Below are positions 1-64,000 of a stretch of DNA of 64,000 nucleotides, piece by piece (positions within the stretch are counted from its first letter, which is position 1; every line of letters starts with the position of its first letter). The DNA comes from Gracilimonas sediminicola (GTDB lineage: Bacteria; Bacteroidota; Rhodothermia; Balneolales; Balneolaceae), in NCBI RefSeq assembly GCF_024320785.1, contig NZ_JANDBC010000001.1:1990001-2054000 (forward strand), read 5' to 3'. The notes beneath the pieces are model-generated. The model was not told the DNA's origin. It made no database searches and saw only the letters and a list, made by a program, of their open reading frames with translations. The position numbers and the translations under genes are program-made.

Positions 1-75
1 GGCGATCAGAGTCAGCAGAAAGGCAAGAGCCCAGGTTTTATTTTCTATGGGTGATTTCAATATAGCACTACTCAT
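1..75 (-). CDS. Membrane protein, N-terminal fragment
   Basis: The first 25 codons of a gene that runs off the left edge on the minus strand. It opens with MSSAILKSPIENK followed by a hydrophobic stretch (WALAFLLTLIA), which looks like the start of a signal anchor or first membrane helix. It is 27 bases downstream of the 2-hydroxyacid dehydrogenase and could be the last gene of that operon. Too little is present to name a family. Confidence 0.5.
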   Translation of the reverse strand, partial: MSSAILKSPIENKTWALAFLLTLIA

Positions 76-102
76 AAAGGTGAGAACGAATATGAGCGTA
101 AA

Positions 103-1074
103 TTAACGGCTAATCAAGTTTGGTATTTCGCTGTCCGCCTTACCTTCAAGGACCGATGTGATCGCTTCGGCGGCAAGCATCCCGATGTCTTTTCTGGTGC
201 GATGGGTAGCACTGGCGATATGCGGAAGCAGCAGGGTATTTGGGGCCGTTAACAAATCGGGATGTACTTTGGGCTCCTCTTCAAAAACATCGAGTGCGGC
301 TCCGGCAATTTGGTTTTGGTGCAATGCCTGGGCTAAAGCCGCCTCATCAATAACCGCTCCTCTCGAAATATTGATCAATAATGCGTGCTCCGGCATCGAA
401 TCTAAAAGCTCTTTATTCACCAGGTGATGGGTTTCTTCAGTGAGTGGGCAATTCAGGCTCAATACATCAGCGCGTTGGGCAAGCTCTTTATGATCTGCAA
501 TAAACTCGGCTTTAAGTTCCTGTTCTGTTTCTTCATCCACTCTTGTGCGGTTGTGGTAGATAATCTTCATGCCAAATGCACGAGCCCGGTCTGCAAAGGC
601 CTGCCCAATTCTCCCCATCCCTATGATGCCAAGGGTTCGGTCTCTCAGTTCCATTCCTAAAAAGCCAAGGGGCTCCCAGCCGGCAAATTTTCCATCACGC
701 AGATACTGTTCGGCTTCTTTGAATTTTCTGGAAAGTGCGAGCAAAAGGCCCATCGCGTAATCTCCACAAGCTTCGGTAAGCACATCCGGAGTGTTGGCTA
801 CTTTAATGCCAAGATCATGAGCGGCTTCTACATCAATGTTATCATACCCAACGGCAAAGTTGGCTATAACCTTTAGGTTTTGCCCGGCTTTTAGTACCGT
901 CTCCGAAACCGGGGTGGACAGCATGCATAGGAGTCCGTCGTATTCCGGGATATCCCGAATGAGCGCTTCCTCAGATTGGTAGGTGCCTTTATCCCCAACA
1001 GTGACCGATGCGAAGTTCTTCAAATAATCAATTACATCATCAGGTATAGGTTCTGTGATCAGGATCTTAGGCAT
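103..1074 (-). CDS. D-2-hydroxyacid dehydrogenase (glycerate dehydrogenase / glyoxylate reductase type)
   Basis: A 323-residue NAD(P)-dependent oxidoreductase interconverting a 2-keto acid and a D-2-hydroxy acid in the cytoplasm; the best guess for substrates is hydroxypyruvate/glycerate or glyoxylate/glycolate. The Rossmann dinucleotide motif GMGRIG is at residues 152-157. The family's catalytic set is visible: R238 in NISRGA, E267 in FEEEP and H285 in LLPHIASA. The length is typical and there is no C-terminal ACT domain, so it is not the long form of 3-phosphoglycerate dehydrogenase. It lies 6 bases after the lipoprotein gene, so it is probably cotranscribed with rsfS. The family is certain; the exact substrate cannot be read from sequence. 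Confidence 0.9.
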   Translation of the reverse strand: MPKILITEPIPDDVIDYLKNFASVTVGDKGTYQSEEALIRDIPEYDGLLCMLSTPVSETVLKAGQNLKVIANFAVGYDNIDVEAAHDLGIKVANTPDVLTEACGDYAMGLLLALSRKFKEAEQYLRDGKFAGWEPLGFLGMELRDRTLGIIGMGRIGQAFADRARAFGMKIIYHNRTRVDEETEQELKAEFIADHKELAQRADVLSLNCPLTEETHHLVNKELLDSMPEHALLINISRGAVIDEAALAQALHQNQIAGAALDVFEEEPKVHPDLLTAPNTLLLPHIASATHRTRKDIGMLAAEAITSVLEGKADSEIPNLISR

Positions 1075-1080
1075 GTCAGG

Positions 1081-1521
1081 TTATTTTGTTGAAGAGCCAA
1101 GCGGCAGTTCAAATTCCTTTTCATTTATCACGATCAGCTTTTTTTGTTCCCACTGCTCCGAACTGATGCCCTTGTGGATATAGGTGAATGGAGTGATAGT
1201 TTGGGCACACATCTGCTGATATTTTTGCCAGCCGATAATATTCAGTGTCAGCATTTCGGGGACGATGCGCTCATCCACTCGAAGTATTTGGGTGCAGGGG
1301 TTCGGGAAAGTTCCTTTTACTACTAATGCTTTTTCTTTTTGCACTCTGATAAAGGCGATACTGTCGATAGCGATCTCTTTCTCTACATATGGAATCCGGT
1401 GCGGTGGATTTTCATCAGCCAAGTCCGGGTAACGTTCCTCCGGGGAAGGTTGATTTGAAGCACATCCAACTCCCAGAATAATCACAGCGATCAAATAAAT
1501 GAGGAGACTATAAACTTTCAT
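1081..1521 (-). CDS. Predicted lipoprotein, unknown function
   Basis: A 146-residue protein with a signal peptide and lipobox (LGVGC, Cys20), so it should be lipidated and anchored on the periplasmic side of a membrane. The mature part contains a short segment (residues about 60-95) reading KALVVKGTFPNPCTQILRV, which looks like a small beta-rich domain, with two further cysteines. Its start codon overlaps the rsfS stop by 4 bases (ATGA), which implies translational coupling. I do not recognise the family and infer no function. Confidence 0.75.
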   Translation of the reverse strand: MKVYSLLIYLIAVIILGVGCASNQPSPEERYPDLADENPPHRIPYVEKEIAIDSIAFIRVQKEKALVVKGTFPNPCTQILRVDERIVPEMLTLNIIGWQKYQQMCAQTITPFTYIHKGISSEQWEQKKLIVINEKEFELPLGSSTK

Positions 1522-1937
1522 TCTTCAGAAGCATCTTCAATGTAGGTCACTTTGGCATCATTCCACATGCGCTCAAGTCCGTAGAAGTCCCGTTTTTCTT
1601 TACTCATTACGTGTACTACAATGTTCACAAAATCCAGGATTACCCAGGAGCGGCTCTGCAAACCCTCTTTTTTCCAGGCTTTCTCTCCCATTTTTTCGCG
1701 TACATCTTCTTCCACAACATCGGCGAGAGCTTTGATTTGAACGTCGGAGTTACCATGGCAAACAACGAAATAGTCGGTAAGGGTAGTCAGTTCAGAAACA
1801 TCCAGCACGATTATTTCTTTACCTTTTCGGCTAAGCAGGGCCTCCGTAATTACTTCCACCATTTCCTGAGAATCAGGGGTGTCATCCGAGAAGGCATTTT
1901 CAAATTGTTTTTTTGCTGGTTGTTTAATGTCGGTCAT
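1518..1937 (-). CDS. rsfS: Ribosome silencing factor RsfS
   Basis: A 139-residue protein of the RsfS/Iojap/C7orf30 family, which binds ribosomal protein L14 and blocks 30S-50S joining when nutrients are scarce. The diagnostic segment is present: ITEALLSRKGKEIIVLDVS, then TDYFVVCHGNSDVQIKALAD, then WVILDFVNIVVHVMSKEKRDFYGLERMW. An N-terminal extension of about 20 residues precedes the core domain. It sits 4 bases after the LytR-C gene and overlaps the lipoprotein gene by 4 bases. Confidence 0.95.
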   Translation of the reverse strand: MTDIKQPAKKQFENAFSDDTPDSQEMVEVITEALLSRKGKEIIVLDVSELTTLTDYFVVCHGNSDVQIKALADVVEEDVREKMGEKAWKKEGLQSRSWVILDFVNIVVHVMSKEKRDFYGLERMWNDAKVTYIEDASEE

Positions 1938-1941
1938 AAAG

Positions 1942-2409
1942 TTAATCAGTGTTTAGTTTTTCAAAGTCGTGGCCAATAATTACGCTCACGTCGAGATAAA
2001 AATCAGGAGACGATTCCCGAATTACGTTCCGTTCAGGAACGCCTAATGCGTTGGCCACACGATATGCATTATCCATCACTCCGCTTCGTGATATTATAAG
2101 GGTTTCCTGGAGGTCAAACGTTTCAAAATTTCCGGTTTCAACCACATCGAACCCATTTTTCCGGAGCAATCCGGTATAGGAGTTGGCAATTCCTGAAATC
2201 CCACACCCATTCAAAACCTCAATTTGAATGATTTCGCTTATAAGTTCTGATTGAAGCTCTGCCCGTTCATTAAAAATGCGGGGATAAATAATGCGGGTAA
2301 ATAGTGCTGCTACCAAAACCAGCAGCAGAACACTTAGAAATCCAATAGCGGCGTTTAAAAAAAGTTCGTTCGTACCGGAAGAGCTGTTACCTTTTGTTTC
2401 TGCCATCAA
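1942..2409 (-). CDS. LytR C-terminal domain membrane protein
   Basis: A 155-residue protein with a short polar N terminus, one membrane helix at about residues 21-44 (AAIGFLSVLLLVLVAALFTRII) and a periplasmic domain matching the LytR_C family (VEVLNGCGISGIANSYTGLL, then GFDVVETGNF and NAYRVANALGV). In other proteins this domain hangs behind the LytR-CpsA-Psr catalytic domain that attaches polymers to the cell wall; here it stands alone. It precedes rsfS by 4 bases. The role is unknown; wall or envelope binding is an inference from the domain. Confidence 0.8.
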   Translation of the reverse strand: MMAETKGNSSSGTNELFLNAAIGFLSVLLLVLVAALFTRIIYPRIFNERAELQSELISEIIQIEVLNGCGISGIANSYTGLLRKNGFDVVETGNFETFDLQETLIISRSGVMDNAYRVANALGVPERNVIRESSPDFYLDVSVIIGHDFEKLNTD

Positions 2410-2429
2410 CTACGTTTTAAAAATCCTTT

Positions 2430-2939
2430 CTAATACCAGGGGTTGAACCGGTTATACCCATAGGCTCCGAAACCATAGGGGTTGTGGTACCCATAGCCTG
2501 CCGGTAGTTGTTGATATTGCAACTGAATGCGCGCATTGTCGCTGATTTTGTAGTTCAATTCGGCATTCCGGATTAGTACCTGTCCGCCTAAATTATTATT
2601 AGTGTTAACAAAATCAGAACCTCCGAATGGAGAGTGAAGGAAAGAAACATCCACGCGGCCGGTAAGATCCGGGGTAAACATAAAGTTGAGCGTATTGGTG
2701 TAAGCGTTAACGTTCTGGTAGGAACCGCCAACAGCACCAAAACTCATTGAGTAAGAGTGGCTCATCGTCACGTTGTTCTGGAAGAAATCATTCAGCCAGG
2801 TCTGGACAGTAGATGTCTGGGAGTTAATAATGGGCCCTGAAAAGTCGTTGTATCTGGGAAGATCCTCTCTCAGCTGGGCAGATAATTGAACACTATAAAT
2901 AATAGCGAACGCAAAAGTGAGTGTAAATAATTTTTTCAT
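2430..2939 (-). CDS. Secreted protein of unknown function
   Basis: About 169 residues when started at the MKKLFTLTFAFA methionine, which gives a standard signal peptide (charged MKK, hydrophobic core, cleavage after QLSA); a start four codons further upstream is possible. The mature protein is rich in Asn, Tyr, Gly and Phe, has alternating patterns such as NAYTNTLNFMFTPDLTGRVDVSF that suggest beta strands, and ends in an aromatic GYHNPYGFGAYGYNRFNPWY tail. The pattern could fit a small outer-membrane or surface beta protein. It appears to be the first gene of the minus-strand rsfS operon. I do not recognise a family. Confidence 0.7.
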   Translation of the reverse strand: MKKLFTLTFAFAIIYSVQLSAQLREDLPRYNDFSGPIINSQTSTVQTWLNDFFQNNVTMSHSYSMSFGAVGGSYQNVNAYTNTLNFMFTPDLTGRVDVSFLHSPFGGSDFVNTNNNLGGQVLIRNAELNYKISDNARIQLQYQQLPAGYGYHNPYGFGAYGYNRFNPWY

Positions 2940-3033
2940 GATGCTCGTCAAAGTTTACAGTTGAACGCAAGAGCAGATACTTAAGTATAACGAATTGGCC
3001 TTTAATAATAAACAACAGACAATGGGCACAAGC

Positions 3034-3065
3034 TTTGAAATCCCATAAAAAAAACTCTATCTTAT
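3034..3065 (+). promoter_or_regulatory. Candidate Bacteroidota-type promoter for queA operon
   Basis: A TTTG at 3034-3037 and TATCTTAT at 3058-3065 are 20 bases apart, close to the phylum's -33 TTTG / -7 TAnnTTTG pattern. This puts the transcript start near 3072, about 36 bases upstream of the queA ATG. Read by eye only. Confidence 0.4.
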
Positions 3066-3107
3066 TCAACTTTTCTAACAGTACTGAATAACCTGATAAA
3101 TAGCTAA

Positions 3108-4163
3108 ATGAAGCTTACCGATTTTAAATTCGAGATTGACGATTTAAACATTCCTGAAGAACCGCTGAAGAAAAGAGATTCAGCCAAGTTGATGGTTCTT
3201 AATCGTGCTGAAAAAACCATCGAGCACACCACTTTTGATAAAATTCATGAGTACATCAATAAAGATGATGTCATGATCTACAACAACACCAAAGTATTCC
3301 CGGCCCGCCTGAACGGTAAGAAGGAAAAAACAGAAGCGGATATTGAGGTTTTTCTGCTGAGAGAATTGATGCCGGAAAACATGCTTTGGGATGTGCTGGT
3401 TGAGCCGGCGCGTAAAATCCGAATCGGGAATAAACTGTATTTTGGAGAGGAAGACGAAGAGCTGATGGCTGAAGTAGTGGATAACACAACTTCACGCGGG
3501 CGTACTATTCGTTTTCTTTATGAAGGACCTAATCAGGAACTGTACAACAGGCTGGATGAACTCGGTAAAATGCCTTTACCTCCATTCATTGAACGTGAGC
3601 CGGTAGAAGAAGACAAAGAGCGATACCAAACTATTTTTGCGACCGAGCGTGGAGCAGTAGCTGCTCCGGCGGCCGGGATGCACTTTACGGAAGAGCTGGT
3701 TGAGAAGATTAAGAAGAAAGGAGTCGAGTTCTTGCCGACCACCCTTCATATTGGTTGGGGAATTTTCCGCAATGTTGAGGTTGAAGATCTGACCAAGCAT
3801 CGTATGGACTCAGACAATTACTTCATTTCTAAAGACACGTCCGATAAAATCAACGAAACGCTGAAAAAGAAAAAGAACCGGGTGATTGCCATTGGTTCAA
3901 GTTCTTGTCGAACCATCGAAACAAGCGTGATGGCAAGTGGGATGTCTAAGCCGGGAACCGGTTGGACTGATAAGTTCATATACCCTCCTTACGATTTTAA
4001 AATTACAGAAGGGTTGGTCATTAACTTCCACCAGCCGGAGTCAACTCGTTTGATGCTGGCAGCTGCTTTTGCGGGTTACGACTTTCTGATGGAGGCTTAC
4101 GAAGAAGCCAAGAAAAACGATTACCGTATGTTTGCATTCGGTGATGCAATGCTGATTCTTTAA
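3108..4163 (+). CDS. queA: S-adenosylmethionine:tRNA ribosyltransferase-isomerase QueA
   Basis: A 351-residue enzyme that transfers and isomerises the ribosyl group of S-adenosylmethionine onto 7-aminomethyl-7-deazaguanine in tRNA, giving epoxyqueuosine. Family blocks are seen in order: MIYNNTKVFPARL near the N terminus, GKMPLPPFI, RYQTIFATERGAVAAPAAGMHF, TTLHIGWGIF, FIYPPYDFK followed by NFHQPESTRLMLAAAF, and YRMFAFGDAMLI at the C terminus. Full family length. It is the first gene of a plus-strand operon, with ispD starting 2 bases after its stop codon. No other queuosine gene is in the window. Confidence 0.96.
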   Translation: MKLTDFKFEIDDLNIPEEPLKKRDSAKLMVLNRAEKTIEHTTFDKIHEYINKDDVMIYNNTKVFPARLNGKKEKTEADIEVFLLRELMPENMLWDVLVEPARKIRIGNKLYFGEEDEELMAEVVDNTTSRGRTIRFLYEGPNQELYNRLDELGKMPLPPFIEREPVEEDKERYQTIFATERGAVAAPAAGMHFTEELVEKIKKKGVEFLPTTLHIGWGIFRNVEVEDLTKHRMDSDNYFISKDTSDKINETLKKKKNRVIAIGSSSCRTIETSVMASGMSKPGTGWTDKFIYPPYDFKITEGLVINFHQPESTRLMLAAAFAGYDFLMEAYEEAKKNDYRMFAFGDAMLIL

Positions 4164-4165
4164 GC

Positions 4166-4855
4166 ATGTCTAAACTGTCGGTCATAATACCGGCGGCAGG
4201 GTCGGGGGAGAGAATGGGTTCCGATATCCCCAAGCCTTTTATAAAGGTGGGGGATAAAACCATTCTTGAACATACCATTTCCAGGTTTCTGGAAGTTCCG
4301 GATGTAGCCCAAATCATTATCGCTACATCAAAAAGCTATATCCCGACTATAAAGTCCATGTTTGAGCAGCTTTCGACAGACATACAATTGGATGTAGTTG
4401 AGGGCGGTGCCGAGCGTCAGTTTTCAATTTATAATGCACTTAAACTTGTGTCTGCTGAATGTGAGCTGGTTGCCGTGCATGACGCAGTTCGTCCCTTTGT
4501 TCGCAAGCAACTTATTGAAGAGTGTTGCGAGGTTGCTTCAAATATAGGTGGAGCCGTTCTTGGGGTGCCCGCCAAAGATACCATCAAAAAAGTGGATGCA
4601 GATAAGGTGATCGAATCAACGCCTGATCGTTCGGTTTTGTGGCAGGCTCAAACCCCCCAGGTTTTTCAAAAAGAATTGCTCGTCAAGGCATATGAGTCAG
4701 CTTTAGGTGAGAACTTCATCGGCACCGATGATGCCTCTTTAGTAGAAAGAATTGGCGGAGCCATTCAAATGGTTGAAGGAGACCGGGAAAATTTGAAGAT
4801 TACCTATCCTGTTGACCTTAAGGTTGCAGAATTAATTCTTGGAGTGGGAAAGTGA
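4166..4855 (+). CDS. ispD: 2-C-methyl-D-erythritol 4-phosphate cytidylyltransferase
   Basis: A 229-residue cytidylyltransferase of the non-mevalonate isoprenoid pathway, joining CTP and methylerythritol phosphate. The nucleotide-binding N terminus ([12 protein letters not shown] followed by KPFI), the VHDAVRPF metal/CTP segment and GTDDASLVE are all present. It starts 2 bases after queA and its stop overlaps the ispF start by 4 bases. The next pathway enzyme but one, IspF, is adjacent; IspE is not here. Confidence 0.96.
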
Positions 4856-5334
4856 AAGTGCGAATTGGATATGGATACGATGTGCATCGGTTCAGCGAAG
4901 GGCGCAAGCTCATGCTCGGTGGGGTTGAAATCCCTCATGATAAAGGACTTCTTGGTCACTCCGATGCAGATGTATTGCTTCACGCTATAACAGATGCACT
5001 GCTTGGGTCACTTGTTCTCGGGGATATAGGCGCACACTTTCCGGATACAGATCCTGAATTCAAAAATGCCGACAGCCGGGTGTTGCTCCGAAAAAGTTAT
5101 GAGCTGATAAAGGATAAAGGCTATCAGTTGGGAAATCTTGATGCCACGATAATAGCTGAGCAGCCAAAACTCCGTCCTTATATAGATGACATTCGCAAAA
5201 CCATAGCTGAAGACCTTGGTTGTTCCATTGACGATATATCCGTGAAGGCAACAACTTCCGAGAAAATGGGATTTGCCGGTCGTGAGGAAGGGATAATTGC
5301 ACAGGCTGTAGTTCTCATTCAGGTTTCCGGGTGA
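4852..5334 (+). CDS. ispF: 2-C-methyl-D-erythritol 2,4-cyclodiphosphate synthase
   Basis: A 160-residue enzyme that cyclises CDP-methylerythritol 2-phosphate with loss of CMP. Metal ligands D10, H12 (GYDVHRF) and H44 (LLHAITDAL) are present, as are [21 protein letters not shown] and the C-terminal [17 protein letters not shown]. The start codon is GTG at 4852, inside the GTGA overlap with the ispD stop, so the two are probably translationally coupled. Full length for the family. Confidence 0.96.
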
Positions 5335-5981
5335 TGGCTGATCAGATTGTACAAAGTATTGTCGATTGGATAAGTGTAGTGCCACCGATTGGTGTTTATC
5401 TCATCTTTTTTGGAATAGCCTATATCGAGAACCTTATCCCACCCATGCCCGGAGATGTGATTGTGGCTTTCGGCGGATACTTAGCTGCGGAAGGTTTGAT
5501 CGGGTTGTTTCCTGTATGGAGCCTCACCGTTGTTGCTTCTGTAGGGGGATTTATGACGATGTATTGGCTGGGCCATCGGTGGGGAGCCCAAATTGAAGAA
5601 AACAGGGACAGTCATTTTTTACTCCGCTTTATCGATTACAAGTATTTCGCCAGGGGGAAAAAATGGATGAGCCGATGGGGGCAGGGTGTGATTGTTGCGA
5701 ATCGTTTTTTGGCCGGAACCCGATCGGTCATCTCGCTCACAGCCGGGATGTCTCATCTCAAAATTACACCCACAATTCTGAGTTCACTGGTGAGTTCGGT
5801 TTTATGGAATACCCTGCTATTGGCGATGGGCTGGGTCATTCGGGATAACTGGCAAATTATCGGGGAGTATCTATCCAACTATGGAAAGGTCATTTTAGCG
5901 TTGATAGCGCTGTTTGTAGGGCTTAAAGCCTACTTTTCCTATCGCAGGAGGAAGCAAGTCGTAAAAGATGAAAAAGAGTGA
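5334..5981 (+). CDS. DedA / VTT-domain membrane protein
   Basis: A 215-residue integral membrane protein of the DedA family (VTT domain), implicated in lipid carrier translocation and envelope homeostasis in other bacteria. The ATG at 5334 overlaps the ispF stop (TGATG) and is preferred to the GTG three bases earlier. The sequence shows the family's re-entrant features: YIENLIPPMPGDVIVAFGGYLA near the N terminus and VIVANRFLAGTRSVISLTAGM in the middle, with a basic cytoplasmic tail (YRRRKQ). A link to isoprenoid-carrier handling beside ispDF is suggestive but only inferred. Confidence 0.88.
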   Translation: MADQIVQSIVDWISVVPPIGVYLIFFGIAYIENLIPPMPGDVIVAFGGYLAAEGLIGLFPVWSLTVVASVGGFMTMYWLGHRWGAQIEENRDSHFLLRFIDYKYFARGKKWMSRWGQGVIVANRFLAGTRSVISLTAGMSHLKITPTILSSLVSSVLWNTLLLAMGWVIRDNWQIIGEYLSNYGKVILALIALFVGLKAYFSYRRRKQVVKDEKE

Positions 5982-6001
5982 AATTTTTTCACAAAACATT
6001 A

Positions 6002-6032
6002 TTGACAATCAAAGCTATCATACTTAATTTTG
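6002..6032 (+). promoter_or_regulatory. Candidate promoter of tRNA-tuf-rpo locus
   Basis: TTGACA at 6002-6007 is followed after 17 bases by TAATTTTG at 6025-6032, an exact match to the Bacteroidota -7 element TAnnTTTG. A start near 6039 would lie about 10 bases before the first tRNA, as expected for a tRNA promoter. It follows the dedA stop by about 20 bases. Confidence 0.6.
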
Positions 6033-6048
6033 AAGTCTTTCGCGAAAA

Positions 6049-6121
6049 GCCAGTGTAGCTCAGTTGGTAGAGCAACGGTTTTGTAAACCGTCGGTCATCG
6101 GTTCGAATCCGGTCACTGGCT
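6049..6121 (+). tRNA. tRNA-Thr (TGT anticodon)
   Basis: 73 bases with a full cloverleaf: acceptor GCCAGTG pairs with CACTGGC, D-stem GCTC/GAGC, anticodon stem ACGGT/ACCGT with loop TTTGTAA (anticodon TGT), T-loop TTCGAAT. CCA is not encoded. First tRNA of the four-gene cluster before tuf. Confidence 0.97.
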
Positions 6122-6150
6122 CAGCGATCTTTAATTTATTGATTTTATCT

Positions 6151-6233
6151 GGGGAGATACCAAAGCGGCCAACTGGGGCAGACTGTAAATCTGTTGTCGT
6201 GAGACTTCGTAGGTTCGAATCCTACTCTCCCCA
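6151..6233 (+). tRNA. tRNA-Tyr (GTA anticodon)
   Basis: 83 bases; acceptor GGGGAGA pairs with TCTCCCC, anticodon loop contains GTA, and the long variable arm typical of bacterial tRNA-Tyr is present (GTCGTGAGACTT region). CCA is not encoded (CCAC at the end is chance). Confidence 0.96.
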
Positions 6234-6240
6234 CGCGTAA

Positions 6241-6313
6241 GCGAGCGTAGCTCAATTGGTAGAGCGTCACCCTTCCAAGGTGAATGTTGCCGGTTCGATT
6301 CCGGTCGCTCGCT
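6241..6313 (+). tRNA. tRNA-Gly (TCC anticodon)
   Basis: 73 bases; acceptor GCGAGCG/CGCTCGC, anticodon stem TCACC/GGTGA with loop CTTCCAA (anticodon TCC), T-loop TTCGATT. Seven bases separate it from the tRNA-Tyr gene. Confidence 0.97.
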
Positions 6314-6320
6314 CAACGAC

Positions 6321-6392
<72 letters not shown>

Positions 6393-6448
6393 CAGGTCGA
6401 AATTTTTTTGATGAATTTTTAAACAATACTTAACAAAACAGCTTAATC

Positions 6449-7636
6449 ATGGCAAAAGAGACCTTTGAACGGAATAAGCCCCATGTGAACGTGGGAACAA
6501 TTGGACACGTAGATCATGGTAAAACAACCTTGACGGCAGCTATTACAACAGTAATGGCGAAAACTTACGGCGGTGTAGCCAAGCAGTTTGCCGACATCGA
6601 CAATGCTCCGGAAGAGCGCGAGCGTGGGATTACCATTGCTACCGCGCATGTGGAGTACGAAACCGATGCCCGCCACTACGCCCACGTAGACTGTCCGGGT
6701 CACGCCGACTATGTCAAGAACATGGTGACGGGTGCCGCTCAGATGGACGGAGCAATTTTGGTTGTTGCCGCTACCGACGGTCCGATGCCACAGACTCGCG
6801 AGCACATTCTGCTGGCTCGTCAGGTAGGTGTACCTCAGATTGTTGTATTTATGAACAAGGTAGACCTGGTAGACGATGAAGAGCTGCTGGAGCTGGTAGA
6901 GCTGGAAGTACGCGAGCTGCTGTCTTCTTATGAATTTGACGGCGACGACATCCCGGTGATTCAGGGATCAGCCCTGGGCGCTCTCAACGGCGAAGCCGAG
7001 CACGAAGAAAGCATTGTAGAGCTGATGAAGGCTGTGGATGAAACCATCCCAACGCCGGAGCGCGATGTAGACAAGCCTTTCCTGATGCCGGTAGAGGATA
7101 TCTTCTCTATCACCGGTCGTGGAACGGTAGCTACCGGACGTATCGAGCGTGGCGTTATTAAAGTAAACGACGAGATTGAGATTGTAGGGATTGTAGAAGA
7201 CCCGATGAAATCGGTAGTAACCGGTATTGAGATGTTCCGTCGTATGCTCGATGAAGGGCAGGCCGGAGACAACGCCGGTATTCTGCTGCGAGGAATTAAC
7301 AAAGAGCAGATTGAGCGAGGCATGGTACTTTGTAAGCCCGGCTCGATCACTCCTCACAAGCAGTTTGAGTGTGAGGTATATGTACTCAGTAAAGATGAAG
7401 GTGGCCGTCACACGCCATTTTTCAAAGGCTACCGCCCACAGTTTTACTTCCGTACCACCGACGTAACCGGAGCCTGTGAGCTTCCTGATGGTGTGGAGAT
7501 GGTAATGCCGGGAGACAACGTGAAGCTGAATGTAGGATTGATTCAGCCGGTAGCGATGGAAGAAGGGCTACGGTTTGCGATTCGCGAAGGCGGACGTACC
7601 GTGGGTGCCGGAGTTGTAACTAAAATATTGGATTAA
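6449..7636 (+). CDS. tuf: Elongation factor Tu
   Basis: A 395-residue GTPase that delivers aminoacyl-tRNA to the ribosome. The G1 motif GHVDHGKT is at residues 19-26; G2 [13 protein letters not shown]3 DCPGHADY and G4 NKVD follow, and the C-terminal beta-barrels end in the usual [11 protein letters not shown]. The ATG has no clear Shine-Dalgarno sequence; the leader is A/T-rich (TTTTTTTGATG and CTTAACAAAACAGC), as in many highly expressed Bacteroidota genes. Codon use is strongly biased. Only one tuf copy is in the window. Confidence 0.99.
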
Positions 7637-7665
7637 GGCAGTACCTTAAATAAGGCCAGTGCATA

Positions 7666-7689
7666 GAGCAGTCGGTTTGCCGCCTGCTC
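7666..7689 (+). promoter_or_regulatory. Hairpin between tuf and tRNA-Trp
   Basis: GAGCAG at 7666-7671 pairs with CTGCTC at 7684-7689 around a 12-base loop that can pair further (GG/CC). No T-run follows, so it is more likely an mRNA-end stabiliser or a processing site that frees tRNA-Trp than a terminator. Confidence 0.4.
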
Positions 7690-7702
7690 TTGTGCGCTTT
7701 AT

Positions 7703-7775
7703 ACGGGTGTAGCTCAGTTGGCAGAGCACTGGTCTCCAAAACCAGGTGTCGGGAGTTCGAGTCTCTCCACCCGTG
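7703..7775 (+). tRNA. tRNA-Trp (CCA anticodon)
   Basis: 73 bases; acceptor ACGGGTG/CACCCGT, D-stem GCTC/GAGC, anticodon stem CTGGT/ACCAG with loop CTCCAAA (anticodon CCA), T-loop TTCGAGT. Placed between tuf and secE, a common bacterial location for tRNA-Trp. Confidence 0.97.
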
Positions 7776-7792
7776 CAGACAAAATAAATGAT

Positions 7793-7978
7793 ATGAGCAA
7801 GATTAATGATTTTTTTGACGGTGTTGTAAAGGAATTCAAGAAGGTTTCCTGGCCAACCCAGAAAGAGCTAATCGATAATACCATTATCGTGGTGGTTTTT
7901 TCAATCATAATATCGGTATTCATCTTTGGTGTTGACCAAATGTACAGCACCATATTAGAAGCTATTTATAATCAATAA
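7793..7978 (+). CDS. secE: Preprotein translocase subunit SecE
   Basis: A 61-residue subunit of the SecYEG channel. The start is set at the ATG at 7793 (MSKINDFFDGVV); longer in-frame readings run back into the tRNA-Trp gene and are not credible. It has the family pattern VVKEFKKVSWPTQKEL followed by one membrane helix (about residues 33-52, IIVVVFSIIISVFIFGV). The single-helix short form is typical outside the enterics. The stop codon overlaps the nusG start (TAATG). Confidence 0.95.
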   Translation: MSKINDFFDGVVKEFKKVSWPTQKELIDNTIIVVVFSIIISVFIFGVDQMYSTILEAIYNQ

Positions 7979-8535
7979 TGAGTAAAGAATTAACGCATGA
8001 TTGGTACGTAGTTCGCTGCTTTTCCAGTCATGAAAAAAAGGTTAAAGAGTTTCTCGAGCGCGAAATTGAAGATCAGGGTTTAGAGGATAAAATCAAGGAG
8101 ATCTTGATTCCCACTGAAACGGTTGTCGAGATTCGTTCCGGAAAGAAGCGTACCCGCGAGAAAAACTTTTTCCCCGGATATATTCTTTTGAATACTCATT
8201 ATGATGAAGAAGTAAACAATTTGATACAAAGTGCACCCTCCTGCCTTGGTTTTTTGAAGGTAGGTAAAAATGAGACGGTGCCAACTCCACTGAAAGATCA
8301 CGAAGTCAAACGCATCATTGGACGAGTGAAAGACGGTGGCGACGAACCGCGGAATATTGAAATTCCGTACAGCGAGGGAGACCTGGTTAAAGTGATATCC
8401 GGTCCGTTCAAAGATTTTGACGGAACCGTTCAGGAAGTGAATCCTGAAAAACTGAAGCTGCGAGTCATGGTTAGTATTTTTGGCCGTAAAACTCCTGTTG
8501 AAGTGGATGTCAGCCAAGTTGAATCCGCTACATAA
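7978..8535 (+). CDS. nusG: Transcription termination/antitermination factor NusG
   Basis: A 185-residue factor that binds RNA polymerase at the clamp and couples it to Rho or the ribosome. The N-terminal NGN domain opens with DWYVVRCFSSHEKKVKEFL, contains FFPGYILLNTHY, and is followed by a C-terminal KOW domain (EGDLVKVISGPFKDFDGTV). Overlaps the secE stop by one base and lies 73 bases upstream of rplK. Confidence 0.97.
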   Translation: MSKELTHDWYVVRCFSSHEKKVKEFLEREIEDQGLEDKIKEILIPTETVVEIRSGKKRTREKNFFPGYILLNTHYDEEVNNLIQSAPSCLGFLKVGKNETVPTPLKDHEVKRIIGRVKDGGDEPRNIEIPYSEGDLVKVISGPFKDFDGTVQEVNPEKLKLRVMVSIFGRKTPVEVDVSQVESAT

Positions 8536-8608
8536 AGAACCTAGTTGATGCACACTAGCTATTACGCAAATTAAACTGAAGTTATTAATTATAGGATCCT
8601 GAGAATCC

Positions 8609-9040
8609 ATGGCTAAAAAAGTTGAGAAAATCCTGAAGCTCCAGATTGTTGGGGGGCAGGCAAACCCTGCGCCACCTGTTGGACCGGCACTCGGTCAGGC
8701 GGGAATCAATATAATGGAGTTTTGTAAAGCCTTTAACGCTAAGACTCAGGACAAGGCCGGAACTGTTGTTCCTGTTGAGATTACAGTTTATGCTGATAAG
8801 TCTTTTACATTCAAAACAAAGACTCCACCAGCACCTGTACTTCTTAAGAAAGCAGCGAAAATCAAGTCCGGATCAGGTGAACCTAACCGAAATAAAGTAG
8901 GTACAGTAACCTGGAGCCAATGCAAAGAAATCGCAGAAGAAAAGATGGAAGACTTAAATGCGTTTGACATCGAAGCTGGCGCGGAAATGGTTGCAGGAAC
9001 GGCTCGCAGTATGGGTCTTAGAGTAAATCGCGAAAAGTAA
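8609..9040 (+). CDS. rplK: Large ribosomal subunit protein uL11
   Basis: A 143-residue ribosomal protein of the GTPase-associated centre. The N terminus [32 protein letters not shown] is the family signature, followed by the proline-rich [12 protein letters not shown] and the RNA-binding C-terminal domain ending in [12 protein letters not shown]. The 73-base gap from nusG holds two small hairpins (CTAG...CTAG and GGAT...ATCC next to the start), which may be part of the mRNA site through which L1 represses the operon in other bacteria; that is an inference. Confidence 0.98.
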
Positions 9041-9053
9041 GGAAATTGTGATC

Positions 9054-9752
9054 ATGGCAAAAAGAGGAAAAAAATATCAACAGGCCGTGGCACTCGTGAA
9101 CCCCGAGGTAGAGTATACTTTGGAAGAAGCGTGCGATCTGGTTAAAAAAACATCTACCGCTAACTTTGATGCATCCGTTGACGTTGACGTTCGGTTGGGA
9201 GTTGATCCCCGCCACGCCGACCAAATGGTGCGTGGTACAGTGAGCTTGCCTCATGGTACCGGTAAAGAAGTGAAGGTTTTGGCTCTCGTTAACGAGGCCA
9301 AGCAAGATGAAGCCAGAGAAGCTGGTGCCGACCATGTTGGTCTTGATGATTACATCACGAAAATAGAAGAGGGGTGGGCTGATATTGACGTTATTATCGC
9401 TACACCCGACGTAATGGGTAAACTCGGTAAGCTTGGGCGCTTTTTAGGGCCCCGCGGACTGATGCCTAACCCTAAGAGTGGAACCGTAACAATGGATGTG
9501 GCCGATGCTGTAAAGCAAGTTAAAGCCGGTCAGATTGATTTCCGTGTTGATAAAACCGGAATCCTTCACACATCGATTGGAAAAGTTAGTTTCGATGCAA
9601 GTGACCTGAAGGAGAACGCTGAGTCGTTCTTACGTACGGTTATGAGCTTGAGGCCGGCTTCCGCAAAAGGGCTGTATGTGAAAAGTGTTTTCATGAGCAG
9701 CACAATGGGACCAAGCATCCCGATAAGCAGAACCGCAGTTACATCCCTATAA
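9054..9752 (+). CDS. rplA: Large ribosomal subunit protein uL1
   Basis: A 232-residue protein of the ribosomal L1 stalk and translational repressor of rplKA in well-studied bacteria. The ATG at 9054 ([11 protein letters not shown]) is chosen over a GTG two codons upstream because AAGGA lies at a fitting distance. Signature segments: [34 protein letters not shown] and the conserved [18 protein letters not shown]. It lies 13 bases after rplK. Confidence 0.98.
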
Positions 9753-9769
9753 TAGGAGGAATTTAAATT

Positions 9770-10291
9770 ATGCCTACTGCAGAAAAGCGTGTAATTCTTG
9801 ATGAACTTACCGAAAAACTGAAAAGTTCGAGTGCTTTATACATTGCGAACTATTCGGGAATGTCGGTACCTGAAGTCAACGAATTGCGAGGTGCATTTCG
9901 TAAGGGAGATATTCGATTCAAAGTTTACAAGAACAAACTTGTAAAGCTCGCAATGGAAGAAGTTGGTGGATACGATGAAATAATCCCCGCATTGGTTGAG
10001 CAGAATGCTTTTGCATTCGTTGAAGAAGAATTATCTGCACCTGCCAAGGTATTGAAAGATTTTATCAAGGATAATAATAAGCCAGAATTTAAAGCAGCTA
10101 TCGTAGACGGAGATTTTTACGGTGCGGATAAGCTGGACGTTCTTGCCGCAATGAAGTCGAAGAACGAGATTGTTGGCGATATCCTTGGTCTGTTGATGGC
10201 CCCACTATCAAATGTAGTTGGTGCGCTTGAATCACAAGGATCTAACCTTGTTGGTGCCGTTAAAACCATCGCTGAAAAAGGCGAAGAGTAA
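9770..10291 (+). CDS. rplJ: Large ribosomal subunit protein uL10
   Basis: A 173-residue stalk base protein that carries the L7/L12 dimers. It begins MPTAEKRVILDELTEKLKSSSALYIANYSG and continues with VNELRGAFRKGDIRFKVYKNKL, the family's rRNA-binding part, and a helical C-terminal tail. A strong AGGAGG lies 11 bases upstream. Only 17 bases separate it from rplA, so the long L10 leader known in enterics is not present. Confidence 0.97.
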   Translation: MPTAEKRVILDELTEKLKSSSALYIANYSGMSVPEVNELRGAFRKGDIRFKVYKNKLVKLAMEEVGGYDEIIPALVEQNAFAFVEEELSAPAKVLKDFIKDNNKPEFKAAIVDGDFYGADKLDVLAAMKSKNEIVGDILGLLMAPLSNVVGALESQGSNLVGAVKTIAEKGEE

Positions 10292-10344
10292 CCCTTATTT
10301 ATTACAACTAGAATTTTTTATATCAAAACAACTGGAGATAACAA

Positions 10345-10722
10345 ATGGCTGACGTTAAAGATTTAGCTGAACAGCTTGTCAACCTAACAATTAAAGAAGC
10401 AAACGAACTTGCTAAAGTTCTTGAAGAAGAATACGATATCAAACCTGCTCAAGCTGCTGTTGCAGTAGCTGGACCTGCTGGTGGCGGAGAAGCCGGTGGC
10501 GGAGAAGAGCAAACTGAGTTTGACGTAGTTCTGAAAAGCGCTGGTGCTAAGAAAATCGCGGTAATTAAAGAAGTACGCGGTATCACCGGTCTTGGACTCA
10601 AAGAAGCCAAAGAATTGGTTGACGGAGCTCCCGGCACTGTAAAAGAAGCAGTTTCTAAAGATGAAGCTGAGCAAATCAAAGGCAAGCTTGAAGAAGCTGG
10701 TGCCGAAGTAGAGCTTAAGTAA
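10345..10722 (+). CDS. rplL: Large ribosomal subunit protein bL12 (L7/L12)
   Basis: A 125-residue acidic stalk protein that recruits translational GTPases. The N-terminal dimerisation domain is followed by an Ala/Gly/Pro-rich hinge ([19 protein letters not shown], about residues 38-57) and the C-terminal domain with [27 protein letters not shown]. Spaced 53 bases after rplJ with its own GGAG site. Confidence 0.98.
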
Positions 10723-10746
10723 CTCATACTTACACATTCGTTGGTA

Positions 10747-10772
10747 GCCAATGCCGTGAAAACGGTATTGGC
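10747..10772 (+). promoter_or_regulatory. Hairpin in the rplL-rpoB gap
   Basis: GCCAATGCCGT at 10747-10757 pairs with ACGGTATTGGC at 10762-10772 (11 pairs with one G-T) around a GAAA loop. There is no following T-run. In Escherichia coli the rplL-rpoB gap holds a partial terminator and an RNase III site that lower rpoBC expression; this hairpin could do the same, by inference. Confidence 0.5.
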
Positions 10773-10855
10773 TATTGGCGTCTATATAAATTGACCCCAT
10801 TAGCCCTGGGGTTTGCCCGTATCATTTACCTTCAATCTAAGAGGAGAGGTTCCTT

Positions 10856-13800
10856 TTGAGCAAGAAGATGCAAACTATTCCGAACACGGAACGCTTATCG
10901 TTTGGTAAAACCAAGCACGTACTGGATTATCCGGATTTTCTGGACATTCAGTTAGAGTCATTCGAAAAATTTGTACAACTTGATATTGCTCCCAATGAGC
11001 GAGAAAATCAAGGACTACAACGAATTTTTAATGAAAATTTTCCCATTCAAGACAGTCGCGAGACTCATATTCTTGAATTCCTTTATTATAACGTAGATGT
11101 GCCACGTTACACGATTGCTGAATGCCAGGATCGTGGGCTGACATATTCCGTTCCGTTAAAAGCAAAATTGCGATTATCATCGGTTGATGATAGCGACGAA
11201 GCCAGCGAAACTATTGAGCAGGAAGTATTTTTAGGAGACCTGCCCTGGATGTCGAATCGCGGAACATTCATCATTAACGGTGCTGAGCGCGTTATTGTAA
11301 GTCAGCTCCACCGTTCACCCGGTGTATTCTTTGGTCAGAATGTGCACCCGAACGGAACACAGCTGTACTCGGCCCGAGTTATTCCTTTCAAAGGATCCTG
11401 GATTGAATTCACTACCGATATCCGTGACGTTCTTTGGGCTTATATCGATCGTAAGAAAAAAGTTCCGGCCACTACCTTATTACGTGCGCTTGGATATTCT
11501 TCAGATATCGAATTGTTGAGCCTGTTTGAACTTTCAGAAGAACTTAAATTCGGTAAGAAAGATCACTACAACAAAAACCTGGTAGGTAAGCGACTTGCTG
11601 AGAACGTTGTTGTAGAAAGCATGGAAGAAGTGGTTGACGATGAGACCGGTGAAGTTACCGAAGCTCTGAATCGCCAGATTATCTTTGAGCGGGATCATGA
11701 ACTTACTGAAGATGACTACGGCTCATTAAAAGATGCTGAAGTAGAGAAAGTGCTCGTGCAGAAAATCTCAGCTGAAGAGTCTGAGCGTTCTGTTATGATG
11801 AATACACTTCGTAAGGATCCTACTTACGATGAGACAACAGCTCTTGGAGAAATTTACCAGCAGATTCGATCCGGTGAAATGCCCGATCCTGAAACTGCTC
11901 GTTCTATCCTGGAAAGACTATTCTTCAGCGACAAGAAATATGATCTGGGTGAAGTAGGTCGTTACCGATTGAACAAGCGACTGAAGTTAGATCAGGATAA
12001 CACCGTACAGTATCTGACGAAAGAAGATATTGTAGCTATTGTTAAAGAGGTTATCCGCCTGAAGAACATGAAGTCTCAGGTTGATGATATTGATCACTTA
12101 AGTAACCGACGTGTGCGAACCGTTGGTGAGCAGTTAGGTCAGCAGTTTGCAATTGGTCTTGCCCGAATGGCACGAACCATCCGAGAGCGTATGAACTCAC
12201 GCGATGCTGAGCAGCTTACCCCGCAGGATCTTGTGAATGCACGTACCATTTCAAGTGTGATTAACACTTTCTTTGGTACCAATCAGCTTTCACAGTTTAT
12301 GGATCAAACCAACCCGCTTGCCGAGCTGACGCACAAGCGTCGTATGTCTGCACTGGGTCCTGGTGGTCTTACTCGTGAGCGAGCCGGTTTTGAGGTTCGT
12401 GACGTTCACTACACGCATTATGGTCGTCTATGCCCCATTGAAACACCTGAGGGACCAAACATTGGTTTGATTTCCTCGCTGTGTGTGCACGCGAAAGTAA
12501 ATGACTTTGGCTTTATTGAAACCCCTTACCGTAAGGTGAAAGAAGGTAAAGTATCCAAAGATGTTGAATATCTCGCTGCCGAGCAGGAAGATGAAACGGT
12601 AATTGCCCAGGCGAATGCCGAGATTGATGATAAAGGTACTTTCGAGAGTGAAGCTATTTTCTCTCGTACACGTGAAGGTAACTACCTGCGTGTAAAACCA
12701 GATGAAATTGAATACATGGACGTTGCCACTAACCAGATTACTTCTCTGGCGGCAGCGCTGATTCCATTTATTGAACACGATGATGCTAACCGTGCCCTGA
12801 TGGGTTCGAACATGCAGCGTCAGGCTGTTCCGCTTCTTCGTCCCGAAGCCCCTGTGGTGGGAACCGGACTGGAGCAGAGAGCAGCTCGCGACTCACGTGC
12901 TATCATCACCGCTGATGCCGATGGTGAAGTAGTATATGTAAGTGCGACTGAAATTCGAGTTAAGTACAACCGTTCTGAAGATGAGCAACATTGCTACTTC
13001 GACGGTGGGGTGAAAACCTACAAGCTTGACAAGTTCATTCGTACTAACCAGGATACTACTATAAACCAGCGTCCGGTTGTGAAGATTGGCGACAAAGTGA
13101 AAGCCGGTCAGGCTCTCGCTGATGGTTGCTCAACCGACAAAGGTGAGCTGGCTCTTGGCCGTAACCTGCTGGTGGCGTTTATGCCATGGCGTGGTTACAA
13201 CTTTGAGGATGCCATTGTAGTAAGTGAGCGCATCGTACAAGACGATATTTATACTTCTATTCACGTAACGGAATTCGAACAACAGGTTCGTGACACCAAG
13301 CGTGGGGAAGAAGAACTGACTCGTGAAATTCCTAACGTAAGTGAGGAAGCCACACGCAACCTCGACGAACGTGGAATTATTCGCGTAGGTGCCAAGATTG
13401 AACACGGCGATATTCTGGTAGGTAAGATTACTCCTAAAGGAGAAACCGACCCTACTCCGGAAGAAAAACTGCTTCGTGCGATCTTTGGTGATAAAGCCGG
13501 TGATGTGAAAGATGCATCTCTGAAAGTACCTCCGGGTGTTCAGGGAACCGTAATCGACACCAAGCTTTTCAGCCGTAAGCGCGATGAGTTGGTATCTCGT
13601 AAAGAAGAGAAGAAACGTGTTGAGCAGGAAGAAGAACGTCACTCCCAAAAAGTTGCTGAATTAAATCAGCAGTGGGCAGACAAGATGTATTCTCTGCTTC
13701 GCGACAAAACCTCTCCGGGTGTATATAACTACAGTAATGTAGAGCTGATCCCGAAAGGCGAGAAATACAAGAAATCTGTATTTGAAGAATTAGATCCGGT

Positions 13801-14683
13801 AAACATTAACGAAAACATCGACTGGGCCACAGATGGTGAGCTCGTGAAGATGGTTCGAAGATTGTTTGCCAACTACCGCGAGCTTCGTCGTGAAATTGAC
13901 ACCGAAGCTAAGCGTCGTAAATTTGCAATCCAGGTAGGAGACGAACTTCCGCCGGGAATCATCCAGAAAGCAAAAGTTTATGTTGCTAAGAAACGTAAGC
14001 TGCACGTGGGTGACAAGATGGCCGGTCGTCACGGTAATAAAGGTGTGGTTGCTAAAATCGTACCCCAGGAAGACATGCCGTTTATGGAAGACGGAACCCC
14101 GGTTGACATCTGTCTAAACCCGTTGGGTGTACCTTCCCGTATGAACCTTGGTCAGATTTACGAAACCATTCTTGGATGGGCTGCTAAGAAAATGGGTGTG
14201 ACGTTTGCGTCGCCTATCTTCGACGGCGCTTCCATGGATGAAGTTAGAGAGAAATTAAAAGAAGCCGGACTGCCTGAAGACGGCCGCGTAAATCTTTACG
14301 ACGGACGAACAGGCGAGCCATTCGCACAGAAAACAACTGTAGGTTATATCTACATGTTGAAACTGAACCACCTGATTCAGGACAAGATGCACTCTCGTTC
14401 TATCGGGCCATATTCACTCATTACGCAGCAGCCATTGGGCGGTAAAGCTCAGTTTGGTGGCCAGCGACTTGGTGAGATGGAGGTTTGGGCACTGTACGCA
14501 TATGGTGCATCCAGCATCTTGAAAGAAATGCTCACTGTGAAAAGTGATGACGTAAAAGGGCGCTCTAAAGTGTATGAAGCTATCGTGAAAGGTGAGAACC
14601 TGCCTGATGGTGACGTGCCCGAATCATTCAAGGTATTGTTACGAGAGCTTATGGGTCTCGGCCTTGAAATGCATATTGAATAA
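10856..14683 (+). CDS. rpoB: DNA-directed RNA polymerase beta subunit
   Basis: A 1275-residue beta subunit, one wall of the polymerase active site and the target of rifampicin. The rifampicin region is visible (FFGTNQLSQFMDQTNPLAELTHKRRMSALGPGG), as are EGPNIGLISSL, GHNKGVV-type GRHGNKGVVAKI near residue 1060 and the C-terminal SYNVLVKEL-like VLLRELMGLGLEM. The start is TTG at 10856, with GAGGAGAGG about 7 bases upstream; the first ATG is four codons later and lies too close to a better alternative spacing to prefer. The order rplL-rpoB-rpoC is universal in bacteria. Confidence 0.98.
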   Translation: MSKKMQTIPNTERLSFGKTKHVLDYPDFLDIQLESFEKFVQLDIAPNERENQGLQRIFNENFPIQDSRETHILEFLYYNVDVPRYTIAECQDRGLTYSVPLKAKLRLSSVDDSDEASETIEQEVFLGDLPWMSNRGTFIINGAERVIVSQLHRSPGVFFGQNVHPNGTQLYSARVIPFKGSWIEFTTDIRDVLWAYIDRKKKVPATTLLRALGYSSDIELLSLFELSEELKFGKKDHYNKNLVGKRLAENVVVESMEEVVDDETGEVTEALNRQIIFERDHELTEDDYGSLKDAEVEKVLVQKISAEESERSVMMNTLRKDPTYDETTALGEIYQQIRSGEMPDPETARSILERLFFSDKKYDLGEVGRYRLNKRLKLDQDNTVQYLTKEDIVAIVKEVIRLKNMKSQVDDIDHLSNRRVRTVGEQLGQQFAIGLARMARTIRERMNSRDAEQLTPQDLVNARTISSVINTFFGTNQLSQFMDQTNPLAELTHKRRMSALGPGGLTRERAGFEVRDVHYTHYGRLCPIETPEGPNIGLISSLCVHAKVNDFGFIETPYRKVKEGKVSKDVEYLAAEQEDETVIAQANAEIDDKGTFESEAIFSRTREGNYLRVKPDEIEYMDVATNQITSLAAALIPFIEHDDANRALMGSNMQRQAVPLLRPEAPVVGTGLEQRAARDSRAIITADADGEVVYVSATEIRVKYNRSEDEQHCYFDGGVKTYKLDKFIRTNQDTTINQRPVVKIGDKVKAGQALADGCSTDKGELALGRNLLVAFMPWRGYNFEDAIVVSERIVQDDIYTSIHVTEFEQQVRDTKRGEEELTREIPNVSEEATRNLDERGIIRVGAKIEHGDILVGKITPKGETDPTPEEKLLRAIFGDKAGDVKDASLKVPPGVQGTVIDTKLFSRKRDELVSRKEEKKRVEQEEERHSQKVAELNQQWADKMYSLLRDKTSPGVYNYSNVELIPKGEKYKKSVFEELDPVNINENIDWATDGELVKMVRRLFANYRELRREIDTEAKRRKFAIQVGDELPPGIIQKAKVYVAKKRKLHVGDKMAGRHGNKGVVAKIVPQEDMPFMEDGTPVDICLNPLGVPSRMNLGQIYETILGWAAKKMGVTFASPIFDGASMDEVREKLKEAGLPEDGRVNLYDGRTGEPFAQKTTVGYIYMLKLNHLIQDKMHSRSIGPYSLITQQPLGGKAQFGGQRLGEMEVWALYAYGASSILKEMLTVKSDDVKGRSKVYEAIVKGENLPDGDVPESFKVLLRELMGLGLEMHIE

Positions 14684-14713
14684 TTTCACTGTTAATAATT
14701 TGGAGGAACATCC

Positions 14714-17700
14714 TTGCCAGTAACTAAGACATTAACAGTCACGAAAGATTTCGACAGCATTGGGGTATCCCTTGCTTCCGCGGAAACGATTTTATCTCGT
14801 TCCCACGGCGAAGTCTTGACTCCTGAGACAATAAACTATCGAACCTTTAAGCCGGAAATGGACGGTCTTTTCTGTGAAAAGATCTTCGGCCCGGTTAAAG
14901 ACTATGAATGCCATTGTGGTAAATACAAGCGTATCCGCTACAAGGGAATTATCTGCGACCGTTGCGGTGTGGAAGTTACCCGAAAAGCTGTACGTCGCGA
15001 GCGAATGGGGCATATCACCCTTACCGTTCCTGTAGTACACATTTGGTACTTCAAATCTCTTCCTAACAAGATCGCTTATCTGCTTGGAATGAGTTCCAAG
15101 AACCTGGATAAGATCGTTTATTACGAGACTTTCGTAGTAATCAATCCCGGTGTGGCGCGTGACCTCGGTTATGCCCAGGGCGACATGATCTCTGAAGAAG
15201 AGAAATGGGATATTTTAGAACAGCTGCCTGAAGATAACCAGGAACTGGATGACGACGATGATGACAAATTCATCGTGAAGGAAGGAGCCGATGCTCTTGA
15301 AGCACTCCTCGGTGATCTGGATCTGGACGACCTGGCTTATAATCTGCGTTATGAAGTGAAGCATGAGACTTCACAAATGCGTAAGAAGAAAAAGCTGAAG
15401 CGTCTTCAGGTAATAGAGTCATTCCGTGCCGCCAACCAGCACACTGAAAACCGTCCCGAGTGGATGGTACAGAGCGTAATACCGGTAATTCCACCGGAAC
15501 TTCGACCGCTGGTACCTCTTGAAGGTGGCCGTTTTGCAACGTCTGACTTGAACGATCTTTACCGTCGGGTGATCATCCGAAACAATCGTCTGAAACGATT
15601 GATTGATATTAAAGCTCCTGATGTGATTCTCCGAAACGAGAAGCGCATGCTGCAGGAAGCCGTTGATTCACTGTACGACAACTCAAGAAAATCAAACGCA
15701 GTACGAAACAACAACCGACCGCTTAAGTCACTTTCAGATATGCTGAAAGGTAAGAGTGGCCGTTTCCGTCAAAACCTTCTTGGTAAGCGTGTTGACTATT
15801 CCGGCCGTTCTGTGATTGTGGTAGGACCCGAGCTGAAAATGCATGAATGCGGTCTGCCAAAAGAGATGGCGGTTGAGCTCTACAAACCATTCATTATTCG
15901 ACGACTTATTGAGCGTGGATATGTGAAAACGGTTAAGAGCGCCAAGAAAGTAGTAGACCGACGCGATGCCGTTGTATGGGAAGTTCTTGAAAATGTAATT
16001 GACGGACACCCCGTATTGCTTAACCGTGCACCAACCTTGCACAGGTTAGGTATTCAGGCATTCCAGCCGGTACTTATTGAAGAAAAAGCTATCCGACTTC
16101 ACCCACTCGCATGTACAGCTTTTAATGCTGACTTTGACGGTGACCAGATGGCTGTTCACCTTCCATTGAGCCACGATGCGGTACTTGAAGCATCTGTGCT
16201 GATGTTAGGTTCACACAATATTTTATCTCCTGCGAACGGTGGACCCATTGCGGTTCCTTCTCAGGATATGATTTTGGGTCTGTATTACCTCACCAAGCCA
16301 AATGATGGCATGAAAGGTGAAGGCAAGACATTTGCCTCTCCGGCAGAAGTATTGGTTGCCTTCGATCAGGGTAAGATTGATACTCACGCCAAAATCAACG
16401 TTCGAATTCCGACGGTAAATGAGGATGGAGAAGTTGTCCATGAAGTGATTAAAACTTCTACCGGACGTGTACTCTTCAACCAGATTACGCCGAAAGAAAT
16501 CCCATTCATCAACAAGACACTCGGTAAGAAAGAACTGAGAAATCTGATTGGTGATATTCATGCAATTGTAGGAACGGCGAAGACGTCCAGATTCCTCGAT
16601 GACATGAAGAAACTCGGGTATGAAGAAGCGACCATTGGTGGTCTTTCTTTCAGCCTTGACGATATCATTATTCCTGATGCCAAAGGTGAGTTGATTACCA
16701 AGGCGAAGGATGAAGTGACTGATATCCAGGGACGTTACGAGATGGGTTTCATTACCGATAACGAGCGTTACAACCAGGTTATTGATAAATGGACCTCAAC
16801 CACTAACCGTGTGTCTGAAACTCTGTTCTCAGCTCTTGCGAGCGACAGAAATGGATTCAACCCGGTATATATGATGGCGGATTCCGGAGCTCGTGGTTCT
16901 AAAGAGCAGATTCGTCAGTTAGGTGGTATGCGTGGTCTGATGGCGAAACCTCAGAAGAGTTCCATGCAGCAGGGCAATGAGGTAATTGAGAACCCGATTC
17001 TTTCTTCTTTCAAAGAGGGACTGACGGTACTTGAGTACTTTATCTCTACTCACGGTGCGCGTAAAGGTCTTGCCGATACCGCTCTTAAAACTGCCGATGC
17101 GGGTTATTTGACCCGTCGTCTGGTTGATGTTTCTCAGGATGTGATCATCAACGAGAATGACTGTGGTACCCTCCGTGGTATTAAGATGGCGGCTCTGAAA
17201 GACAACGAAGATATTATTGAGAGTCTCGAAGATCGTATTATCGGGCGTGTTTCACTCCACGAAATCTACGATCCGATTTCTGATGAATTGATCTGCGAAG
17301 CGAACCAGATGATTGATGAGTCTGTAGCTTCCAAGATTGCCGAGACTTCTATCGAAGAAGTAGAAATTCGTTCAGTACTTACCTGTGAAACCGGACGTGG
17401 TGTATGTGCCAAATGTTATGGCCGTGACCTAGCACGGGGAACCGTAGTTGAGAAAGGGGAAGCCGTAGGGGTTATCGCCGCTCAGTCTATTGGTGAGCCG
17501 GGTACACAGCTGACCCTTCGAACCTTCCACGTTGGTGGTACGGCATCTCGTCTGGAGGCTGAATCTCAGCATAAGACGAAATTCGAAGGTAAAGTAGAAT
17601 TTGAAAACGTTCGCGTTGTGGTTTACAACGACGGTGAAGAAGAGCACAATGTGGTTCTTTCACGTGCCGGCGAAATCAAGATCGTGAACGACGAAGGTAA

Positions 17701-19030
17701 AGTTCTCATCAACTACAATGTGCCTTACGGTTCAGAGATGTTGGTTGAGGAAGGCGATGTGGTACCTAAAGGAGCCGTGCTCTGTAAGTGGGATCCATAT
17801 AATGCCCTTATCTTCTCCGAAATTGACGGTACCGTTGAGTACAAAGATATCATCGACGGAGTGACTTCGTCTGAAGATACCGATGCTCAAACCGGTCACC
17901 GCGAAAAAGTTATTACCGATTCCAAAGATCGTTCGCTGGTACCAACCCTTGTGATCAAAGGAACCAAAGACCGAATCCGCGAAAATACACTGCCTGTTGA
18001 TACCCACATCGTTATTGATGACGGTGCCAAGGTTGAAGCCGGTCAGGTTATCGCTAAGATTCCGCGCGCTACATCCAAGTCTAAGGATATTACCGCCGGT
18101 CTGCCGCGTGTAACTGAATTGTTTGAAGCACGTTCCCCAAGCGAACCTGCCGTTGTTTCTGAAATTGACGGTATTGTTGAAATGGGTGGACGTAAGCGTG
18201 GTTCACAAGAGGTATTTGTGAAATCCAAAGACGGTACGGATGAGAAGAAATATCTGATCTCGCTGAGCAAGCACATCTTGGTTCAATCCAATGACTTTGT
18301 GAAAGCAGGACAGCCTCTCTCAGACGGTACTATTCCGGCTCAGGATATTCTGAATATTCTCGGACCTTATGCAGTACAGTCGTATCTCGTGAACGAAATT
18401 CAGGAGGTTTACCGACTACAGGGTGTGAAAATCAATGATAAGCACATTGAGGTTATTGTACGCACCATGATGCAGAAGGTGGAAATCACCGATCCGGGCG
18501 ATACCATGTTCCTTGAAGGGGATAAAGTGGATCGCTTTGAAGTGAACATCAAAAACGACGAGCTGATTGGTAAGTTTGTAGTAACCAATCCGGGCGGTTC
18601 TGATCTCAAGAAAGGAGCTATCCTCGATCGTCGTGAAGTAAGAGATGTAAACAACGAGCTGATTAAAGAAGGTGTAGAAGAACTCGAAACCCGTGAAGCA
18701 GAACCGGCTATTTCTAAGCCAATTCTGTTGGGTATTACTCGAGCTGCACTTTCAACCGATAGCTGGTTGTCAGCTGCTTCCTTCCAGGAAACAACCAAGG
18801 TACTTACTCAGGCTTCTATTGAAGCCAAGAAAGACTTCCTCCGCGGACTCAAAGAGAATGTGGTGGTTGGACATAAAGTGCCTGCCGGTACCGGTCTTCG
18901 CGACTACAACGACATCGTTGTTGGGTCTAAGAAAGACATGGAAGAAGGAGACGAAGAAATCGCCAAGGTATTTGAAGAACTTGGCGGAAGTGAAAACGGT
19001 GAAAGCGAAACCGCCGAAGCCGAAGATTAA
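14714..19030 (+). CDS. rpoC: DNA-directed RNA polymerase beta-prime subunit
   Basis: A 1438-residue catalytic subunit. The zinc ribbon cysteines are C66, C68, C81 and C84 (ECHCGKYKR ... CDRCG). The magnesium-binding NADFDGDQM is at residues 471-479 with D473, D475 and D477. The trigger-loop region ([19 protein letters not shown]) and the second zinc site ([13 protein letters not shown]) are intact. Translation starts at TTG 14714, supported by TGGAGG about 7 bases upstream and the absence of any nearby ATG. The C-terminal end is acidic. Confidence 0.98.
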
Positions 19031-19076
19031 TCACTTCAGCAGCACTTCGTTAACCGAAGTAGCATAAATAAAATTA

Positions 19077-19110
19077 AAGCCCCGCACATTTTTTATGTGC
19101 GGGGCTTTTT
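19077..19110 (+). terminator. Rho-independent terminator after rpoC
   Basis: AAGCCCCGCACAT and ATGTGCGGGGCTT form a 13-pair perfect stem around a short T-rich loop, followed by a T-run. It closes the tRNA-tuf-rpo locus 46 bases after the rpoC stop. Confidence 0.92.
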
Positions 19111-19197
19111 ATATGCATGAATTTTGTTCAGGTTTGTAGATGTTGGGTAATTCACGAATAAGAGCTTGAATGTGTTTTCTTTGACGACGTAATTATT

Positions 19198-19420
19198 GGG
19201 TATAAATAGCTCCGCCCTTCAGGGTGGGGACAAATAAACCAGTATAAAACCCAAGTATTATTGGATGAAAAAGCTCGGATAGTTTTCGCCGGGTTGGGCA
19301 ATTCATTTTTTAAAGGCTATTTAGCCAAAGCTTCGGATATCGATGTTACGTAATCGACAGTGGGGCGAAGCTTATTCATGTTCTTTTTTAACACCGTCCT
19401 GAAGGACGGAGCTATTTCTG
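19198..19420. repeat. REP-like paired palindromes (about 220 bp element)
   Basis: The 560-base gap between rpoC and the DUF1801 gene has no credible coding sequence. It carries two inverted copies of one motif: GGGTATAAATAGCTCCG beginning at 19198, followed by CCGCCCT-TC-AGGGTGG, and CCGTCCT-GA-AGGACGG at 19394-19409 followed by AGCTATTTC. The two face each other about 165 bases apart, like a REPIN or a small non-autonomous element. A compact copy of the same motif is at 26818-26859. Confidence 0.65.
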
Positions 19421-19590
19421 TTCTAATTGCCCTTCATCGGTTTTATTATGAAATCATCAATTATACCACCAAGTTCAGGGTGACAACCTATCTATCACAA
19501 TATACCCTTAGCTACTTAGTGAAGGGTAAAGCTTGTTTATTACGACTTAATTTTGCTATTTCTGATTAGCTTATTATTAAGCCAATCATA

Positions 19591-19980
19591 ATGAACACAG
19601 CCACTAAAGCCTACAATGATGACCAGTCACCTGCCGACAAGGAAATATGTGATGCATTGGCCGGGCTAATCAACACCTATTTACCTGACGCTGAGAACAA
19701 AATCTGGCATGCTCACCCGGTTTGGTTTCTGGATGGAAATCCGATTGTAGGATATAGCAAGCTTAAGGATTGTGTGCGGCTTTTCTTTTGGAGCGGACAA
19801 TCTTTTGAAGAAAAAGAGTTGAGCAAATCAGGATCATTTAAAGCTGCTGAAAAACGATATACTTCGGTAGATCAGCTCAATAAAAAGGATATAAAGCGAT
19901 GGATTGAGAAATCAAGAGACATCCAATGGGATTACAAAAACATCGTAAAAAGAAAAGGAAAGCTGGAACGGCTGAAGTGA
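19591..19980 (+). CDS. DUF1801 family protein
   Basis: A 129-residue cytoplasmic protein resembling the DUF1801/YdhG-like fold: an N-terminal helical half (DKEICDALAGLINTYLP), then the core WHAHPVWFLDGNPIVGYSKLKDCVRLFFWSG, then SGSFKAAEKRYTSVDQL and a basic C terminus ending RKGKLERLK. The family is common beside small stress or signalling genes, but its biochemical role is unknown. It is followed after 6 bases by a GNAT gene, so the two are probably one transcript. Confidence 0.75.
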   Translation: MNTATKAYNDDQSPADKEICDALAGLINTYLPDAENKIWHAHPVWFLDGNPIVGYSKLKDCVRLFFWSGQSFEEKELSKSGSFKAAEKRYTSVDQLNKKDIKRWIEKSRDIQWDYKNIVKRKGKLERLK

Positions 19981-19986
19981 GTACCT

Positions 19987-20415
19987 ATGAAACCCGCGAA
20001 ATTGACCCCATTTGTAAACGATCCCGGTGAAGAATTAGAGTTTGCTGTCGATCAGTTAAGAAAATACAATCGGTCTTTTACGGGCCCTTTTGAAAGTGAG
20101 CAGTTCGGGTTTATAGCAAGTAATGATTCCGGAGAGGTAGTTGGGGCAGTACATGGTAACACCGAATGGGATTGGGTATTTATAAAGCATCTGTGGGTCA
20201 GAGAAGACTTCAGAGGAATGGGACTTGGTTCAGATCTTATGGAGGCTATCATCAGGGAGTCCAACAAGAGAGGACGCTATAAGTACTATCTTTCAACTTT
20301 TGAATTTCAGGCTCCAGAATTTTATAAAAAACTGGGTTTTGAGATATTTGGCACATTGCCAGGAGTGGCCGGAAAATACGATTCATTTTACCTTAAAAGA
20401 GAAGACAGAAAATGA
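19987..20415 (+). CDS. GNAT family N-acetyltransferase
   Basis: A 142-residue acetyl-CoA-dependent acetyltransferase. The acetyl-CoA binding motif A is seen in KHLWVREDFRGMGLGSDLMEAIIRES (about residues 60-88), followed by motif B (YKKLGFEIFG). The substrate cannot be told. It is last in a two-gene operon with the DUF1801 gene and is followed by a strong terminator. Confidence 0.88.
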   Translation: MKPAKLTPFVNDPGEELEFAVDQLRKYNRSFTGPFESEQFGFIASNDSGEVVGAVHGNTEWDWVFIKHLWVREDFRGMGLGSDLMEAIIRESNKRGRYKYYLSTFEFQAPEFYKKLGFEIFGTLPGVAGKYDSFYLKREDRK

Positions 20416-20428
20416 ATCCGAAAAATGA

Positions 20429-20457
20429 AAAAGCCATCCTGAAGAAGGATGGCTTTT
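20429..20457 (+). terminator. Terminator after the GNAT gene (possibly two-way)
   Basis: AAAAGCCATCCT and AGGATGGCTTTT make a 12-pair perfect stem with a five-base loop. The A-run before and T-run after allow it to stop transcripts from both the GNAT gene (plus) and doxX (minus). Confidence 0.85.
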
Positions 20458-20482
20458 AAGAACGGTCATAGCTACTGTTAAA

Positions 20483-20899
20483 TTAAATAGGGGCCGCATC
20501 GGATTTGTCACCGCCGGATGAGCCAAGCATATCATCCAGAGAATATTTCCCGGTTCCCATCATAGATAAAGCAAGGCTGGTTAGCAGCAACATGAGTTCC
20601 AGTCGCATTCCGCTGAAACCATTATCGCCGCCCATCTTAACGGTGAGTATAGCCACCAGCATGGTGAAAGCCAGTAATATGCCCGGAATCTCAACTTTGT
20701 AACCAACCAATACCATAATGCCGCCAACAAATTCGACCAGGGCTACCACCCAGGCCATCACTCCGGGAAGGGGGATGCCAATATTTCCGAAAAATCCTTG
20801 CACTCCTTCTATTCCGGAAAGCTTACTCCATCCCGCAATTATGAAAATCACACCAACACCAATACGTAACAGTAACTTTGCTAAATCTTTATTCTTCAT
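20483..20899 (-). CDS. DoxX family membrane protein
   Basis: A 138-residue protein with four predicted membrane helices: LLLRIGVGVIFIIAGWSKLSG, VMAWVVALVEFVGGIMVLVG, ILLAFTMLVAILTV and LELMLLLTSLALSMM. The first helix with GxxFIxxGxxKL is the DoxX signature. Family members have been tied to thiosulfate oxidation or redox stress, but most are unassigned. The C-terminal tail (SSGGDKSDAAPI) is polar. Transcribed alone toward the shared terminator. Confidence 0.85.
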   Translation of the reverse strand: MKNKDLAKLLLRIGVGVIFIIAGWSKLSGIEGVQGFFGNIGIPLPGVMAWVVALVEFVGGIMVLVGYKVEIPGILLAFTMLVAILTVKMGGDNGFSGMRLELMLLLTSLALSMMGTGKYSLDDMLGSSGGDKSDAAPI

Positions 20900-20929
20900 C
20901 AGTACTCCTGTTTGGGTTTAAGGGTCTCA

Positions 20930-20960
20930 ATAATCTATTTTAAAACGGGTAAACTTCAAA
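20930..20960 (-). promoter_or_regulatory. Candidate promoter for the DoxX gene
   Basis: On the minus strand, TTTG (20957-20960) and TAGATTAT (20930-20937) are 19 bases apart, close to the Bacteroidota -33/-7 pattern. It ends 31 bases before the gene's start, with AGGAG just upstream of the ATG. Confidence 0.35.
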
Positions 20961-20984
20961 AGAAAAAGTTTAATGTCTAACTAA

Positions 20985-21518
20985 ATGACGCAATCCGAAG
21001 CAAGAAGGCTAATTGAAGAAGCCGGGTTTAACAAAAATGAGCCGGAGAAATGGGCAGATCTCGGTTGTGGAAGCGGACTTTTCAGCCATGCCTTAGCTGA
21101 GCTTCTGCCAAGAGAGAGTGAAATTCTAATGGTGGATAAGGTCAATCAGGCTCCCATAAAATCTCAGATGGGCGGAGTACATTTAGAGTTTCTGCAAATA
21201 GATTTCAACGAACAATCTCTTCCGGATAGCAATTTTGACGGAATTCTGATGGCCAATTCACTTCATTATGTGAAAAATAAAAAGCCCCTTATACAAAAGT
21301 TAAAGACGCATCTTTCAGAAAATGGCCGGCTGATCATCGTTGAGTATGATACTGTTCAGTCCAATCCCTGGATTCCATATCCTATAAATCTTAAACAACT
21401 GGAGCAATTATTTGTGGAGGCAGAATTCGAATCGGTAAGAAAAATCGGGGAGCGGCCGTCCAGGTACGGACAAAAGAATATGTATGCTGTTGAAGTGCTT
21501 TTGACCAATGACCAGTGA
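20985..21518 (+). CDS. Class I SAM-dependent methyltransferase
   Basis: A 177-residue methyltransferase. Motif I is WADLGCGSGLFSHALAELL (residues about 24-42), the acidic ribose-binding end of strand 2 is ILMVDKVN, motif II-like FDGILMANSLHYV and a motif III segment GRLIIVEYDT follow. No target-recognition domain is present, so it probably acts on a small molecule. Transcribed divergently from doxX, with no partner gene. Confidence 0.85.
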   Translation: MTQSEARRLIEEAGFNKNEPEKWADLGCGSGLFSHALAELLPRESEILMVDKVNQAPIKSQMGGVHLEFLQIDFNEQSLPDSNFDGILMANSLHYVKNKKPLIQKLKTHLSENGRLIIVEYDTVQSNPWIPYPINLKQLEQLFVEAEFESVRKIGERPSRYGQKNMYAVEVLLTNDQ

Positions 21519-21557
21519 CCAAAATTGAATTCAGTCACTGGTTCAGGTCAACACAAA

Positions 21558-23108
21558 TTAGTTTCCGCCGTCCCGGTTTGCCGTACGCGGTGTGGGCCAG
21601 GTCATTTGCTCACCGGTTCTTCGGCTGATCGGTAACACAGCTTTATCGCGAGGGAAAGTCTCGGGATCTTCGCTGGCCATATAAGTTAAAACTGCCGTCA
21701 GGATGGCATTATTCCGTACATCATCGAAAACGATTTTATCATAAGTATCGCGATTGGTATGCCAGGTATAGTTCCAGTAGCTCCAGCTTAACGAGCTAAG
21801 AGAAAAACCGGGAGCTCCGGCTGAAACAAAAGAAGCATAATCAGAACCGCCACCACCGGGAGTTCCTGGAAAAGTGGTTTCAATATGTCGGGTGATATCG
21901 CGGGGTACAGCTTCCAGCCATCGCCCTAAAAACTCATAAGCATGCAGGAACCCCTGCCCGGATATGCGGACCACACGTCCGGTTCCATTATCCTGATTAA
22001 ACAAGGCCTGCATATTGTCAACGATTTCAGGATTATCTTCCACAAAAGCCGTTGATCCGTTAAGGCCTTGCTCTTCACTTCCCCACAGTCCGACAATAAT
22101 CGTACGTTTTGGGTTTGGGTACACTTCTTTCAGAATTCGCGCAGCTTCCATCATGGTAATGGAGCCGGTGGCGTTATCGGTGGCTCCGGTCCCGCCGTCC
22201 CAGGAATCGTAGTGAGCTGAAAGGATAATGTACTCGTCCGGTTTTTCTGAGCCGGGAATGGTAGCAATGGTATTGAAAGTCGGAACTTTACCCAGTTTTT
22301 TAGATTGGGCATTTACTTTAATGACAGGATCATCTCCATACTCAACCATTCGATAAAGCATGCCATAATCTTCAAGGGCAAGGTCTATTACAGGCACTTT
22401 TTCGGTGCCCGCACTGAAGATTTTATTCACACCAAATCCACTTGACCAACGGGATTGGATAATACCTGCTGCTCCTGCTTCTTCCAGAACGGAGAGCACT
22501 TCGCGGGAGTTGTAGCCAATTTTTGTGAAGCGTTCGCGCCAGGCATCTTGCATGGCATCACGCTCTTCTTTCATTTTTTGGAAGGATTCTTCAGTCGCGT
22601 ATTCTTCCCAGTTGTAATCCGGGCGGCCGGTGGGCTGCATCATAGAAACCAGGATGAATTTTCCTTTGATGGTTTTAAGCCATTCTTCAAATGCGGCTTT
22701 GTTTTCTACATCAGGGATGATATCCAGTTTGCCTTCTACTCCACCTTTTTTGGTGGCAGGACTCCAGGCAAGCTGCATTCCTTCCAGCGAAACCACCCGG
22801 GGTGAAACCAGGTCAACATGGGTAATGCCACGTTCCCATCCCTGCCACTGGCCAAACTGCTGATTTTCTGCTGAGATTCTCCATTCTTCAAATTGCTCAA
22901 CGGCCCATTCATGAGCGTGCTGCATTTGAGGTGTTCCAACCAGTCGAGGGCCGATCACATCCGTGAGCTGATGAGCCAGGTATTCCAGCTGTGAATTTTC
23001 AGTGGCCTCTTTTACGATGGCATCCACCATTTCGTCGGTCGTTTGAGCATGGACCAGTCCGAATGGCAGCGACATCACTATACATACAATAAGTGCGATT
23101 CTTTTCAT
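21558..23108 (-). CDS. Secreted M28 family metallopeptidase
   Basis: A 516-residue secreted zinc aminopeptidase-like enzyme with a signal peptide (MKRIALIVCIVMSLPFG, cleavage near HAQ). A PA-type insert (about residues 105-245) precedes the catalytic domain. Co-catalytic zinc ligands are H299 (SAHYDSWDGG), D311 (TDNATG), E345/E346 (GSEEQG), D373 (NQDNGTG) and H450 (TWHTNRDTYDKI). The peptidase probably trims peptides in the periplasm or outside the cell. Full-length for the secreted PA-M28 group. It stands alone on the minus strand. Confidence 0.92.
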   Translation of the reverse strand: MKRIALIVCIVMSLPFGLVHAQTTDEMVDAIVKEATENSQLEYLAHQLTDVIGPRLVGTPQMQHAHEWAVEQFEEWRISAENQQFGQWQGWERGITHVDLVSPRVVSLEGMQLAWSPATKKGGVEGKLDIIPDVENKAAFEEWLKTIKGKFILVSMMQPTGRPDYNWEEYATEESFQKMKEERDAMQDAWRERFTKIGYNSREVLSVLEEAGAAGIIQSRWSSGFGVNKIFSAGTEKVPVIDLALEDYGMLYRMVEYGDDPVIKVNAQSKKLGKVPTFNTIATIPGSEKPDEYIILSAHYDSWDGGTGATDNATGSITMMEAARILKEVYPNPKRTIIVGLWGSEEQGLNGSTAFVEDNPEIVDNMQALFNQDNGTGRVVRISGQGFLHAYEFLGRWLEAVPRDITRHIETTFPGTPGGGGSDYASFVSAGAPGFSLSSLSWSYWNYTWHTNRDTYDKIVFDDVRNNAILTAVLTYMASEDPETFPRDKAVLPISRRTGEQMTWPTPRTANRDGGN

Positions 23109-23203
23109 GAATCCTTTCTCCGATTCTGTCAGTTAAAATTAATCGGAGAATATATTCTATAAACGGGTAAAAGGGAGAGGCTGTAATTTCTTTTTACGAA
23201 TAA

Positions 23204-23228
23204 AAAAACCGCCTCAAAAGAGACGGTT
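23204..23228 (-). terminator. Terminator for the rhodanese gene
   Basis: Read on the minus strand, AACCGTCTC and GAGGCGGTT pair (one mismatch) around a TTTT loop and are followed by a run of T. It lies just past the rhodanese stop at 23256. Confidence 0.75.
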
Positions 23229-23255
23229 ATTGAAAATAGTTTATGAATATAAAAT

Positions 23256-23603
23256 TCAGACTTCAGTTCCGGTCAATTCATACCCGGCTTGTCGCCAGCC
23301 TGCAAGGCCTTCTTCAAAGTCACTGACGTTGGTGTATCCCATTTCTTCCAGCTTCTGTGCAAGATTTGGCGATGCGTCACAGTCTGAATTTGCGCAATAC
23401 ACAATGATTTCAGCGTCCATAAATGGGATTACTTCTTTCGCCAGTTCTGCGTTTTCCGTGGGTATATTAATGGAGCCCGGAATATGTTTAGCGAGATAGG
23501 CATCGCGTGATAATGCGTTGATGATGATCGGGGCAAATTCACCGGTCATTTTGCGATGTAAAGTTTCTGCGTCTGTTCGTTGAAGTGTTGCTGTAGCCGT
23601 CAT
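23256..23603 (-). CDS. Rhodanese-like domain protein
   Basis: A 115-residue single rhodanese domain. LSRDAYLAKHIPGSINIP is the CH2A-type segment and the active loop carries the cysteine in IVYCANSDCDAS, followed by LAQKLEEMGYTNVSDFEEGLAGWRQAGY. Such proteins carry persulfide sulfur or act as redox sensors; this loop (CANSDCDA) is not the classical CRxGxR sulfurtransferase loop, so catalytic thiosulfate cleavage is uncertain. No signal peptide; cytoplasmic. Monocistronic by spacing. Confidence 0.88.
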   Translation of the reverse strand: MTATATLQRTDAETLHRKMTGEFAPIIINALSRDAYLAKHIPGSINIPTENAELAKEVIPFMDAEIIVYCANSDCDASPNLAQKLEEMGYTNVSDFEEGLAGWRQAGYELTGTEV

Positions 23604-23666
23604 AATCTTTGTTTTTAGATTCGACTTCTTACTTCACCTTCACAACAAATCATAGCCTGCTCGCAT

Positions 23667-24803
23667 TCAGAGCAGGTTCTCTTTATAAATGGAAAAGAAA
23701 GTGTGGGCGGCCGGTTCTATAATATCATCGGGAAAATCATATCCGGGATTATGCAAAGGAAGCAGGTTTTCGCCGGCTCCGAATCCAAACTGAGCGCCTT
23801 TATTGGTAGCTGTGAAATAGGCAAAATCTTCTGACCAGTTATTGGGATGATCCATCTGTTGAACCGTGAGCTCATTGGTTTTTGCTGAGTCTGAAATCAT
23901 GCTTACGCAATCCGCATCATTAAGCGTAGCAGGATAGATTTCAGAATAACTCCATTCGAAATCCAGCCCGTTTTCCTCAGCCAGCTTCGCAACAATAGCT
24001 TCCGATTTATTACAAAGGAGATCAAGGTCTTCGTTTTGGTAGGCTCTCAGAGTTATGCCCATTTCCAGGCTGCCCGGTGAAACACCAAAGGCAACTTCCC
24101 CTAATCGTATGTAGATAAGGGTGGCTATGGTATGATCGGAAAAAGCCGAGCGGTTATCATTTGCCAGCTCCAGAATTTGGTCAATAATGTGAGTGGCCGT
24201 GTTGTATGGATTCAGTCCGTTTTGAGGTTCGGCTGCGTGTGATGTCCTTCCTTCCAGCTTTACTGTAAAACCACAGGAAGCGGCTGTGAAACTTCCGGTC
24301 TTCAGCAGTACAGTATTCTTTTTGACGCCGGGAATATTGTGAAGGGCAAAGATATAATCCGGGGAAAGCGCATGAAATTCTTTGGACTCAACCACATCTT
24401 TAGCACCGAGGTAATTTTCTTCAGCCGGCTGAAAGAGCAAAACGACTTTCCCTTTCTTGGGTCGGTTTTCAGATATAAGCTGCCCCAGTCGGGCAACGAT
24501 GGCCATGTGCCCGTCGTGCCCGCAAAGGTGGGCTACTCCGGGTATAGATGAACGGTAGGCCAGGTTCGACTTTTCCTGGATTGGGAGGGCATCAAGTTCG
24601 CACCGGAAGACCAGGGTTTTGCCCGGTTCCTCTCCTTCAAACACAAAGGCTTTCCCGGTTTTTGAAATCGATATTTCATCATCGGGATTCAGTGCATTGA
24701 TGAAGGCTGAGATTCGTTTGGAAGTCTCAAACTCCAGGTTCGATAACTCAGGGTAGCGATGAAGGGTGCGTCTCAGGTTGATGACATCTTGTAAATCGGA
24801 CAT
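23667..24803 (-). CDS. M20 family amidohydrolase
   Basis: A 378-residue cytoplasmic metallohydrolase of the M20D type (amino-acid N-acyl hydrolase). It begins RRTLHRYPELSNLEFETS, has CELDALPIQEKS, the metal cluster HLCGHDGHMAI (C94, H96) and PAEENYLG (E128, E129), and a dimerisation domain around residues 170-290. Family relatives hydrolyse N-acylated amino acids or hippurate. It lies 3 bases after the RidA gene, and shares a cluster with a PLP enzyme. No signal peptide is visible, unlike its two neighbours. Confidence 0.9.
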   Translation of the reverse strand: MSDLQDVINLRRTLHRYPELSNLEFETSKRISAFINALNPDDEISISKTGKAFVFEGEEPGKTLVFRCELDALPIQEKSNLAYRSSIPGVAHLCGHDGHMAIVARLGQLISENRPKKGKVVLLFQPAEENYLGAKDVVESKEFHALSPDYIFALHNIPGVKKNTVLLKTGSFTAASCGFTVKLEGRTSHAAEPQNGLNPYNTATHIIDQILELANDNRSAFSDHTIATLIYIRLGEVAFGVSPGSLEMGITLRAYQNEDLDLLCNKSEAIVAKLAEENGLDFEWSYSEIYPATLNDADCVSMISDSAKTNELTVQQMDHPNNWSEDFAYFTATNKGAQFGFGAGENLLPLHNPGYDFPDDIIEPAAHTFFSIYKENLL

Positions 24804-24806
24804 AAA

Positions 24807-25292
24807 CTAATTTTTTACAGCAGTAACCATGATTTCTACTTTAGCATCCAGGGGAATTCGGCTGACTTCAACAACCGCCCGTGCCGGTGGATTTTCGGGA
24901 AAGTACTGAACATACACTTCATTGAATGCCGAATAATCATTCATGTCATCCAAAAATACCTGCGCCTTTACCACATCCGACATTTCATAACCGGCGGCCT
25001 TTAATACTGCCCTGATATTCTTCAGCGTTTGATGGGTTTGAGATTCAAGGTCATCTCCGGCAAGCTCGCGACTTTCGGGTATCAGGCCTATTTGTCCCGA
25101 CAGGTAAAGTGTATTGCCTACTTGAATGGCTTGTGAATATACCCCCACAGCAGCCGGAGCATTATCGGTATTAATGATTTTCTTTTGTATCTCCGTGCTG
25201 GTCTCTGATTCAATCTCAACGCAGGAGGTAAATACCCCTGCAATTATCAGGCAGAAAAGAAGTGGTATATAGGTGAAGTATTCTATCGTCAT
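24807..25292 (-). CDS. Lipoprotein-anchored RidA family protein
   Basis: A 161-residue protein. Residues 1-24 form a signal peptide ending in VFTSC, a probable lipobox, so the protein is likely lipidated and faces the periplasm. From residue 38 on it is a full RidA/YjgF domain (INTDNAPAAVGVYSQAIQVGNTLYLSGQIG ... NPPARAVVEVSRIPLDAKVEIMVTAV), with the conserved Arg in PPARAVVEV that in other members binds the substrate carboxylate. RidA normally hydrolyses reactive enamines/imines released by PLP enzymes. It sits between an M20 hydrolase and a Tat-type PLP enzyme. Confidence 0.85.
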   Translation of the reverse strand: MTIEYFTYIPLLFCLIIAGVFTSCVEIESETSTEIQKKIINTDNAPAAVGVYSQAIQVGNTLYLSGQIGLIPESRELAGDDLESQTHQTLKNIRAVLKAAGYEMSDVVKAQVFLDDMNDYSAFNEVYVQYFPENPPARAVVEVSRIPLDAKVEIMVTAVKN

Positions 25293-25371
25293 GTATTCGG
25301 CATTTTAGAGTTTGAGATGCTGAATGTATTTCAGCTTCTGAAAATAATTAGGTGGTTGGCCAACTATCCTG

Positions 25372-26661
25372 CTAAACCTTTTTAATCTGGTCTTTCATAG
25401 CACCCACAAAACGGTCAATCTCTTCCCTGGTCGTATATACATTTGGTGTTACGCGGATGCCTCTAAACTGCTCGTGATTAATAGGGGTGGTGATGATTCG
25501 GTAATCACTCCATAAGGTACTGTTTAGTTCGTTAGGCTCCATTCCTTTAATTTCAACTGTAGCAATTCCGCAGGCGTATTTTGGATTCCGGCTGGTATGT
25601 AAAACAACTTTATCGCCATCCACGATCTCATCAATCCAAAGGTCATTCAGGTATTTGAGGCGGGCCTCTTTTCGGGATGAACCGATTCCCTCATGGAAAG
25701 TCAGAGCTTCCCCGATGGCTAAAAAATTTGCCGCGGGGTGGGTACCGATTTCTTCGAATTTCCGGATGTCTTCGTCCTGAGATTCTGCTGCTGCCATCAA
25801 AGGCCATAAGTCTTTAATCTTATCTTTGCGAACGTAAAGCATACCCGTTCCATGAGGGGCAAAAAGCCATTTGTGAAGGCTGGTTGTATAATAATCACAA
25901 TCCAGATCAGCATGATCGAATTCGAAATGTGCATAAGCGTGGGCTCCATCCACGATAACCGGGATTCCCTTTTTGCGTGCCATGTGCACCACCTTTTTAA
26001 CAGGAAGAATTTGCCCTGTCAGGTTGATGATATGGCACATCAAAATCAGTTTGGTATTTGGGGTGATGGCTTCCTCAAATCGCCGGACAATCTCAGCATC
26101 ATCTTCGGCCGGAACCGGGATGCTGATTTGATTTAGTTTGATGCCTTCCCGCCGTTCCCGCTGTTTGAATGTGTTGATCATTCTGGGGTAATCCTGATCG
26201 GTTGTAAGTACTTCATCGCCCGGATTAAGGTCGAAGCCGAGCTGGCAAATTTGGAGGCTTTCTGAGGCGTTTCTGGTGATTGCAATTTCCTCAGTGTCAA
26301 CTCCAAAGTTGCGGGCCAGCCGCTGGCGAACGCCTTCTCTTCTGGGTTCAAGTATCCTCCACATGTTATAAACCGGGGCCTGATTGGAGAAATCCAGATG
26401 CTTCTTCATAGCTTCTTGTACAAAAGCCGGGGAAGGACTAACCCCTCCGTTGTTCAGGTTGATCAGGCTTCGATCTACGGTAAAGGCTTGTTGTACCTGG
26501 GCCCAGAAATCTTCATTCCGGGCAATTTCTACAGCGGTTCCTGAGTAGGAGTCAAGCTTTTCTTTAAGCTTTTCGGTCTTCATTGGGTTGAAAAAAGCCC
26601 CGGCCGTCAGTGCAGCAGCTCCACTGCCAATTTTTTTCAAGAACTGTTTACGTGTTTCCAT
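25372..26661 (-). CDS. Exported class V PLP-dependent aminotransferase-like enzyme
   Basis: A 429-residue protein counted from the METRKQFLKK methionine, which has a GGGGG ribosome site 7 bases upstream; a longer reading adds 19 residues with no site. The N terminus is Tat-like: TRKQFLKK then GSGAAALTAGAFF (RK in place of RR). The rest is a class V fold I enzyme with DGAHAYAHFEF (D238) and the PLP lysine K264 in SLHKWLFAPHGTG. It resembles isopenicillin-N-epimerase/CefD-type proteins, often found exported in this phylum. Tat export would move a folded, cofactor-loaded enzyme. The substrate is unknown. Confidence 0.85.
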   Translation of the reverse strand: METRKQFLKKIGSGAAALTAGAFFNPMKTEKLKEKLDSYSGTAVEIARNEDFWAQVQQAFTVDRSLINLNNGGVSPSPAFVQEAMKKHLDFSNQAPVYNMWRILEPRREGVRQRLARNFGVDTEEIAITRNASESLQICQLGFDLNPGDEVLTTDQDYPRMINTFKQRERREGIKLNQISIPVPAEDDAEIVRRFEEAITPNTKLILMCHIINLTGQILPVKKVVHMARKKGIPVIVDGAHAYAHFEFDHADLDCDYYTTSLHKWLFAPHGTGMLYVRKDKIKDLWPLMAAAESQDEDIRKFEEIGTHPAANFLAIGEALTFHEGIGSSRKEARLKYLNDLWIDEIVDGDKVVLHTSRNPKYACGIATVEIKGMEPNELNSTLWSDYRIITTPINHEQFRGIRVTPNVYTTREEIDRFVGAMKDQIKKV

Positions 26662-26817
26662 TGCTGATCCCCCTGTTAGTGTTGTTTGGGAATTAGCCAT
26701 AGATAGGCAAAAAAGCAAGCCGGATTATAGGGGGGATATTGGAACTTGTAGTCTTTCTGTAGATGTCAGAAAATTCGGGCAAACGAATTTGAATGTTTTT
26801 TTAAATCATATATGATC

Positions 26818-26859
26818 GGGTATAAATAGCTCCGACCTGAAGGACGGAGCTATTTATGA
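26818..26859. repeat. REP-like palindrome
   Basis: ATAAATAGCTCCG at 26822-26834 and CGGAGCTATTTAT at 26845-26857 form a 13-pair perfect stem, with the central CCTGAAGG able to pair partly. The first 17 bases (GGGTATAAATAGCTCCG) match 19198-19214, and the right half matches 19397-19417. It is the compact form of the element after rpoC. Confidence 0.75.
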
Positions 26860-26884
26860 TATAGCTTCCCATCTTTGGGTAATA

Positions 26885-26918
26885 AAAAAGCCCTGCACAA
26901 TTTCTTGGGCAGGGCTTT
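26885..26918 (-). terminator. Terminator for the YtxH gene
   Basis: On the minus strand AAAGCCCTGC pairs with GCAGGGCTTT (10 pairs) and is followed by a T-run. It ends the YtxH gene 28 bases past its stop codon; the plus-strand reading has a weaker tail. Confidence 0.8.
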
Positions 26919-26945
26919 AAGTTCTTAAAAATGGATGCGATTCGA

Positions 26946-27254
26946 TCAGCCTTTCTTCTTAGCCGTTTCGATAGACTCCAATAAATCTTCGGCTTCTTTG
27001 ATCAGTCCTTCTGCTTTTTCTTTGGCATCAAGGACGACTTTATCACCTTTCTCTTTGGCTTCAGAAACTAAAATTTCTTTTTCCTCTCGAAGCTGTTCGA
27101 TTAAGTCATTCAGCTCATCGTAATAGTTGCTGAGCCTGTATGAAAGCCGGTCTCTGGTGTTTTTGCCTGTATCCGGAGCATAAAGCAGTGCAATAGCAGC
27201 ACCAACGAGAGCTCCTGAAATAATTCCTGATATATAATCTGATGATCTACTCAT
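26946..27254 (-). CDS. YtxH domain-containing protein
   Basis: A 102-residue protein, started at MSRSSDYISG where AAGGAG lies just upstream (a longer in-frame start lacks a site). A short membrane helix (GIISGALVGAAIALLYAPDTG) with the YtxH family's APxxG motif is followed by a long charged coiled-coil tail of Lys/Glu-rich repeats (EEKEILVSEAKEKGDKVV). Relatives are general-stress or envelope-associated membrane proteins of unknown activity. It is a single gene with its own terminator. Confidence 0.85.
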   Translation of the reverse strand: MSRSSDYISGIISGALVGAAIALLYAPDTGKNTRDRLSYRLSNYYDELNDLIEQLREEKEILVSEAKEKGDKVVLDAKEKAEGLIKEAEDLLESIETAKKKG

Positions 27255-27296
27255 AATTCTTTCTCCTTTTTTTAATCTAAACAAGTATAGCGCAAA

Positions 27297-27320
27297 CAAG
27301 TTCCAAATTCCAAGTCTCAG
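27297..27320. repeat. Short copy of CAAGTTCCAAAT repeat family
   Basis: CAAGTTCCAAATTCCAAG begins at 27297, close to the sequence at 56364-56403. It lies just upstream of the YtxH gene. The repeat is short and its meaning is uncertain. Confidence 0.4.
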
Positions 27321-27409
27321 CGCGATTTTTATCCAAAAATAAAGTCGCTCCTGACATTCATAAATGCCAAGCCCGCATTAAGATACCTAACCGCAGATTG
27401 GGTAATTAA

Positions 27410-30400
27410 TTACGCTTCCACTGCGGTTTTGTTACTTCTGAATAATGCCTTAAACCACTCTATCGTCATGCTCAATGAAACAGAGATAATTGGTGTGATA
27501 AATAGTGTAAGAGCTGAGCCAAACAGCAAGCCGCCGATTACAGCTTTAGCTAATGGCGACCAGGTTTGTGCTCCGGAACCAACTTCCAGTGAAAGCGGAA
27601 TCATGGAGCAGATAGTGGTAATAGCCGTAAGCAGGATGGGTCGCATACGTCTTCGACAGGCCTCTAAAATATTTTTTAACAGAACAGAATCTTTATTCGT
27701 CGGCTTTTCTTTCCAGAAGAAAACAGGAATGAAGAGATTCTGCCAGCGAACCGACTTACGGTTCAGCATGTCATATTCCATGCCTTTGGTGTACAGGTGC
27801 ATATAATCTACGAGTACAATCCCGTTATTGACGATGATACCCACCAGCATAAATATACCTATTTGCGATGTAGTACTGAGCGGATCACCAATCAGAAATA
27901 GATACGCTAACGCTCCAAACATGGCAAGGGGAATGCAGAGCCAAATAACGAATGGGTCCCGGAAGTTTTCGAACAGGGAAGCCATGATCATAAACATGAG
28001 TACGAGCGCTGCCAATAAAGCAAAGGCAAACTCGGACTGACCTTCCTGAGTTTCACGGGTGCCGCCGGTAAATTCATAGCGATATCCTTCGGGCAGCACC
28101 ACTTCCGTTTCAAGGAATTCCCGGATAATCGGCTCATACTCAATTGCATTTCCCTGAATCTGAATGTTTACATCCAGCACTGTTTCGCGGTCTCGTCGTG
28201 AGAAGGAATCCACTCCGCGAGTCGGTACAAACTCACCAACGGCTGCAACTGGTATCCGTTGATCGCCCACCTGGAATACTTCGAGGTCAAACAAGTCTTC
28301 GCGACTGGTTAACGCCTGTTTTTGTGTTCGTACTTCAATGGGGATTTCACGTCCTTCTGCAATATAATACCCGGCTTGATTGCCCAGCGTCTGAGTTCGG
28401 AGCGCTCCGGCAATGGTTCCAAGATTTGTACCCAGTAAACCCAGGCGTTCCCGGTCGGCGATAAAATGCAGCTCCGGGGTAGGATCAGTTCTTCCGTTAT
28501 CAACTGAAATGACGGTTGGATCTTGTAACAACCGGGCATCTATTTTGTTTGAAATGGCAACAAGCTGATCGATTTCAGGACCAATCAGACTTAAACGGAT
28601 GGAGCCACCTCCGGAATCCCAGCCGCGCCCGAATCGTAATCCACCACCTTCAACACGAACCCGAACGTCCACTCCGGGAGAGGTCAATTCCTCCCTCAAA
28701 AATACAGCAAAGTCGTTGGTGGTTTGTTCTCTTTGGGTTTCAGAGACCAGAGTTACACTTATTTCCCCTCTATTGGTTTGTTCTCTCCATCTGCTTCGCC
28801 CGATGGATGTTATCATGGTTTCAACTTCAGGCATTTCACCGATACGGTCGCTGAAGTTCTCCATGATGTTTGCCGTTTTGGTAAGCTTACTTCCCTCCGG
28901 CAAACTTATATCGATATCGATCTGGCCGGAATCAGACTCCGGAAAACCTTCTTTCGGGATGTTGGTGTATAACATGAAGGTTCCGGCCATGATAGCAACC
29001 ATGGCTAACAGAGAAATCCATTTATGGTGAAATAACCAGCCAAGCGCTTTTGTGTATCCTCTTTCCAGTTTTGAGATGCCACGGAATGCCAGATTTTTGG
29101 TATTGAATTGCTTGGCATCGAGGGCCAGTAAGGAAATTACAGGCACCAAGATGATGGAAGACAGGAAGGAAAAGCCGATGGCAAAACAGATGGTGTAGGC
29201 AAATTCCCGGAAGAAAGCACCCTGAGTTCCAGAAATCAAAATAATGGGTATGAAAACACCAAGCGTGGTCAGCGTTGAGCCAAGCAATGCTCCAATTACT
29301 TCGTTTGTACCTTCCAGTGCCGCTTTGAACCGGGGAAGACCATCCTCGAGTTTACGTGCAATACTTTCGGTTACCACGATTGAATTATCCACCAATAGTC
29401 CGATTGCGAGGGCCAGGGCTGAGATGGTGAGGATATTCAGTGTAAGGTCGGCTGCGTACATTGCCGCAAAACTGGCAGCGATTGATACCGGAATGGAACA
29501 AGCCACTACCAGAGAAATTCTCCATCCTCCCATAAAAATCAGGATTACTAAAATAACTACAACCAAAGCCCCGAGAGCCGACTGCGATAAATTATTTACG
29601 GAATCTTCAATGGTTTGTCCTTCATCAGAAAGAACCTGAAGTACGACGCCGGGAGGTAAAATATCATTGATTTCCGGCACTACTTCTTTCACCGCGTTTA
29701 CGACATCGAGCGTATTGGCATCTGAGTTTTTTTGCACATCAACAGATACGCTGTTTCGTCCGTTAACTCTTACCAGGCTCGTTACTTCGGTGAAGCCATC
29801 GCTGACATCAGCCACGTCTTTTACCCGAATGGGGACACCGTTTTCGGCTATGGTTACAATGGTATTAGCAATCTGCTCTACATCCTGATAGGTGGATTGT
29901 GCCCGTACGCTATAATTGATTCGGTCTGCTACAACATTACCAATGGGCAGCTGCACATTGTTACTTCGGAGGGCACTTTCAATATCAGACGGAACCAGGT
30001 TGTGCTGCGCCAGTTTCATGGGGGTTACATCGATGTAGATACGCCGTTCGAGTCCGCCCTGGGTTTCTGCCGAAGCCAGTCCTTCAATCCGCTCAAGCCG
30101 GGTCTCGACCAGTTCGAGCCCGATATTTCGAAGTTCGTCGAGTCCACGGTTTTCGGCATCGATACTGAGCCGCATAATGGGCCTGTTTTCCGGATCAAAC
30201 TGGAAGATTACCGGTTCCTGTGCCTGCTGTGGAAGTTCACCCCGGATTTCATCAATCGCCTTTCTGACTTTGAGCTCGGTTTTACGGATGTCGGTGCCTT
30301 CTCTTAGTCGTAAAATCACAAATGCATTTCCGCGACTTACACGTGCCTCAAGGGTTTCAATTCCTTCAATTCCCGAAAGGGCTCCTTCAATCGGGTCAAC

Positions 30401-30598
30401 AATTATCCGGTTGATGTCTTCCGGGGCTACGTTCTGGTATCCCGATGAAACAGCAAGTACCGGAATATTGAATGAGGGGTAGAGGGTCACTTTGAGGTTA
30501 GTAAGGGAAAACACGCCGAAGCCAATCACAATAAGGGTCATCATGATGACGGTGATCGGGCGCTGTAAAATACCTCCGGCTACGCTGAATTTTTTCAT
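27410..30598 (-). CDS. RND efflux permease (HAE1/MdtC-like), second of a pair
   Basis: A 1062-residue inner-membrane proton-driven pump subunit of the AcrB/HAE1 family with 12 predicted helices and two large periplasmic loops. The TM4 proton-relay pair is D404-N405 (LLVDNSIVV), so the second of the two usual aspartates is Asn; TM10 reads GIIVNNGIVLVDYM. Its ATG overlaps the stop of the upstream permease by 4 bases (ATGA), strongly implying joint translation. Likely cargo is drugs, detergents or bile-like compounds. No outer-membrane TolC is in the window. The insert near residue 960 (KSVRWQNLFIPVFFWKEKPT) lies in a cytoplasmic loop. Confidence 0.9.
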   Translation of the reverse strand: MKKFSVAGGILQRPITVIMMTLIVIGFGVFSLTNLKVTLYPSFNIPVLAVSSGYQNVAPEDINRIIVDPIEGALSGIEGIETLEARVSRGNAFVILRLREGTDIRKTELKVRKAIDEIRGELPQQAQEPVIFQFDPENRPIMRLSIDAENRGLDELRNIGLELVETRLERIEGLASAETQGGLERRIYIDVTPMKLAQHNLVPSDIESALRSNNVQLPIGNVVADRINYSVRAQSTYQDVEQIANTIVTIAENGVPIRVKDVADVSDGFTEVTSLVRVNGRNSVSVDVQKNSDANTLDVVNAVKEVVPEINDILPPGVVLQVLSDEGQTIEDSVNNLSQSALGALVVVILVILIFMGGWRISLVVACSIPVSIAASFAAMYAADLTLNILTISALALAIGLLVDNSIVVTESIARKLEDGLPRFKAALEGTNEVIGALLGSTLTTLGVFIPIILISGTQGAFFREFAYTICFAIGFSFLSSIILVPVISLLALDAKQFNTKNLAFRGISKLERGYTKALGWLFHHKWISLLAMVAIMAGTFMLYTNIPKEGFPESDSGQIDIDISLPEGSKLTKTANIMENFSDRIGEMPEVETMITSIGRSRWREQTNRGEISVTLVSETQREQTTNDFAVFLREELTSPGVDVRVRVEGGGLRFGRGWDSGGGSIRLSLIGPEIDQLVAISNKIDARLLQDPTVISVDNGRTDPTPELHFIADRERLGLLGTNLGTIAGALRTQTLGNQAGYYIAEGREIPIEVRTQKQALTSREDLFDLEVFQVGDQRIPVAAVGEFVPTRGVDSFSRRDRETVLDVNIQIQGNAIEYEPIIREFLETEVVLPEGYRYEFTGGTRETQEGQSEFAFALLAALVLMFMIMASLFENFRDPFVIWLCIPLAMFGALAYLFLIGDPLSTTSQIGIFMLVGIIVNNGIVLVDYMHLYTKGMEYDMLNRKSVRWQNLFIPVFFWKEKPTNKDSVLLKNILEACRRRMRPILLTAITTICSMIPLSLEVGSGAQTWSPLAKAVIGGLLFGSALTLFITPIISVSLSMTIEWFKALFRSNKTAVEA

Positions 30599-33500
30599 GC
30601 GAGTGCCTCCTGTGGTTTGTTGGCAAGGGGATCAATTTTATGAACGGCATCAAATCCTAAACGCTCAACCAGGCTGTTGATGATGTTGTAGAAGCAGGGA
30701 ACTACGAAAAGCATTAAAAGGGTACTCATGGATAAGCCACCGATAACAGTTCGAGCCATCGGGCTCCAGGTTTCTGAACCGGATCCCAACTCAAGAGCAA
30801 GCGGCACCATCGACAGGATCGTGGTGAATGCCGTCATCAGAATCGGACGAAGCCTTCGTGTTGCCCCTTCGGCAATAGCTTTGTGGCGTTCCATACCGCG
30901 TGCCTGCAAAATTTTGATGTAATCAATCATAACAATTCCGTTGTTCACCACTATTCCTGTAAGCAGGATTAAGCCTACCATAGAGGTAACGCTTATACTG
31001 GTTCCGGTCATCCATAGCATGAGTAAAACGCCGGTGAGGGCAAGCGGAATGGTTAAAATGATGATGAAAGGTTCCACCAGGCTTTCAAACTGAGAAGCCA
31101 TGACCATGTAGGTCAGTATTCCGGCAATCATGAAGGCAATCATCAAAAAGTTAAACGACTCGGCTTGCTCTTCAGCTGTTCCGGCAATTTCGTAGCGGTA
31201 TTCATCGGGCCAGTCAACTTGATCAAGCAGTCCGCGAGCCTCGGCTGTAGCTGCTTTCAGATCAATGCCGGACAATTCGGCGGTCACTTCTGTTACTCTT
31301 TCCTGATCTATTCGCAGAACATTGGTCGGCCCGGAATAACGCTCTATACGGGCCAGGTTTTTGAGAGGCATCCACGTTCCGTCCGGTGTTTGAATCTGTA
31401 TGTTGGAGAGGTCAACGGATTGGGATTTATCCATGGGGTCAAGCTCTACAACCACTTCAAATTCCACTCCCTGATCTACAAAGGCAGTTGCGACATTTCC
31501 TTTAACGGCATTGCTTACGGCAGTGGCAACCTGGTTGGTATTCATCCCAACCCTGGAAATACGCTCCCGGTCCATGATAAGGCGTAATTCCGGGCGTCCC
31601 TGGTCGGATGTACTGAACACGCTGTTGATACCATCCACCTGCAAAAGCTTTTCCTTCACGCCGTTGGCCAGCTCTTCTTTTGTGACCGGATCATATCCAA
31701 AAATTTGAACGATCAGTCCGTTTTCGCCATCGGGACTAAGCGGGTCAATAATGATCTCCTGGATTTCAACACCGGGTACAATTTGCAGCTTCTCCAATAA
31801 CGATGAGGTGATTTCAAACTGTGAACGATCACGCTCGTTTTGCGGCACCAGTTCCACCCGAACCGTACCGGTAAAGCCACCTGGATCATCAGCTCCTTCA
31901 ATTCCTTCTTTATCTCCATAGTCGGATACAACCAGCCGGGCTTCGGGTACTTCCTGCTGAATGATACTTTCAACCTGGGTTATAGAGCGTTCGAGTTCAA
32001 AAAGGTTTACGCCGGGTTCACGCTGTACTTCAAGGGTGAAGGCATTTTCATCAACGCGGGGAAAAAATTCACCCCCGATTACATAAAAAAGCGGGAGACT
32101 AACCAGGAATAATACAACCGCTCCGCTTACAACTAATCCACTTCGGTCAAGGACTTTATCCAGCTGCTGGTGATAGGTTGACTCCACCCGATTTAGTATA
32201 TCGCTGAAGAACCTGGCAATTTTGTTTTTGGCTTCAAACGATTGCGCTTTTTCTTTAAAGAACTGAGAAGTCATTAACGGGATTAATGTCAGCGCTACTA
32301 ATGAGGAAATAGCCAGGGAGAATGAAATGGTTAAGGCAAGGTCACGGAATAAGAATCCGGCAATTCCCGGTACAAACAGGATGGGAAGGAATACCACTAA
32401 GGTGGTTAAGGTTGAAATAACAACGGGTACGGCTACTTCTTTAGCTCCCTTTACCGAGGCTTCATTACGGTCGGCTCCCTGCTCCCTGAAACGGAATATA
32501 TTCTCCAGAACAACCACGGCATCATCTACGACCATCCCCACGGCCAGGGTCAGCCCCGATAAGGAAATGATATTCAGGCTCAGGTCGGCAATATCCATCA
32601 CCGTAAAGGTGGTAATGATGGAAACGGGAATAGAGATGGCTATAATCAATGCCGAGCGTCCGCTTCGCAGAAAAGCCAGTAGAATCAAGACAACCAGCAC
32701 CACAGCCTGAATTCCGGTTAGCAGTAGGTTACTGATAGACTGCTCAATGAAATCAGCTTTGTTGGTGAGTACCGAAATTTCGATGTCGTTTGGAAGGCTT
32801 TCTTTGATATCATCGAGCCCGCCTACAACAGCATTAGCCGATGAAACTACATTGGCATCACTCTGACGATACACATTCAGAATCACTCCGTTTTCTCCAT
32901 TGATGTGCACGTTCCCGATAGGTTGTGCGATTCCGTCTTCTACATTAGCTACATCTTTCAGTAGTAATGGCTGCCCTTCACGAACAGTGATAATGGTATT
33001 TCGAATCTGATCTACATTTTTGAACTCTCCGATGGTTCGCAAAGAGTAAATGGTATTCCCTTCAGTAAGCTGACCGGCAGGAACCTGTATATTTTCTTGC
33101 TGAAGCTTGGAGGCAATGTCGGATATACTGAGGTTGTACAGCCGCATTTTCTCATTATCGATCTGCACATTAATTTGACGCTCTAAGCCCCCGGAAGTCT
33201 CGACCGAAGCAATACCATTAATACGTTCAAGGCGCTGCTCAAGCACTTGTTTGGAGAACGTACGCAGGTCACGTTGGCTGCGTGCATTGGAAGTTAACGT
33301 GAGAACCACAATCGGTTCCTGGTTGGGATCGTAAGAAAACACGAGCGGGGTCTCGGCATCGTCAGGTATGGATCGTTCCACAAACCCGAGTTCTTTCCGG
33401 ACATCATTCTCAGCTTGGTAGAGATCGGTTCCCCATTCAAAGTTGAGCTTCACGACAGATGCACCCTGGCTGGAGAGAGACCGGACTTTTCTAATACCGC

Positions 33501-33726
33501 TGATACTGCCAACCGACTCTTCTATAGGCCGTGTTACCAAGGTTTCGATGTCTTCTGGAGCTACGCCTTCATAACCGGTATAAACCGTGATAGTTGGGAA
33601 AGAAACATCCGGGTACAGATTTAATCTCAGGTTTTGTAATCCATAGAACCCAAACCCCAGCAGGATCAGGGTGGACATTAAAAACGTAATCGGACGATCA
33701 ACCGCTAATTTGGAAAGAGATCCCAT
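30595..33726 (-). CDS. RND efflux permease (HAE1/MdtB-like), first of a pair
   Basis: A 1043-residue AcrB/HAE1-family permease. The TM4 proton relay is intact, D401-D402 (GMVVDDAVVVLENI), and TM10 reads GIVVNNGIVMIDYI. Periplasmic pore and docking domains are full length. It starts 2 bases after the adaptor stop and overlaps the next permease, giving adaptor-permease-permease, the gene order of MdtABC, in which the two permeases assemble as a heterotrimer. The two proteins here are clearly paralogues but differ throughout. Confidence 0.92.
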   Translation of the reverse strand: MGSLSKLAVDRPITFLMSTLILLGFGFYGLQNLRLNLYPDVSFPTITVYTGYEGVAPEDIETLVTRPIEESVGSISGIRKVRSLSSQGASVVKLNFEWGTDLYQAENDVRKELGFVERSIPDDAETPLVFSYDPNQEPIVVLTLTSNARSQRDLRTFSKQVLEQRLERINGIASVETSGGLERQINVQIDNEKMRLYNLSISDIASKLQQENIQVPAGQLTEGNTIYSLRTIGEFKNVDQIRNTIITVREGQPLLLKDVANVEDGIAQPIGNVHINGENGVILNVYRQSDANVVSSANAVVGGLDDIKESLPNDIEISVLTNKADFIEQSISNLLLTGIQAVVLVVLILLAFLRSGRSALIIAISIPVSIITTFTVMDIADLSLNIISLSGLTLAVGMVVDDAVVVLENIFRFREQGADRNEASVKGAKEVAVPVVISTLTTLVVFLPILFVPGIAGFLFRDLALTISFSLAISSLVALTLIPLMTSQFFKEKAQSFEAKNKIARFFSDILNRVESTYHQQLDKVLDRSGLVVSGAVVLFLVSLPLFYVIGGEFFPRVDENAFTLEVQREPGVNLFELERSITQVESIIQQEVPEARLVVSDYGDKEGIEGADDPGGFTGTVRVELVPQNERDRSQFEITSSLLEKLQIVPGVEIQEIIIDPLSPDGENGLIVQIFGYDPVTKEELANGVKEKLLQVDGINSVFSTSDQGRPELRLIMDRERISRVGMNTNQVATAVSNAVKGNVATAFVDQGVEFEVVVELDPMDKSQSVDLSNIQIQTPDGTWMPLKNLARIERYSGPTNVLRIDQERVTEVTAELSGIDLKAATAEARGLLDQVDWPDEYRYEIAGTAEEQAESFNFLMIAFMIAGILTYMVMASQFESLVEPFIIILTIPLALTGVLLMLWMTGTSISVTSMVGLILLTGIVVNNGIVMIDYIKILQARGMERHKAIAEGATRRLRPILMTAFTTILSMVPLALELGSGSETWSPMARTVIGGLSMSTLLMLFVVPCFYNIINSLVERLGFDAVHKIDPLANKPQEALA

Positions 33727-33728
33727 GC

Positions 33729-35081
33729 TTATTGTCCGTTTGAAGTTGAATCAGCTTGTTGTTGCCTTAGCTCACGCAGGTAAGCCATGCGTTCCTCGCG
33801 CGACATGTTCTGCATTTTCTCGCGGGCAGCAGCGCGTTCTTCATCCGTCATATTCATATTTGCCAAAGGGGCTTGTCGTCCACTCTCGTTTGCATTCCCT
33901 CCAATTTGACGTTCCTGAGGAGCTTGAAACTGATCGCCGGTAGCTACATTAATTCGGGCGCCATCATCCAGGCCGCTTTGTCCGGTTACGATAATTCTGT
34001 CGTTAGGCAGCAATCCACTCAGTACTTCAATTCGATCGCCTTGTTCAATACCTAATTCGAGTTCTCGTCGCTCGGCTACTGAATCTCCACGGGATACAAA
34101 AACCGAATATGAACGTTCCAACTCAATGGTGTTAGATTCCGGGTTAATGACTGTTTCAACCTGTTCAACCAGGGCACTTCGCGGAACAATAAGCGCACGG
34201 TCTTTGGTGGTGATGTTGATGACATTCTCAGCCAAAACACCGGGGTAAACGGCATTTCCTACAGAGGTTAGCGTGATGACCACTTCTCCAAGTCCGGTGG
34301 TAGCATCCAGTTGCGGACTTTTTCGCGAAACTACGCCTTCAGCGCTTATCCCACTTTCATTAGAAATACGAAGACTCACTTCCTGCCCAACTTTTACCGC
34401 ACGCCAATCCTGAACGGGGAGGTATATCCGTGATTCATATCCGTTGGTACTGGCAATCTGAAATAACTCCGTTCCGGTAGTTGCTAAATCTCCAACCTCT
34501 AAAGCACGGTTTGTAATTACCCCATCAACCGGAGAACGGACAATGGTATTATTAAAATCTTCCTGGGCTTGCGTGAGGGATGAACGTGCAGACTCAAACT
34601 GGGCTCTGGAGCTCTGGTAAGCAGCCTGGGCAATATCCAATTCCGATTCACTGGTTAAATCCCGTTCCATCAGGCTTTGTTGCCGTTGGTATTCGGCACT
34701 ATCACGACGAAGGGCAATCCGGCTTTGTTCTAACTGAGATTCGGCCTGGCTCAGCTGGTCGCGAAAGGTAGCATCGTATATTTTAGCGAGTGCTTCTCCC
34801 TGGCGAACGGTATCCCCGAGATCCACATAAATTTCAGTAATCCGGTTGCTTACCTGAGGCAAAACTGAGATTTCGTTCTGGGCTTTTACGTTCCCGAAAG
34901 AGCGAACCTGATCGGCTATTTGACCAACTTCAACTTCATTGGTTTCCACACTGGTAGCTTGTTGTGACCCGTTTCCACCAAACCTCGAAAAGTTGGATTG
35001 GCCGCTTTCATTGGAATTGTCATTGCCACAGCTAATTAAAAGGATGCTAAGAGCAGCAATTTGTAAATAGGATATTTTCAC
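33729..35081 (-). CDS. RND efflux periplasmic adaptor (membrane fusion protein)
   Basis: A 450-residue lipoprotein adaptor; the signal ends in LLISC (lipobox) so it is anchored in the membrane. The order of the HlyD/AcrA family is seen: an N-terminal barrel-sandwich half (VLPQVSNRITEIYVDLGDTVRQGEALAKIY), a coiled-coil hairpin (SQAESQLEQSRIALRRDSAEYQRQQS), the second lipoyl half (IVRSPVDGVITNRALEVGDL) and a beta-barrel/membrane-proximal part. A charged C-terminal tail with QAPLANMNMTDEERAAAREKMQNM is an unusual add-on. First gene of the pump operon. Confidence 0.92.
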   Translation of the reverse strand: MKISYLQIAALSILLISCGNDNSNESGQSNFSRFGGNGSQQATSVETNEVEVGQIADQVRSFGNVKAQNEISVLPQVSNRITEIYVDLGDTVRQGEALAKIYDATFRDQLSQAESQLEQSRIALRRDSAEYQRQQSLMERDLTSESELDIAQAAYQSSRAQFESARSSLTQAQEDFNNTIVRSPVDGVITNRALEVGDLATTGTELFQIASTNGYESRIYLPVQDWRAVKVGQEVSLRISNESGISAEGVVSRKSPQLDATTGLGEVVITLTSVGNAVYPGVLAENVINITTKDRALIVPRSALVEQVETVINPESNTIELERSYSVFVSRGDSVAERRELELGIEQGDRIEVLSGLLPNDRIIVTGQSGLDDGARINVATGDQFQAPQERQIGGNANESGRQAPLANMNMTDEERAAAREKMQNMSREERMAYLRELRQQQADSTSNGQ

Positions 35082-35129
35082 GTTCTCCGGATTGAATTTT
35101 TTGTCTTTACTTTTAGAATCTTAGAGTCA

Positions 35130-35177
35130 ACAAAACAAGTTCATTATAAAGTTCGGGTTTACAATGTCTTGTTTTGT
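35130..35177. promoter_or_regulatory. Inverted repeat in the RND-fsa divergent gap
   Basis: ACAAAACAAG at 35130-35139 and CTTGTTTTGT at 35168-35177 are a perfect 10-base inverted repeat, 28 bases apart, just upstream of the adaptor start. A second dyad, GTTAC-aggat-GTAAC at 35197-35211, follows. Either could be an operator for an efflux regulator; no regulator gene is next to it. Confidence 0.4.
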
Positions 35178-35274
35178 AAAAAAAAGGAAATTAATAGTTA
35201 CAGGATGTAACAAGATTGAGAGGAAATGAATTCTTATCTTAGATGATAAATAACAATCAAACTTTCGCTCATTT

Positions 35275-35934
35275 ATGAAATTTTTTATAGACACTGCTGA
35301 TCTCGATGAAATTAAGGAGGCCAATGACCTCGGAGTGCTTGACGGGGTGACCACCAACCCAAGCCTTTGCGCAAAAATTGGTGTTCGGGATTTTGAAGGG
35401 CACATCGCTAAAATTTGTGAAATGGTAGCCGGCGATGTCTCAGCTGAAGTTGTTTCAACCGAGTACAATGAAATCGTGGAAGAAGGGCGGAATATTGCCA
35501 AGATTGCCGATAACGTAGTGGTAAAAGTTCCTTTGATTAAAGACGGCATCAAGGCTATTAAAACCTTTTCAGAAGAAGGCATCAAAACGAACTGTACGTT
35601 ATGCTTTTCTCCTACCCAGGCACTGATAGCTGCGAAAGCCGGAGCCACGTATATCTCTCCTTTCTTGGGCCGCCTGGATGATATTTCTACCGATGGAATG
35701 CAGTTGATTCGTGACATCGTGACCATTTATGATAATTACGGATACGAAACAGAAGTGCTGGCTGCGAGTATTCGCCACCCTATGCACCTGCTGGAATGCG
35801 CCAAAGAAGGAGCCGATGTTGCCACCATGCCTCTTAGCGTAATTAAGAGTCTGCTTAAGCATCCTTTGACTGACATTGGCCTGGATCGTTTCCTGGCTGA
35901 TTGGGATAAGCTTCAAAAAAGCCTGGAAGAATAA
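35275..35934 (+). CDS. fsa: Transaldolase-like fructose-6-phosphate aldolase
   Basis: A 219-residue member of the short TalC/FSA transaldolase subfamily. It opens [31 protein letters not shown], has the Schiff-base lysine K84 in NVVVKVPL, and [32 protein letters not shown]. It either cleaves fructose 6-phosphate or transfers dihydroxyacetone; sequence cannot separate these. It is divergent from the RND operon and ends with a terminator. Confidence 0.9.
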
Positions 35935-35983
35935 TTAAGAATAGATTAGATAGCTGAAGAAGCTTATTTAGATTTTATAGAGA

Positions 35984-36014
35984 AAAAGCGGAGGGGTTTT
36001 CCTCCGCTTTTTTT
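35984..36014 (+). terminator. Terminator after the aldolase gene
   Basis: AAAAGCGGAGG and CCTCCGCTTTT make an 11-pair perfect stem with a six-base loop (GGTTTT) and a following T-run. Confidence 0.9.
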
Positions 36015-36189
36015 ATGTCCATCAATTCCGATGCTGTAAAATAATGTTGGAAAACAAAGATAGTCCAAGCGGACGCTTGAACTATTTCTAAGAGTGCATA
36101 TCAGGCTTTTGAGTTTTTAAATCAATGAATGCATGGTTTAACCATTTAGTTAAAGTATATAGTTAAACCTTTTGATCATGTGATTTAAT

Positions 36190-37740
36190 TTATAGTTCCG
36201 GTGCTTTTCTAACCTTGGTGGCCTGTTCAAATCCATAGGCAATTTCCAGAAGCAATGGTTCACTCCAGGCTCTGCCGAAGAAAGAAATTCCAACCGGAAG
36301 GCCGTCAATATATCCCATGGGTACGGTAATGTTTGGATACCCGGCGCGAGCAGCCGGTGAACTTGATGAAACCGCAAAGTTATCGCCATTGGTCAGGTCG
36401 GTTTTCCAGGCAGGTCCGCCGGTAGGTCCGATGATTGCATCCAGGTTATTCTCATTCATTACTTTGTCGATGCCTTCTTCTCGGGTGAATTTCATCATCC
36501 GGGATAAAGCATTGGTGTACTCCTCGGAATTGAGATCTCCTTTTTCGCTGGCAGTAATCAGCAAGTCATGATCGAAGTAGTGCATTTCAGCGGAATCGGC
36601 AAGGGTGGAATCGACCAGCTCAGCCATCGTTTTAACCGGAGCGTCATCACCCAGTGAAGCAAAGTATTTATTCAGTCCGTCTTTAAATTCATAAAGCAAT
36701 ACCTGGAATGAATCACCGCCAACATTCTCTGCAGAAATACGATCAATCTCGATGACCGTGGCTCCACGGCTTTCCAATAAGCGAACGGTTTCATGCATCA
36801 GGGTATCCACGCGATGATGTCCGCCCAGCGAGCCGGTCCACAAACCAATTCGTTTACCTTCCAAGCCATCAGCATTTAAAAATTGGGTATAATCGGTATG
36901 AAAGTTTCCTTCACTGGCGGTGGTTTTAGAGTCTGCTTCATCCATGCCAACCATAGTTCCGAGAGCGATGGCAGCATCCTCAACGGTTCGGGCCATAGGT
37001 CCGGGTGTATCCTGGGTGTGAGAAATAGGAATGATTCCTGAACGGCTCAATAACCCAACCGTTGGTTTGATACCCACCAACCCGTTTGCTGAAGAAGGAC
37101 AAGTAATGGAGCCATTCGTTTCTGTACCGATAGCAAAGACGGCCAGGTTAGCCGAAGCTGCGGCTCCTGAACCGGCACTTGACCCGCAGGGGTTTCGCGT
37201 TAAATCATACGGGTTGTGAGTTTGACCGCCCAAAGCACTCCATCCGCTGGATGAAAAGCTGCTGTGAAAATTTGCCCATTCACTCAGGTTGGCTTTGCCA
37301 ATAATGATGGCTCCGGCATCCCGTAGTTTTTGAGTGATGAAAGCATCCTGATCCGGAACAGATCCTTTCATGATATTTGCCCCTGCTGTGGTCGGCATAT
37401 CGTAGGTGTCAATGTTGTCTTTCAATACAACGGGAATTCCGTGCAAAGGGCCTCTTTTGGTGCCCGCTTGCAGTTCTTGATCCAGCTGCCGGGCTACATC
37501 CATAGCTTTTGGGTTGATGTATATCATCGAATTGAGCTGAGGCCCGAATTGGTCGATTGCTTCAATGCGCTTCAGGTAGGCATTGGTTACATCCTGAATA
37601 GTGAAGTCACCGTTCTCATAACCGGCTTGTAATTCAGAAATGGTTATTTCTTCCAGGTCAAGCTGATGGTAGCCGGACTGTGGCTCGCAGGCCACTATTA
37701 ATAGTGAGATCGTAACAAGAGAAAGCAGAAGTTGTTTCAT
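36190..37740 (-). CDS. Secreted amidase signature family lipoprotein
   Basis: A 516-residue amidase with a lipoprotein signal (LLIVACEP, Cys18), so it is exported. The Ser-cisSer-Lys triad is present: K107 in VVLKDNID, S187/S188 in CGSSAGSG and the nucleophile S211 in TNGSITCPS. It likely hydrolyses an amide bond in a periplasmic or external compound; the family also includes enzymes acting on nitriles' amides, peptides and amino acid amides, so the substrate is open. A small membrane gene follows on the same strand upstream. Confidence 0.9.
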   Translation of the reverse strand: MKQLLLSLVTISLLIVACEPQSGYHQLDLEEITISELQAGYENGDFTIQDVTNAYLKRIEAIDQFGPQLNSMIYINPKAMDVARQLDQELQAGTKRGPLHGIPVVLKDNIDTYDMPTTAGANIMKGSVPDQDAFITQKLRDAGAIIIGKANLSEWANFHSSFSSSGWSALGGQTHNPYDLTRNPCGSSAGSGAAASANLAVFAIGTETNGSITCPSSANGLVGIKPTVGLLSRSGIIPISHTQDTPGPMARTVEDAAIALGTMVGMDEADSKTTASEGNFHTDYTQFLNADGLEGKRIGLWTGSLGGHHRVDTLMHETVRLLESRGATVIEIDRISAENVGGDSFQVLLYEFKDGLNKYFASLGDDAPVKTMAELVDSTLADSAEMHYFDHDLLITASEKGDLNSEEYTNALSRMMKFTREEGIDKVMNENNLDAIIGPTGGPAWKTDLTNGDNFAVSSSSPAARAGYPNITVPMGYIDGLPVGISFFGRAWSEPLLLEIAYGFEQATKVRKAPEL

Positions 37741-37813
37741 AGGTACAGTAAGGTTAATCCAGTATTGTGGATGGAATATACAAGGGAAGGGGAGTATTTC
37801 CAGTATAGGATTC

Positions 37814-38134
37814 CTACTGAAAGGACAGCAATAACAAAATCGCGAAAATGATATTGGGAATGGTACCGTATTTGGCGTCTTCCCATGCGCCGATAATTAG
37901 AACCTGGGAAATGAGAATAGCAGTAAAGCCAAGCCCGATATAGTATGAGTTTCCGGCTAAATACAGGTTTACAGCCGAAATGACGAGAATAAAGCTGATC
38001 ATCCAAAATATACCTGCCTGCCGGGAAATAGGCCGCTTAAAGTCTTTGATATCGGCAAGTTGAAATGCTTTTAAAAAACCAAGAAGATGGATAAGGCCGT
38101 GGATGGTCATGAAAATAGCGAAGGCAGTTTTCAT
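37814..38134 (-). CDS. Small four-helix membrane protein, unknown function
   Basis: A 106-residue very hydrophobic protein with about four helices (FAIFMTIHGLIHLLGFLKAF, GIFWMISFILVISAVNLYL, YYIGLGFTAILISQVLII and IPNIIFAILLLLSF). There is no signal cleavage site and I do not recognise a named family. It lies 73 bases upstream of the amidase on the same strand. Confidence 0.7.
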   Translation of the reverse strand: MKTAFAIFMTIHGLIHLLGFLKAFQLADIKDFKRPISRQAGIFWMISFILVISAVNLYLAGNSYYIGLGFTAILISQVLIIGAWEDAKYGTIPNIIFAILLLLSFQ

Positions 38135-38240
38135 CTTGACTCCTTTTCTGGTTTGAAAGTGCCTTACGTTACCGACCTTACATTAAGATTTGATGAAAAA
38201 AGCAGAAGAATTCAGCCTATAGAATAAAAGGTGCCATGTC

Positions 38241-38284
38241 CTCGCAACGCTTTCAGGCCGTTCGGGCGCTGAATGCGTTGCTAC
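38241..38284. repeat. Dispersed palindrome (CAACGCTTTCAG family)
   Basis: CAACGCTTTCAG at 38245-38256 and CTGAATGCGTTG at 38269-38280 form a 12-pair stem with one mismatch. A related copy is at 57370-57404. It sits between the membrane gene and crtI. Confidence 0.6.
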
Positions 38285-38307
38285 GGATGAATTGGGTTTT
38301 CTGTGTG

Positions 38308-39786
38308 CTAAGCCTTGCCGATCAAATTCTGGGCAATGATGGATGAAGAAAGCACGCCCGGTAAGCCGGCTCCGGGATGGGTTCCCGCTCCAACAAAATA
38401 GAGATTATCCACGTCTTCCGATTTATTATGCGGACGAAACCATGCCGACTGTGTCAGAATGGGCTCTACGGAAAAAGCAGATCCTTTATAGCTGTTCAGT
38501 ACATCCTGAAAGTGCAACGGATCGATATAATGTTCGGCGATAATGTTCTCCTGAAGGTCCGGCAAGTAGTTTTCCTCCAGAAAGTCCATAATGGCGTCCC
38601 GGTATTTGGGCGCCATTTCGTTCCAATCGGTGCCGCTGTCTAAATGGGGAACCGGCGAAAGCACATAGAATCCTTCACAACCTTCCGGCGCCATCGAAGG
38701 ATCGGTAATGGTTGGCATGTGCAGGTAAAGGGAAAAGTCGTCAGCCAAATGTTTTTTATGGAAGATGTCATTAAGCAAACCCTTATAGCGCTCTCCCAAA
38801 ATAATGTTGTGGTGAGCCAGGCCGGAATCCAGGTATCGTTTTTTTGTTCCAAAGTATATCACAAAAAGAGACATGCTGTATTTTGTTCGCTCAATCTTGC
38901 GGTCGGTATATTTCTTACGGTGCTTGGGATTAATCAGGTTCTTATAGGTAAATGCCACATCAGCGTTAGAAACGATTTTATCAGCCTGTAGCTCTTCTCC
39001 GTTCTTAAGTCTTACCCCTTTGGCCTTTCCATTAGCGATCAGGATCTCATCCACTTCAGCTTCGGTATGGATGATGCCGCCTTGCTCAAGAATCAGTTTT
39101 TCGAGGGCATTGACGATAGCTCCGGTTCCGCCCATGGCATAATGAACGCCCCACTCACGCTCCAGGTAGTGAATCATCGCATAGATAGAAGTTGTATCAA
39201 AAGGGTTGCCACCTACCAGCAGCGGATGAAATGAAAAGCACCGGCGCAGAAATTCATCATCAATAAACTGCTGAACGTACTTGTAAACCGTTTTATAAGA
39301 CTGAAGCTTGATCAGGTCCGGGGCCACCTTCAGCATATCGGTAAACTTCAGGAAAGGCTTGTCGGCAAGTTCCACAAAGCCTTTGTCGAAAATAGCCTTC
39401 GTGGTTTTAATGAATTTCTCATAGCCTTCTACATCATCAGGATTTCGTTTTCTGATTTCTTCCAGCGTAAACTCATGGTCATTGTTGTAGTCAAAGTGCT
39501 TTCCCTCCGCATCAAAAATTCGGTAAAACGGATCGCAGGGTACAAACTCTACATAATCTTCCCGCTTTTTGCCGGCGGCTTCAAAAATATCATCAAACAT
39601 AAATGGAGCCGTGATTACGGTGGGGCCTCCATCAAATTTAAAGCCGTTCTTTTCGTACACGTACGCACGTCCACCCAGTTTGTCTCTTTTTTCGAGGATG
39701 GTGACATCATGGCCGGCAGACAGTAATCTGGAAGCTGCGCCTAAGCCGCCGAATCCGCTTCCTATTACAATGATTTTCTTTTTCAT
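38308..39786 (-). CDS. crtI: Phytoene desaturase CrtI
   Basis: A 492-residue FAD enzyme of the CrtI group that desaturates phytoene to coloured carotenoids. It begins [21 protein letters not shown] (FAD-binding GxGxxG) and [27 protein letters not shown], and ends with the carotenoid desaturase signature [21 protein letters not shown]. The ATG at 39786 is preferred over a TTG two codons upstream. No phytoene synthase or other carotenoid gene is next to it, so the rest of the pathway must be elsewhere. Confidence 0.93.
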
Positions 39787-39849
39787 TGACAAAATTATTT
39801 TAGGTTCTGTGCGGAAAACGGAAAATCAGGAATAATCAATCCCGGAAAT

Positions 39850-40518
39850 TCAATTATTTTCAATCTGCTTTACAAATCCGGCGTAGCCCATCCGGTTGAG
39901 GCGTTCCATCTCTTTTTTGGCTTCTTCGGGATCGGTATAGGTTCCAAAGTACACGCGGTAATAAGTTTCCCGGTTTACTTTGATGTCTTCAATACGGCTG
40001 CCTTTAATTTCAGAAGAGGTTTCTTCGGCCTGGGACCTTTCCTTATAAGAACCCAGCTGTACCGTATAAGTGGGAACTTTTAAATCCGTGATTCGCGAGT
40101 TCTCAAGATCTCCTTTAATAAGGTAGAGACGGACTCTGGCAGTTCCGGGGCCGATCATATCAATTTGCTCCGCAGCGCCTTTCGATAAATCAATAATTCT
40201 GTTTTTTGCATAGGGCCCCCGGTCGTTTACACGAACCTGAACCGTTTTGCCATTGTCCAGATTCTCGACTAAAAGTATGGTTCCAAAAGGAAGGGTGCGA
40301 TGAGCAGCTGTTACTCCGTCCATATCATAAACCTCGCCGTTGGCCGTAAGTTTGCCATGAAAATTCGGGCCGTACCAGCTGGAAACACCGGTTTCAATCG
40401 CACGGGCGTTATCGGAGGAAATAGGGGCGGTAAAATCAGCTCCTCTTTTTGTAACACCGCAGGCTGAAATCAGAACTCCCGTGAGTACAAATAGAGCAAG
40501 GACTTTTAACGAGTGCAT
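39850..40518 (-). CDS. rlpA: RlpA-like septal lytic transglycosylase with SPOR domain
   Basis: A 222-residue lipoprotein (signal ending LISAC). The double-psi beta-barrel of RlpA (GVSSWYGPNFHGKLTANGEVYDMDG, THRTLPFGT-like AAHRTLPFGTILLVENL and VNDRGPYAKNRIIDLS with the catalytic Asp region) is followed by a C-terminal SPOR domain (TVQLGSYKERSQAEETSSEI ...), which binds denuded glycan at division sites. It should cut glycan strands at the septum. It is a single gene by spacing. Confidence 0.92.
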   Translation of the reverse strand: MHSLKVLALFVLTGVLISACGVTKRGADFTAPISSDNARAIETGVSSWYGPNFHGKLTANGEVYDMDGVTAAHRTLPFGTILLVENLDNGKTVQVRVNDRGPYAKNRIIDLSKGAAEQIDMIGPGTARVRLYLIKGDLENSRITDLKVPTYTVQLGSYKERSQAEETSSEIKGSRIEDIKVNRETYYRVYFGTYTDPEEAKKEMERLNRMGYAGFVKQIENN

Positions 40519-40573
40519 GTAGATGATTTAAATTGGACTCCCAAAATATATCCCGCTTTCCGGTGAAATGCTA

Positions 40574-41572
40574 TCAGGCAGATTTCAGATAAATTGAAAA
40601 TACAGAACCACTTCCTGGTTCGCTTTCCAATTCAATGCGGCCATCCATGCGGTGAACCAATTTTTGAACAATATAAAGGCCAAGCCCCGTAGTTTTTTCT
40701 CCACCGGTGGGAGATGCAGATAACTTGGAGAATTTGTTATACATGTTCTTTCTATCCTCTTCCGTAAATCCCGGTCCTTCATCGCCAATACTGATTCTTA
40801 CCTTTTGTTCGGCGGACAGGTGTTCCACTTTGATAGTGACTGAAGAGTCGGGATGGGAAAATTTATAGGCATTATTAATCAGGTTTTCTAACACACGGGA
40901 AAGAGCTTCCTGATCGGCTACGACCAGAGGGAGATTGTCATCAATTCGTAGAATGGTTTTTATAGATTTTTTATCTCCCAAAATCTTAAGCGCATTGAAG
41001 ACATCGGTCACCGTTTTTTCAGGAGAAATCGGTTCGGGCTTTATCTTCACTTCCCCAAGTTCAATTTTATTGGCGTCCATCATGTTGCTAACCAGGTTAT
41101 TTATGCGCATGGTTAAATCATGAATGTTTCCGGCATATTCTTCTATTTCTTTTGGGGGAAGCTGATCGGCATCCATAGCCAAAAGTTCGGAAATGGCTGT
41201 AATGGAATTTAGGGGACTGCGTAAATCGTGTGATACTACACCGATAAAACGATGGATATCGTCGTTGAGATAAGAAAGGTTGCGTGCCCCCTCGCTAAGG
41301 GATTTGTTAATTTCCTGTTGCCTTTTACGCTGCTTTCTGTAAGCATAAAGTATAGAGCTAAGGATGATAAGACCAATCAGGGAAACGGCAAATAAGATGA
41401 GAAGAGTGTCACGGTTAAGCCACTCTAAGCTTCCTGCTATAAGGAATACCCCAAGTGTAATAGATTCGAGCAGATAGTCTAATCCCATCCCACCCATTGA
41501 AATAGCACACAAGCTATCCCAAAATCCAAGTGAGACGATTAACATACCTGCTTGGTATGTGCCGCCAGTCAT
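40574..41572 (-). CDS. Sensor histidine kinase
   Basis: A 332-residue membrane histidine kinase. Two membrane helices are at about residues 30-48 and 57-78; a HisKA domain carries the phosphorylated H115 (VVSHDLRSPLN), and the HATPase has N (NLINNAYKFSH), G1 (GDEGPGFTEED), G2 (TGLGLYIVQKLV) boxes. There is essentially no periplasmic sensing domain, so it may sense membrane state or another protein. No response regulator is adjacent, which makes it an orphan kinase. Confidence 0.9.
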   Translation of the reverse strand: MTGGTYQAGMLIVSLGFWDSLCAISMGGMGLDYLLESITLGVFLIAGSLEWLNRDTLLILFAVSLIGLIILSSILYAYRKQRKRQQEINKSLSEGARNLSYLNDDIHRFIGVVSHDLRSPLNSITAISELLAMDADQLPPKEIEEYAGNIHDLTMRINNLVSNMMDANKIELGEVKIKPEPISPEKTVTDVFNALKILGDKKSIKTILRIDDNLPLVVADQEALSRVLENLINNAYKFSHPDSSVTIKVEHLSAEQKVRISIGDEGPGFTEEDRKNMYNKFSKLSASPTGGEKTTGLGLYIVQKLVHRMDGRIELESEPGSGSVFSIYLKSA

Positions 41573-41817
41573 ATGTTACCCTTCTAAAGCTGTATATCCT
41601 AAAGTATGGGAGAATATAGTCGAATGGTTTGATAAAGTCATTTTTCACTAAACTTTTCTGTTAACCCATTCCAAATCAAACTCCATTACTTAAGGAAGGT
41701 CGAAAAAACTACCTGATTGGGTGGTTCTTTATCAGGTAAAAAAGAGTACAATAATCGCGAATACGTTGCTAAGTGCCCTAAAAGGGGAAACAGCAACTCA
41801 AATTAAATATCAGAACT

Positions 41818-42327
41818 ATGCGGTTATACAAAACTCTGCTTGTGGTAATCGGGCTGTTGATCAGCACGGGTGCACAAGCTCAAAGTGTGATTTCTTTTAT
41901 GGGTGGTACGCTCGAAAGTTCTTCTATGACGTTAACCTTTACGGCAGGGGAAGCGTTAGCGGGTAATTTCAGCAGCGCATCCGTAAGTATAAGCGGAGGG
42001 TTCAGCAATGGCAGCGACTTGGTTTTCACCTCCAACGAGATGCCGGTTACCGACCTGCCGGATTCATTTCGGTTATTGCAGAACTATCCGAATCCATTCA
42101 ACCCCTCTACAAACATTTCATTCGACTTGCCGAAATCGGCAGATATCAGGGTTGAAGTTTTTAATTCTATCGGGGCAAAAGTAGCAGTGCTTGCTGAAGG
42201 CAGAAAACCGGCGGGCAGTTACACCCTGCGCTTCAACGCCTCAAGTCTTGCAAGTGGCATGTATTTCTATCGCTTTATGGCAGATGGAAACGTGATTGCT
42301 ACCCAGAAAATGCTTTTGATCAAATAA
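41818..42327 (+). CDS. T9SS type A sorting domain protein (small cargo)
   Basis: A 169-residue secreted protein: signal peptide (residues 1-22, ending GAQA), a short beta-rich segment of about 60 residues (SVISFMGGTLESSSMTLTF), then a type IX secretion C-terminal sorting domain (residues about 85-169) opening LLQNYPNPFNPSTNI and ending in the usual SGMYFYRFMADGNVIATQKMLLIK. The protein should be moved across the outer membrane and anchored or released at the surface. It is first of a two-gene unit with the S74-tailed protein, 17 bases apart. Confidence 0.85.
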   Translation: MRLYKTLLVVIGLLISTGAQAQSVISFMGGTLESSSMTLTFTAGEALAGNFSSASVSISGGFSNGSDLVFTSNEMPVTDLPDSFRLLQNYPNPFNPSTNISFDLPKSADIRVEVFNSIGAKVAVLAEGRKPAGSYTLRFNASSLASGMYFYRFMADGNVIATQKMLLIK

Positions 42328-42344
42328 TCTAAAAGGACAATAAA

Positions 42345-44039
42345 ATGAATAATCTATTCTACAAACTACTTTTTACGATACTTGCTGTACTGTTTACAGC
42401 AGAAGTAATGGCCCAGGTGCCACAAGGTTTTAATTTTCAGGCCGTAGCCAGAAATGCTGACGGAGACCTGATCGCAAACTCAGAACTTGGGGTTCGGATA
42501 AGTGTATTGCAAGGCAGTGAAACCGGTACCGCTGTTTATACCGAAACTCAGACACCCACTACAAGTGCGGTTGGTTCATTCCAGATTGTGATAGGAGAAG
42601 GGGTATCAGATGGTGACTTCAGCTCTATAGACTGGTCTGCAGATAACTTTTACGTAAAGCTGGAAATAGACCCGGCCGGAGGAACTGAATACGAGGAGTT
42701 GGGAACTACGCGTTTGCTTTCGGTTCCTTATGCGTTACTGGCTCGTGATGTCGTGAATGGGGGAGGATCATTTGAAACAGAAGTTAACCTCGACCTCAGT
42801 GCAGGCGACACCACGTATGTAATTAACCAGACCGGTGATAATGGAGATAAATTTACCCCGGCATTTACTGTTAACTCAGAATTAAGTGGAACTAATCAGG
42901 CTATAGATGCCAATACATTTTCACAATCAGGTAGCACAGAAACACAATACGGCCTTTCCGGAAGTGCTATTGGGGAGGGAACCGGAACTCATATTGGTGT
43001 TTTAGGTTCAGCATTGCATGATGAAGGAGAGGGCACTGGTGGCAGACGTTATGGTCTGTATGGTCAGGCCCGGTCAAACGGCCGCGAGAATATTGGTGGT
43101 TTTGGTCTCGGGCTAGGAAACGGGGATGGTGAAATCGTAGCATTAGGAGATGAATTTGCCGGAGGTGAGTTTAATGTTGGAGGATTCAATATTGGCCTTG
43201 TAGGGTTTGCCCGTCAAAACCTGAATGGAAACATTGGTATTCGCGGATACACGTATGGTTCAGAAGGTGCCAGAGAGAACAGAGCTGTTTCAGCTGAAGC
43301 GGTAACTACGGCAACGGGAAGAAATATAGGTGTACAGGCTATTGTTCACAGTTCACAATCAGACAATATGGGATTTCAGGCACTGATGTTTGACGATGGT
43401 TCCGGAAATGCTTCTGCCAATAACATTGGAGTTGAACTGGATGTCAGCAATGGTGCCACAGACAATAATTACGGTATCAGGGGATATATCAATGGTTCGG
43501 CTACCAATAATACCGGAATGTTTCTTGAAGTATCAGGAGGCAGTAATTCAAATGTTGGGTTGAACGTAACAGCTCCAACAGCTGCAGAGTTGAATGGAGA
43601 TGTGAATATAAGTGGGAATTTGACCGTCTCAGGTTCTATTACTGAAACCTCAGACCGCAATCTAAAGGAAAACATTCAGCCGCTTCAAAACGGATTAAGT
43701 ACTATTATGAAGCTGAATCCAACCACCTATAATTTCCGTGGAAATGGCGAGTATAAAGGAATGAAGCTTTCCACCGGTTTACACTATGGACTCATTGCCC
43801 AGGAAGTGGAAGAAGTACTTCCTTCGCTGGTTAAAAATAACCTGCACACTTACAGCGAAATGCAAAGTGAAGGTAACGGCCCGGATGCCACTAATGAAAC
43901 CGCAATCAAAAAGACCATGGAATTCAAAACCATGAACTACACCGAGTTGATTCCGGTATTGATTAAAGGCATGCAGGAGCAGCAGGCTGAAATCGAGCGG
44001 CTTAAAAAAGAAATCGAAGAGCTTCGGAAGGACAAATAA
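42345..44039 (+). CDS. S74 (endosialidase chaperone) tailed surface protein
   Basis: A 564-residue protein with a signal peptide and a Bacteroidota type N-terminal domain (VPQGFNFQAVARNADGDLI). A long middle part, about residues 150-420, is built from irregular repeats with an NIGxxG-like core (GIRGYTYGSEGARENR and similar). It ends with an S74 chaperone domain (TSDRNLKENIQPLQNGL) and a heptad tail (EQQAEIERLKKEIEELRK) for trimer formation. S74 domains autocleave in phage tail spikes; here a surface fibre is likely, by inference. Confidence 0.8.
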   Translation: MNNLFYKLLFTILAVLFTAEVMAQVPQGFNFQAVARNADGDLIANSELGVRISVLQGSETGTAVYTETQTPTTSAVGSFQIVIGEGVSDGDFSSIDWSADNFYVKLEIDPAGGTEYEELGTTRLLSVPYALLARDVVNGGGSFETEVNLDLSAGDTTYVINQTGDNGDKFTPAFTVNSELSGTNQAIDANTFSQSGSTETQYGLSGSAIGEGTGTHIGVLGSALHDEGEGTGGRRYGLYGQARSNGRENIGGFGLGLGNGDGEIVALGDEFAGGEFNVGGFNIGLVGFARQNLNGNIGIRGYTYGSEGARENRAVSAEAVTTATGRNIGVQAIVHSSQSDNMGFQALMFDDGSGNASANNIGVELDVSNGATDNNYGIRGYINGSATNNTGMFLEVSGGSNSNVGLNVTAPTAAELNGDVNISGNLTVSGSITETSDRNLKENIQPLQNGLSTIMKLNPTTYNFRGNGEYKGMKLSTGLHYGLIAQEVEEVLPSLVKNNLHTYSEMQSEGNGPDATNETAIKKTMEFKTMNYTELIPVLIKGMQEQQAEIERLKKEIEELRKDK

Positions 44040-44059
44040 AGTTCCTTCTTCTTCAAACA

Positions 44060-44096
44060 AAAACCCTTCATACAGAAATGTGTGAAGGGTTTTTTA
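44060..44096 (+). terminator. Terminator after the S74 gene
   Basis: AAAACCCTTCA and TGAAGGGTTTT form an 11-pair stem with a 12-base loop and a T-run. It separates the surface gene from the opposite-strand tRNA. Confidence 0.85.
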
Positions 44097-44099
44097 TTG

Positions 44100-44171
44100 A
44101 GCCGGTGACTGGATTTGAACCAGCGACCTATTCTTTACGAGAGAATTGCTCTACCCCTGAGCTACACCGGC
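44100..44171 (-). tRNA. tRNA-Thr (CGT anticodon)
   Basis: 72 bases on the minus strand; acceptor GCCGGTG/CACCGGC, D-arm GCTC/GAGC, anticodon stem ATTCT/AGAAT with loop CTCGTAA (anticodon CGT), T-loop TTCAAAT. CCA is not encoded. With the TGT and GGT genes before tuf, all three tRNA-Thr isoacceptors are in this window. Confidence 0.97.
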
Positions 44172-44308
44172 CTTTAAACTCAATTTTAGCTTTAATCGGG
44201 ACTCTGCCAGCTGAGGAACTTCGGCATATCGAGAGGTTGAATATTACGATTCTTTTCAAATCTTCTGCAACAGTATTGTTTTCCTCTTACCTTGAAAAGA
44301 AAAAATAG

Positions 44309-44902
44309 ATGTCGGTTACCCTTATTCTGATCGCAGCCAATGTGGTCGTTTCATTAGTTGCCCTTTATGCACTTCCCCAGGTTTTTGAAAAAGGTATGAT
44401 GATGCCGTATCGGGTTATCCGGGAAAACACCTGGTACGAGTTAATCAGCTCCGGTTTTATACACGCAGGAATCGGGCATCTGTTCCTGAATATGTTCGTA
44501 CTGTTCTTCTTCGGATTGGTTTTGGAGCGATCTATAGGAAGAGAGCATTTTATTGCTTTGTACCTTTCAGCACTGGTTATTTCCAGTTTGCCCTCATTGT
44601 TTCAGCATAAAGATAATCCTGAGTTTGCTACGGTAGGGGCGTCCGGGGCCGTAGAAAGCGTGTTATTTGGGTTCATCCTGCTTTTTCCGCTCGACCCGAT
44701 CTACATCATGTTTATTCCATTCGGGATTCCGGCCATCATTTTTGGAGCCCTGTTCCTGGTTTACAGCGTTTTTGCAAGTAAAAGAGAAGGAAGGATAAAT
44801 CATGAAGCCCACATAGCCGGTGCAGTATGGGGATTCGTGTACCTGATCATCTTTGTGCCAAATACCGTTGACCATTTCCTCAGTGTGTTTGGCCTGCTCT
44901 GA
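44309..44902 (+). CDS. Rhomboid family intramembrane serine protease
   Basis: A 197-residue membrane protease with about six helices. The catalytic dyad is S112 (VGASGAV) and H168 (NHEAHIAGAVWGF); the oxyanion residues H57 and N61 are in GHLFLNMFVL. It cleaves membrane proteins within the bilayer; substrate unknown. Between the tRNA-Thr and serC on opposite strands, so it is probably monocistronic. Confidence 0.92.
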   Translation: MSVTLILIAANVVVSLVALYALPQVFEKGMMMPYRVIRENTWYELISSGFIHAGIGHLFLNMFVLFFFGLVLERSIGREHFIALYLSALVISSLPSLFQHKDNPEFATVGASGAVESVLFGFILLFPLDPIYIMFIPFGIPAIIFGALFLVYSVFASKREGRINHEAHIAGAVWGFVYLIIFVPNTVDHFLSVFGLL

Positions 44903-44905
44903 TTT

Positions 44906-45985
44906 CTATCCTCTTTTTGAGCGGAACTCTTTCATGAAATCAGTCAGTACTTTCACCGACTCCATGGAACAGGCATTGTAGATACTGGCACGAATACCGC
45001 TTACGCTTCGGTGCCCTTTTAAAGCGACCAAACCATGTTCTTCCGCTTCAGAAATAAAACGTTGTTCCAGTTCTTCGGTTGGTAGCCGAAAGGTCACATT
45101 CATTTTAGAACGGGAATCAACATCAGCTGTTCCGGTGTAAAAATCGTCCTGATCAATGGTGGTGTACAGCAGTTCTGCTTTTTGGTTGTTGAGTTTTTGG
45201 AAGTAGGGAATACCTCCTTTGTCTTCCACCCACTGCAACACCAGATTTACCATGTAAACAGCAAAGCTCGGTGGCGTATTAAAAATGCGTTTGCTGTGTG
45301 AATGATAATTCAGGAAAGTGGGAATATTCTGTTTGGTGTTAGTTTGCAGGAAATCTTTCTTCACAATTACCACTGTCACACCGGAAGGTCCCAAATTCTT
45401 TTGAGCTCCCGCATAAATCAGTCCATAGCGGTCTGTGTCAATAGGGCGGGAAATGAAATCGGATGAAGCATCACATACCAACGGAGCTCCATTTGAATCC
45501 GGCTCGCTCCTGAACTGAGTTCCGTAAATGGTATTGTTTGAAGTAAAGTGAACGTACCTTGGATTACCGGACAGCTCTAACTCGTCATTAGCAGGAACGC
45601 GGATAAAATCCTCGTCTTCACTGCTGAACGGAATGTGTACATTGCCAAAGAGCCGGGCTTCTTTAATGGCTTTCTGCGACCAAACGCCGGTGTTGATATA
45701 ATCGGCTGTCTGCCCTTCTTCCAAAAAGTTGAAGGGTACTTGCATAAACTGGGCGGTTGCCCCTCCCTGCAAAAACATGATATGAAAATCATCCCCGAGC
45801 CCTAAAATCCGGGTTAGCCGTTCTTTGGCTTCGGCATCTACTTTGGTGTACTCTTTTCCCCGATGACTTTTCTCCATGATTGAAGTCCCGGTTCCGTGGT
45901 AATCAAGAAGCTCATCCTGTACAATCTCTAAAACCTCCAGAGGGAGGGCGGCAGGACCTGCACTAAAATTGTGAACGCGTTTCAT
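44906..45985 (-). CDS. serC: Phosphoserine aminotransferase
   Basis: A 359-residue PLP enzyme converting 3-phosphohydroxypyruvate and glutamate to phosphoserine in serine synthesis (and acting in pyridoxal synthesis in some bacteria). It begins HNFSAGPAALPLEVLE, has GGATAQF at residues 74-80 and the PLP lysine K196 in YAGAQKNLGPSG. Full length. The DUF1015 gene is 33 bases upstream on the same strand, a pairing seen in other members of the phylum as I recall it. A 3-phosphoglycerate dehydrogenase is not adjacent. Confidence 0.96.
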   Translation of the reverse strand: MKRVHNFSAGPAALPLEVLEIVQDELLDYHGTGTSIMEKSHRGKEYTKVDAEAKERLTRILGLGDDFHIMFLQGGATAQFMQVPFNFLEEGQTADYINTGVWSQKAIKEARLFGNVHIPFSSEDEDFIRVPANDELELSGNPRYVHFTSNNTIYGTQFRSEPDSNGAPLVCDASSDFISRPIDTDRYGLIYAGAQKNLGPSGVTVVIVKKDFLQTNTKQNIPTFLNYHSHSKRIFNTPPSFAVYMVNLVLQWVEDKGGIPYFQKLNNQKAELLYTTIDQDDFYTGTADVDSRSKMNVTFRLPTEELEQRFISEAEEHGLVALKGHRSVSGIRASIYNACSMESVKVLTDFMKEFRSKRG

Positions 45986-46018
45986 ATCGGCTTTGCGTAA
46001 TAAGTGAATTTGTTAGAT

Positions 46019-47230
46019 CTAAAAAGTATGAACCAATAACCCTGAACGGAGCTTAGGCTCAAACCAGGTGGACTTTGGTGGCATAAGCTGTCCCGCATCA
46101 GAAACATCCAGCAGTTCTTCAATGCTGGTTGGGTACAGGCTGATGCCAAGCGAAGCCTCTCCGTTATCCACTAAATTTTCCAGCTCATTGGTGCCTCTGA
46201 TGCCGCCAACGAAATCTATGTTGGGATCGGTTCGCTGATCTTTAACATTAAGAATAGGAGTAAGAACCTGGTTCTGCAGTAATGAGATGTCAAGGTTGGA
46301 AGCAGGGTCGGTTTTCTCGGAAGGCTTAAGGGTAATGCCATACCAGTTGTCATTTACATAGAAAGAAACCATTCCTTTTTTAGCAGGAACCGGTTTAGCT
46401 TTTTTCTGAACCGTGAATTTCTCCTCCAGCTGTTTCAGGAAGTTATCAGGAATGGAAAACACAATGCGGTTATAGGCCAGTATTTCCATTTGATCCATCG
46501 GAAAAAGCACCGCAGGGAAAAAATTATATTCCTCAGTCCCCTCATGTTCGGGATTTTGTGAAGCTTGCTCTTTGGCTGCTCTCGCGGCACTTGCACAGCG
46601 GTGATGGCCGTCTGCCACATATAACCTGGCAATCTTTTGAAACTCTGAAACCGGGGTATCTGAAGCCTCAACTTTCCAAATGGTATGTTGAATGCCGTCT
46701 TCAGTTGTCAGGTCATAAACAGGATCATTCTGATCCATATGATTATCCATAAAATGGGTGACAGAGCCACTATCACGGAATGTGAGCATGACGGGTTCAG
46801 CATGGGCTTGCTGGGTAAGGATGTGTTTGGTGCGGTCGTCTTCTTTGTCAGGTCGGGTGAGTTCATGCTTCAGGATTACGTCATTGTTGTAATCGTCAAC
46901 GCTCACACACCCAAATATTCCGGTTTGAGAACGGCCGTTCATAATCAGCCGGTAAATATAGATGGCGTGCTTATCTTCCTGAATAAAAGCATCAGATTGT
47001 AGCAGGGAATGAAGGTTTTCCCGGCCTTTCTCATATACCTTGGCATCATAAACCGAGGTTTTGGCCGGAAGGTCAATTTCAGGCCGAATGACATTTAAGA
47101 AACTATTCGGTTTTCCTTTGGCAAGCTGTTTTGCTTCGCTGGTATTGATTACATCATAAGGAACACAGGCTACTTCTTCTGCGAACTCCGGGTGGGGTCT
47201 CCATGCCTTAAAAGGCTTAATAACGGCCAT
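46019..47230 (-). CDS. DUF1015 family protein
   Basis: A 403-residue cytoplasmic protein of the DUF1015 family. It opens MAVIKPFKAWRPHPEFAEEVACVPYDVI and contains the family core FGCVSVDDYN, KHELTRPDKEDDRTKH, LYVADGHHRCASAARAAKEQ and PAVLFPMDQMEILAYNRIV. The His-rich VADGHHR centre suggests a metal or nucleotide site. The gene is upstream of serC, so the protein may act in serine or phosphate metabolism, but no activity is established that I know of. Confidence 0.9.
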   Translation of the reverse strand: MAVIKPFKAWRPHPEFAEEVACVPYDVINTSEAKQLAKGKPNSFLNVIRPEIDLPAKTSVYDAKVYEKGRENLHSLLQSDAFIQEDKHAIYIYRLIMNGRSQTGIFGCVSVDDYNNDVILKHELTRPDKEDDRTKHILTQQAHAEPVMLTFRDSGSVTHFMDNHMDQNDPVYDLTTEDGIQHTIWKVEASDTPVSEFQKIARLYVADGHHRCASAARAAKEQASQNPEHEGTEEYNFFPAVLFPMDQMEILAYNRIVFSIPDNFLKQLEEKFTVQKKAKPVPAKKGMVSFYVNDNWYGITLKPSEKTDPASNLDISLLQNQVLTPILNVKDQRTDPNIDFVGGIRGTNELENLVDNGEASLGISLYPTSIEELLDVSDAGQLMPPKSTWFEPKLRSGLLVHTF

Positions 47231-47351
47231 AAAAAAGTTTTTGATTTTGGTTATCCTTAGGAGCGCTTAATGTACAGAAAATTGAACTTTATTTAACCGG
47301 AAAGCCCTTTAATTTAGGGAAGCAATCAACGAATAATAAAAGAAAAGGAAT

Positions 47352-47681
47352 ATGAGCGAGAACGGTAACAAACTGAATGAAGAACAGCAGGAACAACTAC
47401 TGTTTATGATGCTGGTTCAGCAACATCAGCAAATTGCAATGATGGGGCTTGGTAAGATTCAACACCCTGAGACAGGTCAAACAGAGAAAGACTTGTCGTC
47501 CGCCAAGTACGCAATTGATACCCTGGGCATGCTGAAGAAATTCACGGAAGGAAATCTTTCTAAGGAATCCGCGAATTACCTGGATCAGGCCCTCACAAAT
47601 CTGCGCCTGAATTACGCAGAAGAAAAGAAAAAAGAGAACAACGCTCCATCCGGAGAAGCTCCCGAAAAAGAAGATGAGTAA
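47352..47681 (+). CDS. DUF1844 family protein
   Basis: A 109-residue acidic, Gln/Glu-rich protein with the DUF1844 pattern EEQQEQLLFMMLVQQHQQIAMMGLGKI, followed by KDLSSAKYAIDTLGMLKKFTEGNL. Such proteins are small helical and of unknown role. Its stop region overlaps the NUDIX gene start by 8 bases, so the two are translated together. Confidence 0.85.
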   Translation: MSENGNKLNEEQQEQLLFMMLVQQHQQIAMMGLGKIQHPETGQTEKDLSSAKYAIDTLGMLKKFTEGNLSKESANYLDQALTNLRLNYAEEKKKENNAPSGEAPEKEDE

Positions 47682-48099
47682 CCCGGAAGCAAAGCCGGTA
47701 AAAGCAGCCGGTGGCATTGTTTTCAAATATCCCGATGGTTCTACCATGCCCGAAGTATTAATGATTTACAGAAACGGGTACTGGGATCTCCCAAAAGGAA
47801 AACTGGAAAAAGGCGAATCGCTGGAAATGTGTGCCGTCCGTGAGGTATCAGAAGAAGTGGGCAGTAGTTTGCCTGCTTTGGTGAGCGAAGTCGGCACTAC
47901 CTATCATGAATACCCGGAAAAAGGAAAGGTGGTGGGTAAAACTACCTGGTGGTATTCCATGATTTTAACCCGCCAAGAGGAATTTATCCCTGAAGAAAAA
48001 GAAGGAATCGAAAAAGTGGAATGGGTGCCTTTCCAGAAAGCGATTGATAGAGCCGGGTTTGATAACCTCAGGGAAATCCTGGCAAAATTCAGTCAATAA
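47674..48099 (+). CDS. NUDIX hydrolase
   Basis: A 141-residue hydrolase of nucleoside diphosphates linked to another group. The Nudix box runs from G42 to G63 (GKLEKGESLEMCAVREVSEEVG) with E48, R56, E57, E60 and E61 intact. The substrate is open; relatives include diadenosine polyphosphate and RNA-cap hydrolases. It overlaps the DUF1844 gene by 8 bases and ends in a two-way terminator. Confidence 0.9.
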   Translation: MSNPEAKPVKAAGGIVFKYPDGSTMPEVLMIYRNGYWDLPKGKLEKGESLEMCAVREVSEEVGSSLPALVSEVGTTYHEYPEKGKVVGKTTWWYSMILTRQEEFIPEEKEGIEKVEWVPFQKAIDRAGFDNLREILAKFSQ

Positions 48100-48135
48100 A
48101 AAAAGGTGCAACCCATTGGCTACACCTTATTTTTT
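48097..48135. terminator. Two-way terminator between NUDIX and TonB-1
   Basis: AAGGTG at 48103-48108 pairs with CACCTT at 48123-48128, with more partial pairing inside and A- and T-runs at each side. It can serve both convergent genes. Confidence 0.7.
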
Positions 48136-48157
48136 GTGATTACATTATGTATGGCTA

Positions 48158-48811
48158 TCAATTTTCAAGACGGAAATTGATAGATAGTGCGTACTGTACA
48201 CGAACCGGCCGACCACGCTGCATACCGGGAGTAAATTCGGCTTTCTTAACAGCTTTGAGAGCCTCTTCATCACAGCCGCCACCAATTCCGCGCACCACTT
48301 GTGCGTTTTCAACATTACCCTGTTCATTCACAATAAACTGAACGGTAACGCGGCCTTCAATTCCGGCTTTTCGAGCCATTTCGGGATATTTTACACTTCC
48401 CTGAAGTTTGGCCATGCCTCCTTTTAGTTCCGGCATCTGTTCCACTACTACAAAGAAGTCTTCTTCTTCCTCTTCTTCAGGCGGGGGTGGTGGAAGATCC
48501 ATGGGCGCATCCATATCCAGCTCGGCGTCCATGTCAATCATCTCATCCTCAATAATTTCATCGTTAGGGACTTCAACCGGAACTGGTGGCCGGGGTGGTG
48601 GAGGCGGAGTTTCCACTTGCTTGGTTTGAATGACTTCCTCCATCTCAACAACTTCCTGCTCATCCAGTGCAATTTCTTTAGGTGGCTCAGTTTCTATATT
48701 AACCTTTACCACAGCGATCATGAAAAGCAGGGCAAATATGGTTCCCACTTCCAGGATGATGGTGTAGGATTTCCTGAGATTTACCTTTGGTGACTTTCTC
48801 TCGTTTCTCAT
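48158..48811 (-). CDS. TonB family energy transducer, copy 1
   Basis: A 217-residue TonB-like protein: one membrane helix near residues 18-36, a rigid proline/acidic spacer (PPPPPRPPVPVEVPNDE, then MDLPPPPPEEEEEEDFF) and a C-terminal TonB domain (QMPELKGGMAKLQGSVKYPEMAR ... FTPGMQRGRPVRVQYALSINFRLEN). It should pass proton-motive force from ExbBD to outer-membrane transporters; no exbB or exbD is nearby. By hand count it differs from copy 2 in about 19 of 217 residues, most of them before residue 46. Confidence 0.9.
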   Translation of the reverse strand: MRNERKSPKVNLRKSYTIILEVGTIFALLFMIAVVKVNIETEPPKEIALDEQEVVEMEEVIQTKQVETPPPPPRPPVPVEVPNDEIIEDEMIDMDAELDMDAPMDLPPPPPEEEEEEDFFVVVEQMPELKGGMAKLQGSVKYPEMARKAGIEGRVTVQFIVNEQGNVENAQVVRGIGGGCDEEALKAVKKAEFTPGMQRGRPVRVQYALSINFRLEN

Positions 48812-48993
48812 GGTTACTCCCTGTAATTAAATAATTCGGAACTTGAGTATCCGTTAAACTCATTAGTATCAACAAAACAACGACTTATATCGTTTTGTTA
48901 ACTAACTAATAAAGATTTTATTGGATTGCAAATCCGGATTGTGGCAATACCGAGGCCGTAATAAGGAGGAGGCGAAAGCAAAGTAAACGGCAT

Positions 48994-49023
48994 AAAAAAG
49001 GTGTGACCGAAAAGCCACACCTT
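48994..49023 (-). terminator. Terminator for TonB copy 2
   Basis: AAGGTGTG at 48998-49005 pairs with CACACCTT at 49016-49023; read on the minus strand a T-run follows. Its stem is close to the one after TonB copy 1. Confidence 0.7.
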
Positions 49024-49049
49024 AAAATAACTCAACAAATGTATTTGAA

Positions 49050-49703
49050 TTAGTTTTCCAATCGGAAGTTGATAGACAAGGCATACTGTACACGTACAGG
49101 TCGTCCTCGCTGCATACCCGGAGTAAAGCTCGCTTTTTGAACGGCTTTCAGGGCTTCTTCATCACATCCACCGCCAATTCCACGAACAACCTGGGCGTTC
49201 TCAACTTTACCCTGCTCATTCACAATAAACTGAACGGTAACGCGGCCTTCAATACCGGCGCGACGTGCCATTTCAGGATATTTTACACTACCCTGAAGTT
49301 TAGCCATACCGCCTTTCAATTCCGGCATCTGCTCTACAACCACAAAGAAATCCTCTTCTTCCTCTTCTTCAGGGGGAGGAGGAGGTAAATCCATCGGGGC
49401 GTCCATATCAAGTTCGGCATCAAGGTCAATCATTTCGTCCTCAATAATTTCATCATTGGGAACTTCGACCGGGACCGGTGGACGAGGTGGTGGTGGAGGG
49501 GTTTCAATTTGTTTGGTCTGGATTACTTCCTCCATCTCAACAACTTCCTGCTCATCAAGAGCAATTGCTTTCGGGGGCTCAGTTTCGATCGTAACCTTAA
49601 CGGCTGTGATCATAAAAAGCAGAGCAATAATCAAACCTGCCTCCAGATAGACAGTGTAAGATCTTTTCAGATCTGCTTTAGGTGATTTTCTTTCATTTCT
49701 CAT
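49050..49703 (-). CDS. TonB family energy transducer, copy 2
   Basis: A 217-residue protein nearly identical to copy 1 from residue 46 onward, including the whole proline spacer and TonB domain; the N-terminal helix region differs (residues about 10-45). It has the same length and layout. The near identity in the C-terminal part means either a recent duplication or gene conversion. Terminators behind both copies are also alike. A single-gene transcript is likely. Confidence 0.9.
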   Translation of the reverse strand: MRNERKSPKADLKRSYTVYLEAGLIIALLFMITAVKVTIETEPPKAIALDEQEVVEMEEVIQTKQIETPPPPPRPPVPVEVPNDEIIEDEMIDLDAELDMDAPMDLPPPPPEEEEEEDFFVVVEQMPELKGGMAKLQGSVKYPEMARRAGIEGRVTVQFIVNEQGKVENAQVVRGIGGGCDEEALKAVQKASFTPGMQRGRPVRVQYALSINFRLEN

Positions 49704-49828
49704 AATTCAAATACAATGTTTATCTGTTGTAACGATAAGTTGAAAAGAACGTGATTTTATACATACTCTGCAAGTGGCAGAACAGTAATTTAACTCTTTA
49801 AACAAATTTTTAGTGTGCAGGCTTTTTA

Positions 49829-50491
49829 TCAGACATCAAGTAGTATAAACTGAACGGTCTCCTTAATTCGGAATGAGGCTATTCTTCCGGCTTTTTTTCC
49901 GGGTTTGTAGCGTTGAATTTGAATGGCCTTCAATACGGCTTTATCACACCCGCCGCCAATTCCCCGCACGATAACCGGGTTGTGAACTCGGCCATGTTCA
50001 TCAACATCAAATTCCACTTCCACAATGCCCTGAATTCCCATACGACGAGCCATCACCGGATATTCAATGCTTTGTCTGAACGCATCCTCACCACCAATCA
50101 TCACCGGGAGTTGCTCAATATCTTTAAGAAGATCATGATTTACATCTACAAAAATTTGTCCCGGCAACGGAGGAACCATAAGCCTGTCAGTAGTATTGAA
50201 CTCATTGATTTCTATGGGGGGTGGATCGATGGGTTCATCATCGGGGATTTTCACGGGTATGGTTGGGACCGGAGGTGGTTTCATTATGGTCCTTGTTTCT
50301 GAAACGGACGGGGGGAGAATGAGTGCCGTTTCTTCACTTTTCACATAAGAGATTTGATTTGCCCCTTGTTCCGGAAGCTGAATCTTGGTTGCCACAATCA
50401 TTAGCACAAGCGCAATAATGATCCCGCCCTCAATCACCAGAGGGTAACACAACTTTAAATCAGCTGACGGAACTTTTCGTAGCATAAGCAC
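49829..50491 (-). CDS. TonB family energy transducer, copy 3
   Basis: A 220-residue paralogue: membrane helix LVIEGGIIIALVLMIVATKI, shorter spacer (PPPVPTIPVKIPDDEPIDPPPIE) and TonB domain with GIQGIVEVEFDVDEHGRVHNPVIVRGIGGGCDKAVLKAIQ. The C terminus ends KETVQFILLDV rather than NFRLEN. It is clearly diverged from copies 1 and 2, so it probably serves different partners. Confidence 0.88.
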   Translation of the reverse strand: MLMLRKVPSADLKLCYPLVIEGGIIIALVLMIVATKIQLPEQGANQISYVKSEETALILPPSVSETRTIMKPPPVPTIPVKIPDDEPIDPPPIEINEFNTTDRLMVPPLPGQIFVDVNHDLLKDIEQLPVMIGGEDAFRQSIEYPVMARRMGIQGIVEVEFDVDEHGRVHNPVIVRGIGGGCDKAVLKAIQIQRYKPGKKAGRIASFRIKETVQFILLDV

Positions 50492-50578
50492 CTGTTCTAA
50501 AATGCTATTGTAAAATCAATACACCTTTTAAAATAGTAAAATTGACGAAAAAAGCACTCGTTATTACCCCAATAGCTA

Positions 50579-51220
50579 CTATTTCAGCCTGAAGTGAACC
50601 AGTTGCTTCATGCGTACCTTCACCAGCTTACCGTTTTGAATACCCGGAGTATAGTTTTGCAGCTTGATGGCTTCCAGAACTTCTTCATCACAACCGGCAC
50701 CGATGCCCCGGATAATTTCAGGGTCTTCTACTTCTCCCTTCTCATTCACAATAAAGCGGACTTCAACAGTTCCCTCAATCCCATTTCTTTTTGCGAGTTC
50801 AGGGTAGGTGATGTCGCTGTACAGGGCTTTGATTCCACCTTTCATTTTGGGCATAAACTGGACCTGCTCAAGAATCTCCGGCTCCTCATCGCCGGCTTCT
50901 TCCGGAGGTAAGGATAGTGCGGCTCCGGTATCGCCGAACTCAGGAAACTCAATATCGGGGGCTTCAATTGGCTCATCATTTGGTACAGCAGCGGGGATGC
51001 GAGCCAAAGGTGGCGCAGCAGGTGGTTTTTCCTGTTTTGTGATTGGAGAAAGTACGATAGGAGGCTCATCCTTGATAATGAAGTCAGAGCCGTCGGTTCC
51101 TGAAACCGGTAAATGAAATTTAATGGCCCCAATGAAAATCAGAAGTGCTGCGATTAATCCCAACTCGCATAGCAGGGTGTAGTTTTTGCGAAGATCGAAA
51201 GTGGATTTTGAAGAGCGCAT
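50579..51220 (-). CDS. TonB family energy transducer, copy 4
   Basis: A 213-residue paralogue: membrane helix LLCELGLIAALLIFIGAIKF, spacer APPLARIPAAVPNDEPIEAPDI, then TonB domain with GIEGTVEVRFIVNEKGEVEDPEIIRGIGAGCDEEVLEAIKLQNYTPGIQNG. Most upstream and first transcribed of the four if they are one unit, though gaps of 87-240 bases between the copies argue for separate transcripts. Confidence 0.88.
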   Translation of the reverse strand: MRSSKSTFDLRKNYTLLCELGLIAALLIFIGAIKFHLPVSGTDGSDFIIKDEPPIVLSPITKQEKPPAAPPLARIPAAVPNDEPIEAPDIEFPEFGDTGAALSLPPEEAGDEEPEILEQVQFMPKMKGGIKALYSDITYPELAKRNGIEGTVEVRFIVNEKGEVEDPEIIRGIGAGCDEEVLEAIKLQNYTPGIQNGKLVKVRMKQLVHFRLK

Positions 51221-51284
51221 TTTTCTATGGATTAGTTTAAAAGTTACATCAATTAACTAATCTGTAAAGGCACTTGTAATCACA

Positions 51285-51692
51285 TTATGATGCGGGGTCA
51301 GTGTTAAATTCGGGGACCTTTTTGGCGAGAATGTAAAGAACCAAAATGGCAAGGCCGGTTCCGGATAGGTCCGCAATAAAGTCCATGAACTCAGGGCTTC
51401 GTCCGGTAGGCAATAAATACTGAAGTATTTCTACAATCAATCCGAATAGGGTACCCACTATAAAAACAGGGATAAGCTTGAATTTATCTTTCAGAAAGCG
51501 AACCAGGCCAAAAAAGAAGGTCCATGCTCCAAACATGATGAGATGAACCAATTTATCCATTCCCAAAAGTGATTGGGGGACATCGTAGCTTACCGGAAAA
51601 AGTGTTCCGTACAAGATGGCACCTGTAGAAATAACCAAGAGCGTAAGATAAAGCTTGACCGATCGGGTCAGGATTTTGGTCGGTTTTGTCAT
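51285..51692 (-). CDS. VanZ family membrane protein
   Basis: A 135-residue membrane protein with four helices: LTLLVISTGAILYGTLFPV, MDKLVHLIMFGAWTFFFGLV, IPVFIVGTLFGLIVEILQYLL and GTGLAILVLYIL. It has the VanZ-like pattern DKLVHLIMFGAWTF and GLIVEILQYLLPTGRSPEFMDFIADLSG, with charged loop residues in the order expected for the family. Original VanZ gives low-level teicoplanin resistance, but most members are unassigned. It lies 3 bases after the NAD(P)HX repair gene, so it is cotranscribed. Confidence 0.88.
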   Translation of the reverse strand: MTKPTKILTRSVKLYLTLLVISTGAILYGTLFPVSYDVPQSLLGMDKLVHLIMFGAWTFFFGLVRFLKDKFKLIPVFIVGTLFGLIVEILQYLLPTGRSPEFMDFIADLSGTGLAILVLYILAKKVPEFNTDPAS

Positions 51693-51695
51693 TCT

Positions 51696-53195
51696 TTAGA
51701 TAATATCAATGGGTGCTAAAGAACCGGAGTTCTCCACAAAATATTGTTGTGCTTTCTGGAAGCCGTCCAATAATCCGTAAAAACAAGCCAGCTCAGATGA
51801 TGAATATTTCAGCCAATAAGCCCCTACTTTTCCGGCCAGCACGTCTCCGAATCCGGCTCGGGAAAAGATACGGGTTTCGTATCCTGTTAAATACGCATCT
51901 CCGGTTTCTGTTCCAACAATGGATGGCATTCCCTTACTCAATAGGGTAATTTTTTCTTCTCTTGCTTTTTCTTTAGTGAGGTTGAGCTGGTCAAAATCAT
52001 CGTTTACTTCCTGATTAAACAGCGTTTTTAACTCCCCGGGATGAGGTGTTAAAATCCAATTTGAACCCTCAGGTCGTTTTCGATTTTCCATTTTAGAAAG
52101 AGCAAACAAAGCATCGGCATCTATGAGTACATCACCTTCAAAATTCCGGAGTATGCTCTGGGTGAACCGGATGGTTTCCTGCTGCCTTCCCAGTCCCGGA
52201 CCAATTAAAACTTTTCCGGGCTTTTCGGCGATGATGTCCAGCACTTGTTCAACATGCTCTTCCTTGAAGTACACATCATCACGATCTCCTACCGGTTTCT
52301 TGATGATCTGTACCAGCTGCTTCTCATAAATTTCGAGTAATCCTTTTGGGGTGATCAGGACCACAGCTCCGAGTCCTGCCGACCAGACACTTTTTGCAGC
52401 AAGAATTCCGGCTCCGGTCAACCCTTCCGACCCGGCTATGATATAAAGTACGCCGCCATCATATTTGTGCTTCTGTCTTTTTGGGGATGGGGAAGCTGCT
52501 TCGACCCAGCTTCTGTCAATTAATGCGGCAGTAGGTTTTTTAAACTTGTTGGGGAAGGAAAGTTCACACAGAATAACTTCTCCGGACGTATCAAAGCCCT
52601 GGTTCAGATAAAAACCGGTTTTTAAGGCACCGAAGCTCAGCGTGAAATCAGCCTGAACCGCAGTTCCAAGAATGAGACCCGAATCAGCATGCAATCCGGT
52701 GGGGACATCCAAAGCAAAAACCGGGACTTCCTGTGTATTGATCCATGATATGGCATCGGAGTAAGGGGCGCGGACGTCTGAGTTCAGTCCCGTTCCTAAC
52801 ATGCCATCAACGATAAAGTCGAATGCGCTCGGGTTGAAGTCTTCCCAATCCAGCAGCTCGATGTCTTCATCAAGCTTTTGGAGCAGCCCAAGGTTTTCCA
52901 GGGTATCAGGGCTCAGGTCACCGGTTCCGGATAAAAAACAAATCGTAATTTTAAATCCCTGTTGAGAGAGGAGCCGGGCTATGACCAGCGCATCTCCGGC
53001 ATTATTCCCTTTTCCGCAAAAGAAAACCCCATGTGAGCCTGAAGGGAGCTGGGACTGAATAAAATCAGCTGCCCGTGTTCCGGCAATTTCCATCAGGGTA
53101 AAACCATCAATGCCAAACTCCGAGATGGTCTTTTCATCCATAAACCGGGATTGCTCAGCCGAGCACAAATAATATGAATGAGGAACTAAATCCAT
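51696..53195 (-). CDS. nnr: Bifunctional NAD(P)HX epimerase/dehydratase
   Basis: A 499-residue fusion. The N-terminal YjeF_N half (residues about 1-215, FFCGKGNNAGDALVIARLL and VFALDVPTGLHADSG) epimerises NAD(P)HX; the C-terminal ADP-dependent dehydratase half (residues about 225-499) has GGVLYIIAGSEGLTGAGILAA, GPGLGRQQ, TPHPGELKTLF and AGFGDVLAGKVGAY. The two repair hydrated NAD(P)H. In the last motif Phe replaces the more usual Thr or Ser before GD. It is followed by VanZ at 3 bases. Confidence 0.93.
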   Translation of the reverse strand: MDLVPHSYYLCSAEQSRFMDEKTISEFGIDGFTLMEIAGTRAADFIQSQLPSGSHGVFFCGKGNNAGDALVIARLLSQQGFKITICFLSGTGDLSPDTLENLGLLQKLDEDIELLDWEDFNPSAFDFIVDGMLGTGLNSDVRAPYSDAISWINTQEVPVFALDVPTGLHADSGLILGTAVQADFTLSFGALKTGFYLNQGFDTSGEVILCELSFPNKFKKPTAALIDRSWVEAASPSPKRQKHKYDGGVLYIIAGSEGLTGAGILAAKSVWSAGLGAVVLITPKGLLEIYEKQLVQIIKKPVGDRDDVYFKEEHVEQVLDIIAEKPGKVLIGPGLGRQQETIRFTQSILRNFEGDVLIDADALFALSKMENRKRPEGSNWILTPHPGELKTLFNQEVNDDFDQLNLTKEKAREEKITLLSKGMPSIVGTETGDAYLTGYETRIFSRAGFGDVLAGKVGAYWLKYSSSELACFYGLLDGFQKAQQYFVENSGSLAPIDII

Positions 53196-53213
53196 TTCCG
53201 TTAGCTAAAATAA

Positions 53214-53302
53214 AATTAAACGCAGAGGCGCAGAGTGCTTGTAAAGATCGCAGAGTAAAATTCTTAGCGTTCTTTGCGATATCTCAGCGACCTTCGTGTT
53301 AA
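53214..53302. repeat. Dispersed palindrome (GCAGAGGCGCAGAG family)
   Basis: Between proS and the repair enzyme, TAAACGCAGAGGCGCAGAG is matched by a degraded inverted half near TTAGCGTTCTTTGCG and ATCTCAGCGACCTTCG. Intergenic palindromes of this kind (AACGCAGAG...CTCTGCG) are widespread in Bacteroidota genomes as I recall; the role is unknown. Confidence 0.55.
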
Positions 53303-53307
53303 AAAAA

Positions 53308-54774
53308 TTAGTACGACCGAGCAAACAACACCTTCTGCTTAGAAGGCTTCCCGGTTACCATACATTTTCCTTCTTCCCCATCCTCAAGCGGAATCAGGCG
53401 AATGGTTGCTTTGGTATCTTCTTTAATTTTTTCTTCGGTCTCCGCCGTTCCATCCCAATGGGCCCAAACAAAGCCGCCTTTGTCTTCAATCACCTTGCGG
53501 AACTCGTCATAAGAATCAACGTGTGAAGTCATTTCTTCCCGTCGTTCTTTAGCTTTGGTGAACAATTCATCCTGAATATCAGCCAAGAGCTTTTGGATAC
53601 GCTCGCTGAGTCCTTCCCGGGATTCAATGTTTTTCTCTTTGGTATCCCGGCGCGCCAGTTCTACATTATTGTTCTCCAGATCACGGGGGCCAACGGCTAT
53701 TCTTAATGGGATACCGGCCGCTTCATGCTCGGCAAATTTGTAACCGGGGTTTTGATTGTCCCGGTCATCCACTTTGATGCGTACACCCAACTCTTTCAGC
53801 TCATCATAGATGCTATCGGCGTATTCGAGCACGGCTTCACGTTGCTCATCGCTTCGGTAAATAGGCACAATTACAACCTGAGTAGGGGCCAGTTTAGGAG
53901 GAAGCACCAGTCCCTGATCATCGGAGTGAGTCATAATCAGCCCGCCGATTAACCGGGTGGAAACGCCCCAGCTTGTGGCCCATACCAGTTTATGCTCGCC
54001 GTCTTTGTCCTGAAATTTTACATCAAATGCTTTGGCGAAATTCTGTCCCAGGAAATGTGATGTTCCGGCCTGCAGGGCTTTTCCGTCCTGCATCAGTGCT
54101 TCAATACAATAGGTCTCAACAGCGCCGGCAAATCGTTCGCTGGCTGTTTTCACCCCTTTAATGACCGGCATGGCCATGAATTCTTCAGCAAAAGTTTCAT
54201 AAACGTCCAGCATCTGGCGCGTTTCTGCTTCGGCTTCTTCTTTTGTGGCGTGAGCCGTGTGACCTTCCTGCCAGAGAAATTCCATGGTTCGCAAGAACAA
54301 ACGGGTACGCATTTCCCAGCGGACCACATTTGCCCACTGATTCACCAAAATAGGAAGGTCGCGGTATGACTGAATCCATCCGCGATAGGTGTCCCAGATA
54401 ATGGTCTCTGAAGTAGGACGTACAATGAGTTCTTCTTCCAGCTTCGATTCAGGATCCACTTCCACTCCGCCATCCACACTTTTGAGTCGGCTGTGAGTAA
54501 CTACGGCACATTCCTTGGCAAAGCCCTCAACGTGCTGCGCCTCCTTAGATAAAAATGACTTTGGGATAAACAGGGGGAAGTAGGCATTTTCATGGCCGGT
54601 ATCCTTAAACATCTGGTCCAGGGCTTCACGCATGTTTTCCCAGAGCGCCATACCATTCGGTCGAATCACCATGCTTCCACGCACGGGAGAGTGCTCCGCC
54701 AGTTTAGCTTCCCGAACTACATCCAGATACCATTGTGAATAATCTTTTTCCTGTGAAGTTATTTTTTGTGCCAT
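53308..54774 (-). CDS. proS: Prolyl-tRNA synthetase (short, archaeal-like type)
   Basis: A 488-residue class II synthetase charging tRNA-Pro. It starts [38 protein letters not shown], a hallmark of the archaeal/eukaryote-like ProS form lacking the bacterial editing insert. Class II motifs follow: motif 2 region around [26 protein letters not shown] and motif 3 near [17 protein letters not shown], with an anticodon-binding domain at the C terminus ([15 protein letters not shown] onward) ending in [10 protein letters not shown]. Preceded upstream by a 600-base gap. Confidence 0.95.
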
Positions 54775-55262
54775 GAACCTGTTTAATGTGATTTTTTACT
54801 TGAAGGGTGAAGTTAAGAAATGTAGCGTAGAGAATAAGGCAATGAAGGCGAAAACTTTTTGTGCTTAATCAGCCTTAATAACTTAAATATTCATCTTATT
54901 TCTCGTTATGAAGCTCCTGCTTCTTAGTGCACTCCGGAAAGCTCCAGCTTCAAGTGGAATAAGTGTTAGAGCCTTTACAAATTTGCTTGTTCATTTGTGC
55001 CGACAAAAGAACCAAAAACTCCCGGCGGCGAAAAAGGGGCTAAAGCTGACTTCATTTCGCTAAAAGAAATCAATGCTCCTTCCCGTTCCCTGTTTGCTTC
55101 CTGATTTCTCAGCGGTATGATTTCTTTCTTAACGCTTCATTACATCATCTTCTCGACGCACCTTTTTCTAAGGCCGGTTAAACAGTATTAATCTTGTTAC
55201 TGAGATTATCAGGGACTGGCGATTTCAGATTGTTATTAATGAAGCACATCCACAAAAAAATG
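54775..55262. other. Noncoding gap with degraded repeat-like DNA
   Basis: The gap between proS and tRNA(CAT) has no credible gene. On the plus strand 54992-55101 reads open through VPTKEPKTPGGEKGAKADFI and SLKEINAPSRSLFAS before a stop, with no start codon or ribosome site; I recall similar short frames between genes in other Bacteroidota, so it may be a dispersed repeat. A palindromic stretch with GAAGCTCC and GGAAAGCTCCAGCTTC is near 54908-54951. Confidence 0.4.
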
Positions 55263-55295
55263 TTTTACCCTTTGTTTCAGAATGCCGTATATTTG
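55263..55295 (+). promoter_or_regulatory. Candidate promoter for tRNA(CAT)
   Basis: TTTT at 55263-55266 and an exact TAnnTTTG match, TATATTTG at 55288-55295, are 21 bases apart. The predicted start near 55302 leaves an 80-base leader before the tRNA. Confidence 0.4.
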
Positions 55296-55381
55296 ATGCC
55301 CTTCTTGAAAGGACCCACTAAAGCTCTAAAGCACAAAAGTAAATTTTAGTGTTTTTTGAGATTTCGTGGCGATTCAAAGAT

Positions 55382-55455
55382 GCCGTGGTAGCTCAGATGG
55401 TTAGAGCGCACGACTCATAATCGTGAGGTCGACGGTTCAATTCCGTCCCACGGTA
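55382..55455 (+). tRNA. tRNA with CAT anticodon (Met, or Ile2)
   Basis: 74 bases; acceptor GCCGTGG pairs with CCACGGT (G-T at the first pair), anticodon stem CACGA/TCGTG with loop CTCATAA (anticodon CAT), T-stem GACGG/CCGTC. The anticodon stem lacks the three G-C pairs of an initiator and position 1 is paired, so it is not tRNA-fMet. The CGACTCATAATCG core recalls Ile2 tRNAs (lysidine-modified) as well as elongator Met. CCA is not encoded. Confidence 0.9.
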
Positions 55456-55468
55456 CAAAAAATATATC

Positions 55469-55500
55469 AAGCCTGATTCGTAATCGAGTCAGGCTTTTTT
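55469..55500 (+). terminator. Terminator after tRNA(CAT)
   Basis: AAGCCTGATTCG pairs with CGAGTCAGGCTT (12 pairs, one G-T) around a TAAT loop, followed by a T-run. It lies 13 bases after the tRNA. Confidence 0.88.
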
Positions 55501-55562
55501 ATTTTCTAATAAGATTGTGAATCTTCATATTAGACTTTCTTATTAACTATATAACTCCCGGG

Positions 55563-56189
55563 ATGAAAAAATCTGAACAATACGAAATGGCGCTGTTGGC
55601 TGAAAAGGCATTGAGGAAAGCCGAGGCAAAGTATGGCGAGCTGATGGAGGAGCTTAAGCAGGAAGAGGAATATAAGGCAAGCAACCTTGCTGTTTCTGTT
55701 CATGATTCTATCCGGAACCTGTCCCGGAAAGTAGAAGCCTATCTGAAAGATCAGATCTCCATCGATAAGCTGATTGATGAATTCGTGTTTGAGTATGATA
55801 TCATCGACGGGGAGATGGAAATCGAAAAAGAAGCTTCTCCCAAGATAAAACGGCTTGCCAAGCGGCTGCTTTCCAGCTACGAAGATTTTATCATTAAAGT
55901 AGGCGGGAAAAGAAAGCTCAAAAAGCTGGAAAATACCGAGGTGCTTGCTTATCCCAAAAAATCAAAAGGGAAAGCGTACCTGTTTTGGCTGGTTGGGTTT
56001 TTCGGTATCCTCGGTTTCCACCGCTTTTACCTGGGCCGAACCGGAACCGGCATCGGGTGGCTGCTTACCGGAGGATTGATGGGACTTGGTGCACTTTATG
56101 ATCTGTTTGCCTTGTCAAAAATGGTGGAGGAGCAGAATATGTATAATGAACTGCGATCTGCCAAATTGAAGCAACTGGCAGGAGAATAA
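55563..56189 (+). CDS. TM2 domain-containing protein
   Basis: A 208-residue protein. The N-terminal part (residues 1-135) is charged and helical (EKALRKAEAKYGELMEELKQEEEYK), looking like a coiled coil. A C-terminal TM2 domain (residues about 138-195) contains AYLFWLVGFFGILGFHRFYLGRTGTGIGWLLTGGLMGLGALYDLF, including the family's HRFYLG motif. The TM2 role is unknown in bacteria. Monocistronic by context. Confidence 0.88.
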   Translation: MKKSEQYEMALLAEKALRKAEAKYGELMEELKQEEEYKASNLAVSVHDSIRNLSRKVEAYLKDQISIDKLIDEFVFEYDIIDGEMEIEKEASPKIKRLAKRLLSSYEDFIIKVGGKRKLKKLENTEVLAYPKKSKGKAYLFWLVGFFGILGFHRFYLGRTGTGIGWLLTGGLMGLGALYDLFALSKMVEEQNMYNELRSAKLKQLAGE

Positions 56190-56214
56190 CAGCATTTCAG
56201 GAAAATTCAGATAT

Positions 56215-56249
56215 AAAAAAAGCTGACGCCAAATCAATGGTCGTCAGCT
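56215..56249 (-). terminator. Possible terminator for the LuxR-type gene
   Basis: AGCTGACG at 56221-56228 pairs with CGTCAGCT at 56242-56249. The T-run lies on the minus-strand side, but it is 300 bases past that gene's stop, so it may act on read-through or on the plus-strand TM2 gene mRNA end. Confidence 0.5.
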
Positions 56250-56363
56250 AATATCATCTACAGACGGCTATTACCCCATTTGCACTATAAACATACATTT
56301 AAGCGGGAAACCCGTCAATGGAGGGATTTACGTAATTTTTCTACGTGGAAACACGTACGTTTA

Positions 56364-56538
56364 AATTCCAAGTTTCAAATCTCAAGTTCCAAATCCCAAT
56401 GACCAAGAATCGAGTCGGTACCAATTTCAGACTTTAAGATCCTTAGCATTAAACCTGCTCAAGATGGAAGCTTATAAACAGCCTCTTAGTATTAGTACAT
56501 GCCAAAGGCTCGTCATTGGGATTTGGAACTTGGAATTT
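56364..56538. repeat. Long inverted repeat (CAAGTTCCAAATCCC family)
   Basis: The 357-base gap after the TM2 gene contains a 21-base perfect inverted repeat: the left arm is 56383-56403 (beginning CAAGTTCCAAATCCC) and the right arm is 56512-56532. A related degenerate copy (AATTCCAAGTTTCAAATC) sits just left of it at 56364, and a third copy is at 27297. The enclosed 108 bases have no obvious frame. Confidence 0.65.
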
Positions 56539-56546
56539 AGAGCTTA

Positions 56547-57203
56547 CTAAAGAAGTGCTTGTTCATTCTCCATCGCAAAGCGGACCAAAGCGGCTGTATT
56601 TTTCAGCTTTAATTTCTTCAGTAAATTTGTCCGGTGCTTTTCAACGGTGCGGGGACTGATGTAAAGCTTAGAGGCAATTTCGGTGCTGGTGAGTCCTTCA
56701 GTGAGAAGTCCCAATATTTCCCTTTCGCGGTTGGTTATGGATTTAATAGGATCGCCGGGACGTTTCTTTTTCTTGGCCAAGCGGATATACTCCTCGGTCA
56801 TCATTCGGGAGAATTGTTTGCCAAGAAAGCGCTCGCCTTCCGAGACCTTTTCAGCGGCATCTATCAGTTCAATGTGGTGGGCCGATTTATGGATCAGGCC
56901 AAAGGCACCGGAATCCAAAAATTCGTTGAGGGTCTTTTGGTCGGTGTCGTCGGCAAGCAGCAGGATGTTGGCATCGGGGTTTTTTGAGATAATCTTCCGG
57001 GCGATGATAATGCCTTCCATCTCAGGCATGGAAAAAGAAAGGATACACAGTTGGGGCTTCACGCTTTCGAAAGCAGTAAGCACAAGAGCGCCGTTGTCAA
57101 TCTCGCTGCAAATATTAAATGCACCGTGATCTCGCAAAATGGAGCTCAGTCCATACCTGAAAATTTCGTTGCCGTCCGCAACTATTGTATCAATTTTAGA
57201 CAT
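56547..57203 (-). CDS. LuxR/NarL-type regulator with degenerate receiver
   Basis: A 218-residue regulator started at MSKIDTIVADG (GGAGG lies 7 bases upstream; a longer start has no site). The N-terminal receiver domain is present but the phosphoacceptor Asp is replaced: LSFSMPEMEG has S56 where DLNMP normally stands, and the acidic pair is reduced to one (VADGNE). The receiver Lys (K106, IHKSA) remains. A C-terminal HTH LuxR domain (SITNREREILGLLTEGLTSTEIASKL ... ISPRTVEKHRTNL) follows. It may be regulated without phosphorylation. Orphan; the nearest kinase is at 40574. Confidence 0.9.
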   Translation of the reverse strand: MSKIDTIVADGNEIFRYGLSSILRDHGAFNICSEIDNGALVLTAFESVKPQLCILSFSMPEMEGIIIARKIISKNPDANILLLADDTDQKTLNEFLDSGAFGLIHKSAHHIELIDAAEKVSEGERFLGKQFSRMMTEEYIRLAKKKKRPGDPIKSITNREREILGLLTEGLTSTEIASKLYISPRTVEKHRTNLLKKLKLKNTAALVRFAMENEQALL

Positions 57204-57360
57204 TTTACCTCCCCAGGCAGAATGGTTTTTTCTCCGACCCACGCGGAGAAAGGACAGATAATGTAGGTAAAAATGAGGGAAGTTCGCCAATTAAAATTTT
57301 TAGGCGGGTTTTGTTGGCCTATTTATCCATTATTGCAAAGCTCGGTTATCTAATTGAGCA

Positions 57361-57580
57361 TGCCCTCCGCAACGCTTCCAGGACCTGCGGATGCTGAAAG
57401 GTTGCTATCCTGCTTACTTATTCTCACCTCATTGCGAGAAGCCCAAAATGAAGAACACGGTTTGGAATGTATAACGACGAAGCAATCTCCTGTTTACTAT
57501 ATCCCAAATAATTCAAGGAGATCGCCACGTCGAAAAGCATTGGGAGTCAGTTATTAGATGAGATACTCCTCGCGATGACC
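57361..57580. repeat. Two dispersed palindromes upstream of the LuxR-type gene
   Basis: The 388-base gap holds CAACGCTTCCAG at 57370-57381 with CTGAAAGGTTG at 57394-57404, related to 38245-38280, and downstream fragments of another inverted element: CATTGCGAGAAGC, GACGAAGCAATCTCC and, inverted, GGAGATCGCCACGTCG and CTCCTCGCGATGACC. The latter resemble the CATTGCGAGGAGC...GCTCCTCGCAATG palindrome I recall from Bacteroidota genomes. Confidence 0.6.
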
Positions 57581-57591
57581 GACTTTATCCT

Positions 57592-58023
57592 TCATTTAAT
57601 CAAGTTCCATAAGATCCAGGTGTTGATACCGGATTTCACTGTCCATAGTATCGTTCGAACCCAATTGGTGGAAACCAGCTTTTTGATGGCACTATCATCT
57701 TTGCTTTTTTCGAGTTCTGAATGGGCCGGAACGGAAAATAGTCCGGTGGCTGCCCATATCAGGACTACGATATAAAAGCCGACCGCGTTCAGCGAAAACC
57801 ATCCATCGATCCAGGCAAGGCCAAAGGAGGAGGTGATTTCAGCTACCATAACCGGGATCACAATCTTGTCGATGCTGTGCACATGATGGTGTTGAAAGGC
57901 GGAAAAATTATCGGTTCCCACAAAATGAAAAGAAGGGTAATGAACCAATTGAACCGTCCAGATGAGTCCTGCCATAAAGAAGGAGGAAAAGGTGTTAATC
58001 AAAAAAATCAGTTCATATGACAT
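57592..58023 (-). CDS. Four-helix membrane protein, unknown function
   Basis: A 143-residue integral membrane protein with four helices (LIFLINTFSSFFMAGLIWTVQ, IVIPVMVAEITSSFGLAWI, VGFYIVVLIWAATGLFSV and ILWTVKSGINTWILWNLI). The loop after helix 1 is His-rich (FQHHHVHSIDK), and PAHSEL lies in the third loop; such residues could bind a metal or haem. I do not recognise a named family. Confidence 0.7.
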   Translation of the reverse strand: MSYELIFLINTFSSFFMAGLIWTVQLVHYPSFHFVGTDNFSAFQHHHVHSIDKIVIPVMVAEITSSFGLAWIDGWFSLNAVGFYIVVLIWAATGLFSVPAHSELEKSKDDSAIKKLVSTNWVRTILWTVKSGINTWILWNLIK

Positions 58024-58106
58024 TGGAGTAAGCGATTCGTTTACATTATGTGTATTTTCAGCGCCTCATAAACCAAAAGTTTTTCACTTACGATTCATCG
58101 AAACGA

Positions 58107-59891
58107 ATGACCCTTAAAAGAACACATACCTGCGGAGAACTTACCGCAAAAAATATTGGCGACGAAGTAATTTTAAACGGATGGGTTGGCCCGCGCCGCG
58201 ATTTAGGCGGTGTAATTTTTATTGATTTGAGAGACCGCTACGGCGTAACCCAGGTTGTTTTTACTGAAGAGGACGATCAGCTGCATGAAAAAGCGGAGCA
58301 GCTCCGATCCGAATATGTGATTGGCATTAAAGGGAAAGTGATTACGAGGGGCGAGGGAAACATCAACCCGAAACTGCCAACCGGTGAAATTGAGATTGAA
58401 GCTTCTGAGCTGGTGATCTATTCGGAGGCCGAGACCACCCCGTTCGAGATCAAAGATGACATCAAGACCAACGAAGATACACGCCTTAAGTACCGGTACC
58501 TGGATTTACGCCGCCCGGAAGTACAGCAAAAGCTGATGTTGCGCTCTAAATTCTATCAGTCGGTGCGTTCTTTTTATCACGAGCGTGATTTTGCTGAAGT
58601 GGAAACCCCAGTTTTGATGCGGAGTACCCCGGAAGGCGCCCGCGACTATTTGGTGCCCAGCCGTGTAAATCCCGGTAAGTTTTTTGCGCTGCCTCAGAGC
58701 CCGCAGACCTATAAACAGCTGCTGATGGTTTCCGGTTATGACCGGTATTTTCAGATTGTGAAGTGTTTCCGGGATGAGGACTTGCGTGCCGACCGTCAGC
58801 CTGAGTTTACCCAGATTGATGTGGAGATGAGCTTTGTGGATGAGGAGGATATCTACAGCCACCACGAGCAGTTGATGAAAAAGGTATTCAAAGAAACTAT
58901 TGGGGCTGAGATTGATACACCCTTTCCGCGAATGACCTATAACGAGGCAATGAACACCTATGGCAGCGATAAGCCGGACACCCGGTTTGGCCTGGAGTTC
59001 GCCGATTTTTCTGAGATTGTGAAAGATGCTGAGTTCAAAGTGTTTTCCGGAACCGTGAAAAACGGCGGTGGCGTGGTTGGTATAACCGTGCCGGGACAAG
59101 GAGATATGGGTCGAGGAGCCATTGACCGACTCACCGACCGTGTGAAAGAGGAAACCGGTGCCGGCGGGCTGATCTATATCAAGATGCAGGAAGACGGCCC
59201 TCTTTGCAGTGTAGCGAAATTCCTGACGGATGAAATTGTAGAGCAGATGGTGGAAGAAGCCGGAGCCAGGCAAGGGGATCTTGTGTTGATTCTTGCCGGA
59301 CCGAACCCGGATGTGCTCAAACAACTGGGCCAGCTTCGCCTGATGATGGGCAAAGAGTTTAACCTGATTGATGAATCAAAGTACAACTTCCTGTGGGTAA
59401 CGGAATTTCCACTGCTGGAGTGGGATGAAGAGACCCGTCGTTACCATGCCATGCACCATCCGTTCACTTCTCCAAAAGCGGAAGATGTGGAGCTGATGGA
59501 TTCTGATCCGGCTAAAGTACGAGCCCGAGCCTATGATTTAGTATTGAATGGGAATGAAATTGGCGGCGGATCGATTAGGATTCATGACCAAAAAATGCAG
59601 AGCAGAATGTTTGAGCTGCTGGGAATTGGCGACAAAGAAGCCCGTGAGAAATTCGGTTTCCTGCTGGATGCCTTTAAATACGGAGCACCACCACACGGCG
59701 GTATTGCTTTTGGCGTAGATCGAATTGTGATGTTGCTGACCGGCGCGAAGAGCCTCCGTGATGTAATCGCGTTCCCAAAAAACCAGAAAGCGCAAAGTAT
59801 GATGGATAATTCACCGGATGTGGTGGACGAAGATCAGCTTGATGAACTGCATATTTCCATTAAGAAAAATATTAAGGACCAACTATCGTGA
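58107..59891 (+). CDS. aspS: Aspartyl-tRNA synthetase
   Basis: A 594-residue class II synthetase of the bacterial type, with the N-terminal OB-fold (LNGWVGPRRDLGGVIFIDLRDRYG), the central catalytic core and the bacterial GAD insertion between motifs 2 and 3. Motif 2 is FRDEDLRADRQPEFTQID and motif 3 is GGIAFGVDRIVMLLTGA. The ATG at 58107 (MTLKRTHTCGEL) is chosen because the 19-residue extension upstream is not like the family. Overlaps the DUF429 start by 4 bases. Confidence 0.96.
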   Translation: MTLKRTHTCGELTAKNIGDEVILNGWVGPRRDLGGVIFIDLRDRYGVTQVVFTEEDDQLHEKAEQLRSEYVIGIKGKVITRGEGNINPKLPTGEIEIEASELVIYSEAETTPFEIKDDIKTNEDTRLKYRYLDLRRPEVQQKLMLRSKFYQSVRSFYHERDFAEVETPVLMRSTPEGARDYLVPSRVNPGKFFALPQSPQTYKQLLMVSGYDRYFQIVKCFRDEDLRADRQPEFTQIDVEMSFVDEEDIYSHHEQLMKKVFKETIGAEIDTPFPRMTYNEAMNTYGSDKPDTRFGLEFADFSEIVKDAEFKVFSGTVKNGGGVVGITVPGQGDMGRGAIDRLTDRVKEETGAGGLIYIKMQEDGPLCSVAKFLTDEIVEQMVEEAGARQGDLVLILAGPNPDVLKQLGQLRLMMGKEFNLIDESKYNFLWVTEFPLLEWDEETRRYHAMHHPFTSPKAEDVELMDSDPAKVRARAYDLVLNGNEIGGGSIRIHDQKMQSRMFELLGIGDKEAREKFGFLLDAFKYGAPPHGGIAFGVDRIVMLLTGAKSLRDVIAFPKNQKAQSMMDNSPDVVDEDQLDELHISIKKNIKDQLS

Positions 59892-60595
59892 AAACCGCTG
59901 GAATTGATGGCTGTAAAGCAGGCTGGATCCTCATCACTTTTGATGAAGGGGAAGAAAAATACGAGGTACTTCGTGACCGGGAAGCACTGAAAGAAGCTTT
60001 TGAAACTTATGATCGGGTTTTCATCGATATGCCGATTGGCCTTGAAGATGAAGATTACACCCGGGAAGCCGATGCCCTGCTTCGGAAAAAACTGGGTGGT
60101 GAATATGCATCCAGTGTGTTCAGTCCGCCTATACGACCCGCATTAACCGCTCCTTCGTATGTCGAAGCCAATATGATCAGCCATGAGTACACCGAAAAAA
60201 AGCTGACCCTGCAGGCCTGGAACATCACCCCGAAAATACAGATGGTGGATGAGCTGCTTAGGGCAGATAAAGAGTTAGTGGATAAGGTGTTGGAAGCTCA
60301 CCCGGAGCTGCTGTTTCAAAAGTTAAACGGCGGGATGATTTATCAGAAGAAAAACCTGAAGAAGGGGATTAAGCATCGGTTAAAGCTTATCGAAGACCGG
60401 GAACCTATTGCCGAAGATTTTTTCCGGGATATCAAGGAAGATTTCCGGCGCAATGAAGTGGAGGAAGACGATATTGTGGATGCTATGGTACTCGCCTACT
60501 GCGCTAAAATTTCAGAGGAAGAAGGCATCAAAACACTACCTGAAGAATTTGAACACGATTCCAAAGGCATGCGGAAAGCGGTACACTACGTGTAG
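59888..60595 (+). CDS. DUF429 family protein
   Basis: A 235-residue protein of the DUF429 family, predicted RNase H-like fold. It opens AGIDGCKAGWILITFDEG and has DRVFIDMPIGLEDED and ASSVFSPPIRPALTA, with several acidic residues that could form a metal site, and closes with EVEEDDIVDAMVLAYCAK. The start is GTG in the overlap with the aspS stop. The role is unproven; some members are described as nucleases or phosphatase-like. Coupling with aspS makes shared expression certain. Confidence 0.85.
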   Translation: MKTAGIDGCKAGWILITFDEGEEKYEVLRDREALKEAFETYDRVFIDMPIGLEDEDYTREADALLRKKLGGEYASSVFSPPIRPALTAPSYVEANMISHEYTEKKLTLQAWNITPKIQMVDELLRADKELVDKVLEAHPELLFQKLNGGMIYQKKNLKKGIKHRLKLIEDREPIAEDFFRDIKEDFRRNEVEEDDIVDAMVLAYCAKISEEEGIKTLPEEFEHDSKGMRKAVHYV

Positions 60596-60700
60596 AACAT
60601 CCAATAAGGAACACCCAACTTTAAACTTTTAAGTTCGGCGTTCTGAAAATCAAACACTCAGTTGAATGTTCATCATTCGATGTTCCTTGTTGGATGTTCT
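60595..60700. repeat. Inverted repeat (AACATCCAA family)
   Basis: AGAACATCCAATAAGGAACA at 60595-60614 and TGTTCCTTGTTGGATGTTCT at 60681-60700 are 19/20 inverted, with a 66-base partly self-complementary middle (CTTTAAACTTTTAAG and so on). It overlaps the last base of the DUF429 gene and the end of sthA on the opposite strand. This palindrome family recurs between convergent genes in Bacteroidota, as I recall it. Confidence 0.65.
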
Positions 60701-62159
60701 AATCTTTGCTTTTGAGGATTTTCTTGTACTTCACCCCGGCTTTGTACACGCGGTTGATTCCGTTGAAAGCAGCAATTCGATACGCTTCACTGTAAGTCGG
60801 GTAGTTCAATACGTGATTTATAAAGTATCGGATATCTCCGCCTAACGACATAACCGCTTGCCCGAGGTGAATCAGGTCGCTGGCCCGCTCGCCTAAAATG
60901 TGAATGCCCACCAGTTTTAGGGTCTCGGTTTCAAAAACCAGTTTTAACAATCCATCCTGCTGGTTACTGATATCACCCTGGGTGATGTTTTTGTAATAAG
61001 CTCTTCCAACCGTTACATCAAGTCCTTCTGCTTTTGCTTCTTTTTCGGTGAGGCCAATGCTGGCAATTTCCGGGATCGAATAAATGGCTTGAGGAATCTC
61101 GGGGGGTACATCCAGCGCTTCGATACCAAACATGCGGCAAGAGGCAATCCGGCCTTCTGAAAAGGCAGAAGAGGCCATTGCCGGAAATCCTTTCACATCA
61201 CCGCCGGCATAGATGTTAGGCACTGAAGATTGATTATCGTTGTTAACAACTACATACCCTTCTTCATCAAGTTTAACCCCAATTTCCCGAAGCCCGAGAC
61301 TGTCAGTATTGGGAACTTTACCACCAAGATAAAGCACGTGTTCAGTTTCGATTACTCTGTCACGGCCGCCTTCATTGTCATTTCGGAGGTTGTATTTAAC
61401 CTCGGTAGTGTTACGAAGGGCGTTGGGGTTGATTTCGATACTCTCAGCATTTGAGAAAACCTCAATTTTCTGCGTCTCTAAAATTTGCTGCAGCTGTTCA
61501 GAAATCTCATTATCTAAAAAGGGGAGAAAACTGTCCTTTTCGTTTAGGATCGAAACCCGGCTTCCCAGGTTAGAAAATGTAGTGGCATATTCGAGCGCCC
61601 GAACTCCAGACCCTACTACAACCAGACGACGGGGAATATGAGAAAGCGTAAGGATGGAGGTGTAGTCAAATACCTTGTCATGATCCAGATCAAAGCCCTT
61701 TGGTTTAACAGGTTTGCTGCCGGTTGCAACTAATATATACTCGGCCGAATATGTTTTTTTGGTTCCATCGGTGGTTTCAACTTCCACTTCATGCTCGCTA
61801 TTCAGCTTGCCGTGCCCGCGAACGGTATCAATTTCATTTTTATCAAAATCGGTTTTAACCTTCGTGTTCTTGCTTTCCAGAATCTGGTTTTTGTACATCA
61901 GCAGGTCGGCCATCTGGTGGTGCTGGTAGGCTTTTTCTTTGGCCAGGTCTTTAAACTGATTTTGGAAGCGCTGGATGATGCGCGCTGTTTCGCGGAGGGC
62001 TTTGCTCGGGATAGTGCCGGAGTTGATCCAGGTTCCCCCAAAAGAATCTTCGTTGGCTTCAATTACCAACACTTTTTTGTCGAACTTAGAGCTCTGCATA
62101 GCGCAGGAAAAACCGGCGGGTCCGCTACCAATAACAATAACATCGTAATCGTACTTCAT
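60699..62159 (-). CDS. sthA: Soluble pyridine nucleotide transhydrogenase (Sth)
   Basis: A 486-residue flavoprotein that exchanges hydride between NADH and NADP+. It has VIVIGSGPAGFSCAMQSSKF at the N terminus and GGTWINSGTIPSKALRETA where disulfide reductases have two redox cysteines; the cysteines are missing (W and T/S instead), as in other SthA proteins. A second dinucleotide-binding site (RRLVVVGSGVRALEYATTF) and the dimerisation domain (QAIYSIPEIASIGLTEKEA) follow. The ATG at 62159 (MKYDYDVIVIG) is preferred over an extended start 10 codons upstream. Divergent from sodA. Confidence 0.93.
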   Translation of the reverse strand: MKYDYDVIVIGSGPAGFSCAMQSSKFDKKVLVIEANEDSFGGTWINSGTIPSKALRETARIIQRFQNQFKDLAKEKAYQHHQMADLLMYKNQILESKNTKVKTDFDKNEIDTVRGHGKLNSEHEVEVETTDGTKKTYSAEYILVATGSKPVKPKGFDLDHDKVFDYTSILTLSHIPRRLVVVGSGVRALEYATTFSNLGSRVSILNEKDSFLPFLDNEISEQLQQILETQKIEVFSNAESIEINPNALRNTTEVKYNLRNDNEGGRDRVIETEHVLYLGGKVPNTDSLGLREIGVKLDEEGYVVVNNDNQSSVPNIYAGGDVKGFPAMASSAFSEGRIASCRMFGIEALDVPPEIPQAIYSIPEIASIGLTEKEAKAEGLDVTVGRAYYKNITQGDISNQQDGLLKLVFETETLKLVGIHILGERASDLIHLGQAVMSLGGDIRYFINHVLNYPTYSEAYRIAAFNGINRVYKAGVKYKKILKSKD

Positions 62160-62244
62160 AAATAAACTGAGTGAGTGTGTGAACCCCAAAGATACTTCAA
62201 TTTTAAGAGGATTTCAGAGCTACATTTACTCATAGTGTTAACAT

Positions 62245-62268
62245 ATCTAAAAGATAGATTGTTTAGAT
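62245..62268. promoter_or_regulatory. Inverted repeat between sthA and sodA
   Basis: ATCTAAA at 62245-62251 and TTTAGAT at 62262-62268 are a perfect 7-base inverted repeat with a 10-base spacer, midway between the two divergent redox genes. A -7-like TATGTTTG lies at 62302-62309 before sodA. It could be an operator for a redox regulator; no regulator gene is next to it. Confidence 0.4.
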
Positions 62269-62377
62269 GGAGGCAGGAACGAATTTTAGCGGGGTATTGC
62301 TTATGTTTGGGAACGATAAATTAAAGGCGCACAAGTTGTAAGCGTCCATTAAATCAGAATTTAATTTGGAGGTAAAA

Positions 62378-62986
62378 ATGGCTTATTCTCTACCCGATCT
62401 CCCATACGATTACGATGCACTTGAACCCAATGTGGATGCACGTACTATGGAGATCCATCACACCAAACACCATCAGGGTTACACGAACAAAGTAAATGCA
62501 GCCCTTGAAGGTCACGACTTTGCGGATCTTGATATCGAAGAAGTATTACGCAGAATCGATGAAGTACCAGCCGATAAGAAACAAGCTGTAATCAATAACG
62601 GTGGCGGATATGCTAACCACAAACTGTTCTGGACTATTCTTTCTCCAAACGGTGGCGGAGAACCGGAAGGTGATTTAGCGGATGCCATCAATGATACCTA
62701 TGGCAGTTTTGAGAAATTTAAAGAAGAGTTTTCAAATGCAGCCGGTTCTCGTTTCGGATCCGGATGGGCGTGGTTGTCAGTTGACGGCAATGGCGATCTT
62801 CACGTGCATTCTACAGCAAACCAAGACAGCCCGCTAATGAAAGGATTTACTCCTATTCTCGGACTGGATGTTTGGGAGCACGCATATTATTTGAATTATC
62901 AGAACCGACGTCCCGATTACGTTTCCGCTTTCTGGAATGTGATTAACTGGGATCAGGTTGCTGAAAATTACAAAGCCGCCAAGTAA
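62378..62986 (+). CDS. sodA: Superoxide dismutase, Mn-type
   Basis: A 202-residue superoxide dismutase started at MAYSLPDL (ATG at 62378, GGAGG 5 bases upstream). Metal ligands are H27 ([11 protein letters not shown]), the second His in YANHKLFW, and Asp and His in [14 protein letters not shown]. Gly in [10 protein letters not shown] (where Fe-type have Gln) and Gln in STANQDSPL favour the Mn form, though cambialistic use is possible. Ends with a terminator. It protects the cytoplasm from superoxide. Confidence 0.94.
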
Positions 62987-63010
62987 ATACGGCAATTGAC
63001 TATTGATGAG

Positions 63011-63049
63011 CGACGGTGGGCGACTTCAGCTCACCGTCGTTTCTTTTTT
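63011..63049 (+). terminator. Terminator after sodA
   Basis: CGACGGTG at 63011-63018 pairs with CACCGTCG at 63032-63039, with extra pairing inside, and is followed by a T-rich run. Confidence 0.85.
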
Positions 63050-63096
63050 AGATAGCTGATGTTGATGTGATTCATCAGAATTTGCGATACGCCGGC

Positions 63097-63129
63097 TTGC
63101 AAAATTAATACAGAGAGTTTGTATATTTA
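63097..63129 (+). promoter_or_regulatory. Candidate promoter for the bacilliredoxin gene
   Basis: TTGC at 63097-63100 and TATATTTA at 63122-63129 are 21 bases apart, close to the -33/-7 pattern. The start codon follows 31 bases later with AAAGAGG just upstream. Confidence 0.35.
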
Positions 63130-63159
63130 ACTGAATTAAAAAAAGAAAGAGGTAATGTT

Positions 63160-63618
63160 ATGCAATTTGGATTTGGCGTAGGCCCCGATACTTCCTGGAT
63201 GCGAGAAGAACTCACCCAATTTGGGGTAGAGGAATTAAAGACGACTGAAGATGTAGATCGTGCAATGAATGAATATAAAGGCACGATGCTATTAGCCATC
63301 AATTCTGTTTGTGGATGTGCGGCAGGTAATGCCCGTCCCGGACTTGGAATTGCCCTGGAGCAATCGGAAGTAAAACCGGATCACATGGTAACGGTATTTG
63401 CCGGTCAGGATAAAGAAGCCACGGCTCATGCCCGCGATTACTTTTCCGAGTATCCACCGTCTTCTCCGGCATTTGCCTATTTCGTGGATGGAGAAATTAA
63501 AGCTATGATTCCCCGTCACCGAATTGAAGGCCGTACAAAAGATGAAGTAGCGGCTGACCTGAAGATGGTTTTCGAAGCATTTTCCAAAGAAAACAGAGAA
63601 AAAGCTGAGAAAGAGTAA
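63160..63618 (+). CDS. BrxA/BrxB family bacilliredoxin
   Basis: A 152-residue cytoplasmic thiol protein of the BrxA/YphP family with the CGC motif at C51-G52-C53 (NSVCGCAAGNARPG). Family members remove bacillithiol from proteins or act as thiol-disulfide exchangers in bacillithiol-using bacteria, and the family occurs in Bacteroidota too. It is the third redox gene in this part of the window after sthA and sodA, but not in an operon with them. A charged C-terminal tail ends KENREKAEKE. Confidence 0.92.
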   Translation: MQFGFGVGPDTSWMREELTQFGVEELKTTEDVDRAMNEYKGTMLLAINSVCGCAAGNARPGLGIALEQSEVKPDHMVTVFAGQDKEATAHARDYFSEYPPSSPAFAYFVDGEIKAMIPRHRIEGRTKDEVAADLKMVFEAFSKENREKAEKE

Positions 63619-63646
63619 CCATACTTTTTCACATACCAAGTATTTG

Positions 63647-63677
63647 AAAGCCGGCTCAAAATGCCGGCTTTTTTTAT
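63647..63677 (+). terminator. Terminator after the bacilliredoxin gene
   Basis: AAAGCCGGC at 63647-63655 pairs with GCCGGCTTT at 63663-63671 around a short TCAAAAT loop, followed by a T-run. Confidence 0.9.
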
Positions 63678-63789
63678 GCGTCAAAAATTCGACATGGTAA
63701 ATCTTGTGGGTAAGAAGGTATAAAAACAACGGTTTTTGCCGGTAGTAGTCTTTTTGAGAAGGATATAGTACATTTTGGAAACAAATCGG

Positions 63790-64000
63790 ATGGCTATGAA
63801 CGGCGAAATTTCCAAGAAAGCTATTATTGTAGAAGATAATCTCATTCTTTCGCTTCTGTATGAGAATTATCTCAAAGAAATGGTTTTTAAAACCGTGGGG
63901 GAAATCACCAGCGGTGAAAAAGCCGTGGAGCTTGTCAAAAAATATACGCCGGATGTAGTGATTATGGATATCATGCTGGATGGAAAAATTGATGGAGTAG
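63790..64000 (+). CDS. Response regulator, N-terminal fragment
   Basis: The gene runs off the right edge after 70 codons. It starts MAMNGEISKKAIIVEDNLIL (a second ATG two codons later is also possible) and shows a receiver domain: the acidic pair in VEDN and the phosphoacceptor Asp in VVIMDIMLDGKIDGV. The output domain, if any, is outside the window. Whether its partner is the orphan kinase at 40574 cannot be told. Confidence 0.85.
   Translation, partial: MAMNGEISKKAIIVEDNLILSLLYENYLKEMVFKTVGEITSGEKAVELVKKYTPDVVIMDIMLDGKIDGV

Follow-up and report, generated by a model that had tools for sequence, protein, structure and literature searches.

TonB proteins supply nutrient importers of the outer membrane with energy. 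The TonB of the Escherichia coli TonB-ExbBD system is composed of an N-terminal anchor, a linker, and a C-terminal domain (CTD) of the PF03544 family, and its anchor carries the SHLS motif, which an excerpt of PMC12215075 gives as Ser-x3-His-x6-Leu. Excerpts of PMC11658791 describe HasB of Serratia marcescens as a TonB paralogue that works with ExbB-ExbD and is specific for heme uptake, and report that Bacteroides fragilis has six TonB paralogues, of which only TonB3 carries the substrates listed in that text. The locus described here consists of four TonB genes, designated c1 to c4, whose products share the anchor, linker, and PF03544 CTD of the E. coli protein; placed by spacing, the counterparts of the E. 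coli motif residues in c1 and c2 would be T17-x3-E21-x6-L28. Similar to Bacteroides (as excerpted in PMC11658791), this genome encodes several TonBs, and transporters far outnumber energizers; however, the two are compared by paralogue number only, and the four copies here are lined up in tandem as a single array, in a slot that is conserved. The HasB/TonB pair likewise includes a TonB paralogue, but dissimilar from heme-specific HasB, c1 has retained the same transporter-binding domain as c2 and departs from c2 in the anchor. The array is an ordinary representative of a well-described kind of gene family that contains a useful natural experiment: c1 and c2 have nearly the same linker and CTD but a different anchor and upstream region, a natural contrast that singles out the anchor, and comparing them would address whether paralogous TonBs are distinguished by their coupling to the motor or just by the timing of their production.

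The window, i.e., the whole 64,000-nucleotide stretch of DNA that was analyzed, belongs to a genome of 3.57 Mb (G000), and the named loci closest to c2 are from Gracilimonas and other Balneolaceae. Four consecutive open reading frames on the minus strand, with a NUDIX gene on one side and a VanZ-like gene on the other, encode proteins of 217, 217, 220, and 213 amino acids: c1 (48158..48811), an extra copy with an altered N-terminal anchor; c2 (49050..49703), the conserved copy of the slot; and the divergent TonBs c3 (49829..50491) and c4 (50579..51220), the latter adjoining the VanZ-like gene. The length of c3 is counted from its listed GTG start, and an alternative ATG is present at codon 3 (window position 50485). 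The four products scored 87.7, 88.3, 63.2, and 70.3 bits, respectively, against Pfam TonB_C (PF03544; cut-off 24.6), and 63.5, 66.3, 42.9, and 48.6 against the NCBIfam model TIGR01352 (cut-off 27.1), confirming the original prediction of four tandem TonB genes on one strand. Furthermore, c2 matched the sequences of solved TonB CTDs (best match 6i97, E 4e-7). When the sequences and their alignment were inspected by eye, each protein displayed one short hydrophobic anchor at the N-terminus, followed by a linker rich in proline and then a CTD; identity to the CTD of c2 was 94/98 for c1, 43% (42/98) for c3, and 48% (47/97) for c4.

Regions from relatives (n = 40) were fetched by their match to c2, and a c2-like gene is thus present in each by construction, but the number of copies is not fixed in this way. 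The slot context, in which NUDIX and DUF1844 genes border the TonB genes at one end and proS, accompanied by VanZ, naxD, or both, borders them at the other end, was found in 35 of the 40 regions and was absent from 5. Copies were counted as open reading frames of at least 80 amino acids that matched c1-c4 in blastp at E values up to 1e-6. Including the window, 36 slots were compared. The family of the window accounts for 34 of them, made up of the window itself and all 33 of the family relatives listed, and the remaining 2 belong to different families within the order. One TonB gene was counted in 16 slots, two in 13, three in 3, and four in 4. Among ten congeneric genomes, four copies were found in three (G000, G005, and G007), three copies in two, two copies in two, and one copy in three, and the fourth four-copy slot is that of G019, from another genus. 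These data indicate that TonB genes have expanded in tandem repeatedly at this one chromosomal position; the comparison with related genomes that had been proposed from the sequence revealed a context that is kept, with a copy number that varies from one to four.

A family tree was built with the rows L104, L111, L113, and L114 omitted and with L083, a second, non-slot locus of G008, kept as G008b; the tree carries a long-branch warning, and its root serves for drawing only. In this tree, c3, c4, and the second copies of six other genomes make up a group of 16 rows (100/99), within which c3 belongs to a clade of 5 rows (100/100) and c4 to another clade of 5 rows (99/97). This group stands apart from a c2-type group of 52 rows, in agreement with the original view of c3 and c4 as the older copies. 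The c1 genes of G000, G005, and G007 form one clade (100/100), and the same three genomes form a clade (100/100) in a tree of eight flanking proteins; in view of this separate c1 clade, a duplication of c1 and c2 in the recent past, as first supposed, is not supported. The family tree leaves an open fork among the c1 clade, the c2 genes of those genomes, and G004, and genus-level whole-gene trees join c1 to c2 (88.7/89 for DNA, 82.7/77 for protein). Orthology of c1 with the slot-1 genes of G002 and G003 was considered as well and was set aside after AU tests. For the whole gene, grouping c1 with both slot-1 genes and with that of G002 alone gave p values of 0.058 and 0.054 for DNA and of 0.050 and 0.023 for protein, respectively. 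In the C-part, the DNA rejected c1 with both slot-1 genes (p 0.04) but not c1 with the G002 gene (p 0.12), whereas the protein rejected c1 with the G002 gene (p 4e-5) but not c1 with both (p 0.09).

The c1 and c2 proteins differ at 19 of 217 residues, 12 of them before residue 46 and one at residue 46, which matches the original hand count and its placement of the differences. The description of the pair as nearly identical is correct for the proteins, but not for the genes, which differ at 130 nucleotides. After position 46, c1 and c2 agree at 165 of 171 residues, and the spacer and CTD are almost unchanged, as had been noted; the same stretch is equally alike between orthologues (166/171 for c2 and the TonB of G004, 165/171 for c2 and the slot-2 gene of G003). 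Synonymous divergence (pS) was 0.69 over the whole gene; codons 1-45 alone gave 0.73, and codons 46-217 gave 0.68. The original prediction took uniform synonymous divergence along the pair as evidence against gene conversion, and synonymous sites proved to be near saturation in both parts. Selection for divergence of the DNA itself was dropped as a candidate, since 90 of 188 synonymous codons at conserved residues differ and 109-114 would be expected if they were fully randomized. On aligned codons, sites supporting orthologues, paralogues, and the third pattern numbered 94, 0, and 1 for G000 and G007; 38, 13, and 9 for G000 and G005; and 44, 9, and 11 for G007 and G005. Paralogues are not closer than orthologues (94 sites versus 0 in G000 and G007), and a recent tandem duplication was discarded. 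The near-saturated synonymous sites and the grouping of orthologues together indicate that the pair is old and is held alike mainly by purifying selection, which keeps the linkers and CTDs similar as it does between orthologues. Of the two forces originally invoked for the likeness of the CTDs, selection thus is supported, but conversion as the main cause is not; large-scale conversion was set aside as that cause, given the pS of 0.68 over codons 46-217.

Short stretches of likeness between c1 and c2 were nevertheless observed, most clearly in G005. The pair of G005 has a 44-nucleotide identical run at approximately codons 51-66, with a codon run reached in 0 of 5000 shuffles; here the comparison with G000 gives five neighboring informative sites with a within-genome grouping (p 0.011, uncorrected), but that with G007 gives just three (p 0.12, uncorrected). 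The pair of the window itself has a 38-nucleotide identical run at codons 150-163 (p 0.007), and G007 has no comparable run (p 0.16). With p values uncorrected for the number of genome sets compared, within-genome sites were clustered for G002/G003 (p 0.021), G010/G016 (p 0.007), and G016/G020 (p 0.024), but not for G010/G020 (p 0.85), G000/G002 (p 0.89), or G000/G003 (p 0.48). Altogether, gene conversion between c1 and c2 looks minor and at most patchy, with short conversion-like tracts in G005 and G000.

Divergence of the anchor with preservation of the linker and CTD, as foreseen in the original prediction, was borne out, with selection accounting for the preservation. The three c1 proteins have in common eleven fixed residues that occur in none of ten c2-type proteins; 9 of these private residues lie among the 46 residues of positions 1-46, versus 2 among the 171 thereafter (Fisher p 1.7e-5), and 8 of the 11 positions are invariant in the ten c2-type proteins. 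Relative-rate tests (rows L111, L113, and L114 omitted from the counts) with six outgroups gave ratios of c1-unique to c2-unique sites in residues 1-46 of 13:0, 11:1, 12:0, 11:1, 11:0, and 8:2; the tests were significant for five outgroups (p 0.0002-0.006), but not for the sixth, G002 (p 0.11), and none of the six was significant over the rest of the protein. The residues of c2 agree with those of the outgroups in this comparison, and the counts mark c1 as the derived copy, with the change on c1 and not on c2. Once changed, the anchor remained constant: G000 and G005 have the same c1 residue at 44 of the 46 anchor positions, though their c1 genes have a pS of 0.79. With a pN of 0.035 versus that pS, c1 is under strong purifying selection. 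These data demonstrate that the changes of c1 are skewed to the anchor and that the anchor was constant later. Residues T17, E21, and L28, spaced like Ser-His-Leu of the E. coli anchor, are unchanged in c1, and residues 47-65 following the anchor, where the D-box, the ExbD-binding strand of TonB, would lie if placed by position only after an excerpt of PMC10907165, are identical in c1 and c2. The anchor changes of c1 showed no significant clustering on a single face of the helix (p 0.13).

The anchor divergence of c1 and c2 was further compared with that of orthologue pairs, with the anchor taken as residues 5-46 and with 28 orthologue rows (378 pairs); this set was assembled without any copies of G010, G016, G020, G019, G022, G011, G034, and G037, without the slot-1 genes of G000, G007, G005, G002, and G003, and without second loci and c3/c4-type rows. 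Among orthologue pairs matched for CTD divergence, the c1/c2 anchor divergence was reached by 1 of 25 for G000, 0 of 44 for G007, and 0 of 17 for G005. A tandem pair was taken to stand out when its anchor divergence was reached by <10% of orthologue pairs with similar CTD divergence. Anchor acceleration was rejected as a general rule for TonB duplicates, since just 4 of 18 tandem pairs stand out, namely the three c1/c2 pairs, which represent one event, and the pair of G020 (0/39); for the other 14, the fraction of orthologue pairs reaching their anchor divergence ranged from 2/13 (G003) up to 39/39. The excess anchor divergence of c1 and c2 is a single event seen in three related genomes.

A consensus scan placed terminator-like hairpins on the minus strand behind c1 (48103..48128, read 48128-48103) and behind c2 (48998..49023, read 49023-48998), and their related 11-pair stems agree with the related terminators noticed at the outset. 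A similar hairpin lies behind the TonB gene of the one-copy relative G004, which makes it probable that the duplication took in the terminator as well. Upstream of c2, a minus-strand block at 49743..49794 contains cores common to all 8 of the 8 congeneric upstream regions that were aligned (8 of 10 congeners, with G007 and G009 absent); the block is probably the c2 promoter region. Upstream of c1, a minus-strand block at 48871..48934 can be aligned between G000, G005, and G007, but not with the region upstream of c2, and the upstream DNA of the two genes was not alignable (p 0.74, with the first 75 nucleotides behind c2 set aside). Matches to sigma-70 promoters in the region numbered 3, fewer than the shuffle mean of 6.9. 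The synonymous divergence of c2 was the lowest of 12 genes compared (0.088 versus G007 and 0.489 versus G005), as would be expected of a well-expressed gene.

No ExbB or ExbD gene was found within the window, and the initial description of a TonB block lacking both is accurate at the locus, but not genome-wide, because Pfam matches and gene order place elsewhere an ExbB-ExbD-ExbD cluster (L116) and a TolQ-TolR-like cluster (L115), the latter with a TolA/TonB-like gene after it. The genome has three MotA_ExbB matches, all outside the window, and two ExbB/TolQ-type genes and one MotA-like gene; the names ExbB and TolQ come from gene order, and both proteins match the NCBI tolQ model best, below its cut-off. 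Four ExbD-family matches were found in the genome, and the one closest to the window is weak (24.2 bits) and located approximately 2.5 kb beyond its end. In the ten congeners, MotA_ExbB matches numbered 3, 3, and 3 in genomes with four slot TonBs, 3 and 5 with three, 2 and 2 with two, and 2, 4, and 2 with one; the corresponding plug-domain matches numbered 23, 27, and 25; 52 and 23; 30 and 26; and 23, 26, and 16, the last from a genome (G009) that is 83% complete. No link of TonB copy number to MotA/ExbB or transporter counts was seen in this small sample of ten congeners, and since neither motors nor transporters rise with TonB number, the extra TonBs most likely share one ExbBD.

We consider the following account of recurrent expansion at the slot to be probable. 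The c2 gene would be the conserved TonB of a slot bounded by NUDIX on one side and VanZ/naxD/proS on the other; c3 and c4 would descend from a second, more ancient line of TonB genes in this slot; and c1 would be a tandem duplicate of c2, with the terminator probably included. Dating of this duplication to the ancestor of G000, G005, and G007, after its divergence from G004, the closest relative with a single copy, is moderately supported. Following the duplication, c1 would have acquired a different upstream region, and its inner-membrane anchor would have changed in a burst and then been held constant, with purifying selection acting meanwhile on its linker and transporter-binding domain. 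The single ExbB-ExbD-ExbD motor encoded elsewhere may drive all four TonBs, possibly together with the TolQR-like one; c1 and c2 would pull the same transporters with different expression or a different fit of anchor to motor, and c3 and c4 may act on others. If c1 and c2 are specialized, this is likelier to concern regulation or motor coupling than the choice of transporter. The narrower proposition that c1 is specialized at the motor end, with the same targets as c2 and a different ExbBD coupling or deployment, is one that we regard as less likely than not.

An alternative history, which we regard as unlikely, is that the slot-1/slot-2 pair is older than the genus and that, in the ancestor of G000, G005, and G007, c2 overwrote the linker and C-terminal part of c1 and left its anchor. 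Trees of the N-part alone do place c1 with the slot-1 gene of G002 (77/82 for DNA, 86.5/89 for protein), but the AU test on this part does not reject c1 with c2 (p 0.25 for DNA, 0.36 for protein). Orthologue-supporting versus paralogue-supporting sites for G000 and G002 likewise shift from 9 versus 7 in the first ~46-49 codons to 8 versus 19 after, yet the two parts do not differ significantly (Fisher p 0.11 with G002, 0.24 with G003). Short conversion-like tracts, of 44 nucleotides in G005 and 38 nucleotides in G000, are indeed present; between G000 and G007, none of 95 informative sites groups by genome, although a one-sided conversion would leave no such site either. The upstream region of c1 is also not alignable with those of the slot-1 genes of G002 (p 0.21) and G003 (p 0.53), which carries little weight because the G002 and G003 regions are not alignable with each other (p 0.10).

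The preferred account, in which c1 is a duplicate of c2, was further weighed against two functional alternatives. That each copy energizes its own set of TonB-dependent transporters, as the original prediction suggested, is doubtful: c1 and c2 share 94 of 98 CTD residues, which makes transporter specialization of this pair through the CTD unlikely, and plug-domain counts do not track copy number in the ten congeners. For c3 and c4, on the other hand, CTDs only 43% and 48% identical to that of c2 could permit other TonB-box preferences, and HasB of Serratia, in the excerpted text of PMC11658791, is a precedent for a TonB paralogue dedicated to heme uptake. The lability of copy number, from one to four, would also suit extra copies that matter for dosage or redundancy only, as drifting duplicates with no distinct role; however, all four frames are open, c1 is under strong purifying selection (G000/G005 pN 0.035 versus pS 0.79), and its anchor is constant in the new state, and we consider mere drift quite improbable.

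Tandem TonB pairs were also present at second loci of relatives, where copies are likewise adjacent but number two, not four. Among the matches listed, adjacent TonB matches off the slot contig were found on G002:C1, G013:C1, G018:C47, G021:C2, G031:C2, and G033:C26.

Synonymous divergence between the window and the congeneric four-copy genome G007 was low (0.09-0.12) in naxD (window 51696-53195), the DUF1015 gene (46019-47230) and c2, the conserved TonB gene of the slot (49050-49703), and was 0.20-0.34 in the nine other genes compared; this mosaic may have arisen by recombination between strains.

The gap between the VanZ-like gene and c4 (window 51221-51284) holds an 8-bp inverted repeat, read by eye, with arms GATTAGTT and AACTAATC, and similar arms were found in G007 and in G005, a second four-copy congener. 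At the NUDIX side of the array, the NUDIX gene of the congener G002 lies ~1.65 kb away from the slot-1 TonB (region L076), and the intervening spacer, judged by eye, resembles an insertion element.

Outside the tonB array, a BlaR1-like membrane protein of the window's own genome carries a TonB C-terminal domain (region L120, 2191-3990; C1:895690-897489), and the matched stretch displayed 79% identity to c2 residues 112-216. Three short proteins, of 135 aa (region L121, 3660-4067), 143 aa (L122, 3248-3679) and 149 aa (L123, 2765-3214), comprise a TonB C-terminal domain preceded by an N-terminus that looks signal-like on visual inspection.
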